This document shows positions 1 to 64,000 of a stretch of DNA of 64,000 nucleotides, one piece after another; the stretch's first letter is position 1; every line of letters begins with the position of its first letter. The stretch lies in NCBI GenBank assembly GCA_947629865.1, contig CANRFJ010000002.1, forward strand, positions 1 to 64,000. Direction: 5' to 3'. The position numbers and the translations under genes were made by a program. Source of the stretch: an uncultured Lachnospiraceae bacterium. Its GTDB lineage: Bacteria; Bacillota; Clostridia; Lachnospirales; Lachnospiraceae. Below the pieces are notes generated by a model. It did no database searches, was not told where the DNA came from, and worked only from the letters and a program-made list of their open reading frames with translations.

Positions 1-20
1 AAAAAAGTTGACATAAAAAA

Positions 21-54
21 TGCAGGTTTATCAAGACCTGCAAGTATTTTTTTT
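21..54 (+). terminator. Intrinsic terminator of an upstream, unseen gene
   Basis: Seven-base arms TGCAGGT and ACCTGCA enclose an 8-nt loop and are followed by a long T run. No gene lies before it in the window, so it probably ends a transcript entering from the left. Confidence 0.65.
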
Positions 55-60
55 CTTATT

Positions 61-84
61 CAACTGTCAAACTCCCGACAGTTG
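61..84. repeat. 8-bp inverted repeat upstream of the tRNA operon
   Basis: CAACTGTC and GACAGTTG form perfect arms around an 8-nt spacer. There is no T tract after it, so it could be an operator or a second 3'-end hairpin. The function is unknown. Confidence 0.35.
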
Positions 85-151
85 ATTCGCGCACTGGATG
101 AGCTGCTGATTTAAGGAGATATGCAGGGGTGAAAAATCTTTAGATTTGTGG

Positions 152-180
152 TTGACAATCAATTCATCCTATAATATAAT
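152..180 (+). promoter_or_regulatory. Sigma-A promoter of the tRNA operon
   Basis: A perfect TTGACA lies 17 bp before a perfect TATAAT. It sits about 50 bp upstream of tRNA-Pro and fits the strong promoters usual for stable RNA operons. Confidence 0.85.
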
Positions 181-231
181 AAACTTTGCGTCATGACTTA
201 GCGCGGAAAACCGTGGGCCAGGGGCGTCAGA

Positions 232-306
232 CGGGGTGTGGCCCAGCTTGGCTAGGGCGCTTGATTTGGGATCAAGAGGCCGCAGGTTCAAATCCTGTCA
301 CCCCGA
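232..306 (+). tRNA. tRNA-Pro (anticodon TGG)
   Basis: Acceptor arms CGGGGTG and CACCCCG pair fully. The anticodon stem CTTGA/TCAAG encloses TTTGGGA, giving UGG, and the T loop is TTCAAAT. It is the first gene of a five-tRNA operon. CCA is not encoded. Confidence 0.95.
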
Positions 307-356
307 TTTAAGACTGTTTACAGACAGTTTATTTCAAACAGAATACAGTACCCTGT

Positions 357-427
357 GCGGGTGTAGTTCAATGGTAGAACACCAGCCTTCCAAGCTGGAT
401 ACGTGGGTTCGATTCCCATCACCCGCT
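357..427 (+). tRNA. tRNA-Gly (anticodon TCC)
   Basis: Acceptor arms GCGGGTG and CACCCGC pair. The anticodon stem CCAGC/GCTGG encloses CTTCCAA, giving UCC, and the T arm contains TTCGATT. It is the second gene of the tRNA operon. Confidence 0.95.
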
Positions 428-475
428 TTTTGCACGAAAGGCGGAGAAACCCCCGTTTTGCGTTGCGGATGCTAT

Positions 476-549
<74 letters not shown>

Positions 550-589
550 TTTGTAGGAAAAGCCTTATGATTAGTGGCCTATCCTTTAT

Positions 590-664
590 GGTGGGTATAG
601 CGCAGTTGGTTAGCGCGTCAGATTGTGGCTCTGAAGGCCGTGGGTTCGAATCCCATTACCCACC
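590..664 (+). tRNA. tRNA-His (anticodon GTG)
   Basis: Acceptor arms GTGGGTA and TACCCAC pair, and the anticodon loop TTGTGGC gives GUG. The encoded G at 590 and C at 664 can form the extra G-1:C73 pair that identifies tRNA-His, so the gene is taken to start at 590. Confidence 0.95.
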
Positions 665-683
665 CTTCCCCTTTTGGGGTTGT

Positions 684-755
684 TGGGCTATCGCCAAGGG
701 GTAAGGCATAGGACTTTGACTCCTACACTCGCTGGTTCGAATCCAGCTAGCCCAG
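684..755 (+). tRNA. tRNA-Gln (anticodon TTG)
   Basis: Acceptor arms TGGGCTA and TAGCCCA pair. The anticodon stem TAGGA/TCCTA encloses CTTTGAC, giving UUG. It is the last tRNA of the operon and is followed by a terminator. Confidence 0.95.
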
Positions 756-772
756 TTATGACATATTCGCGG

Positions 773-822
773 GAGACGCGGTATCTGATACGGCAGATCA
801 GAGGGCGTCTCTTTTATTTTTT
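773..822 (+). terminator. Terminator of the tRNA operon
   Basis: It is a two-tier hairpin. The outer arms GAGACGC and GCGTCTC hold inner arms TCTGAT and ATCAGA, followed by TTTTATTTTTT. It lies directly behind tRNA-Gln. Confidence 0.85.
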
Positions 823-865
823 ACTCCAAATAAATATATTATGGAACTATATATCATATAGAACG

Positions 866-894
866 TTGCGAAAATTTGCCATTTGTGATATGCT
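866..894 (+). promoter_or_regulatory. Promoter of the aldolase gene
   Basis: TTGCGA, a 17-bp spacer and TATGCT with an extended -10 TG lie about 60 bp upstream of the aldolase start codon. Confidence 0.6.
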
Positions 895-954
895 AGAACG
901 GTAAGACAGACGGTAAGTCTTTGAATAAAATAAAAATTTACGGAGGAAATCATT

Positions 955-1818
955 ATGTTAGTATCAGCGCAGGAGATGCTTACCAAAGCAAAAGCCGGCA
1001 GATATGCGGTCGGCCAGTTCAATATCAACAATCTGGAGTGGACAAAGGCGATTCTGCTCACGGCGCAGGAATTAAAGTCGCCGGTCATTCTCGGCGTGTC
1101 CGAGGGAGCCGGTAAATACATGTGCGGCTATAAGACCGTCGTGGGAATGGTGAACGGTATGTTAGAGGAGCTGAGAATCACGGTTCCGGTTGCCCTTCAT
1201 CTGGATCACGGCAGTTACGAGGGGGCGAAGGCCTGTATCGAAGCAGGATTTTCCTCCATCATGTTTGACGGATCCCATTATCCGATTGAGGAGAACGTGG
1301 CAAAGACCAAGGAGCTGGTGGCTATCTGTAAGGAAAAGGGAATGTCCATCGAGGCGGAGGTCGGTTCCATCGGCGGCGAGGAAGACGGCGTAGTGGGAGC
1401 CGGCGAGTGCGCAGATCCGAAAGAGTGCAAGATGATTGCGGATCTGGGCGTGACCATGCTGGCGGCCGGCATCGGCAATATCCATGGAAAATATCCGGCG
1501 AACTGGCCGGGACTGAGCTTTGAGACGCTGGAGGCTGTCCAGAAGGAGACGGGGACGATGCCTCTCGTGCTCCACGGCGGAACCGGAATTCCGGCGGACA
1601 TGATCCAGAAGGCCATCTCTCTCGGTGTGTCCAAGATTAATGTAAACACAGAGTGCCAGCTGGCATTCCAGGAGGCGACGCGCAAGTATATACTGGACGG
1701 CCGCGATCTGGAGGGCAAGGGCTTCGATCCGAGAAAGCTTCTGGCGCCGGGTGCAGAGGCCATCAAAAATACAGTCAAAGAAAAAATGGAATTATTTGGT
1801 TCTGTTGGAAAAGCCTGA
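955..1818 (+). CDS. fba: Class II fructose-1,6-bisphosphate aldolase
   Basis: This cytoplasmic, metal-dependent enzyme reversibly cleaves fructose-1,6-bisphosphate to dihydroxyacetone phosphate and glyceraldehyde-3-phosphate in glycolysis. The 287-residue protein has the usual family length. Visible signatures are HLDHG at 82-86 (catalytic Asp84 and zinc ligand His85), DGSH at 105-108, EAEVG with the zinc-ligand Glu, GNIHG and VLHGGTGIP with the other zinc-ligand histidines, and INVNTE in the phosphate-binding region. The start follows GGAGG closely. It is monocistronic, with its own promoter behind the tRNA operon. Together with pfkA at the far end of the window it covers two consecutive glycolytic steps. 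Confidence 0.95.
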   Translation: MLVSAQEMLTKAKAGRYAVGQFNINNLEWTKAILLTAQELKSPVILGVSEGAGKYMCGYKTVVGMVNGMLEELRITVPVALHLDHGSYEGAKACIEAGFSSIMFDGSHYPIEENVAKTKELVAICKEKGMSIEAEVGSIGGEEDGVVGAGECADPKECKMIADLGVTMLAAGIGNIHGKYPANWPGLSFETLEAVQKETGTMPLVLHGGTGIPADMIQKAISLGVSKINVNTECQLAFQEATRKYILDGRDLEGKGFDPRKLLAPGAEAIKNTVKEKMELFGSVGKA

Positions 1819-1942
1819 ATATAATCTGCAGCCGGTATAAAATTGAACCGGCGGGAAATACTACTCCTGTAACGAATCAATAAATGACAGTCATGAAGCG
1901 ATAGTCTTTTAAGACGGTCTAAGAAGACAGGAGGAAGTCAAA

Positions 1943-2137
1943 ATGGCAAAAAATTTTATGGATGAGTACAATGAGACGAACAGCAGCAACACATCTGCAG
2001 GCTCAGGCAAGAATTCGACTAAGAACAGCAGCAAAAACAGCAGTAAGAACAGCAGCAAGGATTCTTCCAGCTCCAAGAATTCCAGCAAGAACAGTAGCCA
2101 GAATTCTTCAAGCAGAAACTCTACAAACTGCGACTAG
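1943..2137 (+). CDS. Small Ser/Asn/Lys-rich low-complexity protein
   Basis: The 64-residue protein has a short ordinary start (MAKNFMDEYNE). The rest is almost only Ser, Asn and Lys in a repeating K-N-S-S pattern, and Ser plus Asn make up 36 of 64 residues. It ends in Cys-Asp. I do not recognise a family and see no signal peptide or membrane segment. It looks real because a strong AGGAGG lies before the ATG and a strong terminator follows the stop. Its DNA is a degenerate run of aacagcagcaag-type repeats, so length variation between strains is likely. A small spore or DNA-binding protein is possible, but nothing proves it. Confidence 0.65.
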   Translation: MAKNFMDEYNETNSSNTSAGSGKNSTKNSSKNSSKNSSKDSSSSKNSSKNSSQNSSSRNSTNCD

Positions 2138-2145
2138 TCTGAGAG

Positions 2146-2172
2146 GCCGGCCCTTCGGGGCCGGCTTTTATT
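2146..2172 (+). terminator. Intrinsic terminator of the small Ser/Asn-rich gene
   Basis: A perfect 8-bp GC-rich stem, GCCGGCCC/GGGCCGGC, with a stable TTCG tetraloop is followed by TTTTATTTT. It lies 9 bp after the stop codon. Confidence 0.9.
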
Positions 2173-2201
2173 TTCATTGCAGAGAGGCGCATCGATCGGC
2201 T

Positions 2202-2241
2202 GCCGCTTTGTTCTATCTGCGGCCGTTTTGTTCTATCGGTT
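2202..2241. repeat. Two tandem 20-nt direct repeats
   Basis: Two adjacent copies match at 16 of 20 positions. Both contain GCCG and the shared core TTTGTTCTATC. They lie between a terminator and the rhodanese gene. The function is unknown. Confidence 0.5.
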
Positions 2242-2279
2242 GCCGTCTCCGAATACACTGTAAGAAAAAGGATTTTCGT

Positions 2280-2579
2280 ATGCGTCCACAAATTATGTCA
2301 TGGGAGCAGGCTTCACGGTACATATATGACAGCGACACTCTGTTAGTGGATCTGAGGGGAGAGGAGGAGTACCGGGCAGGGCATATCACCGGAGCGTGGA
2401 ATATACCCTATGAGGAACTGGAGAACCACCTGGGGGAGATGAGCGGTTACGGGCGGGTTATTTTCTATTGCGGCCACGGCAACCACAGTCTGGCCGCCGC
2501 CCGCCTGCTCGCCAGGCAGGGGAGGCAAAGCTGTAGCGTGGCCGGAGGATATGAGGAGGGAATCCGAAAAAAGCGTTGA
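2280..2579 (+). CDS. Single-domain rhodanese-like sulfurtransferase
   Basis: This 99-residue cytoplasmic protein has one rhodanese domain of normal single-domain size. The substrate-binding half contains LLVDLRGEEEYRAGHITGA at 21-39. The active-site loop CGHGNHS carries the catalytic Cys64, which would hold a persulfide for sulfur transfer. The start is the ATG after an AAGGA site. An upstream reading-frame extension would run back through the Ser-rich gene in another frame and is not credible. The natural sulfur acceptor cannot be read from the sequence, and the neighbours give no hint. Confidence 0.85.
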   Translation: MRPQIMSWEQASRYIYDSDTLLVDLRGEEEYRAGHITGAWNIPYEELENHLGEMSGYGRVIFYCGHGNHSLAAARLLARQGRQSCSVAGGYEEGIRKKR

Positions 2580-2686
2580 CGGATGGAAAGCCGCTAACGT
2601 ATAATGAATGAGGGAAAACAGATAAAATGAAAAGTGATAAAATGGGGAACGGGTAAAACGGATAAAATCGGGAAATGGAGATTTCT

Positions 2687-3865
2687 ATGGATAAATATGA
2701 ACTGACTGCCCCCTGTCATTTTGGCATGGAGGCGGTGCTCAAGCGGGAAATCGGCGCTCTCGGCTATGAAATTACGGAGGTAGACAATGGCAGGGTGACT
2801 TTTGCCGGCGATGCGGCGGCCATTGCCAGAGCCAATATATTTCTGCGAACTACGGAGAGGATTCTTCTGAAAGCGGCCTGTTTTCAGGCAAAAACCTTTG
2901 ACGAGCTGTTTGAGGGCGTGCGCGCGGTGCCCTGGGAGCGCTTTATTCCGGAGGACGGAAAATTCTGGGTGGCAAAGGCGAACTCCGTGAGCAGTAAACT
3001 GTTCAGCCCGTCGGATATTCAGAAGATCGTAAAGAAGGCCATGGTAGAGAGGCTGAAGCAGACCTATCATGTGGACTGGTTTGAGGAGAGCGGGGCATCC
3101 TATCCCCTCCGCATCCAGATTGTAAAGGACATGGTGACGATCGGCATAGATACCACAGGAGAGTCCCTGCACAAGAGAGGGTACCGCAAGCTTACCGCTC
3201 CGGCTCCGGTGACAGAGACGCTGGCGGCGGCGATGATCCTCTTATCGCCCTGGCGGGCGGAGCGCATACTGGTCGATCCGTTTTGCGGCAGCGGGACGAT
3301 TCCCATCGAGGCGGCTATGATCGCCATGGATATGGCGCCGGGGCTTTCCAGGGAATTTACGGCGGAGGCATGGACGAATCTGATTCCCAGGAAGGCATGG
3401 TATGAGGCGGCCACCGAGGCGAACGACCGGATCTGCATACCGGAGGCGCTGCACATACAGGGCTACGACGTCAGCGGGGAGGCGGTTCGGATGGCGAGAG
3501 CCAATGCGGGCCTGGCGGGGGTGGACAAGCACATCCACTTTCAGCAGCGGGATATAAAGGATTTTTCCAGCCCGAAAAAATACGGGTTTGTCATCACCAA
3601 TCCCCCCTATGGCGAGCGGCTCTCAGACAAGGAGGAGATGTACGGCCTGTACCGGAATATCGGACAGGTCATGAGCGCCAACGACACATGGTCTTTTTTC
3701 CTTCTCAGCGGGTACGCGGAGGCGGAGAGAGCCATCGCAGCGGGCGGCTCCCGAAAAAAAGCGACAAAGAACAGAAAAATATACAACGGCATGATGAAGA
3801 CTTATTTGTATCAGTACATGGGGGAGAAGCCTCCCCGCAGAAAGGACTTGGGAGACAATGAGTAA
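2687..3865 (+). CDS. THUMP-domain class I rRNA methyltransferase (RlmL/YpsC-like)
   Basis: It probably methylates guanine N2 of 23S rRNA using S-adenosylmethionine. The 392-residue protein begins with a ferredoxin-like/THUMP RNA-binding part. The Rossmann methyltransferase follows, with VDPFCGSGT near 195-203 for SAM binding and the catalytic NPPYGERL near 305. An in-frame ATG exists 12 bp upstream, but the GGAG spaced correctly before 2687 and the family N-terminus favour this start. It corresponds to the N-terminal methyltransferase half of E. coli RlmL and lacks the second (RlmK) half. It is the first gene of a tight operon and overlaps the next gene by 8 bp. Confidence 0.9.
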   Translation: MDKYELTAPCHFGMEAVLKREIGALGYEITEVDNGRVTFAGDAAAIARANIFLRTTERILLKAACFQAKTFDELFEGVRAVPWERFIPEDGKFWVAKANSVSSKLFSPSDIQKIVKKAMVERLKQTYHVDWFEESGASYPLRIQIVKDMVTIGIDTTGESLHKRGYRKLTAPAPVTETLAAAMILLSPWRAERILVDPFCGSGTIPIEAAMIAMDMAPGLSREFTAEAWTNLIPRKAWYEAATEANDRICIPEALHIQGYDVSGEAVRMARANAGLAGVDKHIHFQQRDIKDFSSPKKYGFVITNPPYGERLSDKEEMYGLYRNIGQVMSANDTWSFFLLSGYAEAERAIAAGGSRKKATKNRKIYNGMMKTYLYQYMGEKPPRRKDLGDNE

Positions 3866-4460
3866 AAAGAGACTGGTGTTTGCCACGGGCAACCAGGGCA
3901 AGGTAAATGAATTTCGCCAGATGCTTGGCGACGAGTATGAGATCCTCTCCATGAAAGAACTGGGGATCGACGTGGATATCGTGGAGGACGGCGCCACCTT
4001 TGAGGAGAATTCCATTATCAAGGCAAAGGCCGTCATGGAGGCCACAGGAGAGATGGTGTTGGCGGACGATTCCGGCTTTGAAGTGGACTGCCTGAATGGG
4101 GAGCCGGGTATCTACTCGGCGCGCTATATGGGAGAGGATACGCCCTACTCCGTAAAAAACGCAGAGCTTTTGAGACGGTGCGAGGGCGTGCCGGATGAGA
4201 AGCGGGGCGCGCGGTTTGTCTGCGTCATCGCCTGCGCCAGTCCGGACGGGACGGTGGAGACGGCCAAAGGCGTCATAGAGGGAAGAATCGCCCATGAGCC
4301 GCGGGGGGAAAACGGCTTTGGCTACGATCCGATTTTTTATCTGCCGGAGAGGGGCTGCACGACCGGAGAGATGCTGCCGGAGGATAAAAACGCCATCAGT
4401 CACAGGGGGCTCGCCATCCGCAGGATGGTAGAGATTTTGAAGAAGAAGGGAGACGTATGA
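3858..4460 (+). CDS. rdgB: XTP/dITP diphosphatase (RdgB/HAM1 family)
   Basis: This cytoplasmic house-cleaning enzyme hydrolyses dITP, XTP and ITP to monophosphates and so keeps deaminated purines out of nucleic acids. The 200-residue protein has full family length. It shows the N-terminal FATGNQGKV substrate loop, the metal-site stretch FEENSIIKAKA, LADDSGFEVD and the C-terminal NAISHRG motif that binds the purine. It overlaps the methyltransferase upstream and the phosphodiesterase downstream (ATGA overlap), so the three genes are almost certainly cotranscribed and translationally coupled. Confidence 0.95.
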   Translation: MSKKRLVFATGNQGKVNEFRQMLGDEYEILSMKELGIDVDIVEDGATFEENSIIKAKAVMEATGEMVLADDSGFEVDCLNGEPGIYSARYMGEDTPYSVKNAELLRRCEGVPDEKRGARFVCVIACASPDGTVETAKGVIEGRIAHEPRGENGFGYDPIFYLPERGCTTGEMLPEDKNAISHRGLAIRRMVEILKKKGDV

Positions 4461-4966
4461 TAAAGGCATTGGTATTCAGCGACTCTCATGGGAGAGACGA
4501 AGCGATGTTGGAGGTGGCCGGACGCTATCCGGATATTCAGGCTGTGTTCCACCTGGGCGACAGCGAGAGAGGACTGGGGAGACTGGAGGAAGCGGTCTCC
4601 TGTCCGGTATATGCGGTTCGGGGAAACTGCGATTTTATGCTGAACCTTCCCAGGGAGCAGATCGTGGAGTTCGCCGGACGGCGGATTGCCATGTGCCACG
4701 GGCACCGCTATATGAATTATGGAAGCATAGACGCCATGAAATACTGGGCTCTTGAAAACGAGGCGGACATAGTTATGTTCGGGCACACCCATGTGCCCTT
4801 CCTGAAGCAGGGATATAACCTGACGGTACTGAATCCGGGCAGCATTTCCCGTCCGCGTCAGGACAGCGCAATACCCACCTTTACCCTGATGGAACTGGAT
4901 AACGATGGGCAGATGCATTTCGATATGTGCGAATACCATGCTATGCCACGGCAGAGAGGGCGCTGA
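4457..4966 (+). CDS. YfcE/MJ0936-type metallophosphoesterase
   Basis: This is a small calcineurin-like phosphodiesterase of 169 residues. Metal-binding motifs follow the expected order: FSDSHG near 8-12, HLGDSE, GNCD, a CHGHRY histidine and GHTHVP. The natural substrate is not settled for this family, which cleaves artificial phosphodiesters. It overlaps rdgB by 4 bp, the operon arrangement common in Clostridia. Its last 26 bp overlap the convergent exporter gene on the other strand. Confidence 0.9.
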   Translation: MIKALVFSDSHGRDEAMLEVAGRYPDIQAVFHLGDSERGLGRLEEAVSCPVYAVRGNCDFMLNLPREQIVEFAGRRIAMCHGHRYMNYGSIDAMKYWALENEADIVMFGHTHVPFLKQGYNLTVLNPGSISRPRQDSAIPTFTLMELDNDGQMHFDMCEYHAMPRQRGR

Positions 4967-5432
4967 AGCCCAGGAGACTGGCGGCGCTCATAATGATGCC
5001 GGCCAGTAGGACGCCGCCCATGGCGGCCAGCACGGTCGGCTTAAAATCCATATCCAGAAAACTGGCGGCCAGCGTACCCGTCCATGCTCCGGTGCCGGGG
5101 AGAGGAATCCCCACAAAGAGAAGCAGGGCCACAAAGAGACCGCGGCCGGCTTTCTCCTGTAATTTTTTTCCTCCCTTTTCGCCCTTTTCGATACAGAAGG
5201 AAAAAAACTTCCCGATATATTTTTTGTCCGCGCCCCAGAGAAGAACCTTTCTCGCAAAGAGGTAAATCACCGGCACGGGCAGCATGTTTCCGATCACACA
5301 GATCACATAGGCCCAGAGCATGGAAAAATCCGGATAGGCGGTGGCGTAGCCTCCGGCGATTATAAGGGCGCCCCGGAGCTCCACAATGGGCACCATGGAT
5401 ACAAAAAACAAAAACAGATATTTCGTGAACAT
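4941..5432 (-). CDS. Small multidrug-export-like membrane protein (COG2426)
   Basis: The 163-residue protein is mostly hydrophobic, with about four to five membrane segments. The first reads FLFFVSMVPIVELRGALI, and the VELRGAL stretch is the family signature. A charged cytoplasmic loop, EKGEKGGKKLQEKAGRG, follows, and then VGIPLPGTGAWTG, similar to the re-entrant motifs of DedA-like proteins. The family is annotated as putative small multidrug export, but the transported compound is not established. An AGGAG site precedes the ATG. The 3' end overlaps the convergent phosphodiesterase gene by 26 bp. Confidence 0.8.
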   Translation of the reverse strand: MFTKYLFLFFVSMVPIVELRGALIIAGGYATAYPDFSMLWAYVICVIGNMLPVPVIYLFARKVLLWGADKKYIGKFFSFCIEKGEKGGKKLQEKAGRGLFVALLLFVGIPLPGTGAWTGTLAASFLDMDFKPTVLAAMGGVLLAGIIMSAASLLGFSALSAVA

Positions 5433-5454
5433 AAACGGCTCTCCTGATATTTTT

Positions 5455-5498
5455 AATGAAGATTTACAGTAAATGAAAATTTACTGTAAATCTTCATT
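5455..5498. repeat. Perfect 20-bp inverted repeat with GAAA loop
   Basis: The arms AATGAAGATTTACAGTAAAT and its exact complement flank a 4-nt GAAA loop. A T run follows only on the + strand, which no known gene uses here. On the - strand it separates the Ig-like gene (upstream) from the exporter gene, just before the exporter's ribosome binding site. It may be a 3'-end stabiliser, processing site or regulatory hairpin. Confidence 0.8.
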
Positions 5499-5518
5499 TG
5501 CTTTTTTAGCTGTCTGCG

Positions 5519-6553
5519 CTATTCTTCTTCGTCGTCTTCACCGTCATCCTCATCCCCGTCCTCCTCGTCAGAGGCTGCGGATGTATTGGAACGGATCATG
5601 ACGTACAGTCTCTTGTAAGAAGCGGCCGTCAGCACTTCGTTTTTGGTGTAGTCGTGCGGAAAATCAAAGAGGAAATTCGCGAATCCGCCCGACTCCATAA
5701 ACGCATCCTCGTCTGTGGTAAAGTCCTGCGTGTCCACAGAGAGAAGACGTCCGGCTGCGTCGTACAGGGCCACTGTCAGATACATGGAATCATACCGCGA
5801 GCTGCTGTTGTTTTTCACGGACACCGTAGCCTTGGTATCTCCGGCTTTTAAAGGATTGTTCGTAATCTGGGCCGTGGAGGTCACGTCCTTTGAACTGTTG
5901 TAGTTATTATCCACCGCAATGTCGGAATATTTCATAGTAGACATGATCGGCTTCGAGTAGAAGGGATGGTCGTTGGCGTCTCTCTCCTCGGTGCGCTCTA
6001 CGGCCAGATAACAGGTCTGTCCGGCGGGCAGGAAATAAATGTCAAAATCCTCGCTGAGTTCCTCGCCCTGGTCGTCCATCCATGCGGCTGTCACAGAGGC
6101 GTACTTTATCATGGTCTTATTGTTGTTCTTAATGGAGAATAATATGCTGCCGTCCAGCGCCTGTTCTGATTTTATCTCCAGCGCCTTGGCCAGTTGCGCA
6201 TTTTCCTTGGCGGAGACAAGCGTTTTCTTTTTTACCGTGATTTTGCAGCGGCACTTTTTTTTGCCTGCTTTGGCTGTGATTATGGTCTTGCCCGGCTTTT
6301 TGGCCTTGACTACGCCCTTTTTGGAGACGGTCGCTACCTTCTTCTTGCTGGAGCGCCACTTCACCTTTTTCTTTGTGCCCTTTACCTTTAACTTCAATTT
6401 TTTCCCGACGCGCAGGGTTGCCTTTTTGCGGTTCAGTTTTATTTTGGCGGACTTGGCGGATGTCTCTGCGCCGCCGGCCGTCATACCTGCGAGGCACAGG
6501 GACATCCCCAGCGCCAGCGCCATTGCCGTAATTCGTTTTCCTGTATTTTTCAA
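5519..6553 (-). CDS. Secreted lysine-rich Ig-like (BIG2) protein with acidic tail
   Basis: The predicted 344-residue exported protein starts at TTG behind a perfect AGGAGGT. It has a signal peptide (KNTGKRITAMALALGMSLCLAGMTA). A strongly basic BIG2-type Ig domain follows at about 35-112, with WRSSKKKVATVSKKGVVKAKKPG giving the typical W-S-S-x3-A-x-V pattern. The second half (about 125-320) is an uncharacterised beta-rich region resembling FxLYD-type domains. The C-terminus is nearly all Asp and Glu. The basic domain is related to those at 12.9, 15.6, 17.7 and 50.3 kb. A basic domain could bind anionic wall polymers, but this is inference. No LPXTG or SLH anchor is seen. Confidence 0.75.
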   Translation of the reverse strand: MKNTGKRITAMALALGMSLCLAGMTAGGAETSAKSAKIKLNRKKATLRVGKKLKLKVKGTKKKVKWRSSKKKVATVSKKGVVKAKKPGKTIITAKAGKKKCRCKITVKKKTLVSAKENAQLAKALEIKSEQALDGSILFSIKNNNKTMIKYASVTAAWMDDQGEELSEDFDIYFLPAGQTCYLAVERTEERDANDHPFYSKPIMSTMKYSDIAVDNNYNSSKDVTSTAQITNNPLKAGDTKATVSVKNNSSSRYDSMYLTVALYDAAGRLLSVDTQDFTTDEDAFMESGGFANFLFDFPHDYTKNEVLTAASYKRLYVMIRSNTSAASDEEDGDEDDGEDDEEE

Positions 6554-6605
6554 TTTGATTACCTCCTCTGAGTTATAATGGATAAACGGAATGTAAAAGT
6601 ATTGT

Positions 6606-6635
6606 AGCATATTCTATCTGCGGTGTCCATGCCAA
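6606..6635 (-). promoter_or_regulatory. Possible promoter of the lysine-rich Ig-like gene
   Basis: On the - strand TTGGCA and TATGCT are separated by 18 bp, about 50 bp upstream of the TTG start. The match is moderate. Confidence 0.4.
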
Positions 6636-6672
6636 AGGCATAAAAAATGAAGCGGTATTTTTGGAAAAAGTG

Positions 6673-6700
6673 TTGACAAAGCCGTTTTATCTGCTATAAT
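6673..6700 (+). promoter_or_regulatory. Promoter of the tRNA-Val/tRNA-Met operon
   Basis: Perfect TTGACA and TATAAT are spaced 16 bp apart with an extended -10 TG, about 25 bp before tRNA-Val. Confidence 0.85.
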
Positions 6701-6725
6701 AAAGAAGTCGCTGTAAATGGCGCAG

Positions 6726-6798
6726 GGGGTCTTAGCTCAGCTGGGAGAGCATCTGCCTTACAAGCAGAGGGTCATAGGTTCGAGCCCTATAGGCCCCA
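6726..6798 (+). tRNA. tRNA-Val (anticodon TAC)
   Basis: Acceptor arms GGGGTCT and AGGCCCC pair with one G-U. The anticodon stem TCTGC/GCAGA encloses CTTACAA, giving UAC. The T arm contains TTCGAGC. Confidence 0.95.
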
Positions 6799-6805
6799 TT
6801 TTTCC

Positions 6806-6879
6806 GGCGGGATAGCTCAGTTGGCAAGAGCACACGGTTCATACCCGTGGTGTCGCTGGTTCAAATCCAGTTCCCGCTA
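6806..6879 (+). tRNA. tRNA-Met, elongator type (anticodon CAT)
   Basis: Acceptor arms GGCGGGA and TCCCGCT end in a G-U pair. The loop TTCATAC gives CAU. The anticodon stem CACGG/CCGTG lacks the GGG/CCC triplet of initiator tRNA and resembles elongator tRNA-Met. A lysidine-modified tRNA-Ile2 is the other possibility. Confidence 0.9.
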
Positions 6880-6885
6880 CTCAGT

Positions 6886-6923
6886 AAACCTTGGAGATAA
6901 GTCTTCAGGGTTTCTTTTGTTTT
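6886..6923 (+). terminator. Terminator of the tRNA-Val/Met operon
   Basis: The 12-bp stem AAACCTTGGAGA/TCTTCAGGGTTT, with G-U pairs, closes a TAAG loop and is followed by CTTTTGTTTT. It begins 7 bp after tRNA-Met. Confidence 0.85.
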
Positions 6924-7004
6924 ACTGTATTTAATTTATTTATCAAAGGGGCGGCCCGCAGAGGGCGGAGCCGTTCGCAGTTGAGAGTGACAGGGAGGCT
7001 TGTG

Positions 7005-7487
7005 ATGAGAGTTGGTATCGGCTATGACGTGCACCGGCTGGCGCCGGAGCGAAAATTGATACTGGGCGGTGTGGAGATTGAGTATGAGAAGGGACTTCTG
7101 GGCCATTCCGATGCGGATGTGCTTCTTCACGCCATCATGGATGCGCTGCTTGGGGCGGCGGCCCTGGGTGACATAGGGCGGCATTTTCCGGATACGGATC
7201 CGGCTTATGAGGGGGCTTCCAGCATCCGGCTGCTGACACAGGTGGGGGAGTTGATCCGGCAGAGCGGCTACCGGATTGGCAACATAGACGCCGTGATCAT
7301 CGCACAGCGCCCCAAAATGAAGCCGCACATTGAGCGTATGCGCCGGAATATCGCAGAAGCTCTCAGGACAGAGACGGAACGGATAAGCGTCAAGGCGACG
7401 ACCGAGGAGGGAATGGGCTTTACCGGCAGCGGCGAAGGCATCTCATCCCAGGCAGTCTGCCTTCTGGAGGAGGAGAGAGTGGGATGA
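7005..7487 (+). CDS. ispF: 2-C-methyl-D-erythritol 2,4-cyclodiphosphate synthase
   Basis: It makes MEcPP from CDP-methylerythritol 2-phosphate in the non-mevalonate isoprenoid pathway. The 160-residue length is typical. GYDVHRL carries metal ligands Asp8 and His10. [11 protein letters not shown] holds the third metal ligand and substrate contacts. The [17 protein letters not shown] end is the family signature. The start is chosen for its GGGAGG site. A longer frame upstream would run into the tRNA terminator. The stop overlaps the next start (ATGA). Confidence 0.95.
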
Positions 7488-8335
7488 AGGCACACAGAGA
7501 ATTGTGGGAGAGGGCGTTTGGCGATCCGGATGAATATATGGATTTCTATTTTTCGCAGAAGGCGGTGCGGAGCGGAGTGTATTCGGATTATCACAGGGGA
7601 GAACTCTGCGCCATGGCCTATTTTACGCCTTATCGGGCCGTATACCGCGGCAGGGAGTGTAAGGCCCACTATATCGTGGGCGTGGCCACGGAGGCGGAGT
7701 ACCGGCGCCAGAAGCGGATGACTAGGCTGGTGGAGCAGGGAATCGAAGTGTGCCGCCAGGAGGGGAGCCCTGTCGTCTTTTTGTCGCCGGAGAAACCGAG
7801 AGTGTACCAGTCCATGGGATTTGTCGGGACATACTGGAGACAGACCACTACGGTGGACATCGGGGGGAAAGAGTGGTTCCGCGCCGTTCCCTTTGGCGGA
7901 CTTCAGAAAAATGACAAGAGGGAACTGAGCAGCTTTGTGGAGGATATGCTGTCCGCGGAAAAGTTTGAACTCTATCTGGAACATTCGCCCGCCTATTACC
8001 GGGAGGTGGCCGGAGAGATGAACTCCCTGGGCGGCGACGTGCTGGTTCTGTACCGGGGACAGGAGATTGTGGCGGCGCTCTGCTATATCCATGAAAAAGA
8101 AGAATATGAGGTGACGGAACTGATCTGCCGCCGTGAGCTGGGCAGGGAGGCAGTGGAGACGGTCTGCCACTATCTGCGGACGCGGCGGCTTGTCATAGAG
8201 GACAGTTATTTTATTCCGGAGTTAGACGGAGAGGGCGTATTTCGGGAAGAACAGGAGAAGCCCTACATTATGTACCGGTCTGTCTTTTCAAGGGAGAGTC
8301 CGGTGTTGAAATGCTATATCAACGATCTGACATAA
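7484..8335 (+). CDS. GNAT acetyltransferase, Eis-like (COG4552)
   Basis: The protein has 283 residues. The N-terminal GNAT half includes [41 protein letters not shown], where the [12 protein letters not shown] stretch matches the acetyl-CoA-binding R/Q-x2-G/R-x-G/M region in degenerate form. YQSMGFVG follows. The second half looks like a further GNAT-like fold, as in Eis proteins, but the C-terminal SCP2-like domain of mycobacterial Eis appears absent or short. The substrate is unknown. It is coupled to ispF by a 4-bp overlap, and its end overlaps the convergent P-type ATPase by 22 bp. Confidence 0.8.
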
Positions 8336-10491
8336 TCCAGTATGGGGAGAACCTCAAAGAAATTCGGGAACAGGAGGAAAGCTCCGACAAACAGGATGGA
8401 TATGCCCACACAGACAGCCATGCGCCGCCGCGTCATCGGATGGCACACAAAGGCGCAGACGCCGAGGCTTACAATGCCGCCGGACAGCAGGTTCAGTGTG
8501 CTGACCAGGACGCTGCTCAGACAGAGCGGCCCGGCGAGGAACTGAATCGCGCTCAGAATGACGCACAAGGTCAGTGCTCCCGGCAGGGAGATGCGCATGA
8601 CATGGCGGAGGAAACCGGAGGAGGCCGCCTCCTCATGGTGTTCGAGCGCCAGCAGGAAACTGGGTATGCCAATGGCGGTGGCTCCAATCAGGCTCAGCTG
8701 AATGGGAGTAAAGGGATAGGGTTTTCCCATAATGATAAACAGTGCACACAGAAGGATGGAATAAATGGTCTTTGTCAGATAGAGGGCGCTGACGCGCTCG
8801 ATATTGGAAATGACTGTCCGTCCTTCTTTTACTATATTGCGCATGGAAGAAAAGTCGGAGTCCATCAGAACTATGTGGGCGGTCTGCTTGGCGGCGTCTG
8901 CGCCGTTTGCCATGGCGATGCCGCAGTCGGAGTCCTTCAGCGCCAGGACGTCGTTGACTCCGTCGCCTACCATACCCACGACATGTCCCGCCGACTGGCA
9001 GGCGTGGATGATAGACTGCTTGGCCTCCGGAGATACACGGCCGAAGACGGTGTAGCGCTCTGCCATTTCCCGCAGGGCCGCCGGATCGTCCGGCAGAGAG
9101 GATGCGTCGATGTAATCTCCAGCCCCCGCGATGCCGGCCTGCAGGCCGACCGTGGAGACGGTGGCCGGATTGTCGCCGGACACAAGTTTGATCTTCACAC
9201 CCTGCCTGTCGAAGAAACGGAAGATTTCCGGTGCATCCTCCTTGATGCAGTCAGACAGGCGGATCAGGGCGAGCGGAGCTGTCTCCTCCGGATCCAGAGA
9301 AGCGTCCGCACTGGAGGGGAGAGACGGGCAGGAGGCGAGTAACAGCACCCTGAACCCCAGGGCGGCTGATGCTTCCGCCTCCGACAGGACGGAGGAATCT
9401 TCGGTGAGAAATTCCGGCGCACCCAGTACAAAGGAGCCCTCCCCCTCAAAGGAAGCGCCCATAAACTTGCGCCGGGAGCTGAAAGGGATGCTGTCCAGAA
9501 CGGGAAACGGCTTTGTGTCGTGAAAATATCTCTGCAGCGCGCGGCCCGTCGCATTGGCCTCAGGGAAGGCAAAGGAGAGTCCGTCCATAATGCGGCGGAT
9601 TTTTCCCTCCGGACACCCGCGGAGCGGGCAGACGGCCTCCACAGACAGCTCGCCGGTGGTGATGGTGCCGGTCTTGTCCAGACAGAGGACGTCTACCCGC
9701 GCCAGCGCCTCTATGGCCTCCATCTCCTGTACCAGCGCTTTTTTGCGGGCGAGCCGCCCCACTCCCAGAATAAAGGAGACGCTGGTGAGGAGAACCAGGC
9801 CCTCCGGAATCATGCCCAGAACGCCTGCCACGGTATTGACGAGGGAATCGGAGAGGTTCTCTCCGGCGCGGAAGAACTGGATGCAGAACAGGGCGACGCC
9901 AATCGGCAAAATGGCATAACTCACATATTTGATGATCCGCTTGATAGCGTCCTGCATCTCGGAGGAGGCCCTCTTTTTGGTACGGGCCTTTTGCATGAGG
10001 CGGGCGGCGTAGCTGTCCTCTCCGGTGTGCTGAACCTGCGCTGTGCCGCTTCCGGCCGTGATAAAACTTCCGGAATATAGAAAGTCTGCCGGATTTTTCC
10101 GCACGGGGACAGACTCCCCCGTCAGAAGGGATTCGTTTACCTCCAGCCCGCCAGAGGTGAGAACTGCGCAGTCGGCCACGATCTGGTCTCCGGCGCCCAC
10201 CTGAAGGATGTCCCCCGTCTGCAATTCGTCAATGGGAATCTCACGGATTTCACCGCCCGCAATCAGCCTTGCTTTCGTGGCGGTAATGACAGAAAGGGCG
10301 TCGATGAGTTTTTTGACTTTTAACTCCTGTATGATCCCAATCAGGGAGTTGGAGACGACGATGCCCATGAAAAATACATTTTTGTACTGACCGGAGAGCA
10401 GAATAAGACCGAATAGAATCAGATTCAGCAGGTTAAAGTATGTAACGATGTGGGAAAAGATTATCTGTCCTGTGGATTTCACTGCTTTCAT
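8314..10491 (-). CDS. Cation-transporting P-type ATPase (CtpE-like, HAD-IC)
   Basis: This ATP-driven membrane cation pump has 725 residues. Hallmarks in order are the actuator loop NESLLTGES near 118-126, the membrane motif GMIPEGL, the phosphorylated Asp in CLDKTGT near 270, and the hinge MVGDGVNDVLALKDSDCGIAM. Six C-terminal membrane segments follow. It resembles the CtpE/heterogeneous subgroup, where Ca2+ uptake has been reported for the mycobacterial member. The ion here is not certain. The N-terminus begins directly at the first membrane segment (KSTGQIIFSHIVTYFN), so the short cytoplasmic leader usual in the family is missing or very short. GGGAGGG precedes the start. Confidence 0.9.
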   Translation of the reverse strand: MKAVKSTGQIIFSHIVTYFNLLNLILFGLILLSGQYKNVFFMGIVVSNSLIGIIQELKVKKLIDALSVITATKARLIAGGEIREIPIDELQTGDILQVGAGDQIVADCAVLTSGGLEVNESLLTGESVPVRKNPADFLYSGSFITAGSGTAQVQHTGEDSYAARLMQKARTKKRASSEMQDAIKRIIKYVSYAILPIGVALFCIQFFRAGENLSDSLVNTVAGVLGMIPEGLVLLTSVSFILGVGRLARKKALVQEMEAIEALARVDVLCLDKTGTITTGELSVEAVCPLRGCPEGKIRRIMDGLSFAFPEANATGRALQRYFHDTKPFPVLDSIPFSSRRKFMGASFEGEGSFVLGAPEFLTEDSSVLSEAEASAALGFRVLLLASCPSLPSSADASLDPEETAPLALIRLSDCIKEDAPEIFRFFDRQGVKIKLVSGDNPATVSTVGLQAGIAGAGDYIDASSLPDDPAALREMAERYTVFGRVSPEAKQSIIHACQSAGHVVGMVGDGVNDVLALKDSDCGIAMANGADAAKQTAHIVLMDSDFSSMRNIVKEGRTVISNIERVSALYLTKTIYSILLCALFIIMGKPYPFTPIQLSLIGATAIGIPSFLLALEHHEEAASSGFLRHVMRISLPGALTLCVILSAIQFLAGPLCLSSVLVSTLNLLSGGIVSLGVCAFVCHPMTRRRMAVCVGISILFVGAFLLFPNFFEVLPILDYVRSLI

Positions 10492-10596
10492 CTGCTTGCC
10501 CTCCCTCTATGGATATTAGTATATAATATGGAGAGAGCGCGGTCAATGAAAAAGATGTGTTTTTCACCGAATTTTCAAAAAGGAAAAATTTCAAAA

Positions 10597-10628
10597 TTTG
10601 CAGGTGGCGCAATTTGCGGGTAGCGCAA
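10597..10628. repeat. Tandem 16-nt direct repeat upstream of tRNA-Thr
   Basis: TTTGCAGGTGGCGCAA is followed at once by TTTGCGGGTAGCGCAA (14 of 16 identical). It lies 12 bp before the tRNA-Thr -35 box. The function is unknown. Confidence 0.6.
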
Positions 10629-10639
10629 AAAGAAATTAG

Positions 10640-10668
10640 TTGACACAGGCGGATTCTTTTGGTAGAAT
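10640..10668 (+). promoter_or_regulatory. Promoter of tRNA-Thr
   Basis: TTGACA, a 17-bp spacer and TAGAAT lie 38 bp upstream of the tRNA. Confidence 0.8.
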
Positions 10669-10706
10669 ATCAATTCGTAAGGGCATACTCAATTCAGATG
10701 CCGGCT

Positions 10707-10779
10707 GCTGTTATAGCTCAGGTGGTAGAGCGTCGCCTTGGTAAGGCGGAGGTCACGGGTTCAAATCCCGTTAACAGCT
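10707..10779 (+). tRNA. tRNA-Thr (anticodon GGT)
   Basis: Acceptor arms GCTGTTA and TAACAGC pair. The loop TTGGTAA gives GGU, and the T arm contains TTCAAAT. It stands alone, convergent with the sigH gene 18 bp away. Confidence 0.95.
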
Positions 10780-10797
10780 TATCCTATAATCGGGAAA

Positions 10798-11412
10798 TCA
10801 ACGGGAAAGTTTCTTTTTGATTCGCTGCAGAGCGTTGTCGACGGACTTGGGCGTCCTGCCCAGACGCTTTGCAATCTGCTGGTAATTACACCCATCAATG
10901 TACAGATTAACGACAGATTTTTCAAAGGCGCTGAGGCCGTGCTCCAGCTTGCTCTCAATTGTTGTCACATTCTCCCTGTCAATCAGTATATCTTCGGGAT
11001 TGATCAGATTGGCGGGCTGTAAGGTGTCGGCCAGGATCTCATGGGAGAGGCGCTCCTCCGCGTCGTCGCTCATGGACGAATAGAGGGAAACATAGGAATT
11101 CAGAGGCGAGTTTTTCAGACGGTTCGCCCCCTTTATGACATTGCAGAGCTGGTTTTCGATGCACTGGCTGGCGAAGGAGATAAAGGTTCCGTCCGCCGGG
11201 GAGGAATAACTGCGGATTGCTTTGTAAAGGGCAATCATCCCCTCTTGAATCAGATCATCGTTCTCCCCGCCAATCAGATAGAGCGTGCGGGCTTTTTTGC
11301 GCACGAGGGCCTTATATTTCTCCAGCAGAAAATCGGTGGCTGCATCCTCGCCACCGTGACTGAAATCCACAATCTCCTCATCCGTATAAGAAGCGTAGTC
11401 GTGCTCTGTCAT
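10798..11412 (-). CDS. sigH: SigH-type RNA polymerase sigma-70 factor
   Basis: The 204-residue sigma factor has region 2 at about 25-100 (core-binding NDDLIQEGMIALYKAIRSY) and region 4 at the end, a helix-turn-helix reading YQQIAKRLGRTPKSVDNALQRIKKKL. Its length and motifs fit Spo0H/SigH, which directs early sporulation transcription in Firmicutes, in line with cotJ genes in the window. The ATG at 11412 has GGAGGT five bases upstream. A GTG three bases earlier is too close to that site. It lies downstream of mrnC-rlmB, the classic SigH neighbourhood in Clostridia. Confidence 0.9.
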   Translation of the reverse strand: MTEHDYASYTDEEIVDFSHGGEDAATDFLLEKYKALVRKKARTLYLIGGENDDLIQEGMIALYKAIRSYSSPADGTFISFASQCIENQLCNVIKGANRLKNSPLNSYVSLYSSMSDDAEERLSHEILADTLQPANLINPEDILIDRENVTTIESKLEHGLSAFEKSVVNLYIDGCNYQQIAKRLGRTPKSVDNALQRIKKKLSR

Positions 11413-11448
11413 CACTTACCTCCGTTCTTCGGTCTTCTGTCGGGCGTC

Positions 11449-12204
11449 TCATCCGGGCATCCGCTGCCGTACAATCTCATAGGCCAGCACACCGGCGGCC
11501 ACAGAGGCGTTCAGCGAATCGATGTCCCCTCTCATGGGGATGGATGCGGTGTAGTCGCAGCGCTCCCTTACGAGCCGGCTCACGCCGCTCCCCTCGTTCC
11601 CGATGACGAGGCCGATGGGGCCGGTGAGGTTCTGGCGGTACATGATATCGCCGCCCATGTCGGCGCAGACAAACCACATGCCCCGCTTTTTCAGTTCGTC
11701 AATCGTGGCGCTCAGATTGGACGTCCTTGCCACCGGAGTGTAGTGCACGGCTCCGGCAGACGCCTGGACGACTGTGGAGGTCAGTCCGACGGCCCGCCGC
11801 CGGGGGAGAATGACGCCGTGGGCTCCGGCCAGATTGGCTGTCCGTATGATCGCCCCCAGATTGTGGGGATCCTCGATGCCGTCCAGCAAAAAGAAAAACG
11901 GATCCTCCCCTCTTTTTTCCGCCAGGGCAAACATATCCTCAATCTCGCCGTAGGATAGGGCGGACAGTATGGCGACGACGCCCTGGTGGTGGCTCCCGCC
12001 CATATGATCCAGCCGCTCTTTGGGCACAAAGTCCACGCGGGTATTTTTCTTTTTTGCCTCCTTTAATATAGAAAGAACAGGGCCGTCCTGGCAGCCCTTC
12101 TGGACGAAAAGCCGTTCGACCGGCTGCCCCGCCCGGAAGGCTTCCAGTACGCTGTGCCGTCCCTCAATCCTGTTTTCTGAAGATGCTTCTGTCTGCTCTC
12201 TCAT
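11449..12204 (-). CDS. rlmB: 23S rRNA (guanosine-2'-O)-methyltransferase RlmB
   Basis: This SpoU-family methyltransferase probably methylates G2251 of 23S rRNA with SAM. The 251-residue protein has an N-terminal substrate-binding domain (GRHSVLEAFRAGQPV) and the trefoil-knot motifs LDGIEDPHNLGAIIRTA, GLVIGNEGSGVS and IPMRGDIDSLNASVAAGVLAYE. The start with GGAGG and 5-nt spacing is preferred. A further ATG at 12225 overlaps the mrnC stop but has no ribosome binding site. Confidence 0.92.
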   Translation of the reverse strand: MREQTEASSENRIEGRHSVLEAFRAGQPVERLFVQKGCQDGPVLSILKEAKKKNTRVDFVPKERLDHMGGSHHQGVVAILSALSYGEIEDMFALAEKRGEDPFFFLLDGIEDPHNLGAIIRTANLAGAHGVILPRRRAVGLTSTVVQASAGAVHYTPVARTSNLSATIDELKKRGMWFVCADMGGDIMYRQNLTGPIGLVIGNEGSGVSRLVRERCDYTASIPMRGDIDSLNASVAAGVLAYEIVRQRMPG

Positions 12205-12224
12205 GTGCGCCTCCGTTCTCTTCA

Positions 12225-12665
12225 TTATATATTGATGGATAATTTACTCAGGGCATATTCCAAAAGTTCTACGGCCCGTCCGGTATTGCCCGACAGGTAC
12301 AGGTAGCCGAACAGGGCCTCCAGTCCGGTGGCGCTCCGGTAGTCGTGTATGTCGGCGTGTTTTGCCACGGAAGCAGATTTGGCGTTTCTCCCGTGGCGGT
12401 AAGCGTCCTGTTCGTCCTCCGTCAGGACGGGAAGCATGGCTGCGGCCAGTTTTGCCTGCGTTCCGGCGTTTACCAGGGAGCTGGTCTGCCGGTGGAGAGC
12501 CTTTACAGGCCCCCCGTTGTGCTCCAGTATCAGCGTCCGTATAATGAGGTCGAAGACCGCGTCGCCCAGATATGCCAGCTTCAGCGGCGAGAGCGTCCGG
12601 AAATCCGGATTTTTGCAGGGAAAGAGAGTGTGGATCTCCTCCAGTAGATTTTTTGGTGTGTCCAT
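12225..12665 (-). CDS. mrnC: Mini-ribonuclease 3 (MrnC)
   Basis: The 146-residue protein carries an RNase III catalytic domain without the double-stranded RNA-binding domain. LAYLGDAVFDLIIR is the signature helix with the catalytic Asp, and GLEALFGYLYLSG is the second acidic motif. In Bacillus this enzyme matures 23S rRNA ends. The linkage to rlmB, which acts on the same RNA, fits. It is probably the first gene of the mrnC-rlmB-sigH transcription unit. Confidence 0.92.
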   Translation of the reverse strand: MDTPKNLLEEIHTLFPCKNPDFRTLSPLKLAYLGDAVFDLIIRTLILEHNGGPVKALHRQTSSLVNAGTQAKLAAAMLPVLTEDEQDAYRHGRNAKSASVAKHADIHDYRSATGLEALFGYLYLSGNTGRAVELLEYALSKLSINI

Positions 12666-12802
12666 AATATCCTGTGAAATGCTCCTTGTAAATATTGGTA
12701 TTGTTTTTGTCTATTGTAACAGTTTCATGGGACTTGTCAAGGAAGGCGGGGAAAAGAATATACAAAATGCCCAAAAAAAACAGAATAAAATAAGGATTTT
12801 AG

Positions 12803-12831
12803 TTGCATTTTTTGAAAATAAGTGATACAAT
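12803..12831 (+). promoter_or_regulatory. Promoter of the surface xylan locus
   Basis: TTGCAT, a 17-bp spacer and TACAAT with an extended -10 TG lie about 60 bp before the 12891 start. Confidence 0.6.
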
Positions 12832-12890
12832 GTGACTAACATTCAAAGTGTGTAAGTGTCTGTACTTACCGAGTGAAAAGGAGGATTAGA

Positions 12891-15494
12891 ATGAGCAAGT
12901 CGAATGGTAAGACATCAAGAATTGTCAAAAAGACTTTAGCTGCCGTGCTTTCACTGGCGATGGTTGTATCGTCGCTGGCTGTCACAGGCACCGGTTCTGA
13001 CGCCGCCAAGAAGGGCAAAGTCAAGAAGGTCAAAGTGACCAGTCCGGTTGTGAATGGCGGTCAACTGGTTTTGAAAAAGGGCCAGAAGAAGCAGATTAAA
13101 GTAAAAGTGACCACTTCTAAGAAAAGCGTTAGCAAGAAGGTTACTTACAAGACAAGCAACAAGAAGGTTGCCAAGATTGTTAAGTCCAAGGGTAAGGTAT
13201 ATGTAAAGGCAGTTGGCAAAAAGGGGAAGACTGCCAAGATTACAATTATCTCCAAGGCAAACAAGAAGAAAAAGGCGACATTGAAGATTAAGATTGGTAC
13301 GCCGATTAAGAAACTCTCAGCTCCGACGTATACAGAGACGCGGACGCTTGTGGACAACAAGAAGCTGACTGAGTTGAAGAAGACGCAGGTAGCGGCCAAG
13401 AAGATGACCGTTGACCAGGCCACGAAGCAGTGTACCAAGGTTACAAAGACCAAGAAAAAGGTATCAAAGAAGACTATCACGATTTACACCGGCATCAAGG
13501 ATGAGGCGAACGACACCCAAACTTCCATTACCTATAAGATAGGATTAAAGTACTCGCCCAAGAAGCCGACCATCAAGTCGCTGAAGTGGAAGACCAACAA
13601 GAAAAGCCTTCTCATGGTTACGCCGAAGGGAGTTATCTCCGCCAAGGAGAAAAAGGGTAAGGCCAAACTGTATGGCTATGCCAAAGACGGCTCCGGCAAG
13701 AAGGTTACTCTGACCGTAAATATTGAAAAGAGCCCGGTTGGCCCGACTCCGACTCCGCACTATGAGAACGAGACTCGTGATAAGACTGTCATTGAGGACT
13801 TCGAGAGCTATGATGTGGGATACAACTGGGAGAGCGACGACTACAAGGGAACTGCCGGCAAGGCGACGAAGGGCATCGAGTATGTCAATGCCAACTGCGG
13901 TAAGATGACCGTTGTAAAGGATCCGGAAGATCCGAACAACAAGGTGCTGAAGATTGAGTACAACGGCAACACACAGGCCTATGACTATGCGCCGATCTTC
14001 AACATCAAGCTGCCAAAGGAGATGAAGAACTACTCGGCTGTACAGGTACAGTCCCGCGTTGTATCTAACTCCTCTGACTGCAAGTACAAATCGGCCGTGG
14101 CATATTTTGATAAGTATAACAAGATCACGCCGGACTACTACTTCGACACAGAGTTGACCGAGGCGGACGCCACACAGAAGAAGATTGACAAAAAACTGTT
14201 GCGCTTCAGCGTGGACACGCCGATGGCAAAGGGCCGCGACGAGAAGTTCAACGTGAAGAAGGGCCAGAAATTCGAGGGAATGGAATACAACAACAAGAGC
14301 TTCCCGATGTTCTATGACGCATGGTCAACGAACAAGATAGACGCCAACCGGACAGTGGGCTACAAGGAGAAGGAAACCGATCCGGCCTGTGGCTGGCACC
14401 AGAACACACTGGAGTTCCAGATGACAGAGATCAACAACGCAGATGCGACGCTGATTGAGCAGAAGAACATCGCGATGGTACTGGGAAGTACTTACTCCGG
14501 CAAATATACCGGTGGACAGTACACCACGCTGTATCTTGATAATGTGGCATTCCTGGAGGGCGAGATACCGTGTACGGCCATGACGGTGGAACCGGCGGCA
14601 AAAGAAGTGGCAGTCGGACTCCACACATCCATCACGGCAGAGACAGATATCACCTTCACCCCGGCCAACACGACGCAGAAGGAAATCGTATGGACCTCCA
14701 GCAACGAGAGCGTTGCAAAGATCGACGCATCTTCGAGTAACCCGAAGATCTACGGTCTGAAAGCGGGCACTGTTAAAATCACAGCAGCGCTCAAGGCAAA
14801 TCCGGCCATCACGGCAGAGTACAATTTGACGGTAGTAGAGCCGAAGGCAGCCCCGGCAGACTTGAAAGTGGATCTGACCAAACTCGTGCCGACCAAGAAG
14901 CAGGAAGAGATTGATGCGGAGGATGCAAAGGCAGATAAGGACAAGGCGAAGATCTTCACCTTCTCCAACATCGAACCCAAACTTGAGAACGGCGTGCTGA
15001 ACATCCCGTTCAAGGAGGCCAACAACGAGCAGGTAGTCATCGACCTTGGATCAGGCGTGGACCTCACCCAGTACAAGGGCGTGGCCATAGACGGCGAGGC
15101 GACCGACCAGGTGACGTTTGAACTGTATCCGGAGGAGACCAACTTCACGACCGACAAGTATTGGGAGAAAAAAGTGGAGTGGAAGACCTATCCGTTCTTC
15201 GAGGGCTCCTGTCTGAACCGTTCCTACGAGGGAACCAACAACGGAGGATACGGCAGAGAGACCGTATGGTGCAACTGGACCAATGACGGTAAATACAAAA
15301 ACCCGGAGACCAAGGAGTTCGAGGAATCCATCACCATACACGGAAGCCTGAGGAATGTGCGCTGGATTATGCTGAAGGCCAACAAGTACAACACATCAGC
15401 GCCGTCGCACACGTTCAAGATTTACGGTATCACCTTCAAAAAGGATGCGTATGTCAACAACAGGCCGACCGATAAGGACCTGGGGTTGAAATAA
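12891..15494 (+). CDS. Secreted Ig-like/carbohydrate-binding-like protein, non-catalytic
   Basis: The 867-residue exported protein has a signal peptide (VKKTLAAVLSLAMVVSSLAVTGTGSDA). Two very lysine-rich Ig-like stretches follow at about 35-130 and 225-285, then a short GPTPTP linker. A beta-sandwich-like region opens with VIEDFESYDVGYNW near 300-590. After that come a BIG2 domain at about 595-690 (VWTSSNESVAKI) and a final beta-rich region to the end. Both large regions look like carbohydrate-binding modules, but I cannot name a family. No hydrolase residues are evident. It precedes a related protein and a GH10 xylanase, so a role in holding plant polysaccharide is likely. AAGGAGG fixes the start. 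Confidence 0.75.
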   Translation: MSKSNGKTSRIVKKTLAAVLSLAMVVSSLAVTGTGSDAAKKGKVKKVKVTSPVVNGGQLVLKKGQKKQIKVKVTTSKKSVSKKVTYKTSNKKVAKIVKSKGKVYVKAVGKKGKTAKITIISKANKKKKATLKIKIGTPIKKLSAPTYTETRTLVDNKKLTELKKTQVAAKKMTVDQATKQCTKVTKTKKKVSKKTITIYTGIKDEANDTQTSITYKIGLKYSPKKPTIKSLKWKTNKKSLLMVTPKGVISAKEKKGKAKLYGYAKDGSGKKVTLTVNIEKSPVGPTPTPHYENETRDKTVIEDFESYDVGYNWESDDYKGTAGKATKGIEYVNANCGKMTVVKDPEDPNNKVLKIEYNGNTQAYDYAPIFNIKLPKEMKNYSAVQVQSRVVSNSSDCKYKSAVAYFDKYNKITPDYYFDTELTEADATQKKIDKKLLRFSVDTPMAKGRDEKFNVKKGQKFEGMEYNNKSFPMFYDAWSTNKIDANRTVGYKEKETDPACGWHQNTLEFQMTEINNADATLIEQKNIAMVLGSTYSGKYTGGQYTTLYLDNVAFLEGEIPCTAMTVEPAAKEVAVGLHTSITAETDITFTPANTTQKEIVWTSSNESVAKIDASSSNPKIYGLKAGTVKITAALKANPAITAEYNLTVVEPKAAPADLKVDLTKLVPTKKQEEIDAEDAKADKDKAKIFTFSNIEPKLENGVLNIPFKEANNEQVVIDLGSGVDLTQYKGVAIDGEATDQVTFELYPEETNFTTDKYWEKKVEWKTYPFFEGSCLNRSYEGTNNGGYGRETVWCNWTNDGKYKNPETKEFEESITIHGSLRNVRWIMLKANKYNTSAPSHTFKIYGITFKKDAYVNNRPTDKDLGLK

Positions 15495-15621
15495 GACCAC
15501 AGGCCGGCAGGAACCGGAGATAATCCGGAATCCGAAGTTAATAACGCGTGCCTCCCGTGGGGAGGCGGGAGGCAGCGATATTAAAAATAAACCAAAAGAG
15601 TCATGATAGGAGGTAGAAATT

Positions 15622-17562
15622 TTGAAGAAAAACATGAAATCCATCCTGGCAAAGGGCATGGCGTTGGCCATGGCATTCAGCCTGATGGCAGTGGCGCCGG
15701 GCACGCAGTCCGAAGCTGCTAAAGCAAAGAAACCGACGATGAAGAAAAAGGTGTCCATCGTTAAGGGTAAGAGCAAGACAATCAAAGTGACATCGAAGAA
15801 AAAGGTAAAGAAGACAACATGGAGCCTTAACAAGAAGGGCAAGAAGGTAGTTAAGCTTAGCAAGAAGAAAGCCAAGAGCGTAAAGGTAAAGGCTCTCAAG
15901 AAGGGCACAGCCAAACTGACTGCTAAGGTAAAGGTAGGAAAGAAGACCTACAAGCTGAAAAGCACCATTACTGTAACAGCTCCGAAGAATACGAGCGGCG
16001 ACAAGACGTCGAGCAGTCCGAGTGCAGCGCCGAGTGGCAGTCCGAGTGCAGCGCCGAGCAGCAATCCGAGCACAGCGCCGAGCACGGATCCGTATGCTGA
16101 CAGGGTACACAGCTTCACTGCAAACGGTGCAACTGTAACAGTAGATGAGTCTGCTACCTACAACGTACCGCTGACCGAGCTCAACGAGACCACTTTCACC
16201 TGCGAGGCTAAAAGACCGGCTAACGCTGATCCGCTGGCCAGTGATAAGCTGTACAACCGCGACGGTTCTATAAGTTTTACATCTACCGTGGACTACAACT
16301 CGGGCGTGACTTTCTATGTCAACCCATGTACCTCGGACGACGATATCGTAGACATCTCTGCAACCAGAGGCGAGGGCTTCCTGGGCTATCAGAATGGAAC
16401 CAAGGATATGTCCGCATATGACTATATCCGCATTTGCCTGACCAGTGGCAACGAGATGAACTTCCGTACCTACAACGGAAACGACCAGCTGGAGACAGCA
16501 GGATTCCCGGGAAGTTGTACAAGCGAGACCTTTGAGGCCGGCTGGATTGGCCCGGTAGGAGCTTCGGAGTACATGGAGAGCGACGGCGGCACAGGTAAGA
16601 CGGTAAAGGCTGACTACGAGAAGCGTACAGTGTTTATCCCGCTTGCTGCCCTGCAGGAGAAGGGATGCAACCCGGCTACACTGACCGCATTCGGTATCTG
16701 CCCGCAGAGAACCGGTATGGAAGTAACCATCCATTCCATTGATTTTGTCAAAGTGAAATATGACACACCGGTGACAGGCATCACTGTTACTTCCAACAGG
16801 GAGAACAATGAGGTACAGGCAGGACGTACTGCTACCCTGACCGCGGCTGTCGCACCGGAGAATGCAACAAGACAGACCGTAACATGGAGCTCCAGTGATG
16901 AGACTCTGGCAACTGTAACCTTCAACGGTATAGTGACAACTACCGAAGGAAAGACCGGTAAAGTGACGATTACCGCTACAGCAACCGACGGAAGCGGCGT
17001 AACAGGAACGATTGAACTGAATATAACAGATGGTTCTGCACAGCCGCCGGCAGAGGAAGGAAATCATAAAGTAGATTTCACAGATGCAGGTGTAGTGGCA
17101 CAGTCCAACAAGCAGGTAGATGGAAACTATGTTACTCCGGATGCTGATAAAACTGCTGACAGCATGGTATTCCTGAATGGCGCTTCTATGATTTATGTCA
17201 ATCTGAGTGCTTATATAAGCGCAAAGAACCTTGACCTGGCAAGCTATAAATCGCTTGACGTGACATATGAAGTGCGTGATGCTGACGGAAAAGCGATTGC
17301 TGATTGGCCGGCTGGTTTTGAACCAGGATGGGGCAAACCGGTTCATTGGGTTCCGGTAGCTAGTTTGAACGGTTATACCGATGGCCTTGCAGCTACTGGC
17401 GGCGGTGGAGATCCGGCTATACCAGCTGCAACCAGTTCACTGTCAATTGCAGATGTAGATAAGGCAAAGCTGGCCGATGTTGGAGGATTCAATCTTCAGT
17501 TCAATGCAATACCGGAAGATTGCTCCATTGCAATTACAGACATCACTTTCAAGAAAGAGTGA
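15622..17562 (+). CDS. Secreted lysine-rich Ig-like protein with carbohydrate-binding-like domains
   Basis: The 646-residue protein starts at TTG behind AGGAGG. In order it has a signal peptide (about 1-33), a lysine-rich Ig-like domain (about 36-125), a Ser/Pro linker of SPSAAPSGSP type (131-160), a beta-sandwich-like region (about 160-385), a BIG2 domain (about 390-470, TWSSSDETLATV) and a second beta-sandwich-like region ending at ITDITFKKE. No catalytic domain is visible. The lysine-rich domain is almost identical in DNA to that of the xylanase next door. Cell-surface binding of substrate is the likely role. The two sandwich regions resemble modules that bind sugars, which is inference. 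Confidence 0.75.
   Translation: MKKNMKSILAKGMALAMAFSLMAVAPGTQSEAAKAKKPTMKKKVSIVKGKSKTIKVTSKKKVKKTTWSLNKKGKKVVKLSKKKAKSVKVKALKKGTAKLTAKVKVGKKTYKLKSTITVTAPKNTSGDKTSSSPSAAPSGSPSAAPSSNPSTAPSTDPYADRVHSFTANGATVTVDESATYNVPLTELNETTFTCEAKRPANADPLASDKLYNRDGSISFTSTVDYNSGVTFYVNPCTSDDDIVDISATRGEGFLGYQNGTKDMSAYDYIRICLTSGNEMNFRTYNGNDQLETAGFPGSCTSETFEAGWIGPVGASEYMESDGGTGKTVKADYEKRTVFIPLAALQEKGCNPATLTAFGICPQRTGMEVTIHSIDFVKVKYDTPVTGITVTSNRENNEVQAGRTATLTAAVAPENATRQTVTWSSSDETLATVTFNGIVTTTEGKTGKVTITATATDGSGVTGTIELNITDGSAQPPAEEGNHKVDFTDAGVVAQSNKQVDGNYVTPDADKTADSMVFLNGASMIYVNLSAYISAKNLDLASYKSLDVTYEVRDADGKAIADWPAGFEPGWGKPVHWVPVASLNGYTDGLAATGGGGDPAIPAATSSLSIADVDKAKLADVGGFNLQFNAIPEDCSIAITDITFKKE
15727..15996 (+). repeat. 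Lysine-rich domain, DNA copy 1
   Basis: This 270-bp stretch is repeated at 17818-18087 with about seven differences, all silent third-base changes. It covers the lysine-rich Ig-like domain. Confidence 0.9.
16015..16092 (+). repeat. 12/24-nt tandem repeats coding a Ser/Pro linker
   Basis: Units such as agtccgagtgca and gcgccgagcagc alternate and encode S-P-S-A-A-P-S-x repeats. A related array occurs in the xylanase gene. Confidence 0.75.
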
Positions 17563-17600
17563 TGTAAAATACGCATAAGATAAGATACTCAAACTATAGA

Positions 17601-17632
17601 GGGCACCGCACAGGTGAGTGTGGTGCCCTTTT
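17601..17632 (+). terminator. Intrinsic terminator after the 15622 gene
   Basis: The 11-bp stem GGGCACCGCAC/GTGTGGTGCCC with one G-U pair is followed by TTTT. It implies that the xylanase gene has its own promoter or depends on read-through. Confidence 0.8.
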
Positions 17633-17724
17633 CAGACAGAACAGTGACATCGTCCGTTGTTGATGGTGTACCGAGAAAATCACATCAGGAATGTTAGAAT
17701 CATAATAGTAGGAGGTTTTAGACA

Positions 17725-20103
17725 ATGAGACATGGTCTAAAAAGAGGAATTGCCTGTATCATGGCGCTTTCCCTCATGATTCCGGCCATGGTTGCGCCTG
17801 AGTCCCAGGCGGCTGCCAAGAAGCCGACGATGAAGAAGAAGGTGTCCATCGTCAAGGGTAAGAGCAAGACGATTAAAGTGACATCGAAGAAAAAGGTAAA
17901 GAAGACAACATGGAGCCTTAACAAGAAGGGCAAGAAGGTAGTTAAGCTCAGCAAGAAGAAAGCTAAGAGCGTAAAGGTAAAGGCTCTCAAGAAGGGCACA
18001 GCCAAACTGACTGCTAAGGTAAAGGTAGGAAAGAAGACCTACAAGCTGAAAAGCACCATTACTGTAACAGCTCCGAAGAATACGAGCAGCAGTCCGAGCA
18101 GCAGTCCGAGTGCGGTGCCGAGCAGCAATCCGAGCACAAAACCGAGCGGCAATCCGAGTACAGCGCCGTCTGAGAAGCCGGCTACGCCGACACCCACCCT
18201 GCGTCCGCTGACGTCGGTAGCGCCGGTAACGGTGGAAAAGCAGAGTTCTGACATATTCCCGACCACTCCGCCGGATCCGACACTGGATCCGAACACGCCA
18301 GACGCATACAGTGCGGATTTTGATAGTCTGACTGTCGGGGCAAAGAGTACAGACGCTATATCGGGTGCGGGTATCGAAGGATTTGTCCTGCGCGGATTTG
18401 ATTCGGAAGACAATGCCCTGAAGGACGACTATCTGCAGGTAGTGGACTCCTCTACGCTGAAGGGAGCAGACGGAGGCCCGTTAGAGGAACCGAACACACA
18501 CGGCAACGTACTGATGTGCCACCGCAAGGAGAAGACGTGGCAGGGCCCGATGCTCCCGGTAGTGGACAAGGCAAACGGAATAGCTGACAAGGTGGAGGGT
18601 GGCTGTACCTATACGCTGACAGCGCAAGTATACAGCCCGGGCACCGATATGTACTGCTCCTATCAGCTGCAGGCCGTAAAAGAGGTAGAGACCGGCTACG
18701 GAAACTTCGGTAAGGATTCTTCTTCCCGCTACATCTTTAAGAAGGGGCAGTGGAACACGATGGAGGTCGATATTACCATACCGGATGATATGTACTACTA
18801 TGCCATCTATTTTGAGTCCGTGACGGCGGGCGGCACAACCGCAGACATCTATATCGACAACATCAAACTGACGAAAAAGACGGCCGTGGCGCCGGACAAA
18901 ACCATCCCGTCCCTGAAGGATGAGTACAAAGACGTATTTGACATCATAGGCGTGGGAACCGGTGTGGACGCCCTGTTCGGGGACAGCGGTTCGGAATTCA
19001 TCGCCAGCCAGTACAATGCCATCACGCCGGGCAACGACATGAAGCCGAATGCGATTATGGCAGGGGATTTGGAGGAGATCAGCCTGGCAGAGGCGAAGGA
19101 GCTGGGCTATATCATTCCGGACGATTATACGAAGTATGACGACAACCGCTCGCGAAACGGCGACAAGGACTTCGTTGTGCCGAAACTGAACTTTACGACC
19201 GTGGACAATATATTGAAGTACTGCCACGAGAAGGGGCTGAAACTCCGCGGACACACTCTGCTGTGGCATCAGCAGACGCCGTACTACTTCTTCCAGCAGA
19301 ACTACCGCGCCGTAGCCAACACGAAATACAATACGACGAAGGAAGTTATGGATGTACGTCAGGAGTTCTTTGAGAGAAGCGTGCTGGAGCACATTCTCAC
19401 AAGCCCGTACGGAGACTGCCTGTATGCCTATGATGTGGTGAACGAGTATCTCCACAGCAAAGGGGCAGAGAAAACACCGGTAGGCCCGGGACAGGGACCG
19501 ACATACTGGGGCCTGATCTACGGCACGGAGGACAGCACGGTCAAGAGCGGTGTGACGCTGCGGCCGAGTTTTGTGAAGAAAGCGTTCGAGATTGCAGACG
19601 ATATGCTCAAGAAGCATAACCGCGAGGACGTAAAACTTTTCTACAACGATTACAATTGTTACCAGAATCCGGACGATATAGTACACCTGATTGACTTCAT
19701 CAACGAGGACGGAAAGATCTGTGACGGCCTTGGTATGCAGTCGCATCTGAGCCTCAACGACTCCTTCCATTCTGCGAACAACTATGCGACGGCTCTGGAA
19801 TTCTTCCGTGTAAATATGCCGGAGGTAGAGATTCAGGTGACAGAGCTGGATGCCGGAATGACAAGCACAGCCGACAATCCGGTATTTGATGAGGATCAGG
19901 CGGCTTATTATGACCAGATTATGCGTGCTCTGCTTGAGAGCAAGAAGAAGGGCGGCAACATTACCGGTCTTATCATCTGGAGCCTGTATGACGCTGTGAG
20001 CTGGCGCGCCAACAGCACCCCGTGTATCTTTAAGGGGCTGTTTGCACCGAAGTCCGCTTTCTATGCAGTGCTTGATGCAAAGAAAAGGTACTGGGATAAA
20101 TAG
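17725..20103 (+). CDS. Secreted GH10 endo-1,4-beta-xylanase with lysine-rich Ig-like and CBM22-like domains
   Basis: It cleaves internal beta-1,4 bonds of xylan outside the cell. The 792-residue protein has a signal peptide (about 1-30), a lysine-rich Ig-like domain (about 31-121), a Ser/Pro-rich linker (to about 190), a CBM22-like module (about 192-388) and a GH10 domain (about 395-790). GH10 motifs include GNDMKPN, LRGHTLLWHQQTP and DVVNE with the acid/base Glu574, followed by QVTELD with the nucleophile Glu707 and a C-terminal IWSLYDAVSW. The family's usual Trp before DVVNE is Tyr here. An AGGAGG site precedes the start. No LPXTG or SLH anchor is present, so wall attachment may rely on the lysine-rich domain. 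Confidence 0.93.
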   Translation: MRHGLKRGIACIMALSLMIPAMVAPESQAAAKKPTMKKKVSIVKGKSKTIKVTSKKKVKKTTWSLNKKGKKVVKLSKKKAKSVKVKALKKGTAKLTAKVKVGKKTYKLKSTITVTAPKNTSSSPSSSPSAVPSSNPSTKPSGNPSTAPSEKPATPTPTLRPLTSVAPVTVEKQSSDIFPTTPPDPTLDPNTPDAYSADFDSLTVGAKSTDAISGAGIEGFVLRGFDSEDNALKDDYLQVVDSSTLKGADGGPLEEPNTHGNVLMCHRKEKTWQGPMLPVVDKANGIADKVEGGCTYTLTAQVYSPGTDMYCSYQLQAVKEVETGYGNFGKDSSSRYIFKKGQWNTMEVDITIPDDMYYYAIYFESVTAGGTTADIYIDNIKLTKKTAVAPDKTIPSLKDEYKDVFDIIGVGTGVDALFGDSGSEFIASQYNAITPGNDMKPNAIMAGDLEEISLAEAKELGYIIPDDYTKYDDNRSRNGDKDFVVPKLNFTTVDNILKYCHEKGLKLRGHTLLWHQQTPYYFFQQNYRAVANTKYNTTKEVMDVRQEFFERSVLEHILTSPYGDCLYAYDVVNEYLHSKGAEKTPVGPGQGPTYWGLIYGTEDSTVKSGVTLRPSFVKKAFEIADDMLKKHNREDVKLFYNDYNCYQNPDDIVHLIDFINEDGKICDGLGMQSHLSLNDSFHSANNYATALEFFRVNMPEVEIQVTELDAGMTSTADNPVFDEDQAAYYDQIMRALLESKKKGGNITGLIIWSLYDAVSWRANSTPCIFKGLFAPKSAFYAVLDAKKRYWDK
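17818..18087 (+). repeat. Lysine-rich domain, DNA copy 2
   Basis: This is the partner of 15727-15996, with the same 270-bp length and only silent differences. It points to recent duplication or gene conversion. Confidence 0.9.
18085..18168 (+). repeat. Ser/Pro linker tandem repeats in the xylanase gene
   Basis: Degenerate 12-nt units (agcagcagtccg, agcggcaatccg and similar) encode S-S-P-S-x-x-P-S repeats. Confidence 0.7.
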
Positions 20104-20157
20104 GAATATTTCTGCCAGGACAGGACTTATCATGAATCTGTAATAAATATAAAAGAA

Positions 20158-20206
20158 GGGGCTGCCGCTTTGACGAATGTAGATTCGCAAAGCGGCAGCC
20201 CCTTTT
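20158..20206. terminator. Bidirectional terminator between xylanase and aminotransferase genes
   Basis: The 15-bp stem GGGGCTGCCGCTTTG/CAAAGCGGCAGCCCC is capped by CGAAT/ATTCG. TTTT follows on the + strand, and on the - strand TTCTTTT follows. It serves both convergent genes. Confidence 0.9.
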
Positions 20207-20224
20207 AAATGCCATATGGCGGGG

Positions 20225-21319
20225 TTAACCGGCCAGTTCCCCCAATACTTTCATCAGGGCGTCGTTCTGCTCCGGCAGCATAAAGCAGAAGCGGAAATAC
20301 TTGTCGTTCAGAAAGGGGAACGTAGAGCAGTCGCGTATCATTAAATTCCGGCGGATAGCGGCCTCAAAAACGTCAGAAGATGTTAAATTCTCTTTTAATA
20401 TTTTTACAAGGACGAAATTGGCGTGGGGCTGATAGGGCTGAAAGGCTGGACTGGCCTCCAGCGCCGCAAGGATGCGGCGTCTCTCCCCGCTTATGAGCTC
20501 TCTGGTTTGACGGATATATTCGTCGTCTGTAAACATAATCTCGCCCGCGATGGCGGCCAGTGAGTTGATCGTCCAAGGGTTTTTGCACTGCTCGATCTTC
20601 TGAAGCAGATCGCGGCTGCCGCAGACGGCATAGCCGAGACGCAGGCCAGGAGCGGCGAAAAATTTGGAGATCCCTCTCAGAATCACGATGTTATTATAGT
20701 ATTCAGTCAGCGGAATGGCTGTGACGTCCTCCACATCTTCAGTAAATTCCACATAGGTCTCATCTACCAGCACAGTGATGGATCGGCGCTTGCAGTAGTC
20801 TAGTATCTCCCGCATCTGAGCGTGCCGTATTACAGAGGAGGTAGGGTTGTTGGGGTTGCATAGGATTAGCAGATCTACGTCGCGGGACAGCTCCTCGGTG
20901 AGGGCGGCCGTGTCGAGGCAAAACTCGCTGGCCTCCGTCAGGCTGAAGTAGTGGGAGCGCCCCCCGCCCATAGCGACCTCTCTCTCGTATTCGGAATAGG
21001 TAGGGCCCACGATGAGCGCTTTGTCCGGATGCGTAATCCGGATAAAGAGGGAAATCAGCTCAGTCGATCCGTTTCCCACTACGATATTTCGGGGATCTGT
21101 ATTGGCATAGCGGGCGATGCAGCGGCGCAGGGAGGTGTATTCCCGGTCGGGATAGGTGCTGATGGCGTCGATGTGTTCCGCCAGCGTCTTGCGCAGGGCG
21201 AATGAAATGCCCAGAGGATTTACATTGGCGGAAAATTGGATAATATCTTCTTTTTTTATGTTATAGGTCCGTTCGATCTTCTCCAGATCGCTGCCGTGAA
21301 AATGTTCTTTTGGCTTCAT
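20225..21319 (-). CDS. PLP-dependent aminotransferase, threonine-phosphate decarboxylase (CobD)-like
   Basis: The 364-residue fold-type I PLP enzyme opens with the CobD-like HFHGSDLEKIERTYNIKKEDIIQFSANVNPLGIS. It contains GNGSTELI, LCNPNNPTS, LVDETYVEF and the PLP lysine in GISKFFAAPGLRLGY. CobD makes aminopropanol phosphate for cobalamin, while close relatives are histidinol-phosphate aminotransferases. No cobalamin or histidine genes lie nearby, so the substrate is open. GGAAGGAG before 21319 marks the start. The 27 residues possible upstream are not family-like. Confidence 0.8.
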   Translation of the reverse strand: MKPKEHFHGSDLEKIERTYNIKKEDIIQFSANVNPLGISFALRKTLAEHIDAISTYPDREYTSLRRCIARYANTDPRNIVVGNGSTELISLFIRITHPDKALIVGPTYSEYEREVAMGGGRSHYFSLTEASEFCLDTAALTEELSRDVDLLILCNPNNPTSSVIRHAQMREILDYCKRRSITVLVDETYVEFTEDVEDVTAIPLTEYYNNIVILRGISKFFAAPGLRLGYAVCGSRDLLQKIEQCKNPWTINSLAAIAGEIMFTDDEYIRQTRELISGERRRILAALEASPAFQPYQPHANFVLVKILKENLTSSDVFEAAIRRNLMIRDCSTFPFLNDKYFRFCFMLPEQNDALMKVLGELAG

Positions 21320-21491
21320 GGCAATACTCCTTCCCGTATTTACATGAATTTGCGGCGTTGTGTATCTCTTAATTATAGCCGCAATATGCTTTTTCGTCAA
21401 ATAGGTATTTCAATATGGGAGAAAAAATGGTATACTAATAGAATAATGGGGAGAGTGGGCGTTACGCATATTTACAAAGGTGAGGTTACAG

Positions 21492-24400
21492 ATGAAGGAA
21501 AAGGTACTATCTCTGGCAAAGGGAAATTTCACATATGAGGCGCCCGGCCTGGTACTCACACCAGACCGGCTGGAGCTCTCTGTGGTGGCGGGCGAGAAGA
21601 AGAAGGAGAGGTTTACCCTGAAGAACCGCCGGGGCGCCAGAATGAAGGGTTTCGGCTCGACAGAGGCGACGGAATTGAATTTCCTTCCGGTATTCCACGG
21701 AGAGGAAAATGAGTTGGAACTGGAGATAGACGCCGGAGAACTGGTGCCGGGGGAGACGCTGCAGGGCGAGATCCATCTGGTGACGGACTGCGGGGAAGCC
21801 GAACTCCCATATCATATTTCCGTGGTTTCACCCCGTCTGGAGGACGAGCGCGGGGTAGTGAGGGACTACTATGCCCTTCAGGAGAGGATTCAGGAGAATC
21901 CGTCAAACGGGTTAAAACTTTTTCTGGATCCGAACTTTGAGGAGGTATTCCTGTATAGAGATGAGAGCGGTCGGCTTCTTTACCGACAGCTGACGAAGAA
22001 AAATACAAAGCTGCGCAGTATGGAGGAATTTCTGGTGGCCATGGGCAAAAAGCCGGCCATTCGCTTTGAGATCGTGAGCGGGGCCCTGAGCCGGGACGGG
22101 GAGCTTGCCTTTGAACTGGACGGGGAGGATATTCAGGAGACGGTGACTGTCCGTGTCAATACATGGGGGAGCGCGGGGATCCGTGTGAGGAGCACGGCGG
22201 ATTTTTTGGAGCCGGATGTACATGAACTGTGGACCGACGATTTTGTGGGGGGAGAGGCCGGTCTGCGCTTTACCGTGCGGGCAGACCGGATCGGGACGGG
22301 ACGGCGGTTTGGCAGCCTGATCTTTGAGTCGGACTATGAGACACAGGAGATTCCCGTCAGCGCCCACAATGCCGAGGGGGCGCAGCAGAGGAAGGTGGCG
22401 AGGGCCAAAAAGGCGGCGTCGGCCATGCTGCTGCGGACGTATCTGGCCTATCAGGAGGGACGGCTGCCCAAATCGGAATTTCAGGAAATGCTGCGGCGCA
22501 GCCGGAGCGTGATCGAGAAAATCAGCGAGCGGTACCGTCTGCCCATGATGGGATATACGGCGGTTATCCTGGAGGACGCAAAGGGAATACTGGATCTGTA
22601 CCAGGAGACAGAGGCTCTTACGCTGCCACAGCTGGAGGAGGAGAGAGAGCTGCCGGGCCATGCGGCGGCCGGGAAGGATGCGGCGGCGAAGGAGAAACTG
22701 CTGGCGGAGATAGAAAATTATATCCTGATTGAATATATTAAATATCTGAATAAAGGCAAGGAGAAGGAGAAGGAGAGAGAGCGGATTGCCCGACTTCTGG
22801 AGAGCTACAGCGACAATGGCTACAGCAGCCTGTCCCTGTTCTGCCTGAGGCTGCGCACGGACAGTCGCTATCAGTCTGTCCGTATTCGGGAAAGGGATAT
22901 CCGCGAGCAGCTTGAGCAGGGCTCGAACAGCCCGCTTCTCTACTCGGAAATGATACAGGTTTACCGGCAGGAACCGGGGCTTGTCACCGCGCTGGACAGA
23001 GTGACGCTCGCCGCGGTAAACTATGGGTTAAAACAAGATTTAATAAATGAAGAAATCGCCATTCGGGTTAGTTTTCTGGCGGAGAGGATGCCGGATATGG
23101 ATCCGGTTGCGTTTCACGTGCTCGAACTCATTTATGAGAAATTCCACATGGAGGATACGCTGCACAGTATATGCAGTCTGCTGATTCGAAATGAGCTTCG
23201 GGAGCCGGAGTACTTCTCCTGGTTTGCCAGAGGGGTGCAGCAGCATCTGAGGCTGACGGATCTGTATGAGTACTATATGTATACGATGGATACGGAGACT
23301 ACGTTTTCCCTGCCGGACTCGGTACTCTCCTACTTCCAGTATGAGAATCATCTCAATGACTCCTGCAAGGCGTTTCTCTATGCCTATATTGTCCGGAAAA
23401 GAGGCGAGAATCAGGAGTGGTTCCGGCTGTACGGCAGTCAGATACGCGAATTTGCGCTGGAGCAGCTCTCCCGTAAGCGAATCAGCGAGGATCTGGGGAC
23501 AATCTATGAGGGGCTGTTTCTCAGGGACAATATTCAGGGGGCGGTGGCATACGAGCTCCCGCAGGTTATGTTTGCGAGGCGTCTGGTCTGCCGAAACAAA
23601 AGGATTGAAGCGGTCGTAGTGATTCATTCGGAAATGAGGGAGGAGGCCTTCTATTCCCTGAAGGACGGGGAGACGGTAGTGCAGATATTCACCCCGAATT
23701 ATCAGTTGTATTTTGTGGATTGTGACGGAAATTACTGCACGGGGACTGTGGACTATACGATGCACAAACTCCTCAACCTGGAGGAGTTTGCGCCCGCCTG
23801 TTACGAGCATGGCTCGGAGGATACGCAGCTGTTGGCATATCTGGCGGTGGAGGCGCTGCGGAGTCCGCGCCTGGACGGGACGAGGGCGGAGCTTATGCTG
23901 CGGGCGGCAAAGCTGCACTGCTTCCGCGACTATACGAACGGGAAGATCCTGCTGAGGCTCTATGACTATTGCAAGGAAAAGAGAGATATGGCAATGCTCT
24001 TAGAGGTACTGGATGAAATCGTGCCGGAGGCAATCAAGAGGGAGCGCATCGGAGAGGTGGCCACGGACTGCATCTACCAGGGAATGTATGAACGGGCGGA
24101 CGCCATGCTTATGCGCTATGGTTTCACGGGCTGTGAGAAAAAGGCGCTGGCGATGCTTCTGCAGGAGAAGATACAGAAGTTCCACGGCGAGTTTTCCCCG
24201 CTTCTTGTAAAATGGGCCTATCATCTGTACCGCGAGCGGTTCTATGAGAGGGGCGCCATGCAGTACCTCCTCAAATATTATATGGGAAATACAGAGACTC
24301 TGACGGATATTTACAAAAAATGCCTACAGAATCCGGAGATCGTCATTGACGACGGCTCCAAAGAGAGGCTGCTGGGACAGGTACTCTTTACCGGAGTGGA

Positions 24401-25103
24401 TCCGGCTCCTTATGAGACGCTGTTTCTGGAATATTTTCAGGACGGAAACAATCGGGTGTTAGTCAAGGCGTTTTTATCCGTCATGGCATACCAGTACATC
24501 GCAGGGAGGCTGGAGCTGTCGAAGGAGGTCTTTGCAAAAATTGAGAAAGAGGCCTTCTATGAAAAGGAAACCGTGATGGTGCTGGCGGCGCTGAAGTATT
24601 ACAGCGGGCGCAGCGAGTTTACGGAGAGGCAGAGGGATTTTATTGAGCTGAGCCTGGAAAACTGCGCCAGCGAGGGGCAGATATTTACCTTTATGAAGGA
24701 ATTTGTCGGCAAACTGGCCGTGCCCTATGAAATCGAGAATACGGTACTGCTCCAGTACAACAGCGGCACGGATAAGGGAGTGTTCCTCTTTGTGAAAAAT
24801 CAGGAGGGAAAATTCGAGGGACAGCCGATGAAACGGATTTTTGACGGCTTTTTCACCAGAGAGCTGCTGCTCTTTGAGGGAGAGGAGAAGACCTGCTATA
24901 TCTATGAGGAGGAGACGGACGAGCGGACAGAGGACATGGTGATCCGGCGGCCGGAGGGCTCCGGTTTTTCACCGGGCTTCTTCAGGCAGGTGAACGATAT
25001 GATCCGGTCGAGAGACCGGGGTGACGAAAAACAGTATGAGGCGCTGCGGCGTCAGTACGAGATCCAGCGCGGAGCGGCGGCAAAGCTCTTTACGCTGCGA
25101 TAG
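21492..25103 (+). CDS. Giant DUF5717-like protein: Ig-like domains plus helical repeats
   Basis: The 1203-residue protein has no signal peptide or clear membrane segment, so it is probably cytoplasmic. Residues about 15-115 look like a BACON/Ig-like beta-domain (LELSVVAGEKKKERFTLKN to LPYHISVV). A second similar domain occurs near 205-295 (FGSLIFESDYETQEIPVSA). From about 300 to 1050 the protein is alpha-helical, with TPR-like repeats. The C-terminus returns to beta-strands (GVFLFVKNQEGKFEGQPMKRIFDGFF). The length and neighbours match DUF5717 proteins of Lachnospiraceae, identified from memory. It starts a four-gene operon with an Hsp70-like ATPase. A scaffold or client-binding role is inference. 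Confidence 0.7.
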   Translation: MKEKVLSLAKGNFTYEAPGLVLTPDRLELSVVAGEKKKERFTLKNRRGARMKGFGSTEATELNFLPVFHGEENELELEIDAGELVPGETLQGEIHLVTDCGEAELPYHISVVSPRLEDERGVVRDYYALQERIQENPSNGLKLFLDPNFEEVFLYRDESGRLLYRQLTKKNTKLRSMEEFLVAMGKKPAIRFEIVSGALSRDGELAFELDGEDIQETVTVRVNTWGSAGIRVRSTADFLEPDVHELWTDDFVGGEAGLRFTVRADRIGTGRRFGSLIFESDYETQEIPVSAHNAEGAQQRKVARAKKAASAMLLRTYLAYQEGRLPKSEFQEMLRRSRSVIEKISERYRLPMMGYTAVILEDAKGILDLYQETEALTLPQLEEERELPGHAAAGKDAAAKEKLLAEIENYILIEYIKYLNKGKEKEKERERIARLLESYSDNGYSSLSLFCLRLRTDSRYQSVRIRERDIREQLEQGSNSPLLYSEMIQVYRQEPGLVTALDRVTLAAVNYGLKQDLINEEIAIRVSFLAERMPDMDPVAFHVLELIYEKFHMEDTLHSICSLLIRNELREPEYFSWFARGVQQHLRLTDLYEYYMYTMDTETTFSLPDSVLSYFQYENHLNDSCKAFLYAYIVRKRGENQEWFRLYGSQIREFALEQLSRKRISEDLGTIYEGLFLRDNIQGAVAYELPQVMFARRLVCRNKRIEAVVVIHSEMREEAFYSLKDGETVVQIFTPNYQLYFVDCDGNYCTGTVDYTMHKLLNLEEFAPACYEHGSEDTQLLAYLAVEALRSPRLDGTRAELMLRAAKLHCFRDYTNGKILLRLYDYCKEKRDMAMLLEVLDEIVPEAIKRERIGEVATDCIYQGMYERADAMLMRYGFTGCEKKALAMLLQEKIQKFHGEFSPLLVKWAYHLYRERFYERGAMQYLLKYYMGNTETLTDIYKKCLQNPEIVIDDGSKERLLGQVLFTGVDPAPYETLFLEYFQDGNNRVLVKAFLSVMAYQYIAGRLELSKEVFAKIEKEAFYEKETVMVLAALKYYSGRSEFTERQRDFIELSLENCASEGQIFTFMKEFVGKLAVPYEIENTVLLQYNSGTDKGVFLFVKNQEGKFEGQPMKRIFDGFFTRELLLFEGEEKTCYIYEEETDERTEDMVIRRPEGSGFSPGFFRQVNDMIRSRDRGDEKQYEALRRQYEIQRGAAAKLFTLR

Positions 25104-25121
25104 TTCAGGCGCGGAGTGCGA

Positions 25122-26360
25122 ATGGAGGATATGATGGAGGCAAAAGAGACGGAGGAGAGGCCGGTGTCCGGCAGAACCCTGCTGCTGGGGTGCGATCTGG
25201 GAGACGCAAAAACCCAGCTGGCCGTATATAACAGAGAACAGAGGGAGCCGGTGCTGGTGGGACAGACGGAGGAGAATCCGGACGCGCTGTTGGATACCGC
25301 AATCTATCTGGAGGGCCAGCCCCCTCTGGTGGATTTTCTTCCCCGTATCCGGCGGGGTGAGGAGATTTCGGTGCAGGGCAGACATTCCAATCCGGTCAAT
25401 GTGCTGGCGTATTATTTTCGCAAGCTTCTGTCCATGACGAGGCAGCAGTATCCCTCTGAGACCATTAAGCAGTTGGTGGTGACGGTTGAGGAGCAGTCCC
25501 CCGAATATATCCAGTTAATCTATGATGCGCTGGCCGTGCTCGGCATTGGACGCGACCGGTCGCTCGTGATCAGCCACAAGCAGAGTTATCTGTACTATGT
25601 GCTGTATCAGAAAAAGGAGTTGTGGATCAATGATGTGGGACTTTTTGACTATGACGGAAGTCGCCTGAAATACTTTCAGATGCAGGTTGACCGTCAGCGC
25701 AAGCCGGCGCTTGTGGGAGTGACGGAGAAGGATTTTTCGGACGCAATGGAGCCGGATGGCGGTGATGAGCATCGGGGCGCGTTGTTTGAAAATATCGCGC
25801 ACGGGGCGATCCACAAGCAGATTCTGTCCGCGCTCTATATGACGGGCGAGGGCTTTGAGGGGGAGTGGGCGGATCCTGTCTTCCGGAGACTGTGCGTCGG
25901 GCGGCGTCTCTTTCGCGGCAGAAATCTGTATGTCAGCGGGGCCTGCTATGCGGCCAGAGAGACGGGGGAGACGGCGAGGCTGTCGGACTATATCCTGCTG
26001 GACGACGAGATGATCTCCTCCCATATATCGGCGGTTCTGTATACGGACGCGAAGGAGCAGGAGGTCGTTTTTGCCAGGGCGGGGACTCCCTGGTATCAGG
26101 TGGACGAGGAGCTGGACGTCATACCGGACGGGGAGACGGAGCTGGAGCTGAAGGCGCAGAACCTTTTTACAAGGGAGGAGAGGCGTTTTATTCTGGATTT
26201 GGAGCCCGTGTCGGGGAAAAGCGCCAGACAGTGTCGCCTGGGCGTGAGAATCCGCTTTGAAGATGTGCGCACCTGTGTCGTCACGATACGGGACAGGGGA
26301 TTCGGGGAGATGTTCCCCACTTCAAACCGCGTCTGGGAGAGGACGCTGGTGATAGACTGA
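25122..26360 (+). CDS. Hsp70/actin-like ATPase (DUF5716-like)
   Basis: The 412-residue protein appears to have an actin/Hsp70 (ASKHA) ATPase fold. LLLGCDLGDAKTQLAVY at 20-36 matches the phosphate-1 loop of Hsp70. LFDYDGSRLKYFQM resembles phosphate-2, and RGRNLYVSGACYAARE resembles the adenosine motif. The last 110 residues are beta-rich (GETELELKAQNLFTREERRFILDLEPV), like a small substrate-binding domain. The start is uncertain between 25122, 25131 and 25134. GGAG before 25122 is used. It lies 18 bp after the DUF5717-like gene. Function is unknown. Confidence 0.7.
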   Translation: MEDMMEAKETEERPVSGRTLLLGCDLGDAKTQLAVYNREQREPVLVGQTEENPDALLDTAIYLEGQPPLVDFLPRIRRGEEISVQGRHSNPVNVLAYYFRKLLSMTRQQYPSETIKQLVVTVEEQSPEYIQLIYDALAVLGIGRDRSLVISHKQSYLYYVLYQKKELWINDVGLFDYDGSRLKYFQMQVDRQRKPALVGVTEKDFSDAMEPDGGDEHRGALFENIAHGAIHKQILSALYMTGEGFEGEWADPVFRRLCVGRRLFRGRNLYVSGACYAARETGETARLSDYILLDDEMISSHISAVLYTDAKEQEVVFARAGTPWYQVDEELDVIPDGETELELKAQNLFTREERRFILDLEPVSGKSARQCRLGVRIRFEDVRTCVVTIRDRGFGEMFPTSNRVWERTLVID

Positions 26361-26392
26361 CGGAGTGAGCATGGAGATGGAGGTGTCCTGAG

Positions 26393-27160
26393 ATGTTTAT
26401 TTTGTGCAGGGACAGGGTGGCGAAGAAACCGTATACGCTGCCATTTTCCGAGAAAAAAGTATATTCGCTGGAGGAGCTGTGCTATTATATCTACAACAAC
26501 ATCTACAGCATAAATGAAGATTTTTTCCAGCAGTCTCTGGCGGTGTGGCTGCGCGATGAGACGGGGTTGCCTGTGCTGGCGAAGAAGATCGGGGATATGC
26601 TCCGCTCAGAGCCCTCGCTAAAGGATCTGGTAGTGACGCTGCTGTGCGGCTGCGATTACTATCGGGAGGATGAGATCCGGAACCTTGTGAAGGTGATGGA
26701 CGGCATCGCCAATCTGCCGCTGTATAAGAAAAAGAAGATCAAGGCGGACAATTATCTGCGGGCCGGACGATATGGAAAGAGCCTGTCCGAGTACCGGAGG
26801 CTTCTCCACGGCAGTTTTGCCGTGAATTTTACGACGGAGGAGTACGGGGATATTCTTCACAATCAGGGAATTGCCCACTTTTACACATCTTCCTTTGCCG
26901 AGGCTGAGAATGATTTTAAGGAGGCCTATGTGCGGAACCATGAACCGGATTCGCTGCGCCATTATCTGTGGCTGCTCCTGATGCAGGGGCGGGAGAAGGA
27001 TTTTGAGGCGGAGGCTGTATCCTTCGGCATGGCGCCGGAGGAGGTGAGGGCGGCCAGGAGCGAGTACACCAGAGCGGTGTCCCAGTGCGCGGTGCCGGAA
27101 CCGTCGGAGGATGATATTGAGAGATATAAGGAACAGTTGAAAAAGGCATTTGCGTGTTAG
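26393..27160 (+). CDS. Helical TPR-like protein of the DUF5716/5717 operon
   Basis: The 255-residue protein has no signal peptide. The first 100 residues are an unrecognised domain (FILCRDRVAKKPYTLPFSEKKVYSLEELCYYIYNN). The rest is helical with TPR-like pairs: KADNYLRAGRYGKSLSEYRRLLHG, then GDILHNQGIAHFYTSSFAEAENDFKEAYVRN, whose alternating small and large residues are typical of TPR helices. I do not know a named family. It is the third gene of the operon, with a GGAGGTG start, and is likely a partner of the ATPase. Confidence 0.7.
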   Translation: MFILCRDRVAKKPYTLPFSEKKVYSLEELCYYIYNNIYSINEDFFQQSLAVWLRDETGLPVLAKKIGDMLRSEPSLKDLVVTLLCGCDYYREDEIRNLVKVMDGIANLPLYKKKKIKADNYLRAGRYGKSLSEYRRLLHGSFAVNFTTEEYGDILHNQGIAHFYTSSFAEAENDFKEAYVRNHEPDSLRHYLWLLLMQGREKDFEAEAVSFGMAPEEVRAARSEYTRAVSQCAVPEPSEDDIERYKEQLKKAFAC

Positions 27161-27180
27161 TGGCGGAAAGGATGGCTGGC

Positions 27181-28410
27181 ATGGGATTCCATTTTTTTAG
27201 AAAGCGCCGGTTGGAAAAAGAAGATGTCTCCAAAGAGGCGCAGGATATCGAGAATACCGCAGAGGCTCAGGCAGCAGACCGGGAGGAGGACTTCGAGGCG
27301 CTGGCGGGGGGGCCTGTGCGCGTCGAGAAGGAAAAGGTGGATATCCAGAACGACAAGGCCAGAATCGCCTATCTGGAGCGGCTGCATGAGTCCATTCTGG
27401 AGGCGAAGGCCCAGTGCGGGGACATAAAGACGGAATATGCCCAGGTGACTTCTTATCTGAGGGATATACAGTTAATCGACCAGGCGCCTCCGGAGGAGAA
27501 GCAGACGCTGTACGGGGCGGCCAGACGGCTTGTGGAGCTGACGGAGGAGCGGCGTCGTCTCCGGCGGCAGAAATATAAGATAACCGACGCCCAGAAGCGC
27601 GCCATAGAGAATTATGAGACCGTGGTGCCCGCAGATATCAGCAGGTGGCAGGAATACGAGGATTACCAGGTGAAGATCAAAAACGACCTGCGCCAGCTTG
27701 GGAGCGAGAAGAATCTTCTGCTGGCGGACAAGCAGGATATCATACGCAGACAGGGAACGCTGAAGACGATCGGCAAGTGCCTGCTGGCGGTGCTAATCGC
27801 CATCGGGGCCATGCTCGCGGCGCTTTTGTTCTGCTTTAAGGTGGATATCACCGTTCCGTTTGTGGCGGCGGTGGGCTTTGCCTTTGTGGCGGCGGCCATC
27901 ATTCTGAACGAGGCGAGGAAAAACCGCATCGATATGGTGATTACGGAGAAAAAATGCAATCGGGCTGTCTTTCTCAGCAACAGGGTTAAACTGAAATATT
28001 TTAATAACGTGAGGACGCTGGATTATCTCTGTCACAAGTACCGGGTGCGCAATGCGACGGAACTGGATTTTGTGTTCAGCCAGTACCAGAAGGAAAAGAG
28101 GGAGTGGGCCAGACAGCGTGAGAATACGCTGCAGATTCACGAGAACAGCCAGACCATCATACAGGAGCTGCAGCGCCTCGGCATAAAGGACAAGGAGATC
28201 TGGCTGACGCAGGCGGACGCGCTGGTAGAGCCAAAGGAGATGGTGGAGGTGCGCCACGACCTGAATGTACGCCGTCAGAAGCTGCGCGAGCAGCTGGACG
28301 GAAATACCGGCATTATGGAGGAATGTCTGGAGGAGATGGAAATGATTCGGGACAAAAAGCCGGAATATGCGGCTGAAGTCGAGAGGATACTCAGCCAGGG
28401 GCCGGTATAA
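27181..28410 (+). CDS. Coiled-coil membrane protein of the DUF5716/5717 operon
   Basis: The 409-residue protein has two adjacent membrane segments near 196-245 (TIGKCLLAVLIAIGAMLAALLFCF and VPFVAAVGFAFVAAAIIL). Long charged, coiled-coil-prone helices flank them on both sides, so both ends face the cytoplasm if the hairpin topology holds. The N-terminus GFHFFRKRRLEKEDVSKE is basic, then acidic. I do not recognise a family. The start at 27181 follows AAAGGATGG. Gaps in the operon are all under 35 bp. It may anchor the other three proteins to the membrane, which is inference. Confidence 0.7.
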   Translation: MGFHFFRKRRLEKEDVSKEAQDIENTAEAQAADREEDFEALAGGPVRVEKEKVDIQNDKARIAYLERLHESILEAKAQCGDIKTEYAQVTSYLRDIQLIDQAPPEEKQTLYGAARRLVELTEERRRLRRQKYKITDAQKRAIENYETVVPADISRWQEYEDYQVKIKNDLRQLGSEKNLLLADKQDIIRRQGTLKTIGKCLLAVLIAIGAMLAALLFCFKVDITVPFVAAVGFAFVAAAIILNEARKNRIDMVITEKKCNRAVFLSNRVKLKYFNNVRTLDYLCHKYRVRNATELDFVFSQYQKEKREWARQRENTLQIHENSQTIIQELQRLGIKDKEIWLTQADALVEPKEMVEVRHDLNVRRQKLREQLDGNTGIMEECLEEMEMIRDKKPEYAAEVERILSQGPV

Positions 28411-28435
28411 CACCAAAAGGAGTGAATGAGAGAAA

Positions 28436-29065
28436 ATGAAACCGGAGATCGATTATACGCTGTACCTGTGCACAGACCGCAGGCTCATGACGACCGACAC
28501 GATCGAGGAGTCGGTGGAACTGGCCGTCAAGGGCGGCGTTACGGTGGTGCAGCTGCGGGAGAAGGATTGCAGCTCCAGGGAGTTTTATGAGATGGCCGTG
28601 CGGGTGAAGGAAATAACGGACGCCTACGAGGTTCCCCTTCTCATCAATGATCGGGCGGATATCGCCATGGCGGTGGGGGCCGACGGGGTTCATCTGGGAC
28701 AGGACGATCTGCCGGTGCAGGCGGCCAGAGGACTGCTTGGCTCCGATAAGATTATAGGGGCCACGGCCCATACGGTGAAAGAGGCGGTGCGGGCGTGGAA
28801 ATCCGGCGCCGATTATCTGGGGGCGGGTGATGTGTTCGGCACGTCCACCAAGCAGGACGCCCGGCGCCTGTCGCTGGAGGAACTGACGGAGATCTGCCAA
28901 TCGGTGCCGATTCCCGTGGTGGCTATCGGCGGAGTCAGGGCGGACAATATCGCACGACTCAGACCGACAGGCGCAAAAGGGGCGGCTGTCATCTCCGCCG
29001 TCGTCGGACAGAAGGATATAACAGCCGCCACAAGAGAACTTATTTCAAATTTTCAAGAAGCATAA
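28436..29065 (+). CDS. thiE: Thiamine-phosphate synthase
   Basis: It joins hydroxymethylpyrimidine diphosphate and thiazole phosphate to form thiamine phosphate in the cytoplasm. The 209-residue TIM barrel carries VVQLREKD, PLLINDRADIAMAVGADGVHLGQDDLPV, the GTSTKQ phosphate loop and VVAIGGV. It lies 25 bp behind the coiled-coil gene and may be cotranscribed with it. No other thi biosynthesis gene is adjacent, and no TPP riboswitch was seen. Thiamine pyrophosphokinase lies at 52 kb. The end overlaps the convergent PHP gene by 26 bp. Confidence 0.93.
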   Translation: MKPEIDYTLYLCTDRRLMTTDTIEESVELAVKGGVTVVQLREKDCSSREFYEMAVRVKEITDAYEVPLLINDRADIAMAVGADGVHLGQDDLPVQAARGLLGSDKIIGATAHTVKEAVRAWKSGADYLGAGDVFGTSTKQDARRLSLEELTEICQSVPIPVVAIGGVRADNIARLRPTGAKGAAVISAVVGQKDITAATRELISNFQEA

Positions 29066-29885
29066 CCGGCACGCGGAGATTTCCCTCTCCCCTTCCGATT
29101 TCTAGATCCGGTTTATTCGCGCCGTGGAAATCCGTGCCGCCGGTGATGAACAGGTCAAAGTCCCTGGCGAGTTTGCGGACAAAGGCCTCGTCGTTGCCGC
29201 GGTTGCGCGAGTACATCGCCTCGATTCCCACCAGGCCATAGTCTTTCAGCTCCGTGATCAGGTCGTGCAGTTGTGTGACGGAGAACTTATACAGCAGAGG
29301 ATGCGCCAGCACAGGCTTGCCCCCTGCTTTTTTTATGAGCGAAATCCCCTCCTCCGGAGTGAGATAGCGGCGGGGCACAAAATACGGGCCGTCCTCTGCC
29401 AGAATTTTTTTGAAGGCGGCGTCGATGCTCGGAATGGCGCCCTGCTCCAAAAGAAAGCGGGCGAAATGTGCGCGCGTCAGGATTGTGCTGCCAAAACGTC
29501 CGGTCAGCGCTTCGTAGTCAATCGGGAAACCGGCTCCGTGGAGATTTTCGCACATCTTCCGGTTGCGGTTGTCCCGCTCCTCTGCCACGCGGACGAGCGC
29601 CTCCCGCAGCTCCGGCAGGGTGTAGTCGATGTTGTAGCCAAGAATGTGAATCTCCTTTTTCTTCTCAGGGGAAACCACATATTCGCAGGAGAGTTCCACG
29701 CCGGGAATGACGGAGATCGGACGGTTCTCTGCTGCGGCCAGCGCCCGCCCGACGCTGTCCACGGTATCGTGGTCGGTCAGGGAAAAGGCAACCAGTTCGT
29801 TGTCCAGGGCTAACTGTACCAGCTCCTCCGGAGAAAAGGTTCCGTCAGAGCAGTCGGAGTGAACGTGTAAATCGATATATTGCAT
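29040..29885 (-). CDS. PHP-domain phosphoesterase (TrpH/YciV-like)
   Basis: The 281-residue protein has polymerase-and-histidinol-phosphatase metal motifs: DLHVHSDCSDGTFSPEELV at 5-23, SLTDHDTV, GVELSCE, LAHPLLY and GGTDFHGANK. E. coli YciV (RnaAM) removes phosphate from 3',5'-nucleoside bisphosphates and trims short RNA 5' ends, so a similar role is likely. It is a single gene read against thiE. Confidence 0.88.
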   Translation of the reverse strand: MQYIDLHVHSDCSDGTFSPEELVQLALDNELVAFSLTDHDTVDSVGRALAAAENRPISVIPGVELSCEYVVSPEKKKEIHILGYNIDYTLPELREALVRVAEERDNRNRKMCENLHGAGFPIDYEALTGRFGSTILTRAHFARFLLEQGAIPSIDAAFKKILAEDGPYFVPRRYLTPEEGISLIKKAGGKPVLAHPLLYKFSVTQLHDLITELKDYGLVGIEAMYSRNRGNDEAFVRKLARDFDLFITGGTDFHGANKPDLEIGRGEGNLRVPVMLLENLK

Positions 29886-30028
29886 ATTGGAAATCCCTTC
29901 CTTCCTTGCTTTTTCATTTAATAAATACTATACCATAGTTATATTTTTTTGAAAAGATTCATATTTTTTCATATAAGTGTTTTATGTGTGCAGGCGGTGG
30001 GGAGCCGCGGTGCGGAAAGGAAGGAAAG

Positions 30029-30406
30029 ATGAAAAAAGAAACCGTTTTACAGGTGGTTAAGGGTGTGATCCTGGCCTACGCCGTATCGGCCGTGGTTCTC
30101 CTTGTTCTGGCTTTTTTGCTGTTTCAGTGGGATGTGTCCGAGGGGGTTGTCCGGGGCGGCATTGTATTCGCCTATGTGTTTTCCTGCTTTGTGAGCGGCA
30201 TGGTGGTGAGTCGCTGCCGGAGCGGGCGGAAATATTTGTGGGGGATTCTGATGGGGGCGCTCTATTATCTGATACTCCTCGTCACCTCGATGATCTGCAA
30301 CCGGACTGTCTTTACCAGTATTCCAGGAATCCTGCCGGCGCTGTTTCTCTGTGTGTCCGGCGGTATGCTGGGGGGTATGCTCCAGGCCGGCCGCAGGAGC
30401 AGTTAG
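30029..30406 (+). CDS. TIGR04086-family membrane protein
   Basis: The 125-residue protein has four predicted membrane segments. VKGVILAYAVSAVVLLVLAFLL comes first, and the conserved-looking RKYLWGILMGALYYLILLVTSMI is third. Length and pattern match TIGR04086, a clostridial membrane family of unknown function. The start is the ATG after a purine-rich AAGGAAAG site. The longer frame upstream lacks one. Confidence 0.75.
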   Translation: MKKETVLQVVKGVILAYAVSAVVLLVLAFLLFQWDVSEGVVRGGIVFAYVFSCFVSGMVVSRCRSGRKYLWGILMGALYYLILLVTSMICNRTVFTSIPGILPALFLCVSGGMLGGMLQAGRRSS

Positions 30407-30475
30407 AAACCTTGTCAGAATTTTATACTTGTGCTAAAATCAATGTATCGCAAAATAACGGGAAAGGATTTTGGC

Positions 30476-32362
30476 ATGGAAAAGAAAAGAGGAGCGGATG
30501 CCGCGCACAGCGGGGCGTCTGCGTATTCAGTTAAAGGGGTGCTCGTGCTCCTGCCGGTGCTTCTGGCAGTCGGCTTTGTGCCCCTGATTGTGACAGCAAA
30601 AAGTTATTCTATAGAGCTTGGCAGATTCCCCTGGTTTTTCAACACATCGGATTCTGTGGATCTGTTTCTGTATTGGAAGGGACAGGCTCTGCTCCTTCTG
30701 GCATTTCTGATGCTGGCGGGATTTTTGTTTTTCCTGTCCGTGAAGGAGCAGCGCCATATGCTGTGGCAGAAAAGCCGGACTCTGCCGCTCGCCTGCCTGG
30801 GGCTCTATCTTATTCTGGCCGTGCTGTCCACGATATTCTCGGCCTGGCCGGATCAGGCGTTTTGGGGGAGTTACGAGCAGTGGGAGGGGCTGCCGGTGCT
30901 TCTGGCCTACGGGATTCTGCTCTTGTATACCTATTGCGTGGTGGATTCGGAGGCCGCTGTGAAACTTTTTGTCTATGGGCTGATTGCGGGAAGTTTTGTG
31001 CTGGGGCTCATTGGGGCCGGCCAGTTTATGCAAATGGACTTTTTCCGCAGTGAAGCCGGACAGAATGTCATGAAACTGTTCATGGACGGCGATATGGAAT
31101 TTTCCTTTAATTTTTCCGACGGCTGGGTATATTCTACGCTGTATAATCCCAATTATGTGGGCTCTTATGCTGCTCTGGCGCTTCCGGTCGTGGTGGCCGC
31201 GGCGATGCAGCAGAAAAAAAAGATACCGCCGTTCTGGGTGGGACTCGCGATGGTTGACGCCTGTCTTTTGTTGATAACGCTGATTGGCTCGCAGTCCGTC
31301 ACCGGCTGCGTGGGCGTAGTGGCGGGCGCTGTATTCTTTCTGGCCTTTATGCTGCCGGGCTTTGTCAAAACCATGGGGCGCAGGAAAATCGCAGTGGGGG
31401 CCGCCGGAATCGCGGTTTTCATAACGCTGCTGTGCGTCTTTTTCCCGGAGGGTATACAGTACGGCGTCAATAAGATCTTCCACCCCACCAGGGATTATCA
31501 TGTGGTGGCTAGTATGCTCTCCACGGACAGGGGACTGGAGGTGACGACGGTCTCGGATGAGACGTTCTATGTGCAGCTGACCGGCAATCAGAGCAGTCCG
31601 ATGACGGTGGCCGGAGAGGACGGGAGAGAGATTCCGCTCGCGAATAACAAAACCGACGACGGCAGCAGTTATTATGTCCTGAAGGACGACCGGTTTAAGG
31701 ACTTCCGCCTGTACCCGAAGACGGTGACGGCCGGCAAGACCGGATATCCGGCGGTTCAGGTTTCCAATCCCGATATCAATAAAATGTGGACAATCGTGCA
31801 GTTCAGGGGAGAATATATGGTATACAATGCCTTCGGCAAACTGGACGAGCTGAGGGAGATACCCGCCTGGGGATTTGAAAAAAATCAGCATTTTGGGGAT
31901 AAGCGCGGCTACATATGGTCTCGCACCATTCCGCTTCTGAAGGACTATATTTTCCTTGGGTGCGGCCCCAATGTGTTTACCATGATATTTCCCAATGACG
32001 ACTATGTGGGAAAGACCAATATGAATTATGACGGGGTTATAGTCACAAAGCCCCACAATATGTATTTGCAGATATGGGCGCACACGGGCCTCTTGTCTCT
32101 GCTCGCCTTTCTGGTAATGGTGATCTGGTATCTGGCAGGAAGCATGAAGCTATATTTTAACCGGCCATTGAACGGGCTGTCGGACAGGCTGGGGCTGGCG
32201 GTTATGATAAGTATTTTCAGTTATCTTGTGACCGGACTTGCCAACGACTCCACAGTGGCGGTGGCGCCGGTGTTCTGGGGACTTCTGGGCCTCGGCATGG
32301 CTATTAACCGAAAGGTAAAAAAGGAGCAGAGCGGAGAGGCAGAGGGGAATGGATGTAAATGA
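30476..32362 (+). CDS. O-antigen ligase-like (Wzy/WaaL family) membrane protein
   Basis: The 628-residue polytopic protein has about twelve membrane segments. The middle has a large extracytoplasmic loop (about 340-500), and an O-antigen-ligase-like signature follows at LGCGPNVFTMIFPNDDYV and KPHNMYLQIWAHTGLLSLLAFL, where the H-N-x-Y/L pattern is typical. In a Gram-positive cell this family polymerises or ligates surface glycans rather than LPS. The substrate is unknown because no glycosyltransferase cluster adjoins it. The stop overlaps the macro-domain start by 4 bp. Confidence 0.8.
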   Translation: MEKKRGADAAHSGASAYSVKGVLVLLPVLLAVGFVPLIVTAKSYSIELGRFPWFFNTSDSVDLFLYWKGQALLLLAFLMLAGFLFFLSVKEQRHMLWQKSRTLPLACLGLYLILAVLSTIFSAWPDQAFWGSYEQWEGLPVLLAYGILLLYTYCVVDSEAAVKLFVYGLIAGSFVLGLIGAGQFMQMDFFRSEAGQNVMKLFMDGDMEFSFNFSDGWVYSTLYNPNYVGSYAALALPVVVAAAMQQKKKIPPFWVGLAMVDACLLLITLIGSQSVTGCVGVVAGAVFFLAFMLPGFVKTMGRRKIAVGAAGIAVFITLLCVFFPEGIQYGVNKIFHPTRDYHVVASMLSTDRGLEVTTVSDETFYVQLTGNQSSPMTVAGEDGREIPLANNKTDDGSSYYVLKDDRFKDFRLYPKTVTAGKTGYPAVQVSNPDINKMWTIVQFRGEYMVYNAFGKLDELREIPAWGFEKNQHFGDKRGYIWSRTIPLLKDYIFLGCGPNVFTMIFPNDDYVGKTNMNYDGVIVTKPHNMYLQIWAHTGLLSLLAFLVMVIWYLAGSMKLYFNRPLNGLSDRLGLAVMISIFSYLVTGLANDSTVAVAPVFWGLLGLGMAINRKVKKEQSGEAEGNGCK

Positions 32363-33138
32363 CACATGAAGAACAGAGAATATGGCTGATCGAACAGCTG
32401 CTGGCGGAGAGATCGGATGCAGCTGATGTAAAGATACCGTCAGAAGAACGGGAACAGAAGGATCTGTTGAGAGGTCTTATGAATATCCGTATGCCTGAGC
32501 CCATCAGTGATGAGTTTTTGAAGGTTCAGGATGAATACCTGACTGCGGAAAATCAAGCAGCAGGCATAGTAAAGTTAGCGGATCTGTCGCCGATCGGAGC
32601 TGATGAAAGAATCTATCTGTGGCAGGGAGATATGTCCAGGCTTGCGGTGGATGCAGTGGTCAATCCGGCTAACTCCGGCTTCACCGGCTGCTATCAGTGG
32701 CTTCATTCGTGCCTGGATAACATCCTGGGTTCAAAGGCCGGTATCGAGCTTAGACTTTGCTGTAATGATATCATCGAGAAGCAGGGCTGCCCGGAACCGA
32801 CAGGACAGGCAAAAATCACGCCGGCATTTAACCTTCCTGCGAAGCATATTATCCACACCGTCGGCCCTATCGTGCAGCACAGGCTGACGAAGCAGAATGA
32901 AGATGATCTCGCATCATGCTATCGGTCAATTCTTAAACTGGCTGATGAGAATGGACTATCGAGCGTTGCATTTTGCTGTATATCTACAGGAGTATTTATG
33001 TTCCCGAATGAGAGGGCGGCGGAAATTGCCGTGAGGACGGTTAAGGATTATTTAGATGCAACCGGAAGTGGAATCAAGATTGTTTTCAATGTGTTTAAGG
33101 ATATTGACTATATGTTTTATGAAAATCTTTTGAAATGA
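32359..33138 (+). CDS. Zn-type macro domain protein, probable ADP-ribosylhydrolase
   Basis: The protein has 259 residues. An N-terminal helical extension (to about 75) precedes a macro domain with VDAVVNPANSGFTGCYQWLHSCLDNILGSKAG. This matches the zinc-containing macro domains of Staphylococcus and Streptococcus, in which His and Cys around H-x-C-x-D-N bind zinc. The end of the site is HIIHTVGPIV and CCISTGVFMFPNERAA. These enzymes remove ADP-ribose from proteins or free acids. No lipoylated GcvH or SirTM partner, the usual neighbour, is seen here. Its start overlaps the ligase gene, but it opens a patch of accessory genes. Confidence 0.85.
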   Translation: MTHEEQRIWLIEQLLAERSDAADVKIPSEEREQKDLLRGLMNIRMPEPISDEFLKVQDEYLTAENQAAGIVKLADLSPIGADERIYLWQGDMSRLAVDAVVNPANSGFTGCYQWLHSCLDNILGSKAGIELRLCCNDIIEKQGCPEPTGQAKITPAFNLPAKHIIHTVGPIVQHRLTKQNEDDLASCYRSILKLADENGLSSVAFCCISTGVFMFPNERAAEIAVRTVKDYLDATGSGIKIVFNVFKDIDYMFYENLLK

Positions 33139-33460
33139 GATAAACCGTAAGAAAACGGCGGGGAGGGAGACCAGCTATGGGCGGTACCAGTGAGGATAAT
33201 TGTAAGAAATGGTTTTGGCATGGCAGTTCCCCCTTCCCTATCAAAGTAAAAAGGAGGGCCCTCAGGTCCTCCCCCGGTCTCAGTCCTCGCGAGTATCTGA
33301 AACCTGATCACAGGAATAAAGTCTATCACATCAACTGCCGAAAGTCAACAACTTCCGCTCCACGCAGACACAGCTCCGTGATAGAATTAAGGCTGTACTG
33401 AAAACAAAAATTATGAAAAAGTACATTAGTCAGATGGCATATATGAGGAGGTGCGACCTT
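33139..33460. other. Gene-free stretch, possible relic
   Basis: About 320 bp has no convincing gene. Short open frames exist on both strands (for example 33177-33401 on +), but they lack good ribosome binding sites and family likeness. A GGAGG...CCTCC imperfect hairpin lies near 33252-33275. It separates the macro-domain gene from an AT-rich acetyltransferase, so it may be a scar of insertion or deletion. Confidence 0.5.
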
Positions 33461-34270
33461 ATGGAGAAAGACTCTGTTGCAAAAAAATCTATGAGAATCA
33501 GTATGGAAGACTCTGTTCAGAAGGTACTGGATATATTGGAAAAAGAGGATGGAAGGACGTTTGAGGGAAAAAAGGCTGAAGCCATTCAATATTTGCAGAC
33601 ACAAACGGATACGACTTTAGCAGAAACACTTTTGGGTATTGCGACAGAGGACGAAATAGGAACCCGAATGAAGTTAAAATTTTGGAAACAGGGGGATACA
33701 ATACGGGTAACAGACGATATTGTTTTGCGTGATGTGAAAGAAAGCGATAAGCCATCTTTTTATGAATTACAGTATCAGTATTTCATAATGAAATCAATGT
33801 TAAAGGATGAATCCTGCCGAGAACTGCTTTGGAAAGAACATATAAGCTGTAAGTCATTGATGTGTTCTATTGAAAACAACGGCGTTTATGTGGGGTATTG
33901 TGGAATAAAAAATCTTGGCCGTGAGAAATGGGAAATTGCTATCGAAATTCTGAAAGAATGGACGCACCAGGGAATTGGATATGCCGCAGTAAGAGCATTG
34001 ATGAATGAAATAAAGAAAAGAGTAGGTGTTACAGAATTTCGCGTACAGATTGATCCGGAAAATTATGCGAGCCAAAAGTTATTTGAAAAATTGGGTGCGG
34101 TTCCGAATGGAATAGCAGAGTTTATGTTGCATCGGAAACAAGACATAGAGCGCTACGAGAATGAAAATCTGGATTTGATAAACGACAGTCTCGTCAAAGT
34201 CGCGGAGAAGTTTGGAGTTGAGCCAAGACGTTTATTAAGTCATGTGTTAGAGTACAGGCTGACAAATTGA
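33461..34270 (+). CDS. GNAT N-acetyltransferase with N-terminal helical extension
   Basis: The 269-residue protein has an N-terminal helical segment (to about 75). A GNAT domain of RimJ-like type follows: ITLRDV-like VLRDVKESDKPSF, YVGYCGIKNLG, then WTHQGIGYAAVRALMNEI, where Q-G-I-G-Y-A binds acetyl-CoA, and ENYASQKLFEKLGA. The C-terminal 45 residues are an extra helical tail. The target is unknown. AGGAGG precedes the ATG. Base composition is clearly richer in A and T than in neighbours, which suggests horizontal transfer. Confidence 0.8.
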   Translation: MEKDSVAKKSMRISMEDSVQKVLDILEKEDGRTFEGKKAEAIQYLQTQTDTTLAETLLGIATEDEIGTRMKLKFWKQGDTIRVTDDIVLRDVKESDKPSFYELQYQYFIMKSMLKDESCRELLWKEHISCKSLMCSIENNGVYVGYCGIKNLGREKWEIAIEILKEWTHQGIGYAAVRALMNEIKKRVGVTEFRVQIDPENYASQKLFEKLGAVPNGIAEFMLHRKQDIERYENENLDLINDSLVKVAEKFGVEPRRLLSHVLEYRLTN

Positions 34271-34354
34271 ATGGTATGATTCTAACTCATAGTTTTTTAG
34301 AAAAATGTCATGTATACTTGATTCTTTGGAGAGGACTTTTATCTTCGCGTCAGT

Positions 34355-35473
34355 ATGATTGAGGGGGATAAGATGGGAAGGGCGGAGGACACGCTGATTT
34401 TCATTGATGAGATCCAGGCCTATCCCCATCTCCTTACAATGTTGAAATTCCTCCGTGATGACAATCGTTTTACTTATATCGCCAGCGGCTCTTTGCTCGG
34501 CGTGACGCTTTCGGAGACGACTTCTATCCCCATAGGCAGTATCCGTAAAGTCCGCATGTTCCCATTGGATTTTGAAGAATTTCTTTATGCAAACGGTGTG
34601 AATGAGTTTGCTGTCAGTGCGCTGCAGAAGAAGTACGAGGCGCAGGAATCGCTTGATGAGGCGATGCACGGGAAGATGATGGATTTATTCAGGCGTTACC
34701 TCTTAATCGGCGGTTTGCCGGCGGCGGTCAATGTCTATCTGGAGACGAAGAATATCCAGCCCGTGCGCGGGGTTCAGCGGGAGATTCATGATTACTATGC
34801 CGCAGACGCCTCGAAGTACGACGCGGCGCGCAGATTAAAGATCCGTCGGATCTACGATCAAATACCTTCCAATCTGGGAAACAAAAAGAAGCGCGTGGTC
34901 GCACAGCGGATCGAGGGCAGAAAGGGCAGTACCTTTGCGGACTATGAGGACGAGTTTGCATATCTGATCAGCGCCGGTATTGCACTGAACGTGCAGGCCA
35001 TCTCTACACCGACTTTTCCTCTGATAGAATCCTCAGGCAGGAACCTGTTGAAACTGTACCTGAACGACGTGGGTATCCTCACGTCCATTTTGTACGGCAA
35101 TAATATCCGCGCGGTTCTGGACGACGAGAAAAGCATCAATCTGGGTTCTGTGTATGAAAGCGTAGTCGCCAGCGAACTTATCGCACACGGTCACACTCTC
35201 TACTATTATGATAACCGCAGCAGGGGTGAGGTCGATTGCCTGATTGATAATTACGGCAGTCTCTCCGTCGTCCCCATCGAAGTGAAGTCCGGCAAGGATT
35301 ACACAGTCCACAGCGCACTGAATACTTTCGTAAAGAACGACGATTATCATGTAAAAAAAGCGTTTGTCCTCTCCAATAACCGCGAGATCACAACGAAGGG
35401 GAAAATCACAAATTTGCCGATTTATGATGTGATGTTCTTTGGCGCGGAGGGTGACGGGGACGGCACGCTGTGA
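34355..35473 (+). pseudogene. 5'-truncated AAA ATPase with DUF4143 domain
   Basis: The open frame encodes 372 residues but begins close to the Walker B motif (DTLIFIDEIQAYP). The roughly 90-residue N-terminal part with the Walker A P-loop, present in intact AAA_14/DUF4143 proteins, is missing. A stop lies in frame at 34319-34321, and no P-loop appears upstream in any frame I checked. The DUF4143 C-terminal half looks intact, including a nuclease-like RGEVDCLIDN...VPIEVKSGKDY. A weak start may allow a truncated product, but ATP binding should be lost. The break lies right after the AT-rich acetyltransferase gene. Confidence 0.75.
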
Positions 35474-35511
35474 ATCTATATATTTCCAATCGAAAAATTT
35501 TTACAAAACAA

Positions 35512-35538
35512 TTAGCACTCACCTCTTGACAGTGCTAA
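35512..35538. promoter_or_regulatory. CIRCE operator (HrcA site) of clpB
   Basis: TTAGCACTC, a 9-nt spacer and CAGTGCTAA differ from the CIRCE consensus TTAGCACTC-N9-GAGTGCTAA by one base. The operator covers the -35 box of the clpB promoter, so HrcA would block transcription. Confidence 0.9.
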
Positions 35539-35554
35539 CAATGAGTGTTATATT
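35526..35554 (+). promoter_or_regulatory. clpB promoter
   Basis: TTGACA, 17 bp and TATATT lie 41 bp before the start codon and are interleaved with the CIRCE element. Confidence 0.85.
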
Positions 35555-35594
35555 CTATGTAGAACAGAACTCTGTTTTGAAGGGAGTGAGAGGC

Positions 35595-38186
35595 ATGAAT
35601 ATTACAAAATTTACCCAGAAATCGGTGGAGATCTTGAATAACCTGGAAAAAATTGCCTATGATTTTGGCAATCAGGAGATCGTGCAGGAGCATCTTCTCT
35701 ACGGGATGCTCACGGTAGAGGACAGTCTGCTGGCGCGGCTGTTGCAAAAGATGGAGATAGATCCGGCCGTGTTCCAGGCGCAGGTGGAGGGGCTGTTGAA
35801 TAAGCGTCCCAAGGTAGAGGGCGGACAGGTGTATATCGGGAGCGAGCTGAATAAAGTCCTGGTCTATGCCGAAAATGAGGCGAAGGCTATGGGAGATGAA
35901 TATGTCTCCGTGGAGCATCTTTTTCTGAGCCTGTTGCGCAAGCCGTCCTATGACGTGAAGAAGTTGTTGAAGGAATTTCAGATAGACAGAGAGCGGTTTT
36001 TGCAGGCGCTCTCAATGGTGCGGGGGAACCAGAAGGTGACGAGCGACAATCCGGAGGCCGTATATGAGAGCCTGGAGAAATACGGGACGGATCTGGTAAA
36101 GAGGGCAAGGGAGCAGAAACTTGATCCGGTCATCGGGCGCGATGCGGAGATCCGCAATATGATTCGGATTTTGTCCCGCAAGACGAAAAACAATCCGGTG
36201 CTGATCGGAGAGCCCGGCGTGGGCAAGACCGCCGTTGTAGAGGGATTGGCTCAGCGTATTGTACGAGGCGACGTGCCGGACGGCCTGAAGGATAAGCAGA
36301 TATTTGCGCTGGACATGGGGGCTCTGATTGCCGGCGCCAAGTATCGGGGCGAGTTCGAGGAGAGGCTGAAAGCTGTGCTGGAGGAGGTCAAGGAGAGCGA
36401 CGGGCAGACGCTTTTGTTCATAGACGAGCTGCATACGATCGTGGGGGCCGGCAAGACGGACGGAGCGATGGACGCCGGAAATCTTCTCAAGCCGATGCTG
36501 GCGAGGGGCGAGCTCCACTGTATCGGAGCCACGACGCTCGATGAGTACCGCATGTATATTGAGAAGGACGCGGCGCTGGAGCGGCGGTTCCAGCCGGTGA
36601 TGGTGGAGGAGCCCACGGTGGAAGATACGATTTCTATTCTTCGGGGCCTGAAAGACCGCTACGAGGTATTCCACGGGGTGAAAATAACCGACGGCGCTCT
36701 GGTGTCGGCGGCCGTGCTGTCCGACCGCTATATTTCCGACCGCTTCCTGCCGGACAAGGCCATTGATCTGGTGGACGAGGCCTGTGCACTCATAAAGACG
36801 GAACTGGATTCCCTGCCCACAGAACTGGATGATGTGCAGCGGCGCATCATGCAGATGGAGATAGAGGAGGCGGCGCTTAAGAAGGAGACGGATCGGCTGA
36901 GCCGTGAGCGCCTGGAGAATCTCCAGAGAGAACTGGCGGAACTCAGAGAGGAATTTGCCGGGCAGAAGGCGAGATGGGACAATGAAAAATCCGCAGTGGA
37001 AAAAATCCACGAGCTGAAAGCGCAGATTGAGGATACGAACAACCAGATTGAGGTAGCCAAGCACAATTACAATCTGGAAAAGGCCGCGGAATTACAATAC
37101 GGTGCGCTCCCCAGGCTTCAGCAGCAGCTTCATCAGGCAGAGGAGGATATGCAGGACGGCGGGCAGACTATGGTGCATGAGAGCGTCAGCGATGAGGAAA
37201 TCGCCAGGATTATTTCCCGCTGGACGGGAATACCGGTGGCTAAACTGACGGAGTCGGAGCGGAACAAGACGCTTCATCTGGACGAGGAGCTGCACAGGCG
37301 TGTGATTGGACAGGACGACGGCGTGACGAAAGTGACCGAAGCCATTATCCGCTCGCGGGCGGGGATCAAGGATCCGGGCAAGCCCATTGGTTCCTTTTTG
37401 TTCCTCGGGCCGACCGGCGTGGGTAAGACGGAACTGGCCAAGAGTCTGGCCGAATGTCTCTTTGACAATGAGAGCAACATGGTGCGCATTGACATGAGTG
37501 AATACATGGAAAAGTATTCCGTGTCACGCCTGATCGGTGCGCCTCCCGGATATGTGGGCTACGAGGAGGGAGGCCAGCTGACGGAAGCGGTGCGCAGGAA
37601 GCCCTACTCGGTGGTTCTCTTTGATGAGATTGAGAAGGCGCATCCGGACGTGTTCAACGTCCTTCTCCAGGTGTTGGACGACGGACGGGTAACGGATTCA
37701 CAGGGGCGGACGGTGGATTTTAAAAACACCATTCTGATCATGACATCGAATCTGGGCGCGGAGTATCTGCTGGAGGGAATCAATGAAGACGGAGAATTGT
37801 CCGAGGAGAGCGTAGAGGCCGTGATGGATCGGCTGAAGGGCAGCTTCCGGCCGGAATTTCTGAACCGCCTCGACGAGATCGTGATGTTCCGTCCGCTGTC
37901 CCGACAGAATATCCGCAGTATCATCGACCTTCTCCTGCATGAGGTCAATGAGCGGATTGCGGACAGGGAACTCTCCCTGACGCTGACGGAGGGGGCGAAG
38001 GACTATATAACCGAGCAGGCCTATGATCCCGCTTATGGGGCAAGACCGCTCAGGCGGTATCTGCAGAAAAATGTGGAGACGCTGCTGGCAAAGAAAATTT
38101 TGGCGGACGAAGTCCACGCCGGACAGGTATTGGTAATGGACGCCGGGCCGGAGGGACTGTTTATTCCGGAAAATCCTCCAGGTTAA
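35595..38186 (+). CDS. clpB: ATP-dependent disaggregase ClpB
   Basis: This cytoplasmic Hsp100 hexamer threads aggregated proteins through its pore, normally with DnaK. The 863-residue protein has the full set of parts. These are an N-terminal Clp_N double repeat (1-150), AAA1 with GEPGVGKT near 200 and LLFIDELHT, a long middle coiled coil (about 410-520) that separates ClpB from ClpC/ClpA, AAA2 with GPTGVGKT near 605 and [16 protein letters not shown], and a C-terminal domain. The start after GGGAGTGAGAGG matches the family N-terminus [14 protein letters not shown]. Transcription is controlled by the CIRCE element upstream. Confidence 0.97.
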
Positions 38187-38218
38187 TTTTTGTTAAGAAA
38201 TTTATAAAAGGCTGATCA

Positions 38219-38251
38219 ATATGCCAGACGGGGATTCCCCGCCTGGCATAT
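38219..38251. terminator. Hairpin between convergent clpB and cotJC
   Basis: ATATGCCAG/CTGGCATAT encloses CGGGG/CCCCG with one A-C mismatch. No immediate T run follows on either strand, so the terminator role is likely from position but not certain. Confidence 0.55.
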
Positions 38252-38275
38252 CTGTTGTCAGCCTCAGCCGTCAGT

Positions 38276-38881
38276 TCAGCAGTTACTCTTATCAAAATCC
38301 GGATTGTACGCATAGAAGTTCTTTTTGTTCAGATCGTCCTGGATCAGGCGCAGCCCTTCGCCGAAGCGCTGGAAGTGAACCAGTTCCCGCTGGCGCAGGA
38401 AGCGAATCGGATCGCACACCTCCGGATCTTTTACCAGACGGAGAATGTTGTCGTAGGTGGTGCGGGCTTTTTGCTCCGCGGCCAGATCCTCCGTCAAATC
38501 CGTGATGGGATCGCCGGTGCTCTGAAATTCCGTGGCGGTAAAGGGAACACCGCCGGCCGACTGGGGCCAGAGGCCCAGCGTGTGATCCACATAATATTCC
38601 GCAAAGCCCTGCGCCTGGATTTCTTCCGGGCTCAGCCCTTTTGTCAGCTGATGGACAATGGCGCAGACCATTTCGGCGTGGTTCAGTTCCTCTGTACCGA
38701 TGTCCGTCAGGATACCGCACACCTGTCTGTTGGTGTTGGAGTAGCGCTGGGAGAGGTATCGCTGGGAGGCTCCCAGCTCTCCGTCCGGCCCCCCGAACTG
38801 GCTGATGATCACTTTTGCCAGCTTTGCATTTGGCCGTGTGATATTCACGGGATATTCTAAAGTCCTGTCATACGTCCACAT
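38276..38881 (-). CDS. cotJC: Manganese catalase family protein, spore coat CotJC
   Basis: The 201-residue di-metal ferritin-like protein is as short as CotJC and lacks the long C-terminus of classical Mn catalases. Metal-ligand helices show TEELNHAEMV, EDLAAEQKARTTYDN and RELVHFQRFGE. CotJC is a spore coat component that can break down peroxide. The start overlaps the cotJB stop (TAATG). It is the last gene of cotJABC. Confidence 0.92.
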   Translation of the reverse strand: MWTYDRTLEYPVNITRPNAKLAKVIISQFGGPDGELGASQRYLSQRYSNTNRQVCGILTDIGTEELNHAEMVCAIVHQLTKGLSPEEIQAQGFAEYYVDHTLGLWPQSAGGVPFTATEFQSTGDPITDLTEDLAAEQKARTTYDNILRLVKDPEVCDPIRFLRQRELVHFQRFGEGLRLIQDDLNKKNFYAYNPDFDKSNC

Positions 38882-39153
38882 TAATCACAACCCCCTTCCC
38901 AGGGCCATGGGCCGCATACCCAGGTCCACCCGGCGCAGGTGTCTACGCCGTTTGAGGTGAGCGGGCCGAAGTTTTTTTCGTATTCCCGGCGCACCTCCTT
39001 GTTGATTTCCTGATACTTGTTGTAATAGTCCAGAGCCTGTTCGTCTTCCGGGTGACTGTCGAGATACAGGCCGATGTCAATGAGCGCAAAGGCCGCCTCT
39101 CTCACATTCTGCATCAGACATTCTCTCTCATTCTGATTTTTCAATAGCCACAT
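38881..39153 (-). CDS. cotJB: Spore coat peptide assembly protein CotJB
   Basis: The 90-residue protein has the CotJB core NVREAAFALIDIGLYLDSHPEDEQALDYYNKYQEI and a Trp/Gly/Cys-rich end (WTWVCGPWPWEGGC). GGAAGGAG directly abuts the ATG at 39153. A TTG nine bases inside (39144) has better spacing and could be the true start. In Bacillus it acts with CotJA and CotJC in the inner coat layers. Confidence 0.9.
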   Translation of the reverse strand: MWLLKNQNERECLMQNVREAAFALIDIGLYLDSHPEDEQALDYYNKYQEINKEVRREYEKNFGPLTSNGVDTCAGWTWVCGPWPWEGGCD

Positions 39154-39416
39154 CTCCTTCCACAGGAGCGGTTTTGCGTCTGCCAGGAGCGGCCCATGTT
39201 GTTTCTCGGATGATTGCCGGGGTTTGCCTGAGGGCGGTTCCCGTTCATCGGACAGTCCTTGGCGTCTGCCTGACAGGCGGCCTGCGGGCCGATAAAGGGG
39301 AAAATCAAATCTTCAAAAATACTCCCCTGGGACAGTCCGCAGCTGCCGTCCAGAACATTTTCAAAGGTCTGCCAGGGCACATATGCCATGGCGAGCGGTT
39401 TACTTGAAAGTTTCAT
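39141..39416 (-). CDS. cotJA: Spore coat associated protein CotJA
   Basis: The 91-residue protein contains the CotJA signature LAMAYVPWQTFENV and L...GSIFEDLIFPFIG. The rest is Asn/Gly/Cys-rich. AAGGAG with a 5-nt gap sets the start at 39416. It is the first gene of cotJABC and overlaps cotJB. In Bacillus the operon is under SigE. A CATACTAT on the - strand upstream resembles a SigE -10, but no convincing -35 was found. Confidence 0.88.
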   Translation of the reverse strand: MKLSSKPLAMAYVPWQTFENVLDGSCGLSQGSIFEDLIFPFIGPQAACQADAKDCPMNGNRPQANPGNHPRNNMGRSWQTQNRSCGRRCGY

Positions 39417-39509
39417 AGTTTCTCCTTGTTTTTTTCTTACCATATAGTATGTAGAAAAAAGTCGAAGGTGCTATTTTTTTGGAAATCAGAAAAAAATTTG
39501 AAATAAAGA

Positions 39510-39538
39510 TTGACAAATCCGCCGTCAGAATATATTAT
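39510..39538 (+). promoter_or_regulatory. perR-rubrerythrin promoter
   Basis: TTGACA is followed 17 bp later by TATTAT (or 15 bp later by TATATT). Confidence 0.7.
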
Positions 39539-39547
39539 ATGAATAAT

Positions 39548-39560
39548 AGTAATTATTACT
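39548..39560. promoter_or_regulatory. Probable PerR/Fur box
   Basis: AGTAATTATTACT is a perfect 13-bp palindrome inside an AT-rich TAATAnTnATTATTA context like the Per box. It lies between the -10 box and the Shine-Dalgarno sequence of the Fur-family gene, which fits autoregulation. Confidence 0.6.
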
Positions 39561-39586
39561 GTTTTATTGCAGGAGGAGGGTGAGGC

Positions 39587-39970
39587 ATGGCGGGGTTAAA
39601 GTACAGCAGGCAGCGCGAGGCGGTTCTTGCCTATTTGCAGTCTACCAAATCGCACCCCACGGCGGACACTGTCTATCGGAACATACGGAAGCAGTTTCCG
39701 AGGATCAGCCTGGGGACGGTTTACCGGAATCTCAATCTGCTGGCGGACAGCGGGCGTATTCTCCGGCTGGATTGCGGGGACGGCGCAGAGCGCTTTGATG
39801 CCACGACGGAGCCGCACCACCATTTTGTGTGCAGGAGCTGCGGCAGGGTATTAGACATGCCGATGAGAGACCCGGACGATTTGGACAGCGAGGCGGGGCG
39901 TGACTTCCCCGGAGAGATTGAGGGGCACCGGATTTATTTTTATGGAATTTGCGGGGAGTGTCTCGGATAA
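39587..39970 (+). CDS. perR: Fur-family regulator, PerR-like
   Basis: The 127-residue metalloregulator has a winged-helix domain with [29 protein letters not shown] dimerisation domain follows with [17 protein letters not shown] and GICGECLG, whose two CxxC pairs form the structural zinc site. PerR senses peroxide through iron-catalysed histidine oxidation. The neighbouring rubrerythrin supports PerR over Fur, but the sequence alone cannot exclude Fur or Zur. A strong AGGAGG site precedes the ATG. Confidence 0.85.
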
Positions 39971-40055
39971 ACATTGTTATATAGACAGCGGATATCAGTT
40001 TTCCCGATGCCTGCTGTTGAAAAATATAAAATATATTAATAAAGGAGAGAAGATC

Positions 40056-40598
40056 ATGAAAAAATTTGTATGCAGCGTATGCGGTTATGTTCACGAGGGA
40101 GACAGCGCGCCGGATCAGTGTCCGGTATGTAAGGCTCCGGCTGACAAGTTCAAAGAGCAGACAGGAGACAGAGAGTGGGCCGCCGAGCATGTGGTAGGCG
40201 TGGCCAAGGGCGTGAGCGAGGACATTGTGGCAGATCTGCGCGCGAACTTTGAGGGCGAGTGCTCCGAGGTTGGTATGTATCTGGCCATGGCCCGTGTGGC
40301 GCACCGGGAAGGTTATCCGGAGGTAGGTCTCTATTATGAGAAGGCTGCCTGGGAGGAGGCGGAGCACGCCGCCAAGTTTGCCGAGCTTTTGGGAGAGGTA
40401 GTGACCGACTCCACCAAGAAGAACCTTGAGCTCCGCGTAGATGCGGAAAACGGCGCAACCGCAGGGAAGTTTGATCTGGCTAAGCGCGCCAAGGCCGCCA
40501 ATCTGGATGCTATTCATGACACGGTTCACGAGATGGCACGCGACGAGGCCCGCCACGGCAAGGCGTTTGAGGGACTGCTCAAGAGATATTTTAGCTGA
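40056..40598 (+). CDS. Reverse rubrerythrin (NADH peroxidase type)
   Basis: The 180-residue protein has a rubredoxin domain first ([12 protein letters not shown] and CPVCKAPAD iron ligands), then a ferritin-like di-iron domain with [18 protein letters not shown] and DEARHGKAF. The reversed domain order is typical of clostridial rubrerythrins that reduce hydrogen peroxide for anaerobes. It lies 85 bp behind perR, with no terminator between, so it is probably in the PerR regulon. Confidence 0.92.
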
Positions 40599-40645
40599 TT
40601 CCTGTTTTTGTGAGAGGCTATACATAGAAGGCAGAAGTCCTTTTT

Positions 40646-40676
40646 ATCAGGTGTGGTTTTCCACACCTGATTTTTT
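40646..40676 (+). terminator. Terminator of the perR-rubrerythrin unit
   Basis: The perfect 11-bp stem ATCAGGTGTGG/CCACACCTGAT with a TTTT loop is followed by six T residues. Confidence 0.9.
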
Positions 40677-40687
40677 GATTATAAGAC

Positions 40688-40716
40688 TTGAACAACCTTT
40701 TTTGTTGTGCTATACT
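40688..40716 (+). promoter_or_regulatory. secDF promoter
   Basis: TTGAAC, 17 bp and TATACT with an extended -10 TG lie 66 bp before the start. Confidence 0.75.
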
Positions 40717-40782
40717 ATAATATCGAGTAATGCTCGAATGAGAGTATATCTCACGCAAGTATAAGGAAAAGGAGAAAAGAAA

Positions 40783-43101
40783 ATGAACAGCAAAGCAAAA
40801 GGTGTTTTAGAGGTTCTGCTGGTTGTGATACTGATTGCGGTTTTTGGAATTGTCGCATATCAGGGAATCGGTGGTTCCGGCGGAGGTGATACGGCTACGC
40901 CCGCAGCGGTTACGGGAAGCAGTGTGACAGGTTCCGCCGTGACGGATTCGAAGGGTTCATGGATCCGCCTGGGACTGGATCTGCAGGGCGGCGTCAGTGT
41001 GACCTACGAAGCGGTGAAGGAAAACCCGACAGCGGAGGAGATGCAGGATACTGTCTACAAGATGCAGAAACGTGTGGAGGATTACAGTACCGAGGCGTCC
41101 GTATACCAGGAGGGCGAAAACCGTGTGACGATTGATATCCCTGGCGTCAGCAATTCGGCTGAGATCCTGAAAAAACTGGGACAGGCCGGCGCCCTTCAGT
41201 TTATATTATATGATAAACTCAAAGATAAGAATGGCAATGCCTCACCGTCCGACGGGGACGAGGTGACATTTAGAGAGAGCGATGTAGAGCTGGACGGCTC
41301 CATGCTGCAATCGGCTACGGCCGCGACGCAGCGTGAGGAGTCGACCGGACGCGCCGAGAACGTGGTACAGATCAAGTTTAACGGCAAGGGCACGAAGAAG
41401 TTTGCAGATGTGACCGGCGAACATGTGGGTGAGCAGCTGGCAATCGTATACGACAATAAACTGGTGTCCGCTCCGGTTCTTAAGTCAGAGATTAGCGATG
41501 GCGAAGCGATTATCGAGGGAAGCTTTGATGAGTTTTCCAAGGCGGAGGAACTCGCCTCTACTCTCCGTATCGGCGCCCTTCCGCTGGAATTGAGAAATAT
41601 ACATGACAATGTGGTAGGAGCTACCCTGGGAAGCGAGGCGCTGGAAAGCAGCCTCCTGGCCGGTGTGATTGGTCTGCTTCTGATTATCATATTCATGATT
41701 GTGATGTACCGTCTGCCGGGTGTGTCGGCTTCCATTGCACTGCTCTTTTATGTGGGAGCCATGCTTCTGGTTCTGCACGCATTAGACGTGACGCTTACCC
41801 TGCCGGGTATTGCGGGTATCCTTCTGAGTATCGGTATGGCCGTGGACGCCAACTGTATTATATTTAGCCGTGTCAGAGAGGAACTGGCGACCGGCAAGAC
41901 TGTTTCATCTGCGATTAAGACAGGATTTTCCAAGGCGCTGTCCGCCATTATTGACGGAAACGTGACCACGCTGATCGCTGCCTTTGTGCTCTATCTGAGA
42001 GGCTCCGGTACGGTAAAGGGCTTTGCACAGACGCTGGCAATCGGTATTATCCTGTCGATGTTCACAGCTATTTTCGTCACCCGCCTTCTGATGCAGGCCT
42101 TCTGCTATCTGGGCTGTGACAATGTCAAACTGTATGGTCTTCCGAGAGAGAGAAAGACGATTGATTTTATTGGAAACTGGAAGAAATATGTGCTGATTTC
42201 CGGCGCAGTCGTCGTAATCTGCATTGGCGGTCTGATTGTGAATGGAGCCGCCAGAGGTACGCTGCTGAACTACAGTCTGGATTTCATCGGCGGTACGTCC
42301 ACTTCGGTATCTGTGGATGAGCAGACGGAGATCACGGACGAGTTGAAGGAAGATGTACTGGCCGAGGTGAAGAATATCACCGGACTGAACGGCGAGGTGT
42401 CCACCTCCGACGATAAGGGAGTCAAAAAGATCACGGTTCGCACCACGGCCCTCACAGAGGATCAGGCCAATGAGGTCAGAACCGGACTGGCAGATAAATT
42501 CGGCGTGGAGCAGGGACAGGTAGAATCTGAGACTATCAGCGCCTCCGTCAGCGATGAGATGAAGACGGATGCGGTTGTGGCGACGCTCATTGCCATTGTG
42601 TGTATGCTGATTTATATATGGATCCGCTTCCGCAATATCAAGACCGGCGCCAGTGCGGTAATCGCCCTGATTCATGATGTGATTGTCGTATTTACGGTCT
42701 ATGTAGTGGCCAGCTCGGTGATCCAGGTGGGAAGTACCTTTATCGCCTGCATACTGACGATTGTGGGATATTCCATCAACGATACCATCGTGGTATTCGA
42801 CCGTATCCGTGAGAACCGCAAGACGGCTTCGTCGCGGACGGACCTGGCGGAGGTTATCAACAAGAGTATAACAGAGACGCTGTCACGTTCCATCAACACA
42901 TCCGTGACTACGTTTATCATGATCTTTATGCTTGCGCTGTTGGGCGTAAGTTCGGTGCGCCAGTTTGCGATTCCGCTGATTGTCGGCGTTATCGCCGGAT
43001 GCTACTCCTCTATATGCGTGGCTTCCCCGCTGTGGTATCTGATTATGGGAAAGGGCAAAAAGGAGAAAAAAGGCGTTACCTATTCTAAAAAGAAAAAATA
43101 A
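40783..43101 (+). CDS. secDF: Fused protein translocase subunit SecDF
   Basis: This membrane protein uses the proton-motive force to help pull secreted proteins through SecYEG. The 772-residue protein holds a SecD half (to about 455; LGLDLQGGVSVTYE, the P1 periplasmic region, then six membrane segments with GMAVDANCIIFSRVREE) and a SecF half (DFIGGTSTSV, VGYSINDTIVVFDRIRENR). A Gly/Ala/Thr-rich linker follows the first membrane segment. The many secreted Ig-like proteins in this window would be clients. AAGGAGAAAAGAAA precedes the start. Confidence 0.95.
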   Translation: MNSKAKGVLEVLLVVILIAVFGIVAYQGIGGSGGGDTATPAAVTGSSVTGSAVTDSKGSWIRLGLDLQGGVSVTYEAVKENPTAEEMQDTVYKMQKRVEDYSTEASVYQEGENRVTIDIPGVSNSAEILKKLGQAGALQFILYDKLKDKNGNASPSDGDEVTFRESDVELDGSMLQSATAATQREESTGRAENVVQIKFNGKGTKKFADVTGEHVGEQLAIVYDNKLVSAPVLKSEISDGEAIIEGSFDEFSKAEELASTLRIGALPLELRNIHDNVVGATLGSEALESSLLAGVIGLLLIIIFMIVMYRLPGVSASIALLFYVGAMLLVLHALDVTLTLPGIAGILLSIGMAVDANCIIFSRVREELATGKTVSSAIKTGFSKALSAIIDGNVTTLIAAFVLYLRGSGTVKGFAQTLAIGIILSMFTAIFVTRLLMQAFCYLGCDNVKLYGLPRERKTIDFIGNWKKYVLISGAVVVICIGGLIVNGAARGTLLNYSLDFIGGTSTSVSVDEQTEITDELKEDVLAEVKNITGLNGEVSTSDDKGVKKITVRTTALTEDQANEVRTGLADKFGVEQGQVESETISASVSDEMKTDAVVATLIAIVCMLIYIWIRFRNIKTGASAVIALIHDVIVVFTVYVVASSVIQVGSTFIACILTIVGYSINDTIVVFDRIRENRKTASSRTDLAEVINKSITETLSRSINTSVTTFIMIFMLALLGVSSVRQFAIPLIVGVIAGCYSSICVASPLWYLIMGKGKKEKKGVTYSKKKK

Positions 43102-43179
43102 TCCGACGGGGAATTTTTTCGCCGGATAAGGGAATCCTGTTGTGGGAAATAAATTGAACAGGCATAGTACAAAAGGGTA

Positions 43180-43210
43180 CGGGGCCGGGTGAAAATCCGG
43201 CCCCGTTTTT
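43180..43210 (+). terminator. secDF terminator
   Basis: The 9-bp stem CGGGGCCGG/CCGGCCCCG with an 8-nt loop is followed by TTTTT. It lies 39 bp before the MATE start. Confidence 0.9.
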
Positions 43211-43248
43211 GGAGATACATATTCAGCCGTGAGGAGATGAGGACGTCT

Positions 43249-44640
43249 ATGGAGGAGACAAAAGAGATAAAGAGGACGGAGGAGGACAATCCGCTTGGCA
43301 CAGCGCCCGTGACAGGGCTTCTCGTAAAATTTGCCATACCAAGCATTATTGCCATGCTTGTGAGCGCCCTGTATAACATAGTGGATCAGCTGTTTATCGG
43401 AAACAGTATCGGGGAGCTGGGCAATGCGGCTACGAATATCTCGTTTCCGCTCACCACGTCCTGCACGGCGATTTCACTTGTGTTTGGCATCGGGGGCGCC
43501 TCCTGTTTTAACCTTGCCATGGGAGCGGGCAGGAGAAAAAAGGCGCCCTGCTACATCGGCAATGCGGTCTTTTTCCTGTTTTTGTGCGGCGTGATTCTCT
43601 GTCTTGTGACGGAGATTTTCCTGACGCCCATGCTGCGCTTTTTCGGCTCGCCGGACAATGTGCTCCCCTATGCCAGGACATATACTTCCATCACGGCCAT
43701 CGGGTTTCCCTTTCTGATCCTAACAACCGGCGGCGGACATCTGATTCGGGCGGACGGGAGCCCGCGGTTTGCCATGCTTTGCAATCTGTCTGGAGCCGTC
43801 ATCAACACCGCTCTGGACGCCGTCCTTATTCTGGCCCTGCACATGGGAATGGCGGGGGCGGCCCTGGCGACCATTACCGGCCAGATTTTCTCTGCGGGCA
43901 TGGTGTTCTGGTATCTGCGCCGCTACAAGACGGTGCAGCTCAAACTGGCCCACCTGATACCGCGGTGGCGCTATGCCGGCCGTGTGATTTCCCTGGGAAT
44001 GTCGCCCTTCTGCAACCAGATTGCCATGATGGTGGTGCAGATTGTCATGAACAAATCCCTGACCTACTACGGAGCCCTGTCGGTTTACGGGGAGTCCATA
44101 CCGCTGGCCTGTTCGGGGATCATCAACAAGGTGGGCATGGTATTCTTCTCCGTGGTGATTGGAATCTCCCAGGGATTGCAGCCGATTGCCAGTTTTAATT
44201 ACGGGGCGGGGAAATACGGGCGTGTGCGCCGGGCGCTGGGAAATGCCCTGACGGGCGCCGGAATCATTTCCGTGCTGGCGTTTCTCATGTTTCAGCTGTT
44301 TCCGAGGCAGATCAGCAGCGCCTTCGGCTCCGGAAGCGAGATGTATTTCCGGTTTGCCGCCCGGTACTTCCGCATTTACTTCTTCTTTGTGTTTATCAAT
44401 TTTGTGCAGCCGATCGGCTCCAATTTTTTCACTGCCATCGGCAAGCCCTATAAGGGAGTTTTTCTCTCCCTGACACGGCAGATTTTATTCCTTCTCCCGC
44501 TGCTGCTTTTGTTCCCCCTGTGGTTTGGGATTGACGGAATCATGTATGCGGCCCCCTGCGCCGATCTGATGGCCGCTGTGATCGCCATCACAATGACGGT
44601 GGGCGAGGTAAAAAAATTAAATAATTTTCAACTTAAATAA
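43249..44640 (+). CDS. MATE-family efflux transporter
   Basis: The 463-residue protein has about twelve membrane segments in two MATE halves: PLGTAPVTGLLVKFAIPSIIAMLVSALYNIVDQLFIG opens the first, and PSFCNQ-like GMSPFCNQIAMMVVQIVMNKSL opens the second. It is likely a Na+- or H+-coupled exporter of drugs or metabolites. The substrate is unknown. An ATG at 43237 also exists, but 43249 has the better GAGG spacing. Confidence 0.92.
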   Translation: MEETKEIKRTEEDNPLGTAPVTGLLVKFAIPSIIAMLVSALYNIVDQLFIGNSIGELGNAATNISFPLTTSCTAISLVFGIGGASCFNLAMGAGRRKKAPCYIGNAVFFLFLCGVILCLVTEIFLTPMLRFFGSPDNVLPYARTYTSITAIGFPFLILTTGGGHLIRADGSPRFAMLCNLSGAVINTALDAVLILALHMGMAGAALATITGQIFSAGMVFWYLRRYKTVQLKLAHLIPRWRYAGRVISLGMSPFCNQIAMMVVQIVMNKSLTYYGALSVYGESIPLACSGIINKVGMVFFSVVIGISQGLQPIASFNYGAGKYGRVRRALGNALTGAGIISVLAFLMFQLFPRQISSAFGSGSEMYFRFAARYFRIYFFFVFINFVQPIGSNFFTAIGKPYKGVFLSLTRQILFLLPLLLLFPLWFGIDGIMYAAPCADLMAAVIAITMTVGEVKKLNNFQLK

Positions 44641-44665
44641 TTTAAATAATTTTGTGGGAATGTTG

Positions 44666-44694
44666 TTGACAAACACATACAGTCACGTTATAAT
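44666..44694 (+). promoter_or_regulatory. Promoter of the pfl leader and operon
   Basis: Perfect TTGACA and TATAAT with a 17-bp spacer lie about 190 bp upstream of pflB. Transcription would start near 44701. Confidence 0.85.
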
Positions 44695-44700
44695 AAAACC

Positions 44701-44806
44701 ACTATATGACTGACGGAAAAAGTGGAGATATACCACATGGAGTATAGTAGCATGAAAAGCCGACCGTCTGGGCTGCACGCCTGGGCTGCGGCTTTTTCCA
44801 TTTTTT
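44701..44806 (+). ncRNA. Candidate leader RNA or small RNA upstream of pflB
   Basis: From the predicted start near 44701 the transcript runs into an imperfect hairpin, AAAAGCCG/CGGCTTTT at 44755-44796, followed by TTTTT and TTTTTT. This gives a possible transcript of about 100 nt or an attenuator ahead of pflB. A 30-codon open frame (44737-44829) spans the hairpin. No known riboswitch class is recognised. Confidence 0.4.
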
Positions 44807-44829
44807 GGAAATATATGGAGGCCGGATGA
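44737..44829 (+). CDS. Possible 30-residue leader peptide upstream of pflB
   Basis: The frame starts with ATG nine bases after GGAG and ends in TGA at 44827-44829. It encodes a peptide with two Trp residues and a WAAAFSIFW core. Its codons cover the terminator-like hairpin, the arrangement expected for translation-coupled attenuation. It may equally be chance. Confidence 0.3.
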   Translation: MEYSSMKSRPSGLHAWAAAFSIFWKYMEAG

Positions 44830-44883
44830 CGGTTGCTGCGCGGGAGTGGATTGTACATGGACAAGCACAAGGAGGAAAGTGTG

Positions 44884-47112
44884 ATGCGAGAGGAATGGAA
44901 CGGTTTTGTGGGCGGCGCATGGGAACGGGAGATCAATGTGAGGGATTTTATCCAGAAAAATTATACCCCCTATGACGGGGACGATTCGTTCCTGGAGGGC
45001 CCGACTGAGGATACGACGGCCCTGTGGGAGCAGGTGATGGCGCTCTCGAAGGAGGAGAGGGAGCGCGGCGGCGTGCTCGATATGGACACGAAGGTGATTT
45101 CCACGATCACTTCCCACGGGCCGGGCTATCTGGACAAAGACAGGGAAAAAATCGTGGGATTCCAGACGGAGAAGCCGTTCAAGCGGGCGCTCCAGCCCTA
45201 TGGCGGTATCCGCATGGCAATCAAGGCTTGCCAGGACAACGGCTACGAGGTGGATCCGGAGGTGGTGGAGTATTTTACCACGCACCGCAAGACGCACAAC
45301 GCCGGCGTGTTTGACGCCTATACTCCGGAGATGCGGCGGTGCCGGACGCATCATATCATCACCGGTCTGCCGGACGCCTATGGGCGGGGGAGAATCATCG
45401 GCGATTACCGCCGCGCGGCGCTGTACGGGGTGGATCGTCTGATTGAGGACAAGGAGGAGCAGCTGGCCACTACCCGCACGATTATGTACTCGGATGTGAT
45501 AAGGGAGAGGGAGGAACTTTCCGAGCAAATCCGGGCGCTGAAAATGCTGAACGAGCTGGCGCGTATCTACGGCTGTGATATAAGCCGTCCGGCGGAGAAT
45601 GTGCAGCAGGCGGTACAGGCGGTGTATTTTGCATATCTGGCGGCCGTCAAGGAGCAGAACGGGGCGGCCATGAGTCTGGGACGCACGTCCACCTTCCTGG
45701 ATATATATGCGGAGAGGGACTTGAGAGAAGGGCGTTTTACAGAGAGGGAGATACAGGAGATTGTCGATCAGTTTATCATGAAGCTGCGCATGATCCGGTT
45801 CGCCCGGACGCCGGAGTACAATTCCATTTTTGCCGGAGATCCGACCTGGGTTACGGAGTCTGTCGGCGGTATCGGGGTGGACGGCCGCCACATGGTGACG
45901 AAGATGTCCTATCGGTATCTCAACACGCTGAATAATATCGGCACGGCGCCGGAGCCGAACATGACTGTGCTCTGGGCGAAGAATCTGCCGGAGAACTGGA
46001 AGCGCTTCTGCGCGAAGACCTCGATCCGCCACTCGGCTATCCAGTATGAAAATGACGACTTAATGCGGGTTACGCACGGGGACGACTACGGCATCGCCTG
46101 CTGTGTCTCCTCGATGCGTATCGGCAGGGAGATGCAGTTTTTCGGCGCCAGGGCGAATCTGGCCAAATGCCTCCTCTATGCCATTAACGGCGGCGTAGAC
46201 GAGATCACCGGGCAGCAGGTGGGGCCGAAATACCGTCCGATCACCTCGGAGTATCTGGATTTTGACGAGGTGTGGAGCCGGTATGAGGATATGATGAAGT
46301 GGCTGGCCGGAGTGTATGTCAATGCCCTCAATATCATTCATTATATGCATGACAAGTATTCCTACGAGCGGCTGCAGATGGCGCTGCACGACAAGCAGGT
46401 AAAGCGCTGGTTTGCCACGGGGATCGCCGGTATGAGCGTGGTGGCGGACTCTCTTTCCGCCATTAAGTATGCCAGGGTGAAGGCCGTGCGCAATGACGAC
46501 GGACTGATTGTAGATTACGAGGTGGAGGGGGATTTCCCCAAATATGGCAACGACGACGACCGGGTGGACGAACTGGCAAAGAAGGTGCTGCACACATTTA
46601 TGCAGTATGTGAGGGGAAACCACACATATCGGGGCGGTATACCGACTACCTCGATTCTCACGATCACCTCCAATGTAAGCTACGGGCGCAATACCGGCGC
46701 CACGCCGGACGGACGGAAAAAGGGAGAGGCCTTTGCTCCGGGAGCCAATCCGATGCACGGCCGGGACAGCCACGGCGCTGTGGCCTCGCTTGCTTCGGTG
46801 GCCAAACTGCCGTTTTCCGATGCACAGGACGGCATTTCCAATACGTTTACCATAGTGCCGGACGCCCTGGGGCGGAATGAGACGGAGGCGCAGGACAATC
46901 TGGTGGCTATGCTGAATGGATATATTGCCGGGGGCGGCCATCATCTGAATGTCAACGTGTTGAACCGTGATACCCTGTTGGACGCCCAGAAGCACCCAGA
47001 GCAGTATCCGCAGCTGACGATTCGTGTATCGGGCTATGCGGTCAACTTTATCAAATTGACGAAAGAGCAGCAGGACGAGGTCATTGCCCGCACCTTCCAC
47101 GAGAGGATGTAG
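44884..47112 (+). CDS. pflB: Formate C-acetyltransferase (pyruvate formate-lyase)
   Basis: It converts pyruvate and CoA to acetyl-CoA and formate in anaerobic sugar fermentation. The 742-residue glycyl-radical enzyme shows the active-site pair Cys406-Cys407 in GIACCVSSM and the radical Gly717 in [26 protein letters not shown] is also characteristic of true PFL. AAGGAGG sets the start at 44884. The frame open upstream to 44833 lacks support. The activase gene follows after 3 bp. Confidence 0.96.
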
Positions 47113-47115
47113 CCT

Positions 47116-47853
47116 ATGGAGGGACACATTCACTCACTGGAGAGCTTTGGCACGGTGGACGGGCCGGGCGTGCGATTTGTGGTATTTTTTCAGGGATGCC
47201 CCATGCGGTGCCTGTACTGCCACAATCCGGACACATGGGAGCCGGAGGGCGGGCAGGTCATGGAGCCGGACGCGATTCTGGACAGACTGGAGCGAAACCG
47301 CGCCTTCTACGAGACCGGAGGGCTGACTGCCACCGGCGGGGAGCCTATGTTGCAGATAGAATTTCTGACGGAATTGTTTGAAAAGGCGGCTGCGGGAGGG
47401 ATCCACACCTGTCTTGACACCTCCGGCATCTGCTTCCGGCCGGAGGATAAGGCGCACATGGAACAGGTGGACAGGCTGCTGGACCACACCGGACTGGTGA
47501 TGCTGGACATAAAGCACATGGATCCGGAGAAGCACAGGAGGCTGACCGGCCACGGCAGCGACGGGGTGTTTGCATTTGCCCGCTATCTGTGCGAAAAGAA
47601 GGTGCCGGTGTGGATCCGTCATGTCGTGGTGCCGGGCATTACCTGGCAGCGGGAGGAACTGACGGCGCTTGGCCTGTTTCTGCGGGAACTGCCGAATGTG
47701 GAAAAACTGGAGATACTCCCCTACCACTCCATGGGCCGTGTGAAATACCGGCAACTTGGGATTGAATATCCGCTGGAGGGGACGCCGCAGCTGGGGAAGG
47801 ACGAGGCCGCTGAGGCGGAGGAGATTGTGAAGAAGGCCTGGGGGCTGTCCTGA
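47116..47853 (+). CDS. pflA: Pyruvate formate-lyase activating enzyme
   Basis: This radical-SAM enzyme creates the glycyl radical on PflB. The 245-residue protein has ESFGTVDGPGVRFVVFFQGC, the iron-sulfur motif CPMRCLYC, and the SAM-binding TATGGEP. It has no extra ferredoxin insert, as expected for the PFL activase rather than other glycyl-radical activases. It is tightly linked to pflB. Confidence 0.96.
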   Translation: MEGHIHSLESFGTVDGPGVRFVVFFQGCPMRCLYCHNPDTWEPEGGQVMEPDAILDRLERNRAFYETGGLTATGGEPMLQIEFLTELFEKAAAGGIHTCLDTSGICFRPEDKAHMEQVDRLLDHTGLVMLDIKHMDPEKHRRLTGHGSDGVFAFARYLCEKKVPVWIRHVVVPGITWQREELTALGLFLRELPNVEKLEILPYHSMGRVKYRQLGIEYPLEGTPQLGKDEAAEAEEIVKKAWGLS

Positions 47854-47911
47854 GTGAGGGCTGTTTTTTGCATTGTTTCCGCATCGGACAGCGAAAATGT
47901 GTGTCGGAAAG

Positions 47912-47941
47912 TTGATAATTCTCCCCTGGCTGTGCTATACT
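47912..47941 (+). promoter_or_regulatory. Promoter of the DUF6273-protein gene
   Basis: TTGATA, 18 bp and TATACT with an extended -10 TG lie about 60 bp before the start. Confidence 0.65.
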
Positions 47942-48001
47942 AGGGGTGGTATACATATATTTAAGCCCGCGGGCGGCGGATTCTAAGGAGGATTCCAGAA
48001 G

Positions 48002-49207
48002 ATGGAGGAGAATCAGAAGAATAAGAAAGCGAAGATGACAAAGAGGCAGAAGCGCATGGCGCAGAAAAGGCAGGAGCAGGAAGCCGCCATGACGCCGGAG
48101 GAAAAATTTAATCAGCTGCTAGCGCTGAAAAAGGCCACCCGCTGTATTTTGAGCATAAATGAGACCTATAAGATATATGCGCGCCTGGCGGGGGATTTTG
48201 AGCGTCTGGGTAAAGAGGCCGAGGAACAGGAGCAGCCCTTCGAGGGCTGGGAGCAGTGTCAGGCTCTGAGCGAGGAGTGCAGACAGAAGGCGGAGGAGCT
48301 GGACAGGCAGCGCCCGGTCGAGGAGGAGTATTCCCGCACCGTGACAACCACTGTCAGAGAGCAGGAGGCGGCGGGGAAAAAGCGGGGCAGAGCCAGGTGG
48401 GTAGTGCTGGCGGCGGTGCTGCTGCTTGTGCTGGCGGCAGTATCCTATAAAGCCACTCCCACCCGCTACATCATTGCCGGAGCGGAGGAGAGCATGGGAC
48501 TGCACCGGCAGGCCAGGGAGTCCTATCACAAACTCGGCGATTACAAGGACAGCCATGAGAGAGAGAAGGTCTCCGCGTATGCATATGCCTGTTCACTCGT
48601 TGAGGAGGGGAGAACGGAAGAAGCGCGGAAGGTATTCAGCAGACTGGCGACCGAGGATTACAGCGACAGCGCGGACAGGGAAGTGGAATTGGAGCAAAAG
48701 CTTCTGTTAGAGGCCAAACCGGGGGATACGGTTATATTCGGCTCCCGGCGCTGGCGGGTGCTGGAGCAGAGAGACTCCCAGGCGCTTCTGATTCTGGATA
48801 AGAAGATGAAATCAGCGGTGTATGACGATGCAGCGCGGACAGTGACCTGGGAAAAGTGCACGTTGAGAGAAAAGTTAAATGCAGATTTTATAAATAAAAT
48901 ATGCACCCCGCAGGAGATAAAGGCAGTCTGCAGGACGCACGTTAAGAGCGAAGACAATCCCGTATACGGGACAAAAGGAGGAAAGGATACGGTGGACACA
49001 CTCTTTCTCCTGAGCGCCGGAGAGGCGGAGGACTTTAAGGAAGTCCTGGGCCGGAAGGGTAAGAATTTGTGCCTGAGGACGCCGGGGCGAGACGGTTTCT
49101 CAGTCATGTATCTCTCAAACCTGCGCGAGCCGGTTTCCTACGGCGCGCCTGTGGAGATGAGAGGGCTGGCAGTGCGTCCGGCGATGTGGGTAGCTACCCG
49201 GAAGTGA
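48002..49207 (+). CDS. Membrane-anchored protein with C-terminal DUF6273-like domain
   Basis: The 401-residue protein has a charged, coiled-coil-prone cytoplasmic N-terminus (KNKKAKMTKRQKRMAQKRQEQE), one membrane segment near 130-148 (RWVVLAAVLLLVLAAVSY) and an outer part. The outer part starts with two TPR-like helices (SMGLHRQARESYHKLGDYKDS and EGRTEEARKVFSRLATEDYSDS). The last 170 residues resemble DUF6273 (FGSRRWRVLEQRDSQALLILDKKM...WEKCTLREKLNADFINKI). The role is unknown. AAGGAGG precedes the start, and greA follows 7 bp later. Confidence 0.75.
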   Translation: MEENQKNKKAKMTKRQKRMAQKRQEQEAAMTPEEKFNQLLALKKATRCILSINETYKIYARLAGDFERLGKEAEEQEQPFEGWEQCQALSEECRQKAEELDRQRPVEEEYSRTVTTTVREQEAAGKKRGRARWVVLAAVLLLVLAAVSYKATPTRYIIAGAEESMGLHRQARESYHKLGDYKDSHEREKVSAYAYACSLVEEGRTEEARKVFSRLATEDYSDSADREVELEQKLLLEAKPGDTVIFGSRRWRVLEQRDSQALLILDKKMKSAVYDDAARTVTWEKCTLREKLNADFINKICTPQEIKAVCRTHVKSEDNPVYGTKGGKDTVDTLFLLSAGEAEDFKEVLGRKGKNLCLRTPGRDGFSVMYLSNLREPVSYGAPVEMRGLAVRPAMWVATRK

Positions 49208-49214
49208 GGGAAGT

Positions 49215-49718
49215 ATGAGGAATGAATTGACGGAAAAGGACATAGCCAGGATGCAGGAGGAGATCGACCACCGCAAGCTGGTTGTCCGCCCCAAGGCGAT
49301 CGAGGCGGTGAAGGAGGCCAGAGCCCACGGGGATCTGAGCGAGAATTTTGAATACTATGCGGCCAAGAAGGACAAGAATCAGAATGAGAGCCGGATCCGC
49401 TATCTGGAGCGCATGATCCGGACTGCCACTGTGGTCTCGGAGGACTCCGGAGAGGACGAGGTGGGACTGAATAACACAGTGGAGGTATATTTTGAGGACG
49501 AGGGAACTACGGAGACATATAAAATAGTCACTACGGTGCGGACGAATGTGCTGGGAGGCCTCATAAGCACCGAATCGCCCCTCGGACGCGCCCTGATGGG
49601 ACACAGGGTGGGAGACCGCGTAGAGGTGACAGTCTCCCCCGGTGTCTCCTACTGCGTCACAGTGAAAAACATACGAAATACCGTGGACGACGGTTCGGAT
49701 CCGATACGGAAATATTAA
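49215..49718 (+). CDS. greA: Transcription elongation factor GreA
   Basis: It rescues backtracked RNA polymerase by stimulating transcript cleavage. The 167-residue protein has the N-terminal coiled coil with the acidic tip signature EARAHGDLSENFEYYAAKKDKNQNE and a C-terminal FKBP-like domain (ESPLGRALMGHRVGDRVEV). It lies 7 bp behind the DUF6273 gene. Confidence 0.9.
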   Translation: MRNELTEKDIARMQEEIDHRKLVVRPKAIEAVKEARAHGDLSENFEYYAAKKDKNQNESRIRYLERMIRTATVVSEDSGEDEVGLNNTVEVYFEDEGTTETYKIVTTVRTNVLGGLISTESPLGRALMGHRVGDRVEVTVSPGVSYCVTVKNIRNTVDDGSDPIRKY

Positions 49719-49758
49719 AATATAATCAAGATATAATTTTTGAAATGGAGGAAAAAAG

Positions 49759-50196
49759 ATGGAATTCAAAACATTGCAGCAGGATATGATTGCAGCCATG
49801 AAGGCAAAGGATAAGACGAGGAAGGACGCGATTTCCGCTCTGGTATCGGCGGCCAAAAAGGCGGCCATTGACGAGGGGACGAGGGACAATATCACGGAGG
49901 AAATTGTGAACCGCGTTATTCTGAAGGAGCTGAAGACGGTAAAGGAACAGATAGACAGCTGTCCGGAGGAGAGAGCGGAGCTCAGGGCGGAGTACCAGGC
50001 CCGCTACGATATAATCAGCGAATACGCGCCGCAGATGATGTCCGGCGAGGAGATAAAGGCTTTTATTCTGGACAAATTTGCGGATCTGGCCGCCACGAAG
50101 AACAAAGGTCAGATCATGAAGCAGGTGATGGGCGAGCTGAAGGGAAAGGCGGACGGAAAACTTATCAATCAGATTGTGACGGAACTGTGCCGGTAG
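49759..50196 (+). CDS. yqeY: GatB/YqeY domain protein
   Basis: The 145-residue protein matches the YqeY family in length and motifs (MKAKDKTRKDAISALVSAAKKA, then MKQVMGELKGKADGKLINQIV). The domain resembles the C-terminal tRNA-binding part of the GatB amidotransferase subunit, but stand-alone YqeY has no settled function. GGAGG precedes the ATG, and it may be cotranscribed with greA. Confidence 0.9.
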   Translation: MEFKTLQQDMIAAMKAKDKTRKDAISALVSAAKKAAIDEGTRDNITEEIVNRVILKELKTVKEQIDSCPEERAELRAEYQARYDIISEYAPQMMSGEEIKAFILDKFADLAATKNKGQIMKQVMGELKGKADGKLINQIVTELCR

Positions 50197-50261
50197 ATGA
50201 CGTTGTTTTGCCATGATTGGATGATTTAATAAGTGTATTAAATATAAGGGAGTCTGAGAGT

Positions 50262-52199
50262 ATGAGAAGAAAAAAGTGTTTGTGCACAGTAGCAGTAGTT
50301 GTCGTCATGGTGGCGGTGGCCCTCGGAATGGCGGATACCGCCGCAGCAAAGAAGAAGAAAAAGCCGGTATCCCTGTCCAAGGCGGTTATCTCTCTTTCCA
50401 AAACGTCCTATTCATATAATGGAAAGGCCAGAAAACCCAAAGTGACAGTCCGCCTGAAGAAGAAGAAACTGAAAAAGGGCCGCGACTACAAAGTTACCTA
50501 TTCCAACAATAAAAAAGTTGGCAAGGCCCGTGTGACAATCACTGCCAAAAATAAAAAGAAGTACAAGGGAAAGAAAAGCAAGACCTTCCGCATAAACAAG
50601 GCTGCCCGTACCATTATTCCGGGCAAGAGCAGTTATTCGGCCGTGGAGGGAGACGGCGCCTTTACCATTACGGCCAAGCCCTCCAAGGGGAAAGGCACGA
50701 TTCAGTATTCCTGCCCGACCTCCGATGTCATCAAGGTATCTTCCACAGGTAAAGTGACGGTAGTGAAGCGAGGCACCGCCAAGGTAACGATTACGGTGTC
50801 CGCCACGGCTTCTTATAAGAAAGCTTCTGTCACAGTGCCGGTCACGATCAATAAAAAGCCGGTGCGCACAGTCAATACGGAGGACAGCATACGGAATTTC
50901 AATTACCAGCTGCCGTCATATTCCTGTATTACAAAGAAACTGACGGATTTTTCGTGGCGGATTGTGGACAAGTATTCCATTCCGGGCCTGGCGCCCACAG
51001 CAGACAACGATCTGACAAAGGGATATATCCAGTGCAATAATCTCTGTCCGCAGGGCCTCACCTTCGCCGGGGATTATATGCTGACTACCGCCTACTGCGT
51101 GGACGGAGTGCACACCAGTTGTATTTTCATCTACGACAAGGAGACGGGCGATTATCTGAATACGCTCGTGCTGAAGGAGAAAAGTCATGTGGGCGGTATC
51201 ACCTATGACGGGAACAATGTTTGGATCTGTCATGCTAACCGCACCTCCCTTCAGAGAATACCGTATACGGCGCTCAAAAAATATGCCTCCGGCTCAAAGA
51301 AGTGCGTCAATTACCAGCCGGAGGAGTTAAAACTGCCGGATGCTGACGGCTATCACGATATAGCAAATAAGCCGTCCGCAGTCGCCTATAATCCAAACGA
51401 CGGCTATATATGGGTGACGGAATTTGTGGCCGAGCCGAAAAAAAGCGGCAAAAAAGTGGACGATCCGATTATGGCCGCCTATGAGTACCGGGATAACGAA
51501 TTACAGCCGGTAACTACCTTCCTGAATACGAAGGAGGAGGATTATCTGGGAATCAATACAGAGGACGCCGCGGGTGAGACAGACGCCGGACAGGCGGGCG
51601 CGGCAAGCGGCGCAGTGGTGACTGCCGTAGTGCGCAGCCAGGATTTCTCAGTGGACGGCGAGGAACAGAAACTGTTGATGGGGGATATGGTAGTCCGTCT
51701 GGGCGAAAGCGATATTTCCGGCCACAAGGATTTGGACAGGGCGCTTGGAAAGTACAGCGCCGGTGATAAAGTAACCCTCACCGTACAGAGGGAGGAAGAA
51801 GGCGTACTCCACACGCTGGAGGGGACTATGACGCTGGGCGAGAGAAAGACACAGCCTGTGACGAGGGTAATACCCTTCTATGTGCAGGGCGTGGCATTTC
51901 TGGAAAACGGGAAGACTGTATTCAGCCGCTCTTACGGGAGAAATACAAGCAAGACGAGGTATATCTCCGAGCTGATGGTATATGATGCCACATGGGACGA
52001 TGAGGATTCCTATACATGGGAGTCTACGATGGCAGTTGTGCTTCCGCCGATGGCCGAGGAAGTGGAGATAAGCGGCAATGAAGTTTTCATACTGTTTGAG
52101 TCTGCGGCCATGACGTATCTTGAGGGAACAGACGGCAGCGGTAAGAGCGAGTGCCCGATTGATCAGATTGTAGCGGTGGATTTGGGAATTAATGATTGA
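50262..52199 (+). CDS. Secreted lysine-rich Ig-like/propeller protein with PDZ domain
   Basis: The 645-residue exported protein has a signal peptide (CLCTVAVVVVMVAVALGMADTAAA). An MBG-type Ig domain follows at about 35-125 (SYNGKARKPKVTV...DYKVTYSNNKKVGKA), very rich in Lys, then a BIG2 domain (130-210). From about 225 a beta-propeller-like region (GGITYDGNNVWICHANRTSLQRI; AVAYNPNDGYIWVTEF) is interrupted near 426-530 by an HtrA-like PDZ domain (DYLGINTEDAAG, GAVVTAVV, LLMGDMVVRLGESDISGHKDLDRAL). No protease domain is present. Function is unknown. A surface or wall location is likely. Confidence 0.75.
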   Translation: MRRKKCLCTVAVVVVMVAVALGMADTAAAKKKKKPVSLSKAVISLSKTSYSYNGKARKPKVTVRLKKKKLKKGRDYKVTYSNNKKVGKARVTITAKNKKKYKGKKSKTFRINKAARTIIPGKSSYSAVEGDGAFTITAKPSKGKGTIQYSCPTSDVIKVSSTGKVTVVKRGTAKVTITVSATASYKKASVTVPVTINKKPVRTVNTEDSIRNFNYQLPSYSCITKKLTDFSWRIVDKYSIPGLAPTADNDLTKGYIQCNNLCPQGLTFAGDYMLTTAYCVDGVHTSCIFIYDKETGDYLNTLVLKEKSHVGGITYDGNNVWICHANRTSLQRIPYTALKKYASGSKKCVNYQPEELKLPDADGYHDIANKPSAVAYNPNDGYIWVTEFVAEPKKSGKKVDDPIMAAYEYRDNELQPVTTFLNTKEEDYLGINTEDAAGETDAGQAGAASGAVVTAVVRSQDFSVDGEEQKLLMGDMVVRLGESDISGHKDLDRALGKYSAGDKVTLTVQREEEGVLHTLEGTMTLGERKTQPVTRVIPFYVQGVAFLENGKTVFSRSYGRNTSKTRYISELMVYDATWDDEDSYTWESTMAVVLPPMAEEVEISGNEVFILFESAAMTYLEGTDGSGKSECPIDQIVAVDLGIND

Positions 52200-52210
52200 T
52201 GAATAGAGCT

Positions 52211-52253
52211 GTCCTGCATATGCGCCCGCGACGCGGGCGCATTACTATGCGGA
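52211..52253. terminator. Strong hairpin between convergent genes
   Basis: ATGCGCCCGCG and CGCGGGCGCAT pair around one A, and outer GTCC-GCAT/ATGC-GGAC arms extend the stem. T runs are absent. The place between convergent genes suggests a bidirectional 3'-end structure. Confidence 0.6.
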
Positions 52254-52886
52254 CAGGATCTGCCAGAATACGGCCAGAGTGCCTTTCTTTACATTTATAT
52301 ATGCCTTTTTTCCAGTAAATTCATTGCTGATGCCGAGAGGGAATGAATTGGTGAGGCTCACATCTTCGATTTCGTATTTCAACCCCTGAATGGTGACGTT
52401 GACGCTTATATCGCTGAGGGAAAAGACGGAGCAGAGATTACCGGCCGCGTTGTCCGGATGCTCCTTTCCGAAGGCAATCGTGCCGTCAGTGACGACGCGG
52501 AGGGCGTGATCTTTTCCATACAGCGTGCCGGCGGCCCCGTTGCGGGAGAGATAGGTGAGCACCTGGATATTGCCAAGCGTGTGGTCGAGACGGCCGCCCA
52601 GCCCGCCGTAAATGATAAATTCACGGTAGCCCTTCTTCAGCCCCAGTCTGGCCGCCAGCATCATATCCGTGTCGTCCTTGTCGGGCGGGTAGCGCAGACT
52701 GTCCGGAGGCAGTTCGGAGGACAGGACGGAATCAAAGTCTCCCAGGACAATATCGGCCCGCAGGCCCAGTTTTTCCAGATAGTCAAAGCCGCCGTCCGCC
52801 GCGATGACAAGATCCTTCGGTGAGAGGGAGACGTCGCAGGGAGTCTGTTCTCCCGCCCCGAAAATATAGCAGATTTCTGATTCCAA
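52245..52886 (-). CDS. thiN: Thiamine pyrophosphokinase
   Basis: It makes thiamine diphosphate from thiamine and ATP. The 213-residue protein shows VIAADGGFDYL, ADIVLGDFDS, DKDDTDMMLAARLGL and the GGLGGRLDHTLGNIQVL signature. A TTG start at 52886 behind AGAGGTG is preferred. The frame can open at 52922, inside mrp, but lacks a ribosome binding site. It is probably cotranscribed with mrp upstream. thiE at 28 kb feeds the same cofactor pathway. Confidence 0.9.
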   Translation of the reverse strand: MESEICYIFGAGEQTPCDVSLSPKDLVIAADGGFDYLEKLGLRADIVLGDFDSVLSSELPPDSLRYPPDKDDTDMMLAARLGLKKGYREFIIYGGLGGRLDHTLGNIQVLTYLSRNGAAGTLYGKDHALRVVTDGTIAFGKEHPDNAAGNLCSVFSLSDISVNVTIQGLKYEIEDVSLTNSFPLGISNEFTGKKAYINVKKGTLAVFWQILSA

Positions 52887-52905
52887 CCTAAAGCACCTCT
52901 TTTTC

Positions 52906-53727
52906 TCATTCAATGACGCCAATCACGTCGGTCATATAGTCTTCTTCCAAATCCTCCACGGTACCGCCGTCGCAGGCCGCCGTCAGATCCGGATCGATCG
53001 GTATGCGTGACAGCACCGGTACATGGTAGGCCGCCGCCGTCTCCTCAATGCGGCTCTCACCGAACGGATACAGCTTTTTCCCGCAGTCCGGGCACTGGAT
53101 ATAACTCATGTTCTCCACCAGTCCGAGAACCGGAATATTCATCAGTTCCGCCATTTTCATGGCCTTGCCCACAATCATGGAAACCAGATCCTGGGGGCTT
53201 GTGACGACCACGATGCCGTCCACAGGAATACTCTGGAACACCGTCAGCGCCACATCGCCTGTGCCCGGCGGCATATCGACAAAGAGATAGTCCACATTGT
53301 CCCACAGCACATCTGTCCAGAACTGTTTTACCGTGCCGCCGATAACCGGGCCCCGCCATACGACCGGATCCGTTTCGTTGGCTAAGAGCAGATTGATGGA
53401 AATGACGTCGATTCCGTATTTTTTTGTCTTGACAGGGAAAATCGTGGTCTCGTTTCCCATGGCCTTCTCCGTCAGGCCGAACGCCTTGGGAATGGAGGGG
53501 CCTGTGATGTCGGCGTCAAGGATTCCGCAGTGATAGCCGCGGCGGGCAAATTCGACGGCCAGAAGTTCCGTCACCATGGATTTTCCCACGCCTCCTTTGC
53601 CGCTGACGACTCCGATTACTTTTCCAATCTTACTGTTCGGGTGGGGCGCCTCAAGAAAACTTTTCGGATCCCTGTCGGCGCAATTGCTGCTGCAGCTGGA
53701 GCAGTCATGGGTACATTCTTCGCTCAT
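52906..53727 (-). CDS. Mrp/NBP35-type P-loop ATPase, iron-sulfur carrier
   Basis: The 273-residue protein carries a deviant Walker A SGKGGVGKS near 40 that marks the MinD/Mrp group. It also has the VDMPPGTGD motif and IQCPDCG, whose CxxC ligates the bridging iron-sulfur cluster between subunits. A Cys-rich NBP35-like N-terminus (CTHDCSSCSSNC) is present. These proteins help load iron-sulfur clusters. AAGGAG sets the start. The unusual repeats and palindrome upstream may regulate it. Confidence 0.9.
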   Translation of the reverse strand: MSEECTHDCSSCSSNCADRDPKSFLEAPHPNSKIGKVIGVVSGKGGVGKSMVTELLAVEFARRGYHCGILDADITGPSIPKAFGLTEKAMGNETTIFPVKTKKYGIDVISINLLLANETDPVVWRGPVIGGTVKQFWTDVLWDNVDYLFVDMPPGTGDVALTVFQSIPVDGIVVVTSPQDLVSMIVGKAMKMAELMNIPVLGLVENMSYIQCPDCGKKLYPFGESRIEETAAAYHVPVLSRIPIDPDLTAACDGGTVEDLEEDYMTDVIGVIE

Positions 53728-53753
53728 ATTGATAATCTCCTTTACCATTCAAA

Positions 53754-53810
53754 TATCGTACCGCTGCAGATATATTGTTCTGCCATAGATATATCGTACT
53801 GCCGTACCAA
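53754..53810. repeat. Three 19-nt direct repeats in the mrp upstream region
   Basis: Units starting TATCGTACCGC (53754), TATTGTTCTGC (53773) and TATCGTACTGC (53792) recur with exactly 19-nt spacing. They sit 27 bp upstream of the mrp start, on the helix-face spacing expected of cooperative operator sites. Confidence 0.65.
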
Positions 53811-53833
53811 AGTAGATATATCTACTTTAGTAC
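53804..53833. promoter_or_regulatory. 30-nt near-perfect palindrome, probable operator
   Basis: AAAGTAGATATATCTACTTT (53809-53828) is a perfect 20-bp palindrome. GTAC-C on the left and A-GTAC on the right extend it to 30 nt with one mismatch. It lies in the divergent region between mrp and hprK and overlaps the end of the 19-nt repeats. Confidence 0.7.
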
Positions 53834-53918
53834 GACAGGGGGTGATTTGTCAATGATTTTTCCCGCGCGGGAACTCTGCCGCGGCGCGGGACGGGGAGCG
53901 GGCGCGACACCTTCAATA

Positions 53919-53947
53919 TTGCAAAAAAGCCGTTCCTGTGCTATTAT
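53919..53947 (+). promoter_or_regulatory. hprK promoter
   Basis: TTGCAA, 17 bp and TATTAT with an extended -10 TG lie 58 bp before the start codon. Confidence 0.65.
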
Positions 53948-54004
53948 CAGAATAAGTATAAGCAGATTTGAGAGTGGAAATATTTAAAAATGGAGGAGTG
54001 TGAA

Positions 54005-54928
54005 ATGTATACTGTATCGTTACAGGATTTCATCGGAAAAATGGACGTGGAGAATCTGACGCCTCAGGTAGACGTCGAGAATATTGAGATCAGCCAGTCA
54101 GATGTAAACCGTCCGGCCCTGCAGCTGGCAGGTTTTTTTGACTATTTCGACCACCACAGGATCCAGATTATCGGACAGGTGGAGCACACCTATATGGAGA
54201 AACAGGGAGTGGAAAAGAGCACGGAGATGGTGGGGCGCATCATGTCCTATAAGGTGCCTGCCATCGTGTTCTGCCGGAATTTGTCCGTGCCGGACGAATT
54301 TCTGAAACTGTCTGAAAAGTACGGCGTGCCGATATTCCGTTCGCCCTCGGACACGTCTTCTTTTTCCGCGGAGGTGACGCGCTGGCTGAAGGTGGAACTG
54401 GCGCCCCGCATCAGTATCCACGGCGTGCTGGTGGATATATACGGAGAGGGAGTGCTGATCACCGGTGAGAGCGGCATCGGAAAGAGCGAAGTGGCGCTGG
54501 AACTGATACACAGGGGACACCGTCTGGTATCGGACGACGTAGTGGAGATACGCAAGGTCAGCGACGTGACGCTGCTCGGCTCGGCGCCGGATATCACCAG
54601 ACATTTTATCGAATTGAGAGGAATCGGAATCATTGACGCCAAGACGCTGTTTGGCGTGGAGAGTGTAAAAAATACCCAGTCCATTGACCTCGTGATTAAA
54701 CTGGAGGAGTGGAATAAAGACCAGGAGTATGACCGCATGGGACTGGAGGAGAACTACATCGAATACCTGGGCAACAAGGTGGTGTGCCACTCTATCCCGA
54801 TTCGTCCGGGGCGGAATGTGGCAATCATATGCGAGTCGGCAGCTGTAAACTACCGCCAGAAGAAGATGGGATACAATGCGGCGCTGGAGCTGTATAACCG
54901 GGTAACGAGCAACCTGTCCGGTTCGTGA
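54005..54928 (+). CDS. hprK: HPr kinase/phosphorylase
   Basis: It phosphorylates Ser46 of HPr/Crh and removes the phosphate, setting carbon catabolite repression. The 307-residue protein has an N-terminal regulatory domain, then the P-loop GESGIGKS at 154-161, LVSDDVVEIRKVSD, the signature IELRGIGIIDAKTLFGVESV and EDD-like C-terminal elements. GGAGGAG precedes the ATG at 54005. It opens the hprK-ROK-murB-rapZ-whiA-crh cluster, whose last member is a candidate substrate. Confidence 0.95.
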   Translation: MYTVSLQDFIGKMDVENLTPQVDVENIEISQSDVNRPALQLAGFFDYFDHHRIQIIGQVEHTYMEKQGVEKSTEMVGRIMSYKVPAIVFCRNLSVPDEFLKLSEKYGVPIFRSPSDTSSFSAEVTRWLKVELAPRISIHGVLVDIYGEGVLITGESGIGKSEVALELIHRGHRLVSDDVVEIRKVSDVTLLGSAPDITRHFIELRGIGIIDAKTLFGVESVKNTQSIDLVIKLEEWNKDQEYDRMGLEENYIEYLGNKVVCHSIPIRPGRNVAIICESAAVNYRQKKMGYNAALELYNRVTSNLSGS

Positions 54929-54996
54929 CAGTACAGGCGTGCGGCGGACGCAGTAACAGATAAAATAAAAAATCTGGAAAGGAATGGAGAGTGAGT

Positions 54997-55923
54997 ATGG
55001 CGACATATTATATAGGTGTAGACGTGGGGGGAACCACGATTAAGATGGGGCTTTTTTCCGATACGGGCGAACTGCTGGAAAAGTGGGAGATCCCGACCAG
55101 GCTTGACAACCACGGCGAAAATATCCTGCCGGACGTGGTGGAGAGCATGGAGCAGAAAAGAGCGGAGAGAGGCGGCAATATCCGGGGAATCGGCGTGGGA
55201 ATACCCGGCCCCGTCACCGACGACGGCGTGGTGCTCAAATGCGCCAACCTGGGCTGGGACGTTTTCTCCGTGAAGAATACGCTGGCGGGACTGACCGGCG
55301 TGGGCAATGTAAAGGTGGGAAACGACGCCAACATAGCGGCCCTGGGCGAAATGTGGAAGGGCGGCGGACGCGGCTATGACAGCATTGTTATGGTGACGCT
55401 GGGAACCGGAGTCGGCGGCGGGATCATTCACAAGGGAAAGATACTGACGGGGAGCCGTGGAGCCGGTGGCGAGATTGGACATATGAAAGTGGAGATGGAG
55501 GAGACGGAGACCTGCGGGTGCGGCTGTCACGGCTGCCTGGAGCAGTATGCGTCGGCCACGGGAGTAGTCCGTCTGGCGAAAAAGTACATGAGGGAGGATT
55601 CCTGTCTGACAGGAAAGAAGCAAATCACAGCCAAGATGGTTTTCGACGGCGCTAAGGCGGGGGACGAATACTGCCTGGAAATCGTGGAGAAATTCGGCCG
55701 GTATCTGGGCGTGGCGCTGAGCAATGTGGCCCATGTGGCGGATCCGGAGGCCTTTGTCATCGGAGGGGGCGTATCAAAGGCCGGGCAGATTATTTTGGAC
55801 GTAGTGCAGAAATACTATGATGAAAATTCCATGTATGCATTGAAAAACAAGGACTTTCATCTGGCTGAACTGGGGAACGACGCGGGGATCTACGGTGCGG
55901 TGCGCATGGTATTGTTTCAATAA
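54997..55923 (+). CDS. glkA: ROK-family glucokinase
   Basis: It probably phosphorylates glucose with ATP in the cytoplasm. The 308-residue protein has IGVDVGGTTIKMGLF, the catalytic-Asp region VGNDANIAALGE, GTGVGGGIIHKGKI, GEIGH and the ROK zinc motif CGCGCHGCLEQYASA. There is no N-terminal helix-turn-helix, so it is an enzyme and not a ROK repressor. The exact sugar among hexoses is not proved. A GTG at 54991 is the alternative start. Confidence 0.88.
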   Translation: MATYYIGVDVGGTTIKMGLFSDTGELLEKWEIPTRLDNHGENILPDVVESMEQKRAERGGNIRGIGVGIPGPVTDDGVVLKCANLGWDVFSVKNTLAGLTGVGNVKVGNDANIAALGEMWKGGGRGYDSIVMVTLGTGVGGGIIHKGKILTGSRGAGGEIGHMKVEMEETETCGCGCHGCLEQYASATGVVRLAKKYMREDSCLTGKKQITAKMVFDGAKAGDEYCLEIVEKFGRYLGVALSNVAHVADPEAFVIGGGVSKAGQIILDVVQKYYDENSMYALKNKDFHLAELGNDAGIYGAVRMVLFQ

Positions 55924-55949
55924 ATCATGAATAGAAAAAGGGGATTCGT

Positions 55950-56834
55950 ATGATTATATTAGAGCAGGAGCCTATGAGCCGGCACACAACCTTCCGCATC
56001 GGCGGGCCGGCCGCTTACTATATGATACCGGAGAGCGAGGAGGAGATCTGCGACGCCGTGGATTTTGCCAGGAAAAAGGAAATTCCCTACTTTCTGCTTG
56101 GGAGGGGCAGCAATGTGCTGTTCTACGACGGCGAATATCCGGGCGTGGTAATTGAGATTGGGCAGGGCCTGTCAAATCTTGAGTGGGGGGAAGACGGCAC
56201 GGTGAGCGCACAGGCGGGGATCACCCTGAGCGCCATGGCCTCCAAACTGGCAGATGAGGGATATACCGGCTTTGAGTTTGCCAGCGGTATCCCCGGCACG
56301 CTGGGGGGCGCCATTACCATGAATGCCGGAGCTTACGGAGGCGAGATACGGGGCTGCATCGTGAGCGCCACCGTCCTGACAGAGGACGGGCGGGCGCGGA
56401 CGCTTGGACGGGAGGAGCTGGAACTCGGCTACCGGAGCAGCGTCGTCCAGAGAAAAAATTATATCGTCACGGGCGGAGTCTTTCATTTTGAGAGGGGCGA
56501 CCGGGACGAAATCCTCTCAAAGATGCGGGAGTTAAACGGGCGGCGCAGGGAAAAGCAGCCGTTAGAATATCCAAGCGCCGGAAGCACTTTTAAGCGTCCG
56601 CCGGGATATTTTGCCGGCCGTCTCATCGAGGAGGCGGGGCTGCGGGGCTACCGTGTGGGAGACGCCCAGGTATCGGAAAAGCACTGTGGATTTGTAATCA
56701 ACCGGGGACATGCCACTGCCACAGAGGTCTGCCGCCTGATGGCGGATGTGCAGGCGAGAGTAAAGGAGAACTCCGGTATAGAACTGGAGCCGGAGATTCG
56801 TCTGGTGGGATTTCCCGATTGCCTATCTGGATGA
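55950..56834 (+). CDS. murB: UDP-N-acetylenolpyruvoylglucosamine reductase
   Basis: This FAD enzyme makes UDP-MurNAc for peptidoglycan. The 294-residue protein has HTTFRIGGPA, LGRGSNVLF, ASGIPGTLGGAITMNAGAYGGEI and the catalytic Ser region YPSAGSTFKRP with the Glu near the end. The loop pattern fits type II MurB of Gram-positives. It follows the glucokinase by 26 bp. Confidence 0.95.
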   Translation: MIILEQEPMSRHTTFRIGGPAAYYMIPESEEEICDAVDFARKKEIPYFLLGRGSNVLFYDGEYPGVVIEIGQGLSNLEWGEDGTVSAQAGITLSAMASKLADEGYTGFEFASGIPGTLGGAITMNAGAYGGEIRGCIVSATVLTEDGRARTLGREELELGYRSSVVQRKNYIVTGGVFHFERGDRDEILSKMRELNGRRREKQPLEYPSAGSTFKRPPGYFAGRLIEEAGLRGYRVGDAQVSEKHCGFVINRGHATATEVCRLMADVQARVKENSGIELEPEIRLVGFPDCLSG

Positions 56835-56874
56835 AGGAAAGATAAAAGTTGCAGCATGAAAGCGAGGAGTTGCC

Positions 56875-57768
56875 ATGAAGTTTGTAGTCGTAACGGGAAT
56901 GAGCGGGGCGGGAAGAAGTTCGGTGATGCGCATATTGGAAGACGACGGGTTTTTCTGCGTGGACAACCTGCCGGTATCGCTTCTGCCCACCTTTGTGCAG
57001 CTGACGGAAAATTCCAGCGAGGAGATCGACCGGGTGGCGCTTGGGCTGGATATACGGGTAGGACAGAGCTCCCTGCGGGAGGCAGCCCATGTGCTGAGCC
57101 GCCTGAAGGAGGAGGGCTATGCCATGGAGATCCTCTTTTTAGAGGCCTCCACTCCGGTCATTGTAAAACGCTATAAGGAAACCAGGCGGATCCACCCGCT
57201 GGCGGACGGCGGACGCATGGACAGAGCCATTGAGGACGAGAGGGAACTTTTGTCCAACCTGAAAAAACAGGCGGACTATATCATAGACACAAGCACCATG
57301 CTGATTCGGGAGCTCAAGCAGGAGATCGACCGCATTTTCGTACACGAGGAGGATTTCTGCAATTTCTACCTCACCTTCGTCTCCTTCGGCTTTAAGTACG
57401 GGATTCCCACAGATGCGGATCTGGTCTTCGACGTCCGCTTTCTGCCGAACCCCTTCTATGTGGAGGCGCTGAAGCCGCTGACGGGGAACGATGCGGAGGT
57501 GTATGATTATGTCATGGCCTCGGATAAGGCCAGGGAATTTCTGACAAAGATGAAGGATATGCTGGATTTTCTGATTCCCAATTATATCACGGAGGGGAAG
57601 ACGCAGTTAGTCATCGCTATAGGGTGCACCGGCGGAAAACACCGATCGGTGACGCTGACTAACGCCATTTACAAAGAATTTGAGAACACGGAATACGGAA
57701 GCAAGAAAGAACATAGAGATATAGAGAAAGACAGGTTACGGAATATATGTCGTTCGCAGGAAAAGTAA
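56875..57768 (+). CDS. rapZ: RapZ/YvcJ-type nucleotide-binding protein
   Basis: The 297-residue protein is of RapZ/YvcJ length. Members bind nucleotides and, in enterobacteria, control a small RNA of amino-sugar synthesis. In Bacillus YvcJ affects competence. The C-terminal domain is intact (FLPNPFYVEALKPLTG; IAIGCTGGKHRSV). The Walker A reads GMSGAGRSS, with Arg14 in place of the usual Lys. It is next to murB, a cell-wall precursor gene, and overlaps whiA by 22 bp. yvcK, usually between them in Bacillus, is missing here. Confidence 0.92.
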   Translation: MKFVVVTGMSGAGRSSVMRILEDDGFFCVDNLPVSLLPTFVQLTENSSEEIDRVALGLDIRVGQSSLREAAHVLSRLKEEGYAMEILFLEASTPVIVKRYKETRRIHPLADGGRMDRAIEDERELLSNLKKQADYIIDTSTMLIRELKQEIDRIFVHEEDFCNFYLTFVSFGFKYGIPTDADLVFDVRFLPNPFYVEALKPLTGNDAEVYDYVMASDKAREFLTKMKDMLDFLIPNYITEGKTQLVIAIGCTGGKHRSVTLTNAIYKEFENTEYGSKKEHRDIEKDRLRNICRSQEK

Positions 57769-58670
57769 AAGAGGAATTGCGGGAGCAGACAGGAAAGGCG
57801 AAGCACTGCCAGCTGGCGGAATTAGCCGCATTGTTCGCCTGCTGCGGGCAGGTGGCAATGGACGGAGACGGCGGGGAAATCATTCTCTTTACAACGGAAA
57901 ACTTGACAGTTGCAGAAAAATGCTTTATTTTAATTAAGAAAGCCTTTCATATTGTGCCGGATTTGTCAATCCGGGGTCATCATCAGTATCTGCTCTATCT
58001 TTTGGAGGATCGTGACGTGCTGGCCTTTATGGAAGCCCTTCGGATTTTTGACGGTGCTTTTTTTGTGTCAGATGCACTGATTCAGCGCTCCTGCTGTCTC
58101 AGGGCATTTTTGAGGGGGCTTTTTCTGGCCATCGGTTCTGTTAGCAATCCCAACAGAGGATATCATCTGGAACTGGCGGCCGGGACTTATGAACGTGCCG
58201 TTCGGATCCAGGAGATGATGGGTATTTTTGAACTGGAAGCAAAAATCACAGAGAGAAAGAAAAATTGTATTGTGTATATTAAGGACGGTGCCGGAATCGT
58301 TGATTTTCTGAATGTAATCGGCGCCCATGTGGCGTTGATGGAATTTGAAAATGTGCGGATCCTGAAAGAGATGCGCAATTCTATCAACCGTCAGGTCAAC
58401 TGTGAGACGGCCAACATCAAAAAGACGGTTTCAGCGGCCTCCCGGCAGATGGACGATATCCGATATATTCACGATACGATTGGCTTTGGAACTCTTTCCG
58501 AGAACCTTGCTCAGATTGCCAGACTGCGTCTGTCCAATCCGGAAGTCTCCCTGAAGGAATTGGGGGAAATGCTTAAGCCGCCGATCGGGAAATCGGGGGT
58601 AAACCACCGCTTGCGGAAACTAAGTGAAATAGCAGAAGGTTTGCGAAGGCAAAAGAGTACAGAAATCTGA
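57747..58670 (+). CDS. whiA: WhiA family sporulation/division regulator
   Basis: The 307-residue protein has two LAGLIDADG-like lobes (RAFLRGLFLAIGSVSNPNRGYHLEL) and a C-terminal helix-turn-helix (LRLSNPEVSLKELGEMLKPPIGKSGVNHRLRKL). It is a DNA-binding protein linked to cell division and sporulation. The start lies inside the rapZ 3' end, so translation is probably coupled. Confidence 0.93.
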   Translation: MSFAGKVKEELREQTGKAKHCQLAELAALFACCGQVAMDGDGGEIILFTTENLTVAEKCFILIKKAFHIVPDLSIRGHHQYLLYLLEDRDVLAFMEALRIFDGAFFVSDALIQRSCCLRAFLRGLFLAIGSVSNPNRGYHLELAAGTYERAVRIQEMMGIFELEAKITERKKNCIVYIKDGAGIVDFLNVIGAHVALMEFENVRILKEMRNSINRQVNCETANIKKTVSAASRQMDDIRYIHDTIGFGTLSENLAQIARLRLSNPEVSLKELGEMLKPPIGKSGVNHRLRKLSEIAEGLRRQKSTEI

Positions 58671-58724
58671 TTGCCGGCCTGAATCGGGGTGCGGTTGCTG
58701 CGAAACAGCAGGATGGAGGAAGAG

Positions 58725-58976
58725 ATGATTAAGAAAAGTATTGATGTCAGTGTGGAAAAGGAAGGGGCACGGCCAATCGCCATGCTGGTACAGGTGGCGA
58801 GCCAGTACAAGAGCAGTGTGAGTATCTGCCAGGACAACAAGACGGTAAATGCCAAGAGCATCATGGGAATGATGACATTGGGGCTGATACCGGGACAGGA
58901 GCTGGAGATCACTGTGGACGGCGAAGATGAGGAGATGGCCATGCAGAGCATCGAGAGTTATTTGACAGGAAAATAA
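58725..58976 (+). CDS. crh: Crh-like HPr-family protein lacking the PTS histidine
   Basis: The 83-residue protein has an HPr fold. The region of the active-site His15 in normal HPr (G-L-H-A-R-P) reads KEGARPIA, so the His is absent and one residue is deleted. The regulatory Ser is kept in NAKSIMGMM (Ser45, equal to Ser46). This combination matches Crh of Bacillus, which acts only in catabolite repression with CcpA and HprK. The gene order rapZ-whiA-crh also matches Bacillus. GGAGGA sets the start. Confidence 0.85.
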   Translation: MIKKSIDVSVEKEGARPIAMLVQVASQYKSSVSICQDNKTVNAKSIMGMMTLGLIPGQELEITVDGEDEEMAMQSIESYLTGK

Positions 58977-59070
58977 ACGGAGACAAAGAAGGGAATTGTC
59001 ACACGGACATAGGAATAATAAGGGCTGGCGTGGACAGTCCCTTTTTTGTAAGGTAGATACGGAGGGGGAG

Positions 59071-62000
59071 ATGGGATTGAACTTTACGCATTTACATGTG
59101 CATACGGAATACAGCCTCCTGGACGGCTCAAGTAAGATAGGCGAGATCGTGAACCGGGCGAAGGAACTTGGCATGGACAGCCTGGCTATCACCGACCACG
59201 GCGTTATGTACGGCGTCATCGACTTTTACCGCGCCGCCAGAAACGCCGGAATCAAGCCGGTGATTGGCTGCGAAGTCTATGTGGCGCCGGGCTCCCGCTT
59301 TGACAGGGAGCAGGGCAACGGCAATGAGGAGAGATATCACCACATGGTGCTGCTGGCCGAGAACAATACCGGCTATGCCAACCTGATGAAAATTGTCTCC
59401 CGCGGCTTCACCGAGGGATTTTACTACCGCCCCCGCGTGGACTATGAGGTGCTGCGGGAATTTCACGAGGGGATTATAGCGCTGAGCGCCTGTCTTGCCG
59501 GAGCCGTGCCGTCCCTTCTGCGTCGGGGACTCTATGAGGAGGCCAGGGCGGAGGCGCTGAAACTTCGGGAATTATTCGGGGAGGGGAATTTTTTCCTCGA
59601 ACTGCAGGATCACGGCATACCGGATCAGCAGACGGTCAATCAGGGACTCCTGCGCCTGAATCAGGAGACAGGAATCGAACTGGTGGCCACCAATGACGTG
59701 CACTATATCTACGACACGGACGCCGAGGCCCACGATATACTTCTCTGCATACAGACAGGGAAAAAAGTGACGGACGAGAACCGTATGCGTTATGAGGGAG
59801 GGCAGTATTACCTGAAATCTCCGGAGGAGATGGCGGAACTGTTTCCCTATGCGCAGGAGGCGCTGGAAAACACACACAAAATCGCTTCCCGTTGCCATGT
59901 GGAGATTGAGTTTGGCGATTATAAGCTGCCGCGCTTTGACGTGCCGGAGGGATATACCTCCGAATCCTATCTGCGCCATCTCTGCGAGGAGGGGCTGGTG
60001 CGCCGCTACGGGGACGAAGCGGAGAAACTGCGCGAACGGCTGAACTATGAACTGGACACGATTATCACGATGGGATTTGTGGATTATTTCCTCATCGTGT
60101 GGGATTTCATCAAATATGCCAAGGACAACGGGATTCCGGTGGGGCCGGGCCGCGGCTCGGCGGCGGGAAGCCTGGTTGCCTATACGCTGAATATAACGGA
60201 CGTCATTGATCCAATCCGCTACAATCTTCTCTTTGAGCGTTTTCTCAATCCGGAGCGTGTGACGATGCCGGATATCGACGTGGATTTCTGCTATGAGAGA
60301 CGGCAGGAGGTCATTGACTATGTGACGGAAAAATACGGGGAAAAGCGCGTGGTGCAGATTGTGACGTTCGGTACGATGTCGGCCCGCATGGTGATCCGCG
60401 ATGTGGGGCGCGTGCTGGACATGCCCTACGCCTATGTGGACTCTGTCGCCAAGGCGGTTCCGATGGAGCTGGGGATTACGATTACGAAGGCGCTCCAGAT
60501 GAATCCGGAGCTGAAGCAGATGTATGAGGGTGACGAGCAGACGAAGAAGCTCATTGACATGTCCCTTCGCCTGGAGGGACTGCCGAGACATACCTCCATT
60601 CATGCGGCGGGCATTGTTATCAGTCCGGAGGAGGTCGATGAATTTGTTCCTCTCTCCCGCGCGGCGGACGGAACCATCACCACCCAGTATACGATGGTGA
60701 CGCTGGAGGAGCTGGGGCTTTTGAAAATGGATTTTCTTGGGCTGCGCACACTGACAGTAATCAAGGACGCCGTAAACGGCGCTTTCGACATAAATAACAT
60801 TGATTACGAGGACAAGGCCGTCTATGATATGATCTCCGCCGGGCACACCGAGGGCGTGTTCCAGCTGGAGAGCGCGGGAATGAAAAACTTTATGAAGGAG
60901 TTAAAGCCCCGATGCATGGAGGATATCATCGCGGGCATCTCCCTGTACCGGCCGGGGCCGATGGACTTTATTCCCAAGTATATACAGGGCAAAAATTCCG
61001 GAGATAGTATCCGGTACGACTGTCCGGAGCTGGAGCCGATCCTGTCTCCGACCTACGGCTGCATCGTCTATCAGGAGCAGGTTATGCAGATTGTGCGGGA
61101 TCTGGCCGGATACAGCTATGGCCGGAGCGATCTGGTGCGCCGCGCCATGTCCAAGAAAAAGGCCTCCGTGATGGAGAAGGAGAAAAACAATTTTATCTAT
61201 GGCAACGAGGAGGAGGGCGTAGAGGGCTGCATAAAACGGGGGATTCCGGAGGAAGTGGCCCGTAAGATCTACGACGACATGACCGATTTTGCCAAGTATG
61301 CCTTCAATAAATCCCATGCGGCGGCCTATGCGGTCGTCTCTTATCAGACGGCTTACCTCAAGTGCCACTATCCGGTGGAGTTTATGGCGGCTCTCATGAC
61401 TTCCTTCATGGAGAACACCGGCAAGATCACCGAGTACATCATGAACTGCCGTCAGATCGGAATAGAGATTGCGCCGCCGGACATCAATGAGGGGGAGTAC
61501 CGTTTTACGCCGGACGGCAATAGGATTCACTACGGGCTGGCGGCCATTAAGGGCGTGGGCAAGCCTGTCATAGACGAAATCGTGGCGGAGCGGCAGGAGG
61601 GCGGCCCGTACAAGTCCCTGCGGGATTTCTGTCTGCGGGTGTCTCCCAAGGCGATCAACAAGCGGACGCTGGAGAGTTTTATCAAGGCGGGAGCCCTGGA
61701 CAGTCTGCCGGGTACCCGTAAGCAGAAAATGAGCATTTATGTCAGCATCATTGACGGTGTGAACCAGGAGCGGAAGAATACGATAAAGGGGCAGATGTCA
61801 CTCTTTGATTTTACGGCTCCGGAGGAGAGGAAAAAACTGGACGAAGGGCTGCCGGACGTGGGAGAGTATGACAAGGAAATGATACTGTCATTTGAAAAAG
61901 AGGTGCTGGGCGTCTACATCAGCGGACACCCGCTGGAGGAGTATGTGGGAATGTTGGAGCGAAACATCACCCGCACGACGGCGGATTTTGCCTCCGGAGA

Positions 62001-62541
62001 GGACGGGGAGGCGCCAGCGGTAAAGGATCAGGAGATGGCTGTGATCGGCGGAATGATCACCGGCAAGACGGTGAAGATTACACGCACCAACAACCCGATG
62101 GCTTTTATTACCATAGAGGATCTCTACGGCACGACGGAGGTGATTGTCTTTCCGAGGGATTATGAGAAATACCGCAATATTCTTGAGGAAGACCGCAAGG
62201 TGTTTGTCCGGGGGCGCGCGACAGTGGAGGAGGACAAACCGGCCAAACTCATCTGCTCCCGCATTATCCCCTTTGACGAGATGGACAGGGAGCTGTGGAT
62301 CCAGTGCGGGACAAAGGAGGAATATATGGAAAAGGAGCCGTGGCTCTTTCAGACGCTGGCCGCCTATGACGGGCGGGACGGAGTGAATATATTCCTGTCG
62401 AAAGTCCGCGCCCGAAAGAGACTTCCGGGCAGCCACTCGACACATGTGTGCCGGGAACTGCTGGATAAACTCTACAGGGAATTTGGGGAGGAAAATGTAA
62501 AAGTCGTGGAAAAGAGTATTGAAAAAAGCGAACAGTCATAG
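59071..62541 (+). CDS. dnaE: DNA polymerase III alpha subunit, DnaE type
   Basis: The 1156-residue replicative polymerase subunit opens with a PHP domain (HLHVHTEYSLLDGSSKI). Palm catalytic Asp residues lie in GPGRGSAAGSLVAY and PDIDVDFCYERR near 401. Thumb and finger motifs (AFNKSHAAAYAVVSYQTAYLK) and a C-terminal OB domain near 1000 (MITGKTVKITRTNNPMAFITIED) follow. GGAGG gives the start at 59071. A longer frame back to 58996 is not family-like. It lies with whiA-crh and pfkA, an order common in Lachnospiraceae as I recall. Confidence 0.96.
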   Translation: MGLNFTHLHVHTEYSLLDGSSKIGEIVNRAKELGMDSLAITDHGVMYGVIDFYRAARNAGIKPVIGCEVYVAPGSRFDREQGNGNEERYHHMVLLAENNTGYANLMKIVSRGFTEGFYYRPRVDYEVLREFHEGIIALSACLAGAVPSLLRRGLYEEARAEALKLRELFGEGNFFLELQDHGIPDQQTVNQGLLRLNQETGIELVATNDVHYIYDTDAEAHDILLCIQTGKKVTDENRMRYEGGQYYLKSPEEMAELFPYAQEALENTHKIASRCHVEIEFGDYKLPRFDVPEGYTSESYLRHLCEEGLVRRYGDEAEKLRERLNYELDTIITMGFVDYFLIVWDFIKYAKDNGIPVGPGRGSAAGSLVAYTLNITDVIDPIRYNLLFERFLNPERVTMPDIDVDFCYERRQEVIDYVTEKYGEKRVVQIVTFGTMSARMVIRDVGRVLDMPYAYVDSVAKAVPMELGITITKALQMNPELKQMYEGDEQTKKLIDMSLRLEGLPRHTSIHAAGIVISPEEVDEFVPLSRAADGTITTQYTMVTLEELGLLKMDFLGLRTLTVIKDAVNGAFDINNIDYEDKAVYDMISAGHTEGVFQLESAGMKNFMKELKPRCMEDIIAGISLYRPGPMDFIPKYIQGKNSGDSIRYDCPELEPILSPTYGCIVYQEQVMQIVRDLAGYSYGRSDLVRRAMSKKKASVMEKEKNNFIYGNEEEGVEGCIKRGIPEEVARKIYDDMTDFAKYAFNKSHAAAYAVVSYQTAYLKCHYPVEFMAALMTSFMENTGKITEYIMNCRQIGIEIAPPDINEGEYRFTPDGNRIHYGLAAIKGVGKPVIDEIVAERQEGGPYKSLRDFCLRVSPKAINKRTLESFIKAGALDSLPGTRKQKMSIYVSIIDGVNQERKNTIKGQMSLFDFTAPEERKKLDEGLPDVGEYDKEMILSFEKEVLGVYISGHPLEEYVGMLERNITRTTADFASGEDGEAPAVKDQEMAVIGGMITGKTVKITRTNNPMAFITIEDLYGTTEVIVFPRDYEKYRNILEEDRKVFVRGRATVEEDKPAKLICSRIIPFDEMDRELWIQCGTKEEYMEKEPWLFQTLAAYDGRDGVNIFLSKVRARKRLPGSHSTHVCRELLDKLYREFGEENVKVVEKSIEKSEQS

Positions 62542-62630
62542 TAAAATAACCAGTGTATGCGGTGGAAGTCTGAATGGGAAATATGGATATGGATAAAGAT
62601 ATATTTTAATGAGCATTGGAGGAAGGAAAT

Positions 62631-63605
62631 ATGACGAAGCAAGTGAAGACAATTGGTGTGCTGACAAGCGGTGGCGACGCGCCGGGCATGAATGCGGCGA
62701 TCCGGGCGGTGGTGCGCGCCGGTCTTGCCAGCGGTCTGCAGGTAAAGGGAATCCGGCGCGGTTATGCCGGACTTCTCGAGGAAGATATTATGGATATGGA
62801 TACCATGAGCGTCACGGACATTGTCCAGAGGGGGGGCACAATTTTGTTTACTTCCCGCTGCAAGGAGATGCGCACGCCGGAGGGACAGAAGAAGGCGGCG
62901 GATATATGCCGCAAGCACGGCATAGACGGAATCGTCGTGATCGGCGGAGACGGCTCGTTCCGCGGTGCGCAGAAACTGTCTGAAAATGGAATCAATACCA
63001 TTGGAGTGCCGGGTACGATTGATCTGGATATTGCCTGCACGGAATACACGATTGGTTTTGACACTGCATGTAACACGGCTATGGAGGCCATTGACAAGGT
63101 GCGCGACACCTCTGCCTCCCACGAGCGGTGCAGCATCATTGAGGTAATGGGGCGGACGGCCGGACACATTGCCCTCTGGTGCGGTATTTCCAACGGCTCG
63201 GAATACGTGCTGATTCCGGAGCGCTATGACAACGACGAGCAGAAGATCATTGAGAAAATCCTTTCCAAGAGGAGAATCGGAAAGAAGCACCATATTATTG
63301 TAAATGCCGAGGGAATCGGCGATTCTCACGGACTGGCCAAGCGGATTGAGGAGGCGACGGGAATCGAAACCCGCGCCACGGTAATCGGTCATATCCAGCG
63401 CGGCGGCAATCCTACATGCCGCGACCGCGTATACGCCTCTGCCATGGGAGCCCTGGCAGTCGATCTTCTGATTGCCGGCAAGACAAACCGTGTCGTCGCC
63501 TATAAAGATGGGGCGTTCTGTGATTTTGACATTGACGAGGCTCTCTCCATGACAAAGGACATTGACGAGCACCTGTTCAGCATGACGCGCAGGCTCTCGC
63601 GCTAG
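62631..63605 (+). CDS. pfkA: ATP-dependent 6-phosphofructokinase
   Basis: It catalyses the committed step of glycolysis. The 324-residue protein has TSGGDAPGMNAAIR, IGGDGSFRGA with the Gly that marks ATP use over pyrophosphate, TIDLDIA with the catalytic Asp pair (the usual Asn between is Leu), MGRTAGHIAL and GHIQRGGNPTCRDR. GGAGG sets the start. It follows dnaE by 89 bp. Confidence 0.95.
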   Translation: MTKQVKTIGVLTSGGDAPGMNAAIRAVVRAGLASGLQVKGIRRGYAGLLEEDIMDMDTMSVTDIVQRGGTILFTSRCKEMRTPEGQKKAADICRKHGIDGIVVIGGDGSFRGAQKLSENGINTIGVPGTIDLDIACTEYTIGFDTACNTAMEAIDKVRDTSASHERCSIIEVMGRTAGHIALWCGISNGSEYVLIPERYDNDEQKIIEKILSKRRIGKKHHIIVNAEGIGDSHGLAKRIEEATGIETRATVIGHIQRGGNPTCRDRVYASAMGALAVDLLIAGKTNRVVAYKDGAFCDFDIDEALSMTKDIDEHLFSMTRRLSR

Positions 63606-63611
63606 GAGAGG

Positions 63612-64000
63612 TCATTCCTTATCATTATTTTTTGCGGATTCCTCCGCAGGCGGGAGAAAGCTCGCCCTCATAACAGCATTATCGCCAAATTTTTTTCGGA
63701 GACCGTCCAGCGCGGTCTCCAATTTGCTTTGTCGGAGATATTTGTCCTGATCCAGCAGATTTAACTGCCGCATGGATTCCTTTGTGATTTTGGAGGTGGA
63801 TACCCCAATCAGGCGGATAGGGGAGCCGTCCCAGTATTCGTCGAACAGGCGGCAGGCGTTGTCATAGAGCTCGCCGGTCACGTTGGTGGGGGAGGTCAGG
63901 GTGCACTGGTGGCTCCCTCTGGTAAAATCGGCGGCCTTGACGGACACGGCCACCACGCCGGCCATGACGTGGTCGGCCCGGAGGCGGCGGCCCACCGATT
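63612..64000 (-). CDS. Y-family DNA polymerase (DinB/UmuC-like), C-terminal part
   Basis: Only the last 129 or so residues are in the window. The frame is open to the right edge. The little-finger domain reads S-VGRRLRADH, GVVAVSVKAADFTRGSHQCTL and LFDEYWDGSPIRLIGVSTSKIT, then a charged tail. Length and motifs fit a UmuC/DinB translesion polymerase, and the exact subfamily cannot be fixed. It is convergent with pfkA, 6 bp apart. Confidence 0.85.
   Translation of the reverse strand, partial: SVGRRLRADHVMAGVVAVSVKAADFTRGSHQCTLTSPTNVTGELYDNACRLFDEYWDGSPIRLIGVSTSKITKESMRQLNLLDQDKYLRQSKLETALDGLRKKFGDNAVMRASFLPPAEESAKNNDKE

Follow-up and report, generated by a model that had tools for sequence, protein, structure and literature searches.

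What does an Hsp70-like protein do in an operon with a giant repeat scaffold, and is it the engine of the assembly to which it belongs? The question is raised by four genes, here called S, A, T and C, in the window, by which we mean the whole 64,000-nucleotide stretch of DNA that was analysed. An earlier note on this DNA read them as a four-gene operon with gaps of 18, 32 and 20 bp, which might encode a membrane-bound chaperone or assembly platform with A as its ATPase; the layout is borne out by the ORF coordinates, with all four ORFs on the same strand and these gaps between S and A, A and T, and T and C respectively (Table 1).

Table 1. The operon and its flanking genes, with positions in the window
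Gene	Position	Strand	Description
aminotransferase	20225-21319	-	PF00155, E 1.4e-52; divergent; open frame extends to 21400
S	21492-25103	+	1203 aa; DUF5717_N + DUF5717 scaffold
A	25122-26360	+	412 aa; DUF5716, degenerate Hsp70
T	26393-27160	+	255 aa; TPR-like
C	27181-28410	+	409 aa; coiled coil with two-helix membrane hairpin
thiE (thiamine phosphate synthase)	28436-29065	+	Pfam TMP-TENI, E 6e-67

All four genes are under purifying selection, indeed the low dN/dS values across S, A, T and C (0.057-0.080 against L117, the nearest named relative) indicate that they are real, constrained genes, and the value of 0.080 for A is similar to that of the neighbouring operon genes. The earlier note had proposed a neighbourhood survey for conserved order, and in this survey the order S-A-T is kept, with no scattering, across 69 named loci as far as the contigs extend. 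T lies directly after A in 68 of the 69, the remaining locus being cut by a contig end. DUF5717 is present in 118 of 120 Lachnospiraceae genomes, usually once.

The divergent aminotransferase gene, found beside the operon by a motif-based match in 28 loci including families f6, f7, f11, f22 and f24, is an old neighbour that lies outside the proposed machine. At the other end thiE starts 25 bp downstream of C and is possibly co-transcribed with the operon; the thiE motif adjoins the operon in 20 loci, every one of them in Lachnospiraceae, and thiE is lineage-specific and also outside the machine. Functional hints from the neighbours (aminotransferase, valS, purA, purF and thiE) were dropped, as these are housekeeping genes that vary by lineage and are therefore read as inherited synteny. 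A link to sporulation was likewise dropped, spoIIAB being within 8 kb in just three loci. Heat-shock control was rejected because there is no CIRCE operator at the operon; a single CIRCE-like site is found in the window, at position 35512 with up to three mismatches allowed, and exact CIRCE matches occur in 5 of 185 loci, with none at the operon.

The description of S as an Ig-like and helical-repeat protein agrees with its AF2 model (residues 5-1203, pLDDT 87, pTM 0.61), in which two Ig-like beta sandwiches are followed by alpha-solenoid blocks carrying beta insertions. S matches DUF5717_N (E 1e-197) and DUF5717 (E 4e-54), both above the Pfam cut-offs, and against the PDB it gives only partial matches, to Ig-like domains of the ciliary central apparatus and to solenoids, with a TM-score by query length of at most 0.16 among the matches listed. 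T has a conserved N-terminal region and a few TPR-like repeats, and its weak TPR matches fall under the Pfam cut-offs (TPR_16, E 5e-5). C has no Pfam match and is the only one of the four with a membrane stretch, which a hydropathy scan placed at about residues 193-246 (the C query carrying one extra N-terminal residue). The gene for C was detected beside the operon in 34 of the 69 named loci, is absent from 27 that have at least 1.5 kb after T, and in the other 8 the contig is cut; it is also found in five loci of a longer operon described below. C is a candidate membrane tether, however given its absence from 27 loci such a tether cannot be general, and of the proposed membrane-bound platform what stands is that a membrane protein is often part of the operon, whilst its constancy does not.

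By its predicted fold A is an Hsp70. The AF2 model (pLDDT 89.5) has an actin-like nucleotide-binding domain followed by SBD-beta, the latter matching the beta-rich tail noted from the sequence, and its best PDB match with Foldseek is DnaK (E 3e-16), through alignments of 496-560 columns, gaps included, that span both domains; Ssz1 (of RAC) and Sse1 are among the 50 Foldseek matches listed. The earlier note's structural expectation of an Hsp70-type fold therefore holds. A is above the cut-off for Pfam DUF5716_C (E 5e-96) and is only ~10-14% identical to DnaK, so that at individual positions the alignment may be shifted by one or two residues. A profile of 47 A proteins matches PDB DnaK (E 7e-6) over its first ~130 positions, and the A protein of the long operons matches both DUF5716_C (2e-33) and HSP70, PF00012 (1.8e-14). 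The window A itself has no PF00012 match up to E 0.1 and is not listed in the PF00012 search of its own genome, in which the only full-length match is DnaK and two partial matches are weaker.

The long operons occur in other families of the order, where the usual locus reads, in order, Ig, solenoid, Hsp70, GrpE fusion, A, Hsp70, Hsp70/vWA and T, and some carry a coiled-coil membrane protein at one end. They encode three Hsp70s with intact catalytic residues (H1, H3 and H4), one of them fused to a vWA domain, and a GrpE match was found in 22 of the 23 GrpE-fusion proteins (X). Lids and VLLLD linkers are absent from these Hsp70s. A single operon that combines three Hsp70s without lids, a GrpE fusion and a fusion of Hsp70 to vWA is an unusual way of arranging chaperones. 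Of 32 loci in other families, 24 encode the two halves of S separately, as an Ig gene (~400 aa) and a solenoid gene (~900 aa); L062, L094 and L108 also join Ig and solenoid in one long protein, so such a fusion is not confined to the reduced operon. The long operons encode a longer version of T, a TPR protein of ~390 aa, and one such relative has 387 aa and clear TPRs.

The catalytic residues give a different picture of A from that of an ATPase with Hsp70-type phosphate and adenosine motifs, of which only remnants are left. At 14 Hsp70 positions checked, the window A keeps four (D8, D194, G197 and one adenosine glycine) and has replaced ten (T11, T12, N13, K70, E171, G196, G198, T199, D201 and G339), with L, H, R and K now standing at K70, E171, T199 and D201; neither the GGGT loop nor the TTN of functional Hsp70 ATPases is kept in A. 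This is not peculiar to the window, as among 64 A rows from 58 distinct loci K70 is retained in none, T199 in one, E171 in three and D201 in none, a count that left out six long-operon A rows (one mis-sorted H3, L097, and five second fetches), the divergent A and T of L097 having escaped the profiles and standing outside the counts. The same catalytic residues are intact in all 28 H1, all 22 H3 and all 19 H4 rows, four second fetches of H3/H4 having been left out. Furthermore the Lachnospiraceae proteins have lost subdomain IIB, the part of Hsp70 that is contacted by GrpE and adenine: the IIB segment is 60-93 aa, with IIB missing, in 40 of 40 Lachnospiraceae A rows (34 distinct), and measures 132-152 aa in 23 long-operon A rows and 137 aa in L066. 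A is also without an SBD-alpha lid and a VLLLD-type linker. Judging from these losses it is very unlikely that A is an ATPase. The short-operon A rows retain D8 in 39 of 41, D194 in 32 of 41 and one adenosine glycine in 41 of 41 (the 41 including six second fetches, hence 35 distinct loci, and L066 from outside Lachnospiraceae, with L045 and L046 coming from one genome), and with these residues persisting some residual nucleotide binding is possible.

How such a protein came to be alone in its operon is suggested by the distribution of the intact Hsp70s. H1, the first of them, was found in 58 of 59 DUF5717 genomes outside Lachnospiraceae and in 0 of 35 inside, in a comparison made by reading two lists from the same requested draw (order, 200, completeness 90); its absence from Lachnospiraceae comes from a genome-wide search, and that of H3, H4 and X from the loci and from the HSP70 search of the window's own genome. 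Together with the long operons elsewhere, this suggests that the window operon is a reduced derivative, the remnant of a larger one that also encoded three intact Hsp70s and a GrpE-type protein. One genome outside Lachnospiraceae, G051 (locus L066), has Ig, solenoid and A without H1, which means either that the loss happened more than once or that some other cause lets A function alone. In G332 a weak DUF5716 match was rejected, as profiles found no gene of these families there.

The trees, built from selected rows with DnaK as the sole outgroup, place A as the sister of H3 (support 1.0 and 100). Across 243 genomes of the class the only H1-like Hsp70 at E <=1e-90 lies in a Ter locus (L186, genome G204) that holds TerD, TerB, TerC, a TerD-vWA protein and three short Hsp70s, one of which is sister to H3 plus A (support 96). 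These Hsp70s have no DUF5716_C match at E 0.01, and the A profile matches them at 68-116 bits. An unmatched gene between them was considered as a GrpE relative, which was not supported.

By analogy with yeast Ssz1, A would most likely be a partner-binding subunit without a nucleotide cycle. Our preferred reading, to which we give close to an even chance, is that a dedicated Hsp70 machine survives in Lachnospiraceae in reduced form, encoded by this operon, and that such a subunit sits on a platform of S, T and, where present, C. In Lachnospiraceae H1 is missing from the sampled genomes and the remaining Hsp70s and GrpE are missing at the locus, S combines Ig and solenoid, and A has additionally lost IIB; A would also have ceased to cycle on ATP. 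It would then keep the shape of an Hsp70 as a fixed subunit and may hold S, T or a client by its SBD-beta and nucleotide-binding domain, much as Ssz1 does, S and T would form the scaffold, and C may anchor it to the inner face of the membrane. Together they would make a platform for holding or docking that works without ATP and may pass clients to the cell's own DnaK.

It would seem unlikely, although it deserves weighing, that A is instead a co-chaperone of the cell's DnaK, that is a regulator or exchange factor like Sse1/Hsp110, with S, T and C merely localising it. Sse1 and Ssz1 do appear among its structural matches, DnaK is the sole full-length PF00012 match in its own genome, and since the long operons own a GrpE such a role could have become useful once GrpE was lost. 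However, A lacks both IIB and the lid, and the contacts of Sse1 with Hsp70 are made via the nucleotide-binding domain and SBD-alpha (PMC8476630). Moreover, A arose with GrpE and three Hsp70s present, so regulating DnaK was probably not its first job. Somewhat less likely again is a system for stress or conflict that resembles Ter or GAP1-N2, in which the Hsp70 array and scaffold would sense stress or invaders and build structures beneath the membrane. The Ter locus and the sister position of one of its Hsp70s to H3 plus A speak for this, as do the GAP1-N2 systems with HSP70, GrpE and TPR proteins described in PMC7159879, matches of the PADLOC candidate PDC-M61B to H3 (E 4e-11) and H4 (E 2e-7), and weak PADLOC matches of ZorA/ZorG to X and TM (E 0.001). 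Against it, near-universal presence in Lachnospiraceae, usually as a single copy and in old synteny, is the pattern of a core gene rather than of one that occurs sporadically, the scanned window and long-operon proteins gave no match to Ter or GTPase families, and the four window proteins have no PADLOC match, on which ground a defence system was rejected for them.

The ATP-driven platform powered by A, as originally proposed, is now improbable. The Hsp70 fold and the mostly retained D8, D194 and adenosine glycine are in its favour, whereas nearly all DUF5716 rows lack K70, E171, T199, D201 and the GGGT loop, IIB is deleted in Lachnospiraceae, and it is H1, H3 and H4 that retain the catalytic residues that A lost. 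Even less credence is due to A as an actin-like filament-forming or structural protein with no chaperone role; its actin-superfamily fold without the residues of the Hsp70 cycle would permit this, but A retains an Hsp70-type SBD-beta, is sister to an intact Hsp70, and finds its best PDB matches in Hsp70s.

Returning to the preferred reading of a reduced Hsp70 machine, it may be extended, a little more tentatively, to an engine-less chaperone machine as core equipment of Lachnospiraceae, in which three active Hsp70s and their exchange factor have been lost and a dead, IIB-less Hsp70 has become the fixed hub of a giant Ig-solenoid scaffold. If true, bacteria would possess their own counterpart of the atypical Hsp70s of eukaryotes, one that needs no nucleotide, in a family that is abundant in the human gut. 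DUF5716 and DUF5717 gain an origin, as an Hsp70 and its scaffold, and catalytic loss in an Hsp70 becomes traceable, with fuller forms surviving in other families. The earlier note was right that an Hsp70-fold protein and a repeat scaffold share a conserved operon, often with a membrane protein, and that DUF5716 and DUF5717, to which A and S belong, are families that carry no function; in the literature searched we found neither a function for them nor a link to an Hsp70-GrpE operon.

Amongst known systems a phage origin was set aside, with one weak PHROG match (unknown function) for S and none for A, T or C. The DnaK-DnaJ-GrpE system shares Hsp70 and GrpE homologues with the long operons, which differ in having several Hsp70s each and no detected J-domain, whilst the window operon has no intact Hsp70 or GrpE, its four proteins giving no Pfam match to DnaJ or GrpE. 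No HPD motif was found in the window S or in the A, T, C, Ig, Hel, X, TM and H1 rows; the letters HPD in 11 of 120 S, 8 of 54 H3 and 1 of 23 H4 rows were not taken as a J-domain, and a hidden J-protein was dropped. In the second theme of GAP1-N2 GTPase systems (Kaur et al. 2020, PMC7159879), HSP70 and GrpE are joined by an FNIII protein that is fused to DnaJ or TPR; this theme resembles the present operons in its operonic HSP70, GrpE, beta-sandwich and TPR proteins and its membrane links. The operons described here differ in having three Hsp70s plus a dead one and near-universal presence in Lachnospiraceae, and Pfam scans matched no GTPase among the proteins of the window operon and of one set from the long operons. 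The Ter locus L186, whose Hsp70s are, among those found outside the order, the nearest relatives, likewise has an operon with three short Hsp70s and encodes a vWA protein as well as a membrane protein; it carries TerD, TerB and TerC in place of Ig, solenoid and GrpE, with no TerD or TerC in the window operon or the scanned long-operon proteins. Ssz1 of yeast RAC differs from A in that it binds ATP and partners a J-protein, whereas A has lost IIB and most nucleotide-contact residues; nevertheless, the two are alike in an Hsp70 fold, an SBD-beta without a lid and, as would be the case for A, the lack of a productive ATP cycle (PMC8476630).

The four open reading frames have the layout that the earlier note had described, in coordinates and in gaps of 18, 32 and 20 bp, and encode a DUF5717 scaffold (S), a DUF5716 Hsp70-like protein (A), a TPR-like protein (T) and a coiled-coil protein with a membrane hairpin (C). 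An AlphaFold-type prediction gives S two Ig-like domains followed by a long solenoid, and A is the only DUF5716 match in its own genome. Against L117, the locus of the nearest named relative, in which A is 85% identical, dN/dS is 0.078 for S, 0.080 for A, 0.062 for T and 0.057 for C, values low enough to show that each of the four proteins is under constraint and that A is not in decay.

Features of the window, with Pfam or Rfam matches
Feature	Position	Strand	Match or remark
S	21492-25103		Pfam: DUF5717, both halves
A	25122-26360		Pfam: DUF5716_C
T	26393-27160		Pfam: weak TPR
C	27181-28410		Pfam: no match
thiE			25 bp beyond C
ClpB-like AAA+ ORF	35439-38186		
CIRCE element	35512-35538		one mismatch; at start of ClpB-like ORF
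ZMP/ZTP riboswitch	44696-44780	+	RF01750, 60.6 bits, gathering 39

Elsewhere in the window, the CIRCE element falls inside the 5' part of the ClpB-like ORF, so that the true start of this gene is probably downstream of 35439 and the gene under HrcA control.

A scan of named contigs gave 69 loci with the operon, 28 of them labelled Lachnospiraceae, 2 Eubacteriaceae (L124, L139) and the others by genus or a higher group; it is from these labels that the window's own family, f1, is called Lachnospiraceae. Cultured carriers include [Clostridium] clostridioforme, [Clostridium] asparagiforme, [Clostridium] citroniae, Clostridium porci and Fusibacillus kribbianus. The order is S-A-T-C in 33 loci and S-A-T in 32, the remaining four being cut or fragmentary (A-T-C, S-A-T-T, S-S-S-A-T and S-A); C was detected in 34, is missing from 27 that extend at least 1.5 kb past T, and eight cut loci are uninformative. 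One genome of the window's genus, G006, has two differing copies of the operon (L045 and L046), one with C and the other divergent, with C not detected on a contig that stops 1.1 kb after T.

DUF5717 was found in 118 of 120 own-family genomes at least 95% complete, and in 117 of 119 genera, the genomes without it being G955 and G959. In wider draws, which share members, it was present in 46/61 genomes (genus and order, own genome counted), 94/196 (order), 20/393 (class, every carrier from the own family) and 5/299 (phylum, E 0.001; four above the cut-off, all own family). The operon is thus core in Lachnospiraceae and, as far as sampled, restricted to the order.

Other families of the order carry a longer form of the locus, for which 32 loci were collected (L055-L066, L094-L113). 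Contig permitting, its genes mostly run Ig - solenoid - H1 - X - A - H3 - H4 - T, where Ig and solenoid each correspond to one part of DUF5717, H1, H3 and H4 are Hsp70s (Pfam HSP70, E 6e-78, 2e-63 and 8e-92), and X ends C-terminally in GrpE (Pfam E 7e-11; 22 of 23 X proteins). All 19 H4 proteins matched both HSP70 and vWA. H1 is present in 28 of the 32 loci, its identity to the first row being 58-85% across nine loci; those lacking it are L065, where the contig stops short, L066, which has just Ig, solenoid and A, and L105 and L111, each with the first part alone. H4 and T were not called in L103, and L107 and L113 have gaps or inserted stretches. Two separate genes encode Ig and solenoid in 24 loci, against one long protein in L062, L094 and L108 and a single protein of 931-1006 aa in L096, L097, L099 and L104; L106 has the solenoid, its Ig gene not being called. 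A membrane coiled-coil protein lies upstream of the operon in 12 loci (TM) and downstream in five (C; L069, L070, L096, L097, L099), neither being seen in the inspected loci of families f11 and f24. In family f4 the H4 gene is two overlapping ORFs (L055:340-2384, L069:13340-15384), which reflects either a draft-genome sequencing error or decay in a lineage near the family that lost H4. In L069, L070 and L062, from three families, the operon has the sporulation gene spoIIAB at a distance of 3-8 kb; with only three loci, no link was read from this.

That A has an Hsp70 fold is shown by its AlphaFold2 model (47 sequences; pLDDT 89.5, pTM 0.84), for which the best 50 PDB matches are all Hsp70-family chains by description and cover both domains. 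DnaK heads them (E 3e-16), with RAC (Ssz1) and Sse1 also among the 50; over the whole chain the TM-scores, normalised by query length, are moderate at 0.40-0.53, a result that we put down to domain placement. Sequence points the same way: searched against the PDB, a profile of A matched DnaK along its N-terminal third (E 7e-6). The window A gave no match to Pfam HSP70 up to E 0.1, and long-operon A matched both DUF5716_C and HSP70.

Aligned with DnaK, and numbered as in the E. coli protein, the window A retains D8, D194, G197 and one adenosine glycine, and carries T11D, T12A, N13K, K70L, E171H, G196D, G198S, T199R, D201K and G339E. The K70, E171, T199, D201 and N13-type positions are catalytic in Hsp70s. 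Among 64 A rows (41 short-operon and 23 long-operon, from 58 distinct loci), K70, D201 and N13 are never retained, T199 once and E171 three times; the equivalent positions are kept in 28/28 H1, 22/22 H3 (N13 in 21) and 19/19 H4. The stretch from D194 to the adenosine glycine contains subdomain IIB, the part clamped by GrpE and closing the adenine pocket, and measures 143 aa in DnaK, 132-152 aa in the 23 long-operon A rows, 60-93 aa in all 40 own-family rows (66 in the window) and 137 aa in L066, which lies outside the own family. Past that glycine the median segment is 171-199 aa in A, H1 and H3 against 312 in DnaK, leaving no room for a helical lid in these three, and in H4 the vWA domain sits where the lid would follow. 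A VLLLD-type linker was found in none of 29 A2, 28 H1, 25 H3 and 20 H4 proteins, and in 1 of 41 short-operon A. A probably cannot run an Hsp70 cycle and would be retained as a binding subunit.

In the same draw of 196 genomes from the order, H1 (E 1e-100 or better) occurs in 58 genomes, each of which has DUF5717 and belongs to a family other than the own one; DUF5717 occurs without H1 in 35 own-family genomes and G051. In 44 of the 58 genomes with H1, this gene and the solenoid gene are no more than 1.5 kb apart. H1 is displaced in the other 14, all of family f5 (by 47 kb in G389, on other contigs in 13), so the long-operon order is not absolute; in f5 the long form is frequently broken up, with Ig and solenoid standing apart from H1, as in L105 and L111. 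The only full-length HSP70 match in the window's own genome is DnaK (809 bits), with two partial matches above the cut-off (61 and 30 bits). Two trees with DnaK as the root place A as the sister group of H3 (support 1.0 and 100); own-family A proteins form a single clade whose sister is the f4 A of L055, a locus that still carries H1, X, H3 and C. The simplest history would be that a true Hsp70 duplicated, that the active site was lost in one copy, A, with the machine still complete, and that the own family later shortened A and shed the active Hsp70s and GrpE from the locus. A motif-matched aminotransferase lies upstream in 28 of 99 loci with 1.5 kb to inspect, 27 times on the opposite strand (f1, f6, f7, f11, f22, f24), and valS downstream in 22 of 93 loci with 3 kb to inspect, 19 times within 1.5 kb (f1, f4, f7, f22), counts that include some second fetches of the same contig. 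These neighbours mark an old common synteny, consistent with vertical descent.

The one paper found to mention DUF5716/DUF5717 is, by its title, on anticancer computation (PMC8115291). In the parts covered of a mostly non-subscription literature on multi-Hsp70, Hsp70-GrpE-vWA and Ter-Hsp70 operons and on Lachnospiraceae signature proteins, nothing on this system was found; nor do the covered parts of a paper on DnaK duplication (PMC11019930) mention it. The GAP1-N2 GTPase systems (Kaur et al. 2020; PMC7159879, in part) likewise combine HSP70 and GrpE with FNIII proteins that carry a DnaJ or TPR fusion, whereas the window-operon and long-operon proteins scanned gave no Pfam match to a GTPase. 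Searching 243 genomes of the class with H1 gave a single match at E 1e-90 or better, in G204, from another family; no long-operon genome of the order draw was matched, so this draw held few or none. The G204 locus (L186:1325-13804) is a Ter locus leading directly into three Hsp70 genes of 496-532 aa, two of which flank an unmatched 476-aa protein. Three proteins have a Pfam TerD match, in one case fused to TerB and in another to a TerF-type vWA; one protein matches TerC, and further proteins are TerD-like by eye. In a small tree with DnaK as sole outgroup and one Ter genome, the three Hsp70s group within those of the Lachnospirales-type operon, one of them as sister to H3 plus A (support 96). 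Ter is viewed, in the covered parts of one paper, as sensing and sub-membrane components (PMC7824862). As a lead, Hsp70 arrays may be common to Ter-type stress systems and the Lachnospirales-type machine.

We infer that the likeliest product of the operon is a holding or docking platform, in which A would bind without an Hsp70 cycle, S would supply Ig-like domains and a long solenoid, and T a TPR-like part, close to the membrane where C is present with its hairpin. The best parallel seen for A is Ssz1, for which, in the covered parts of the source, hydrolysis is little or none, SBD-alpha is absent and the complex with its partner is stable (PMC8476630).
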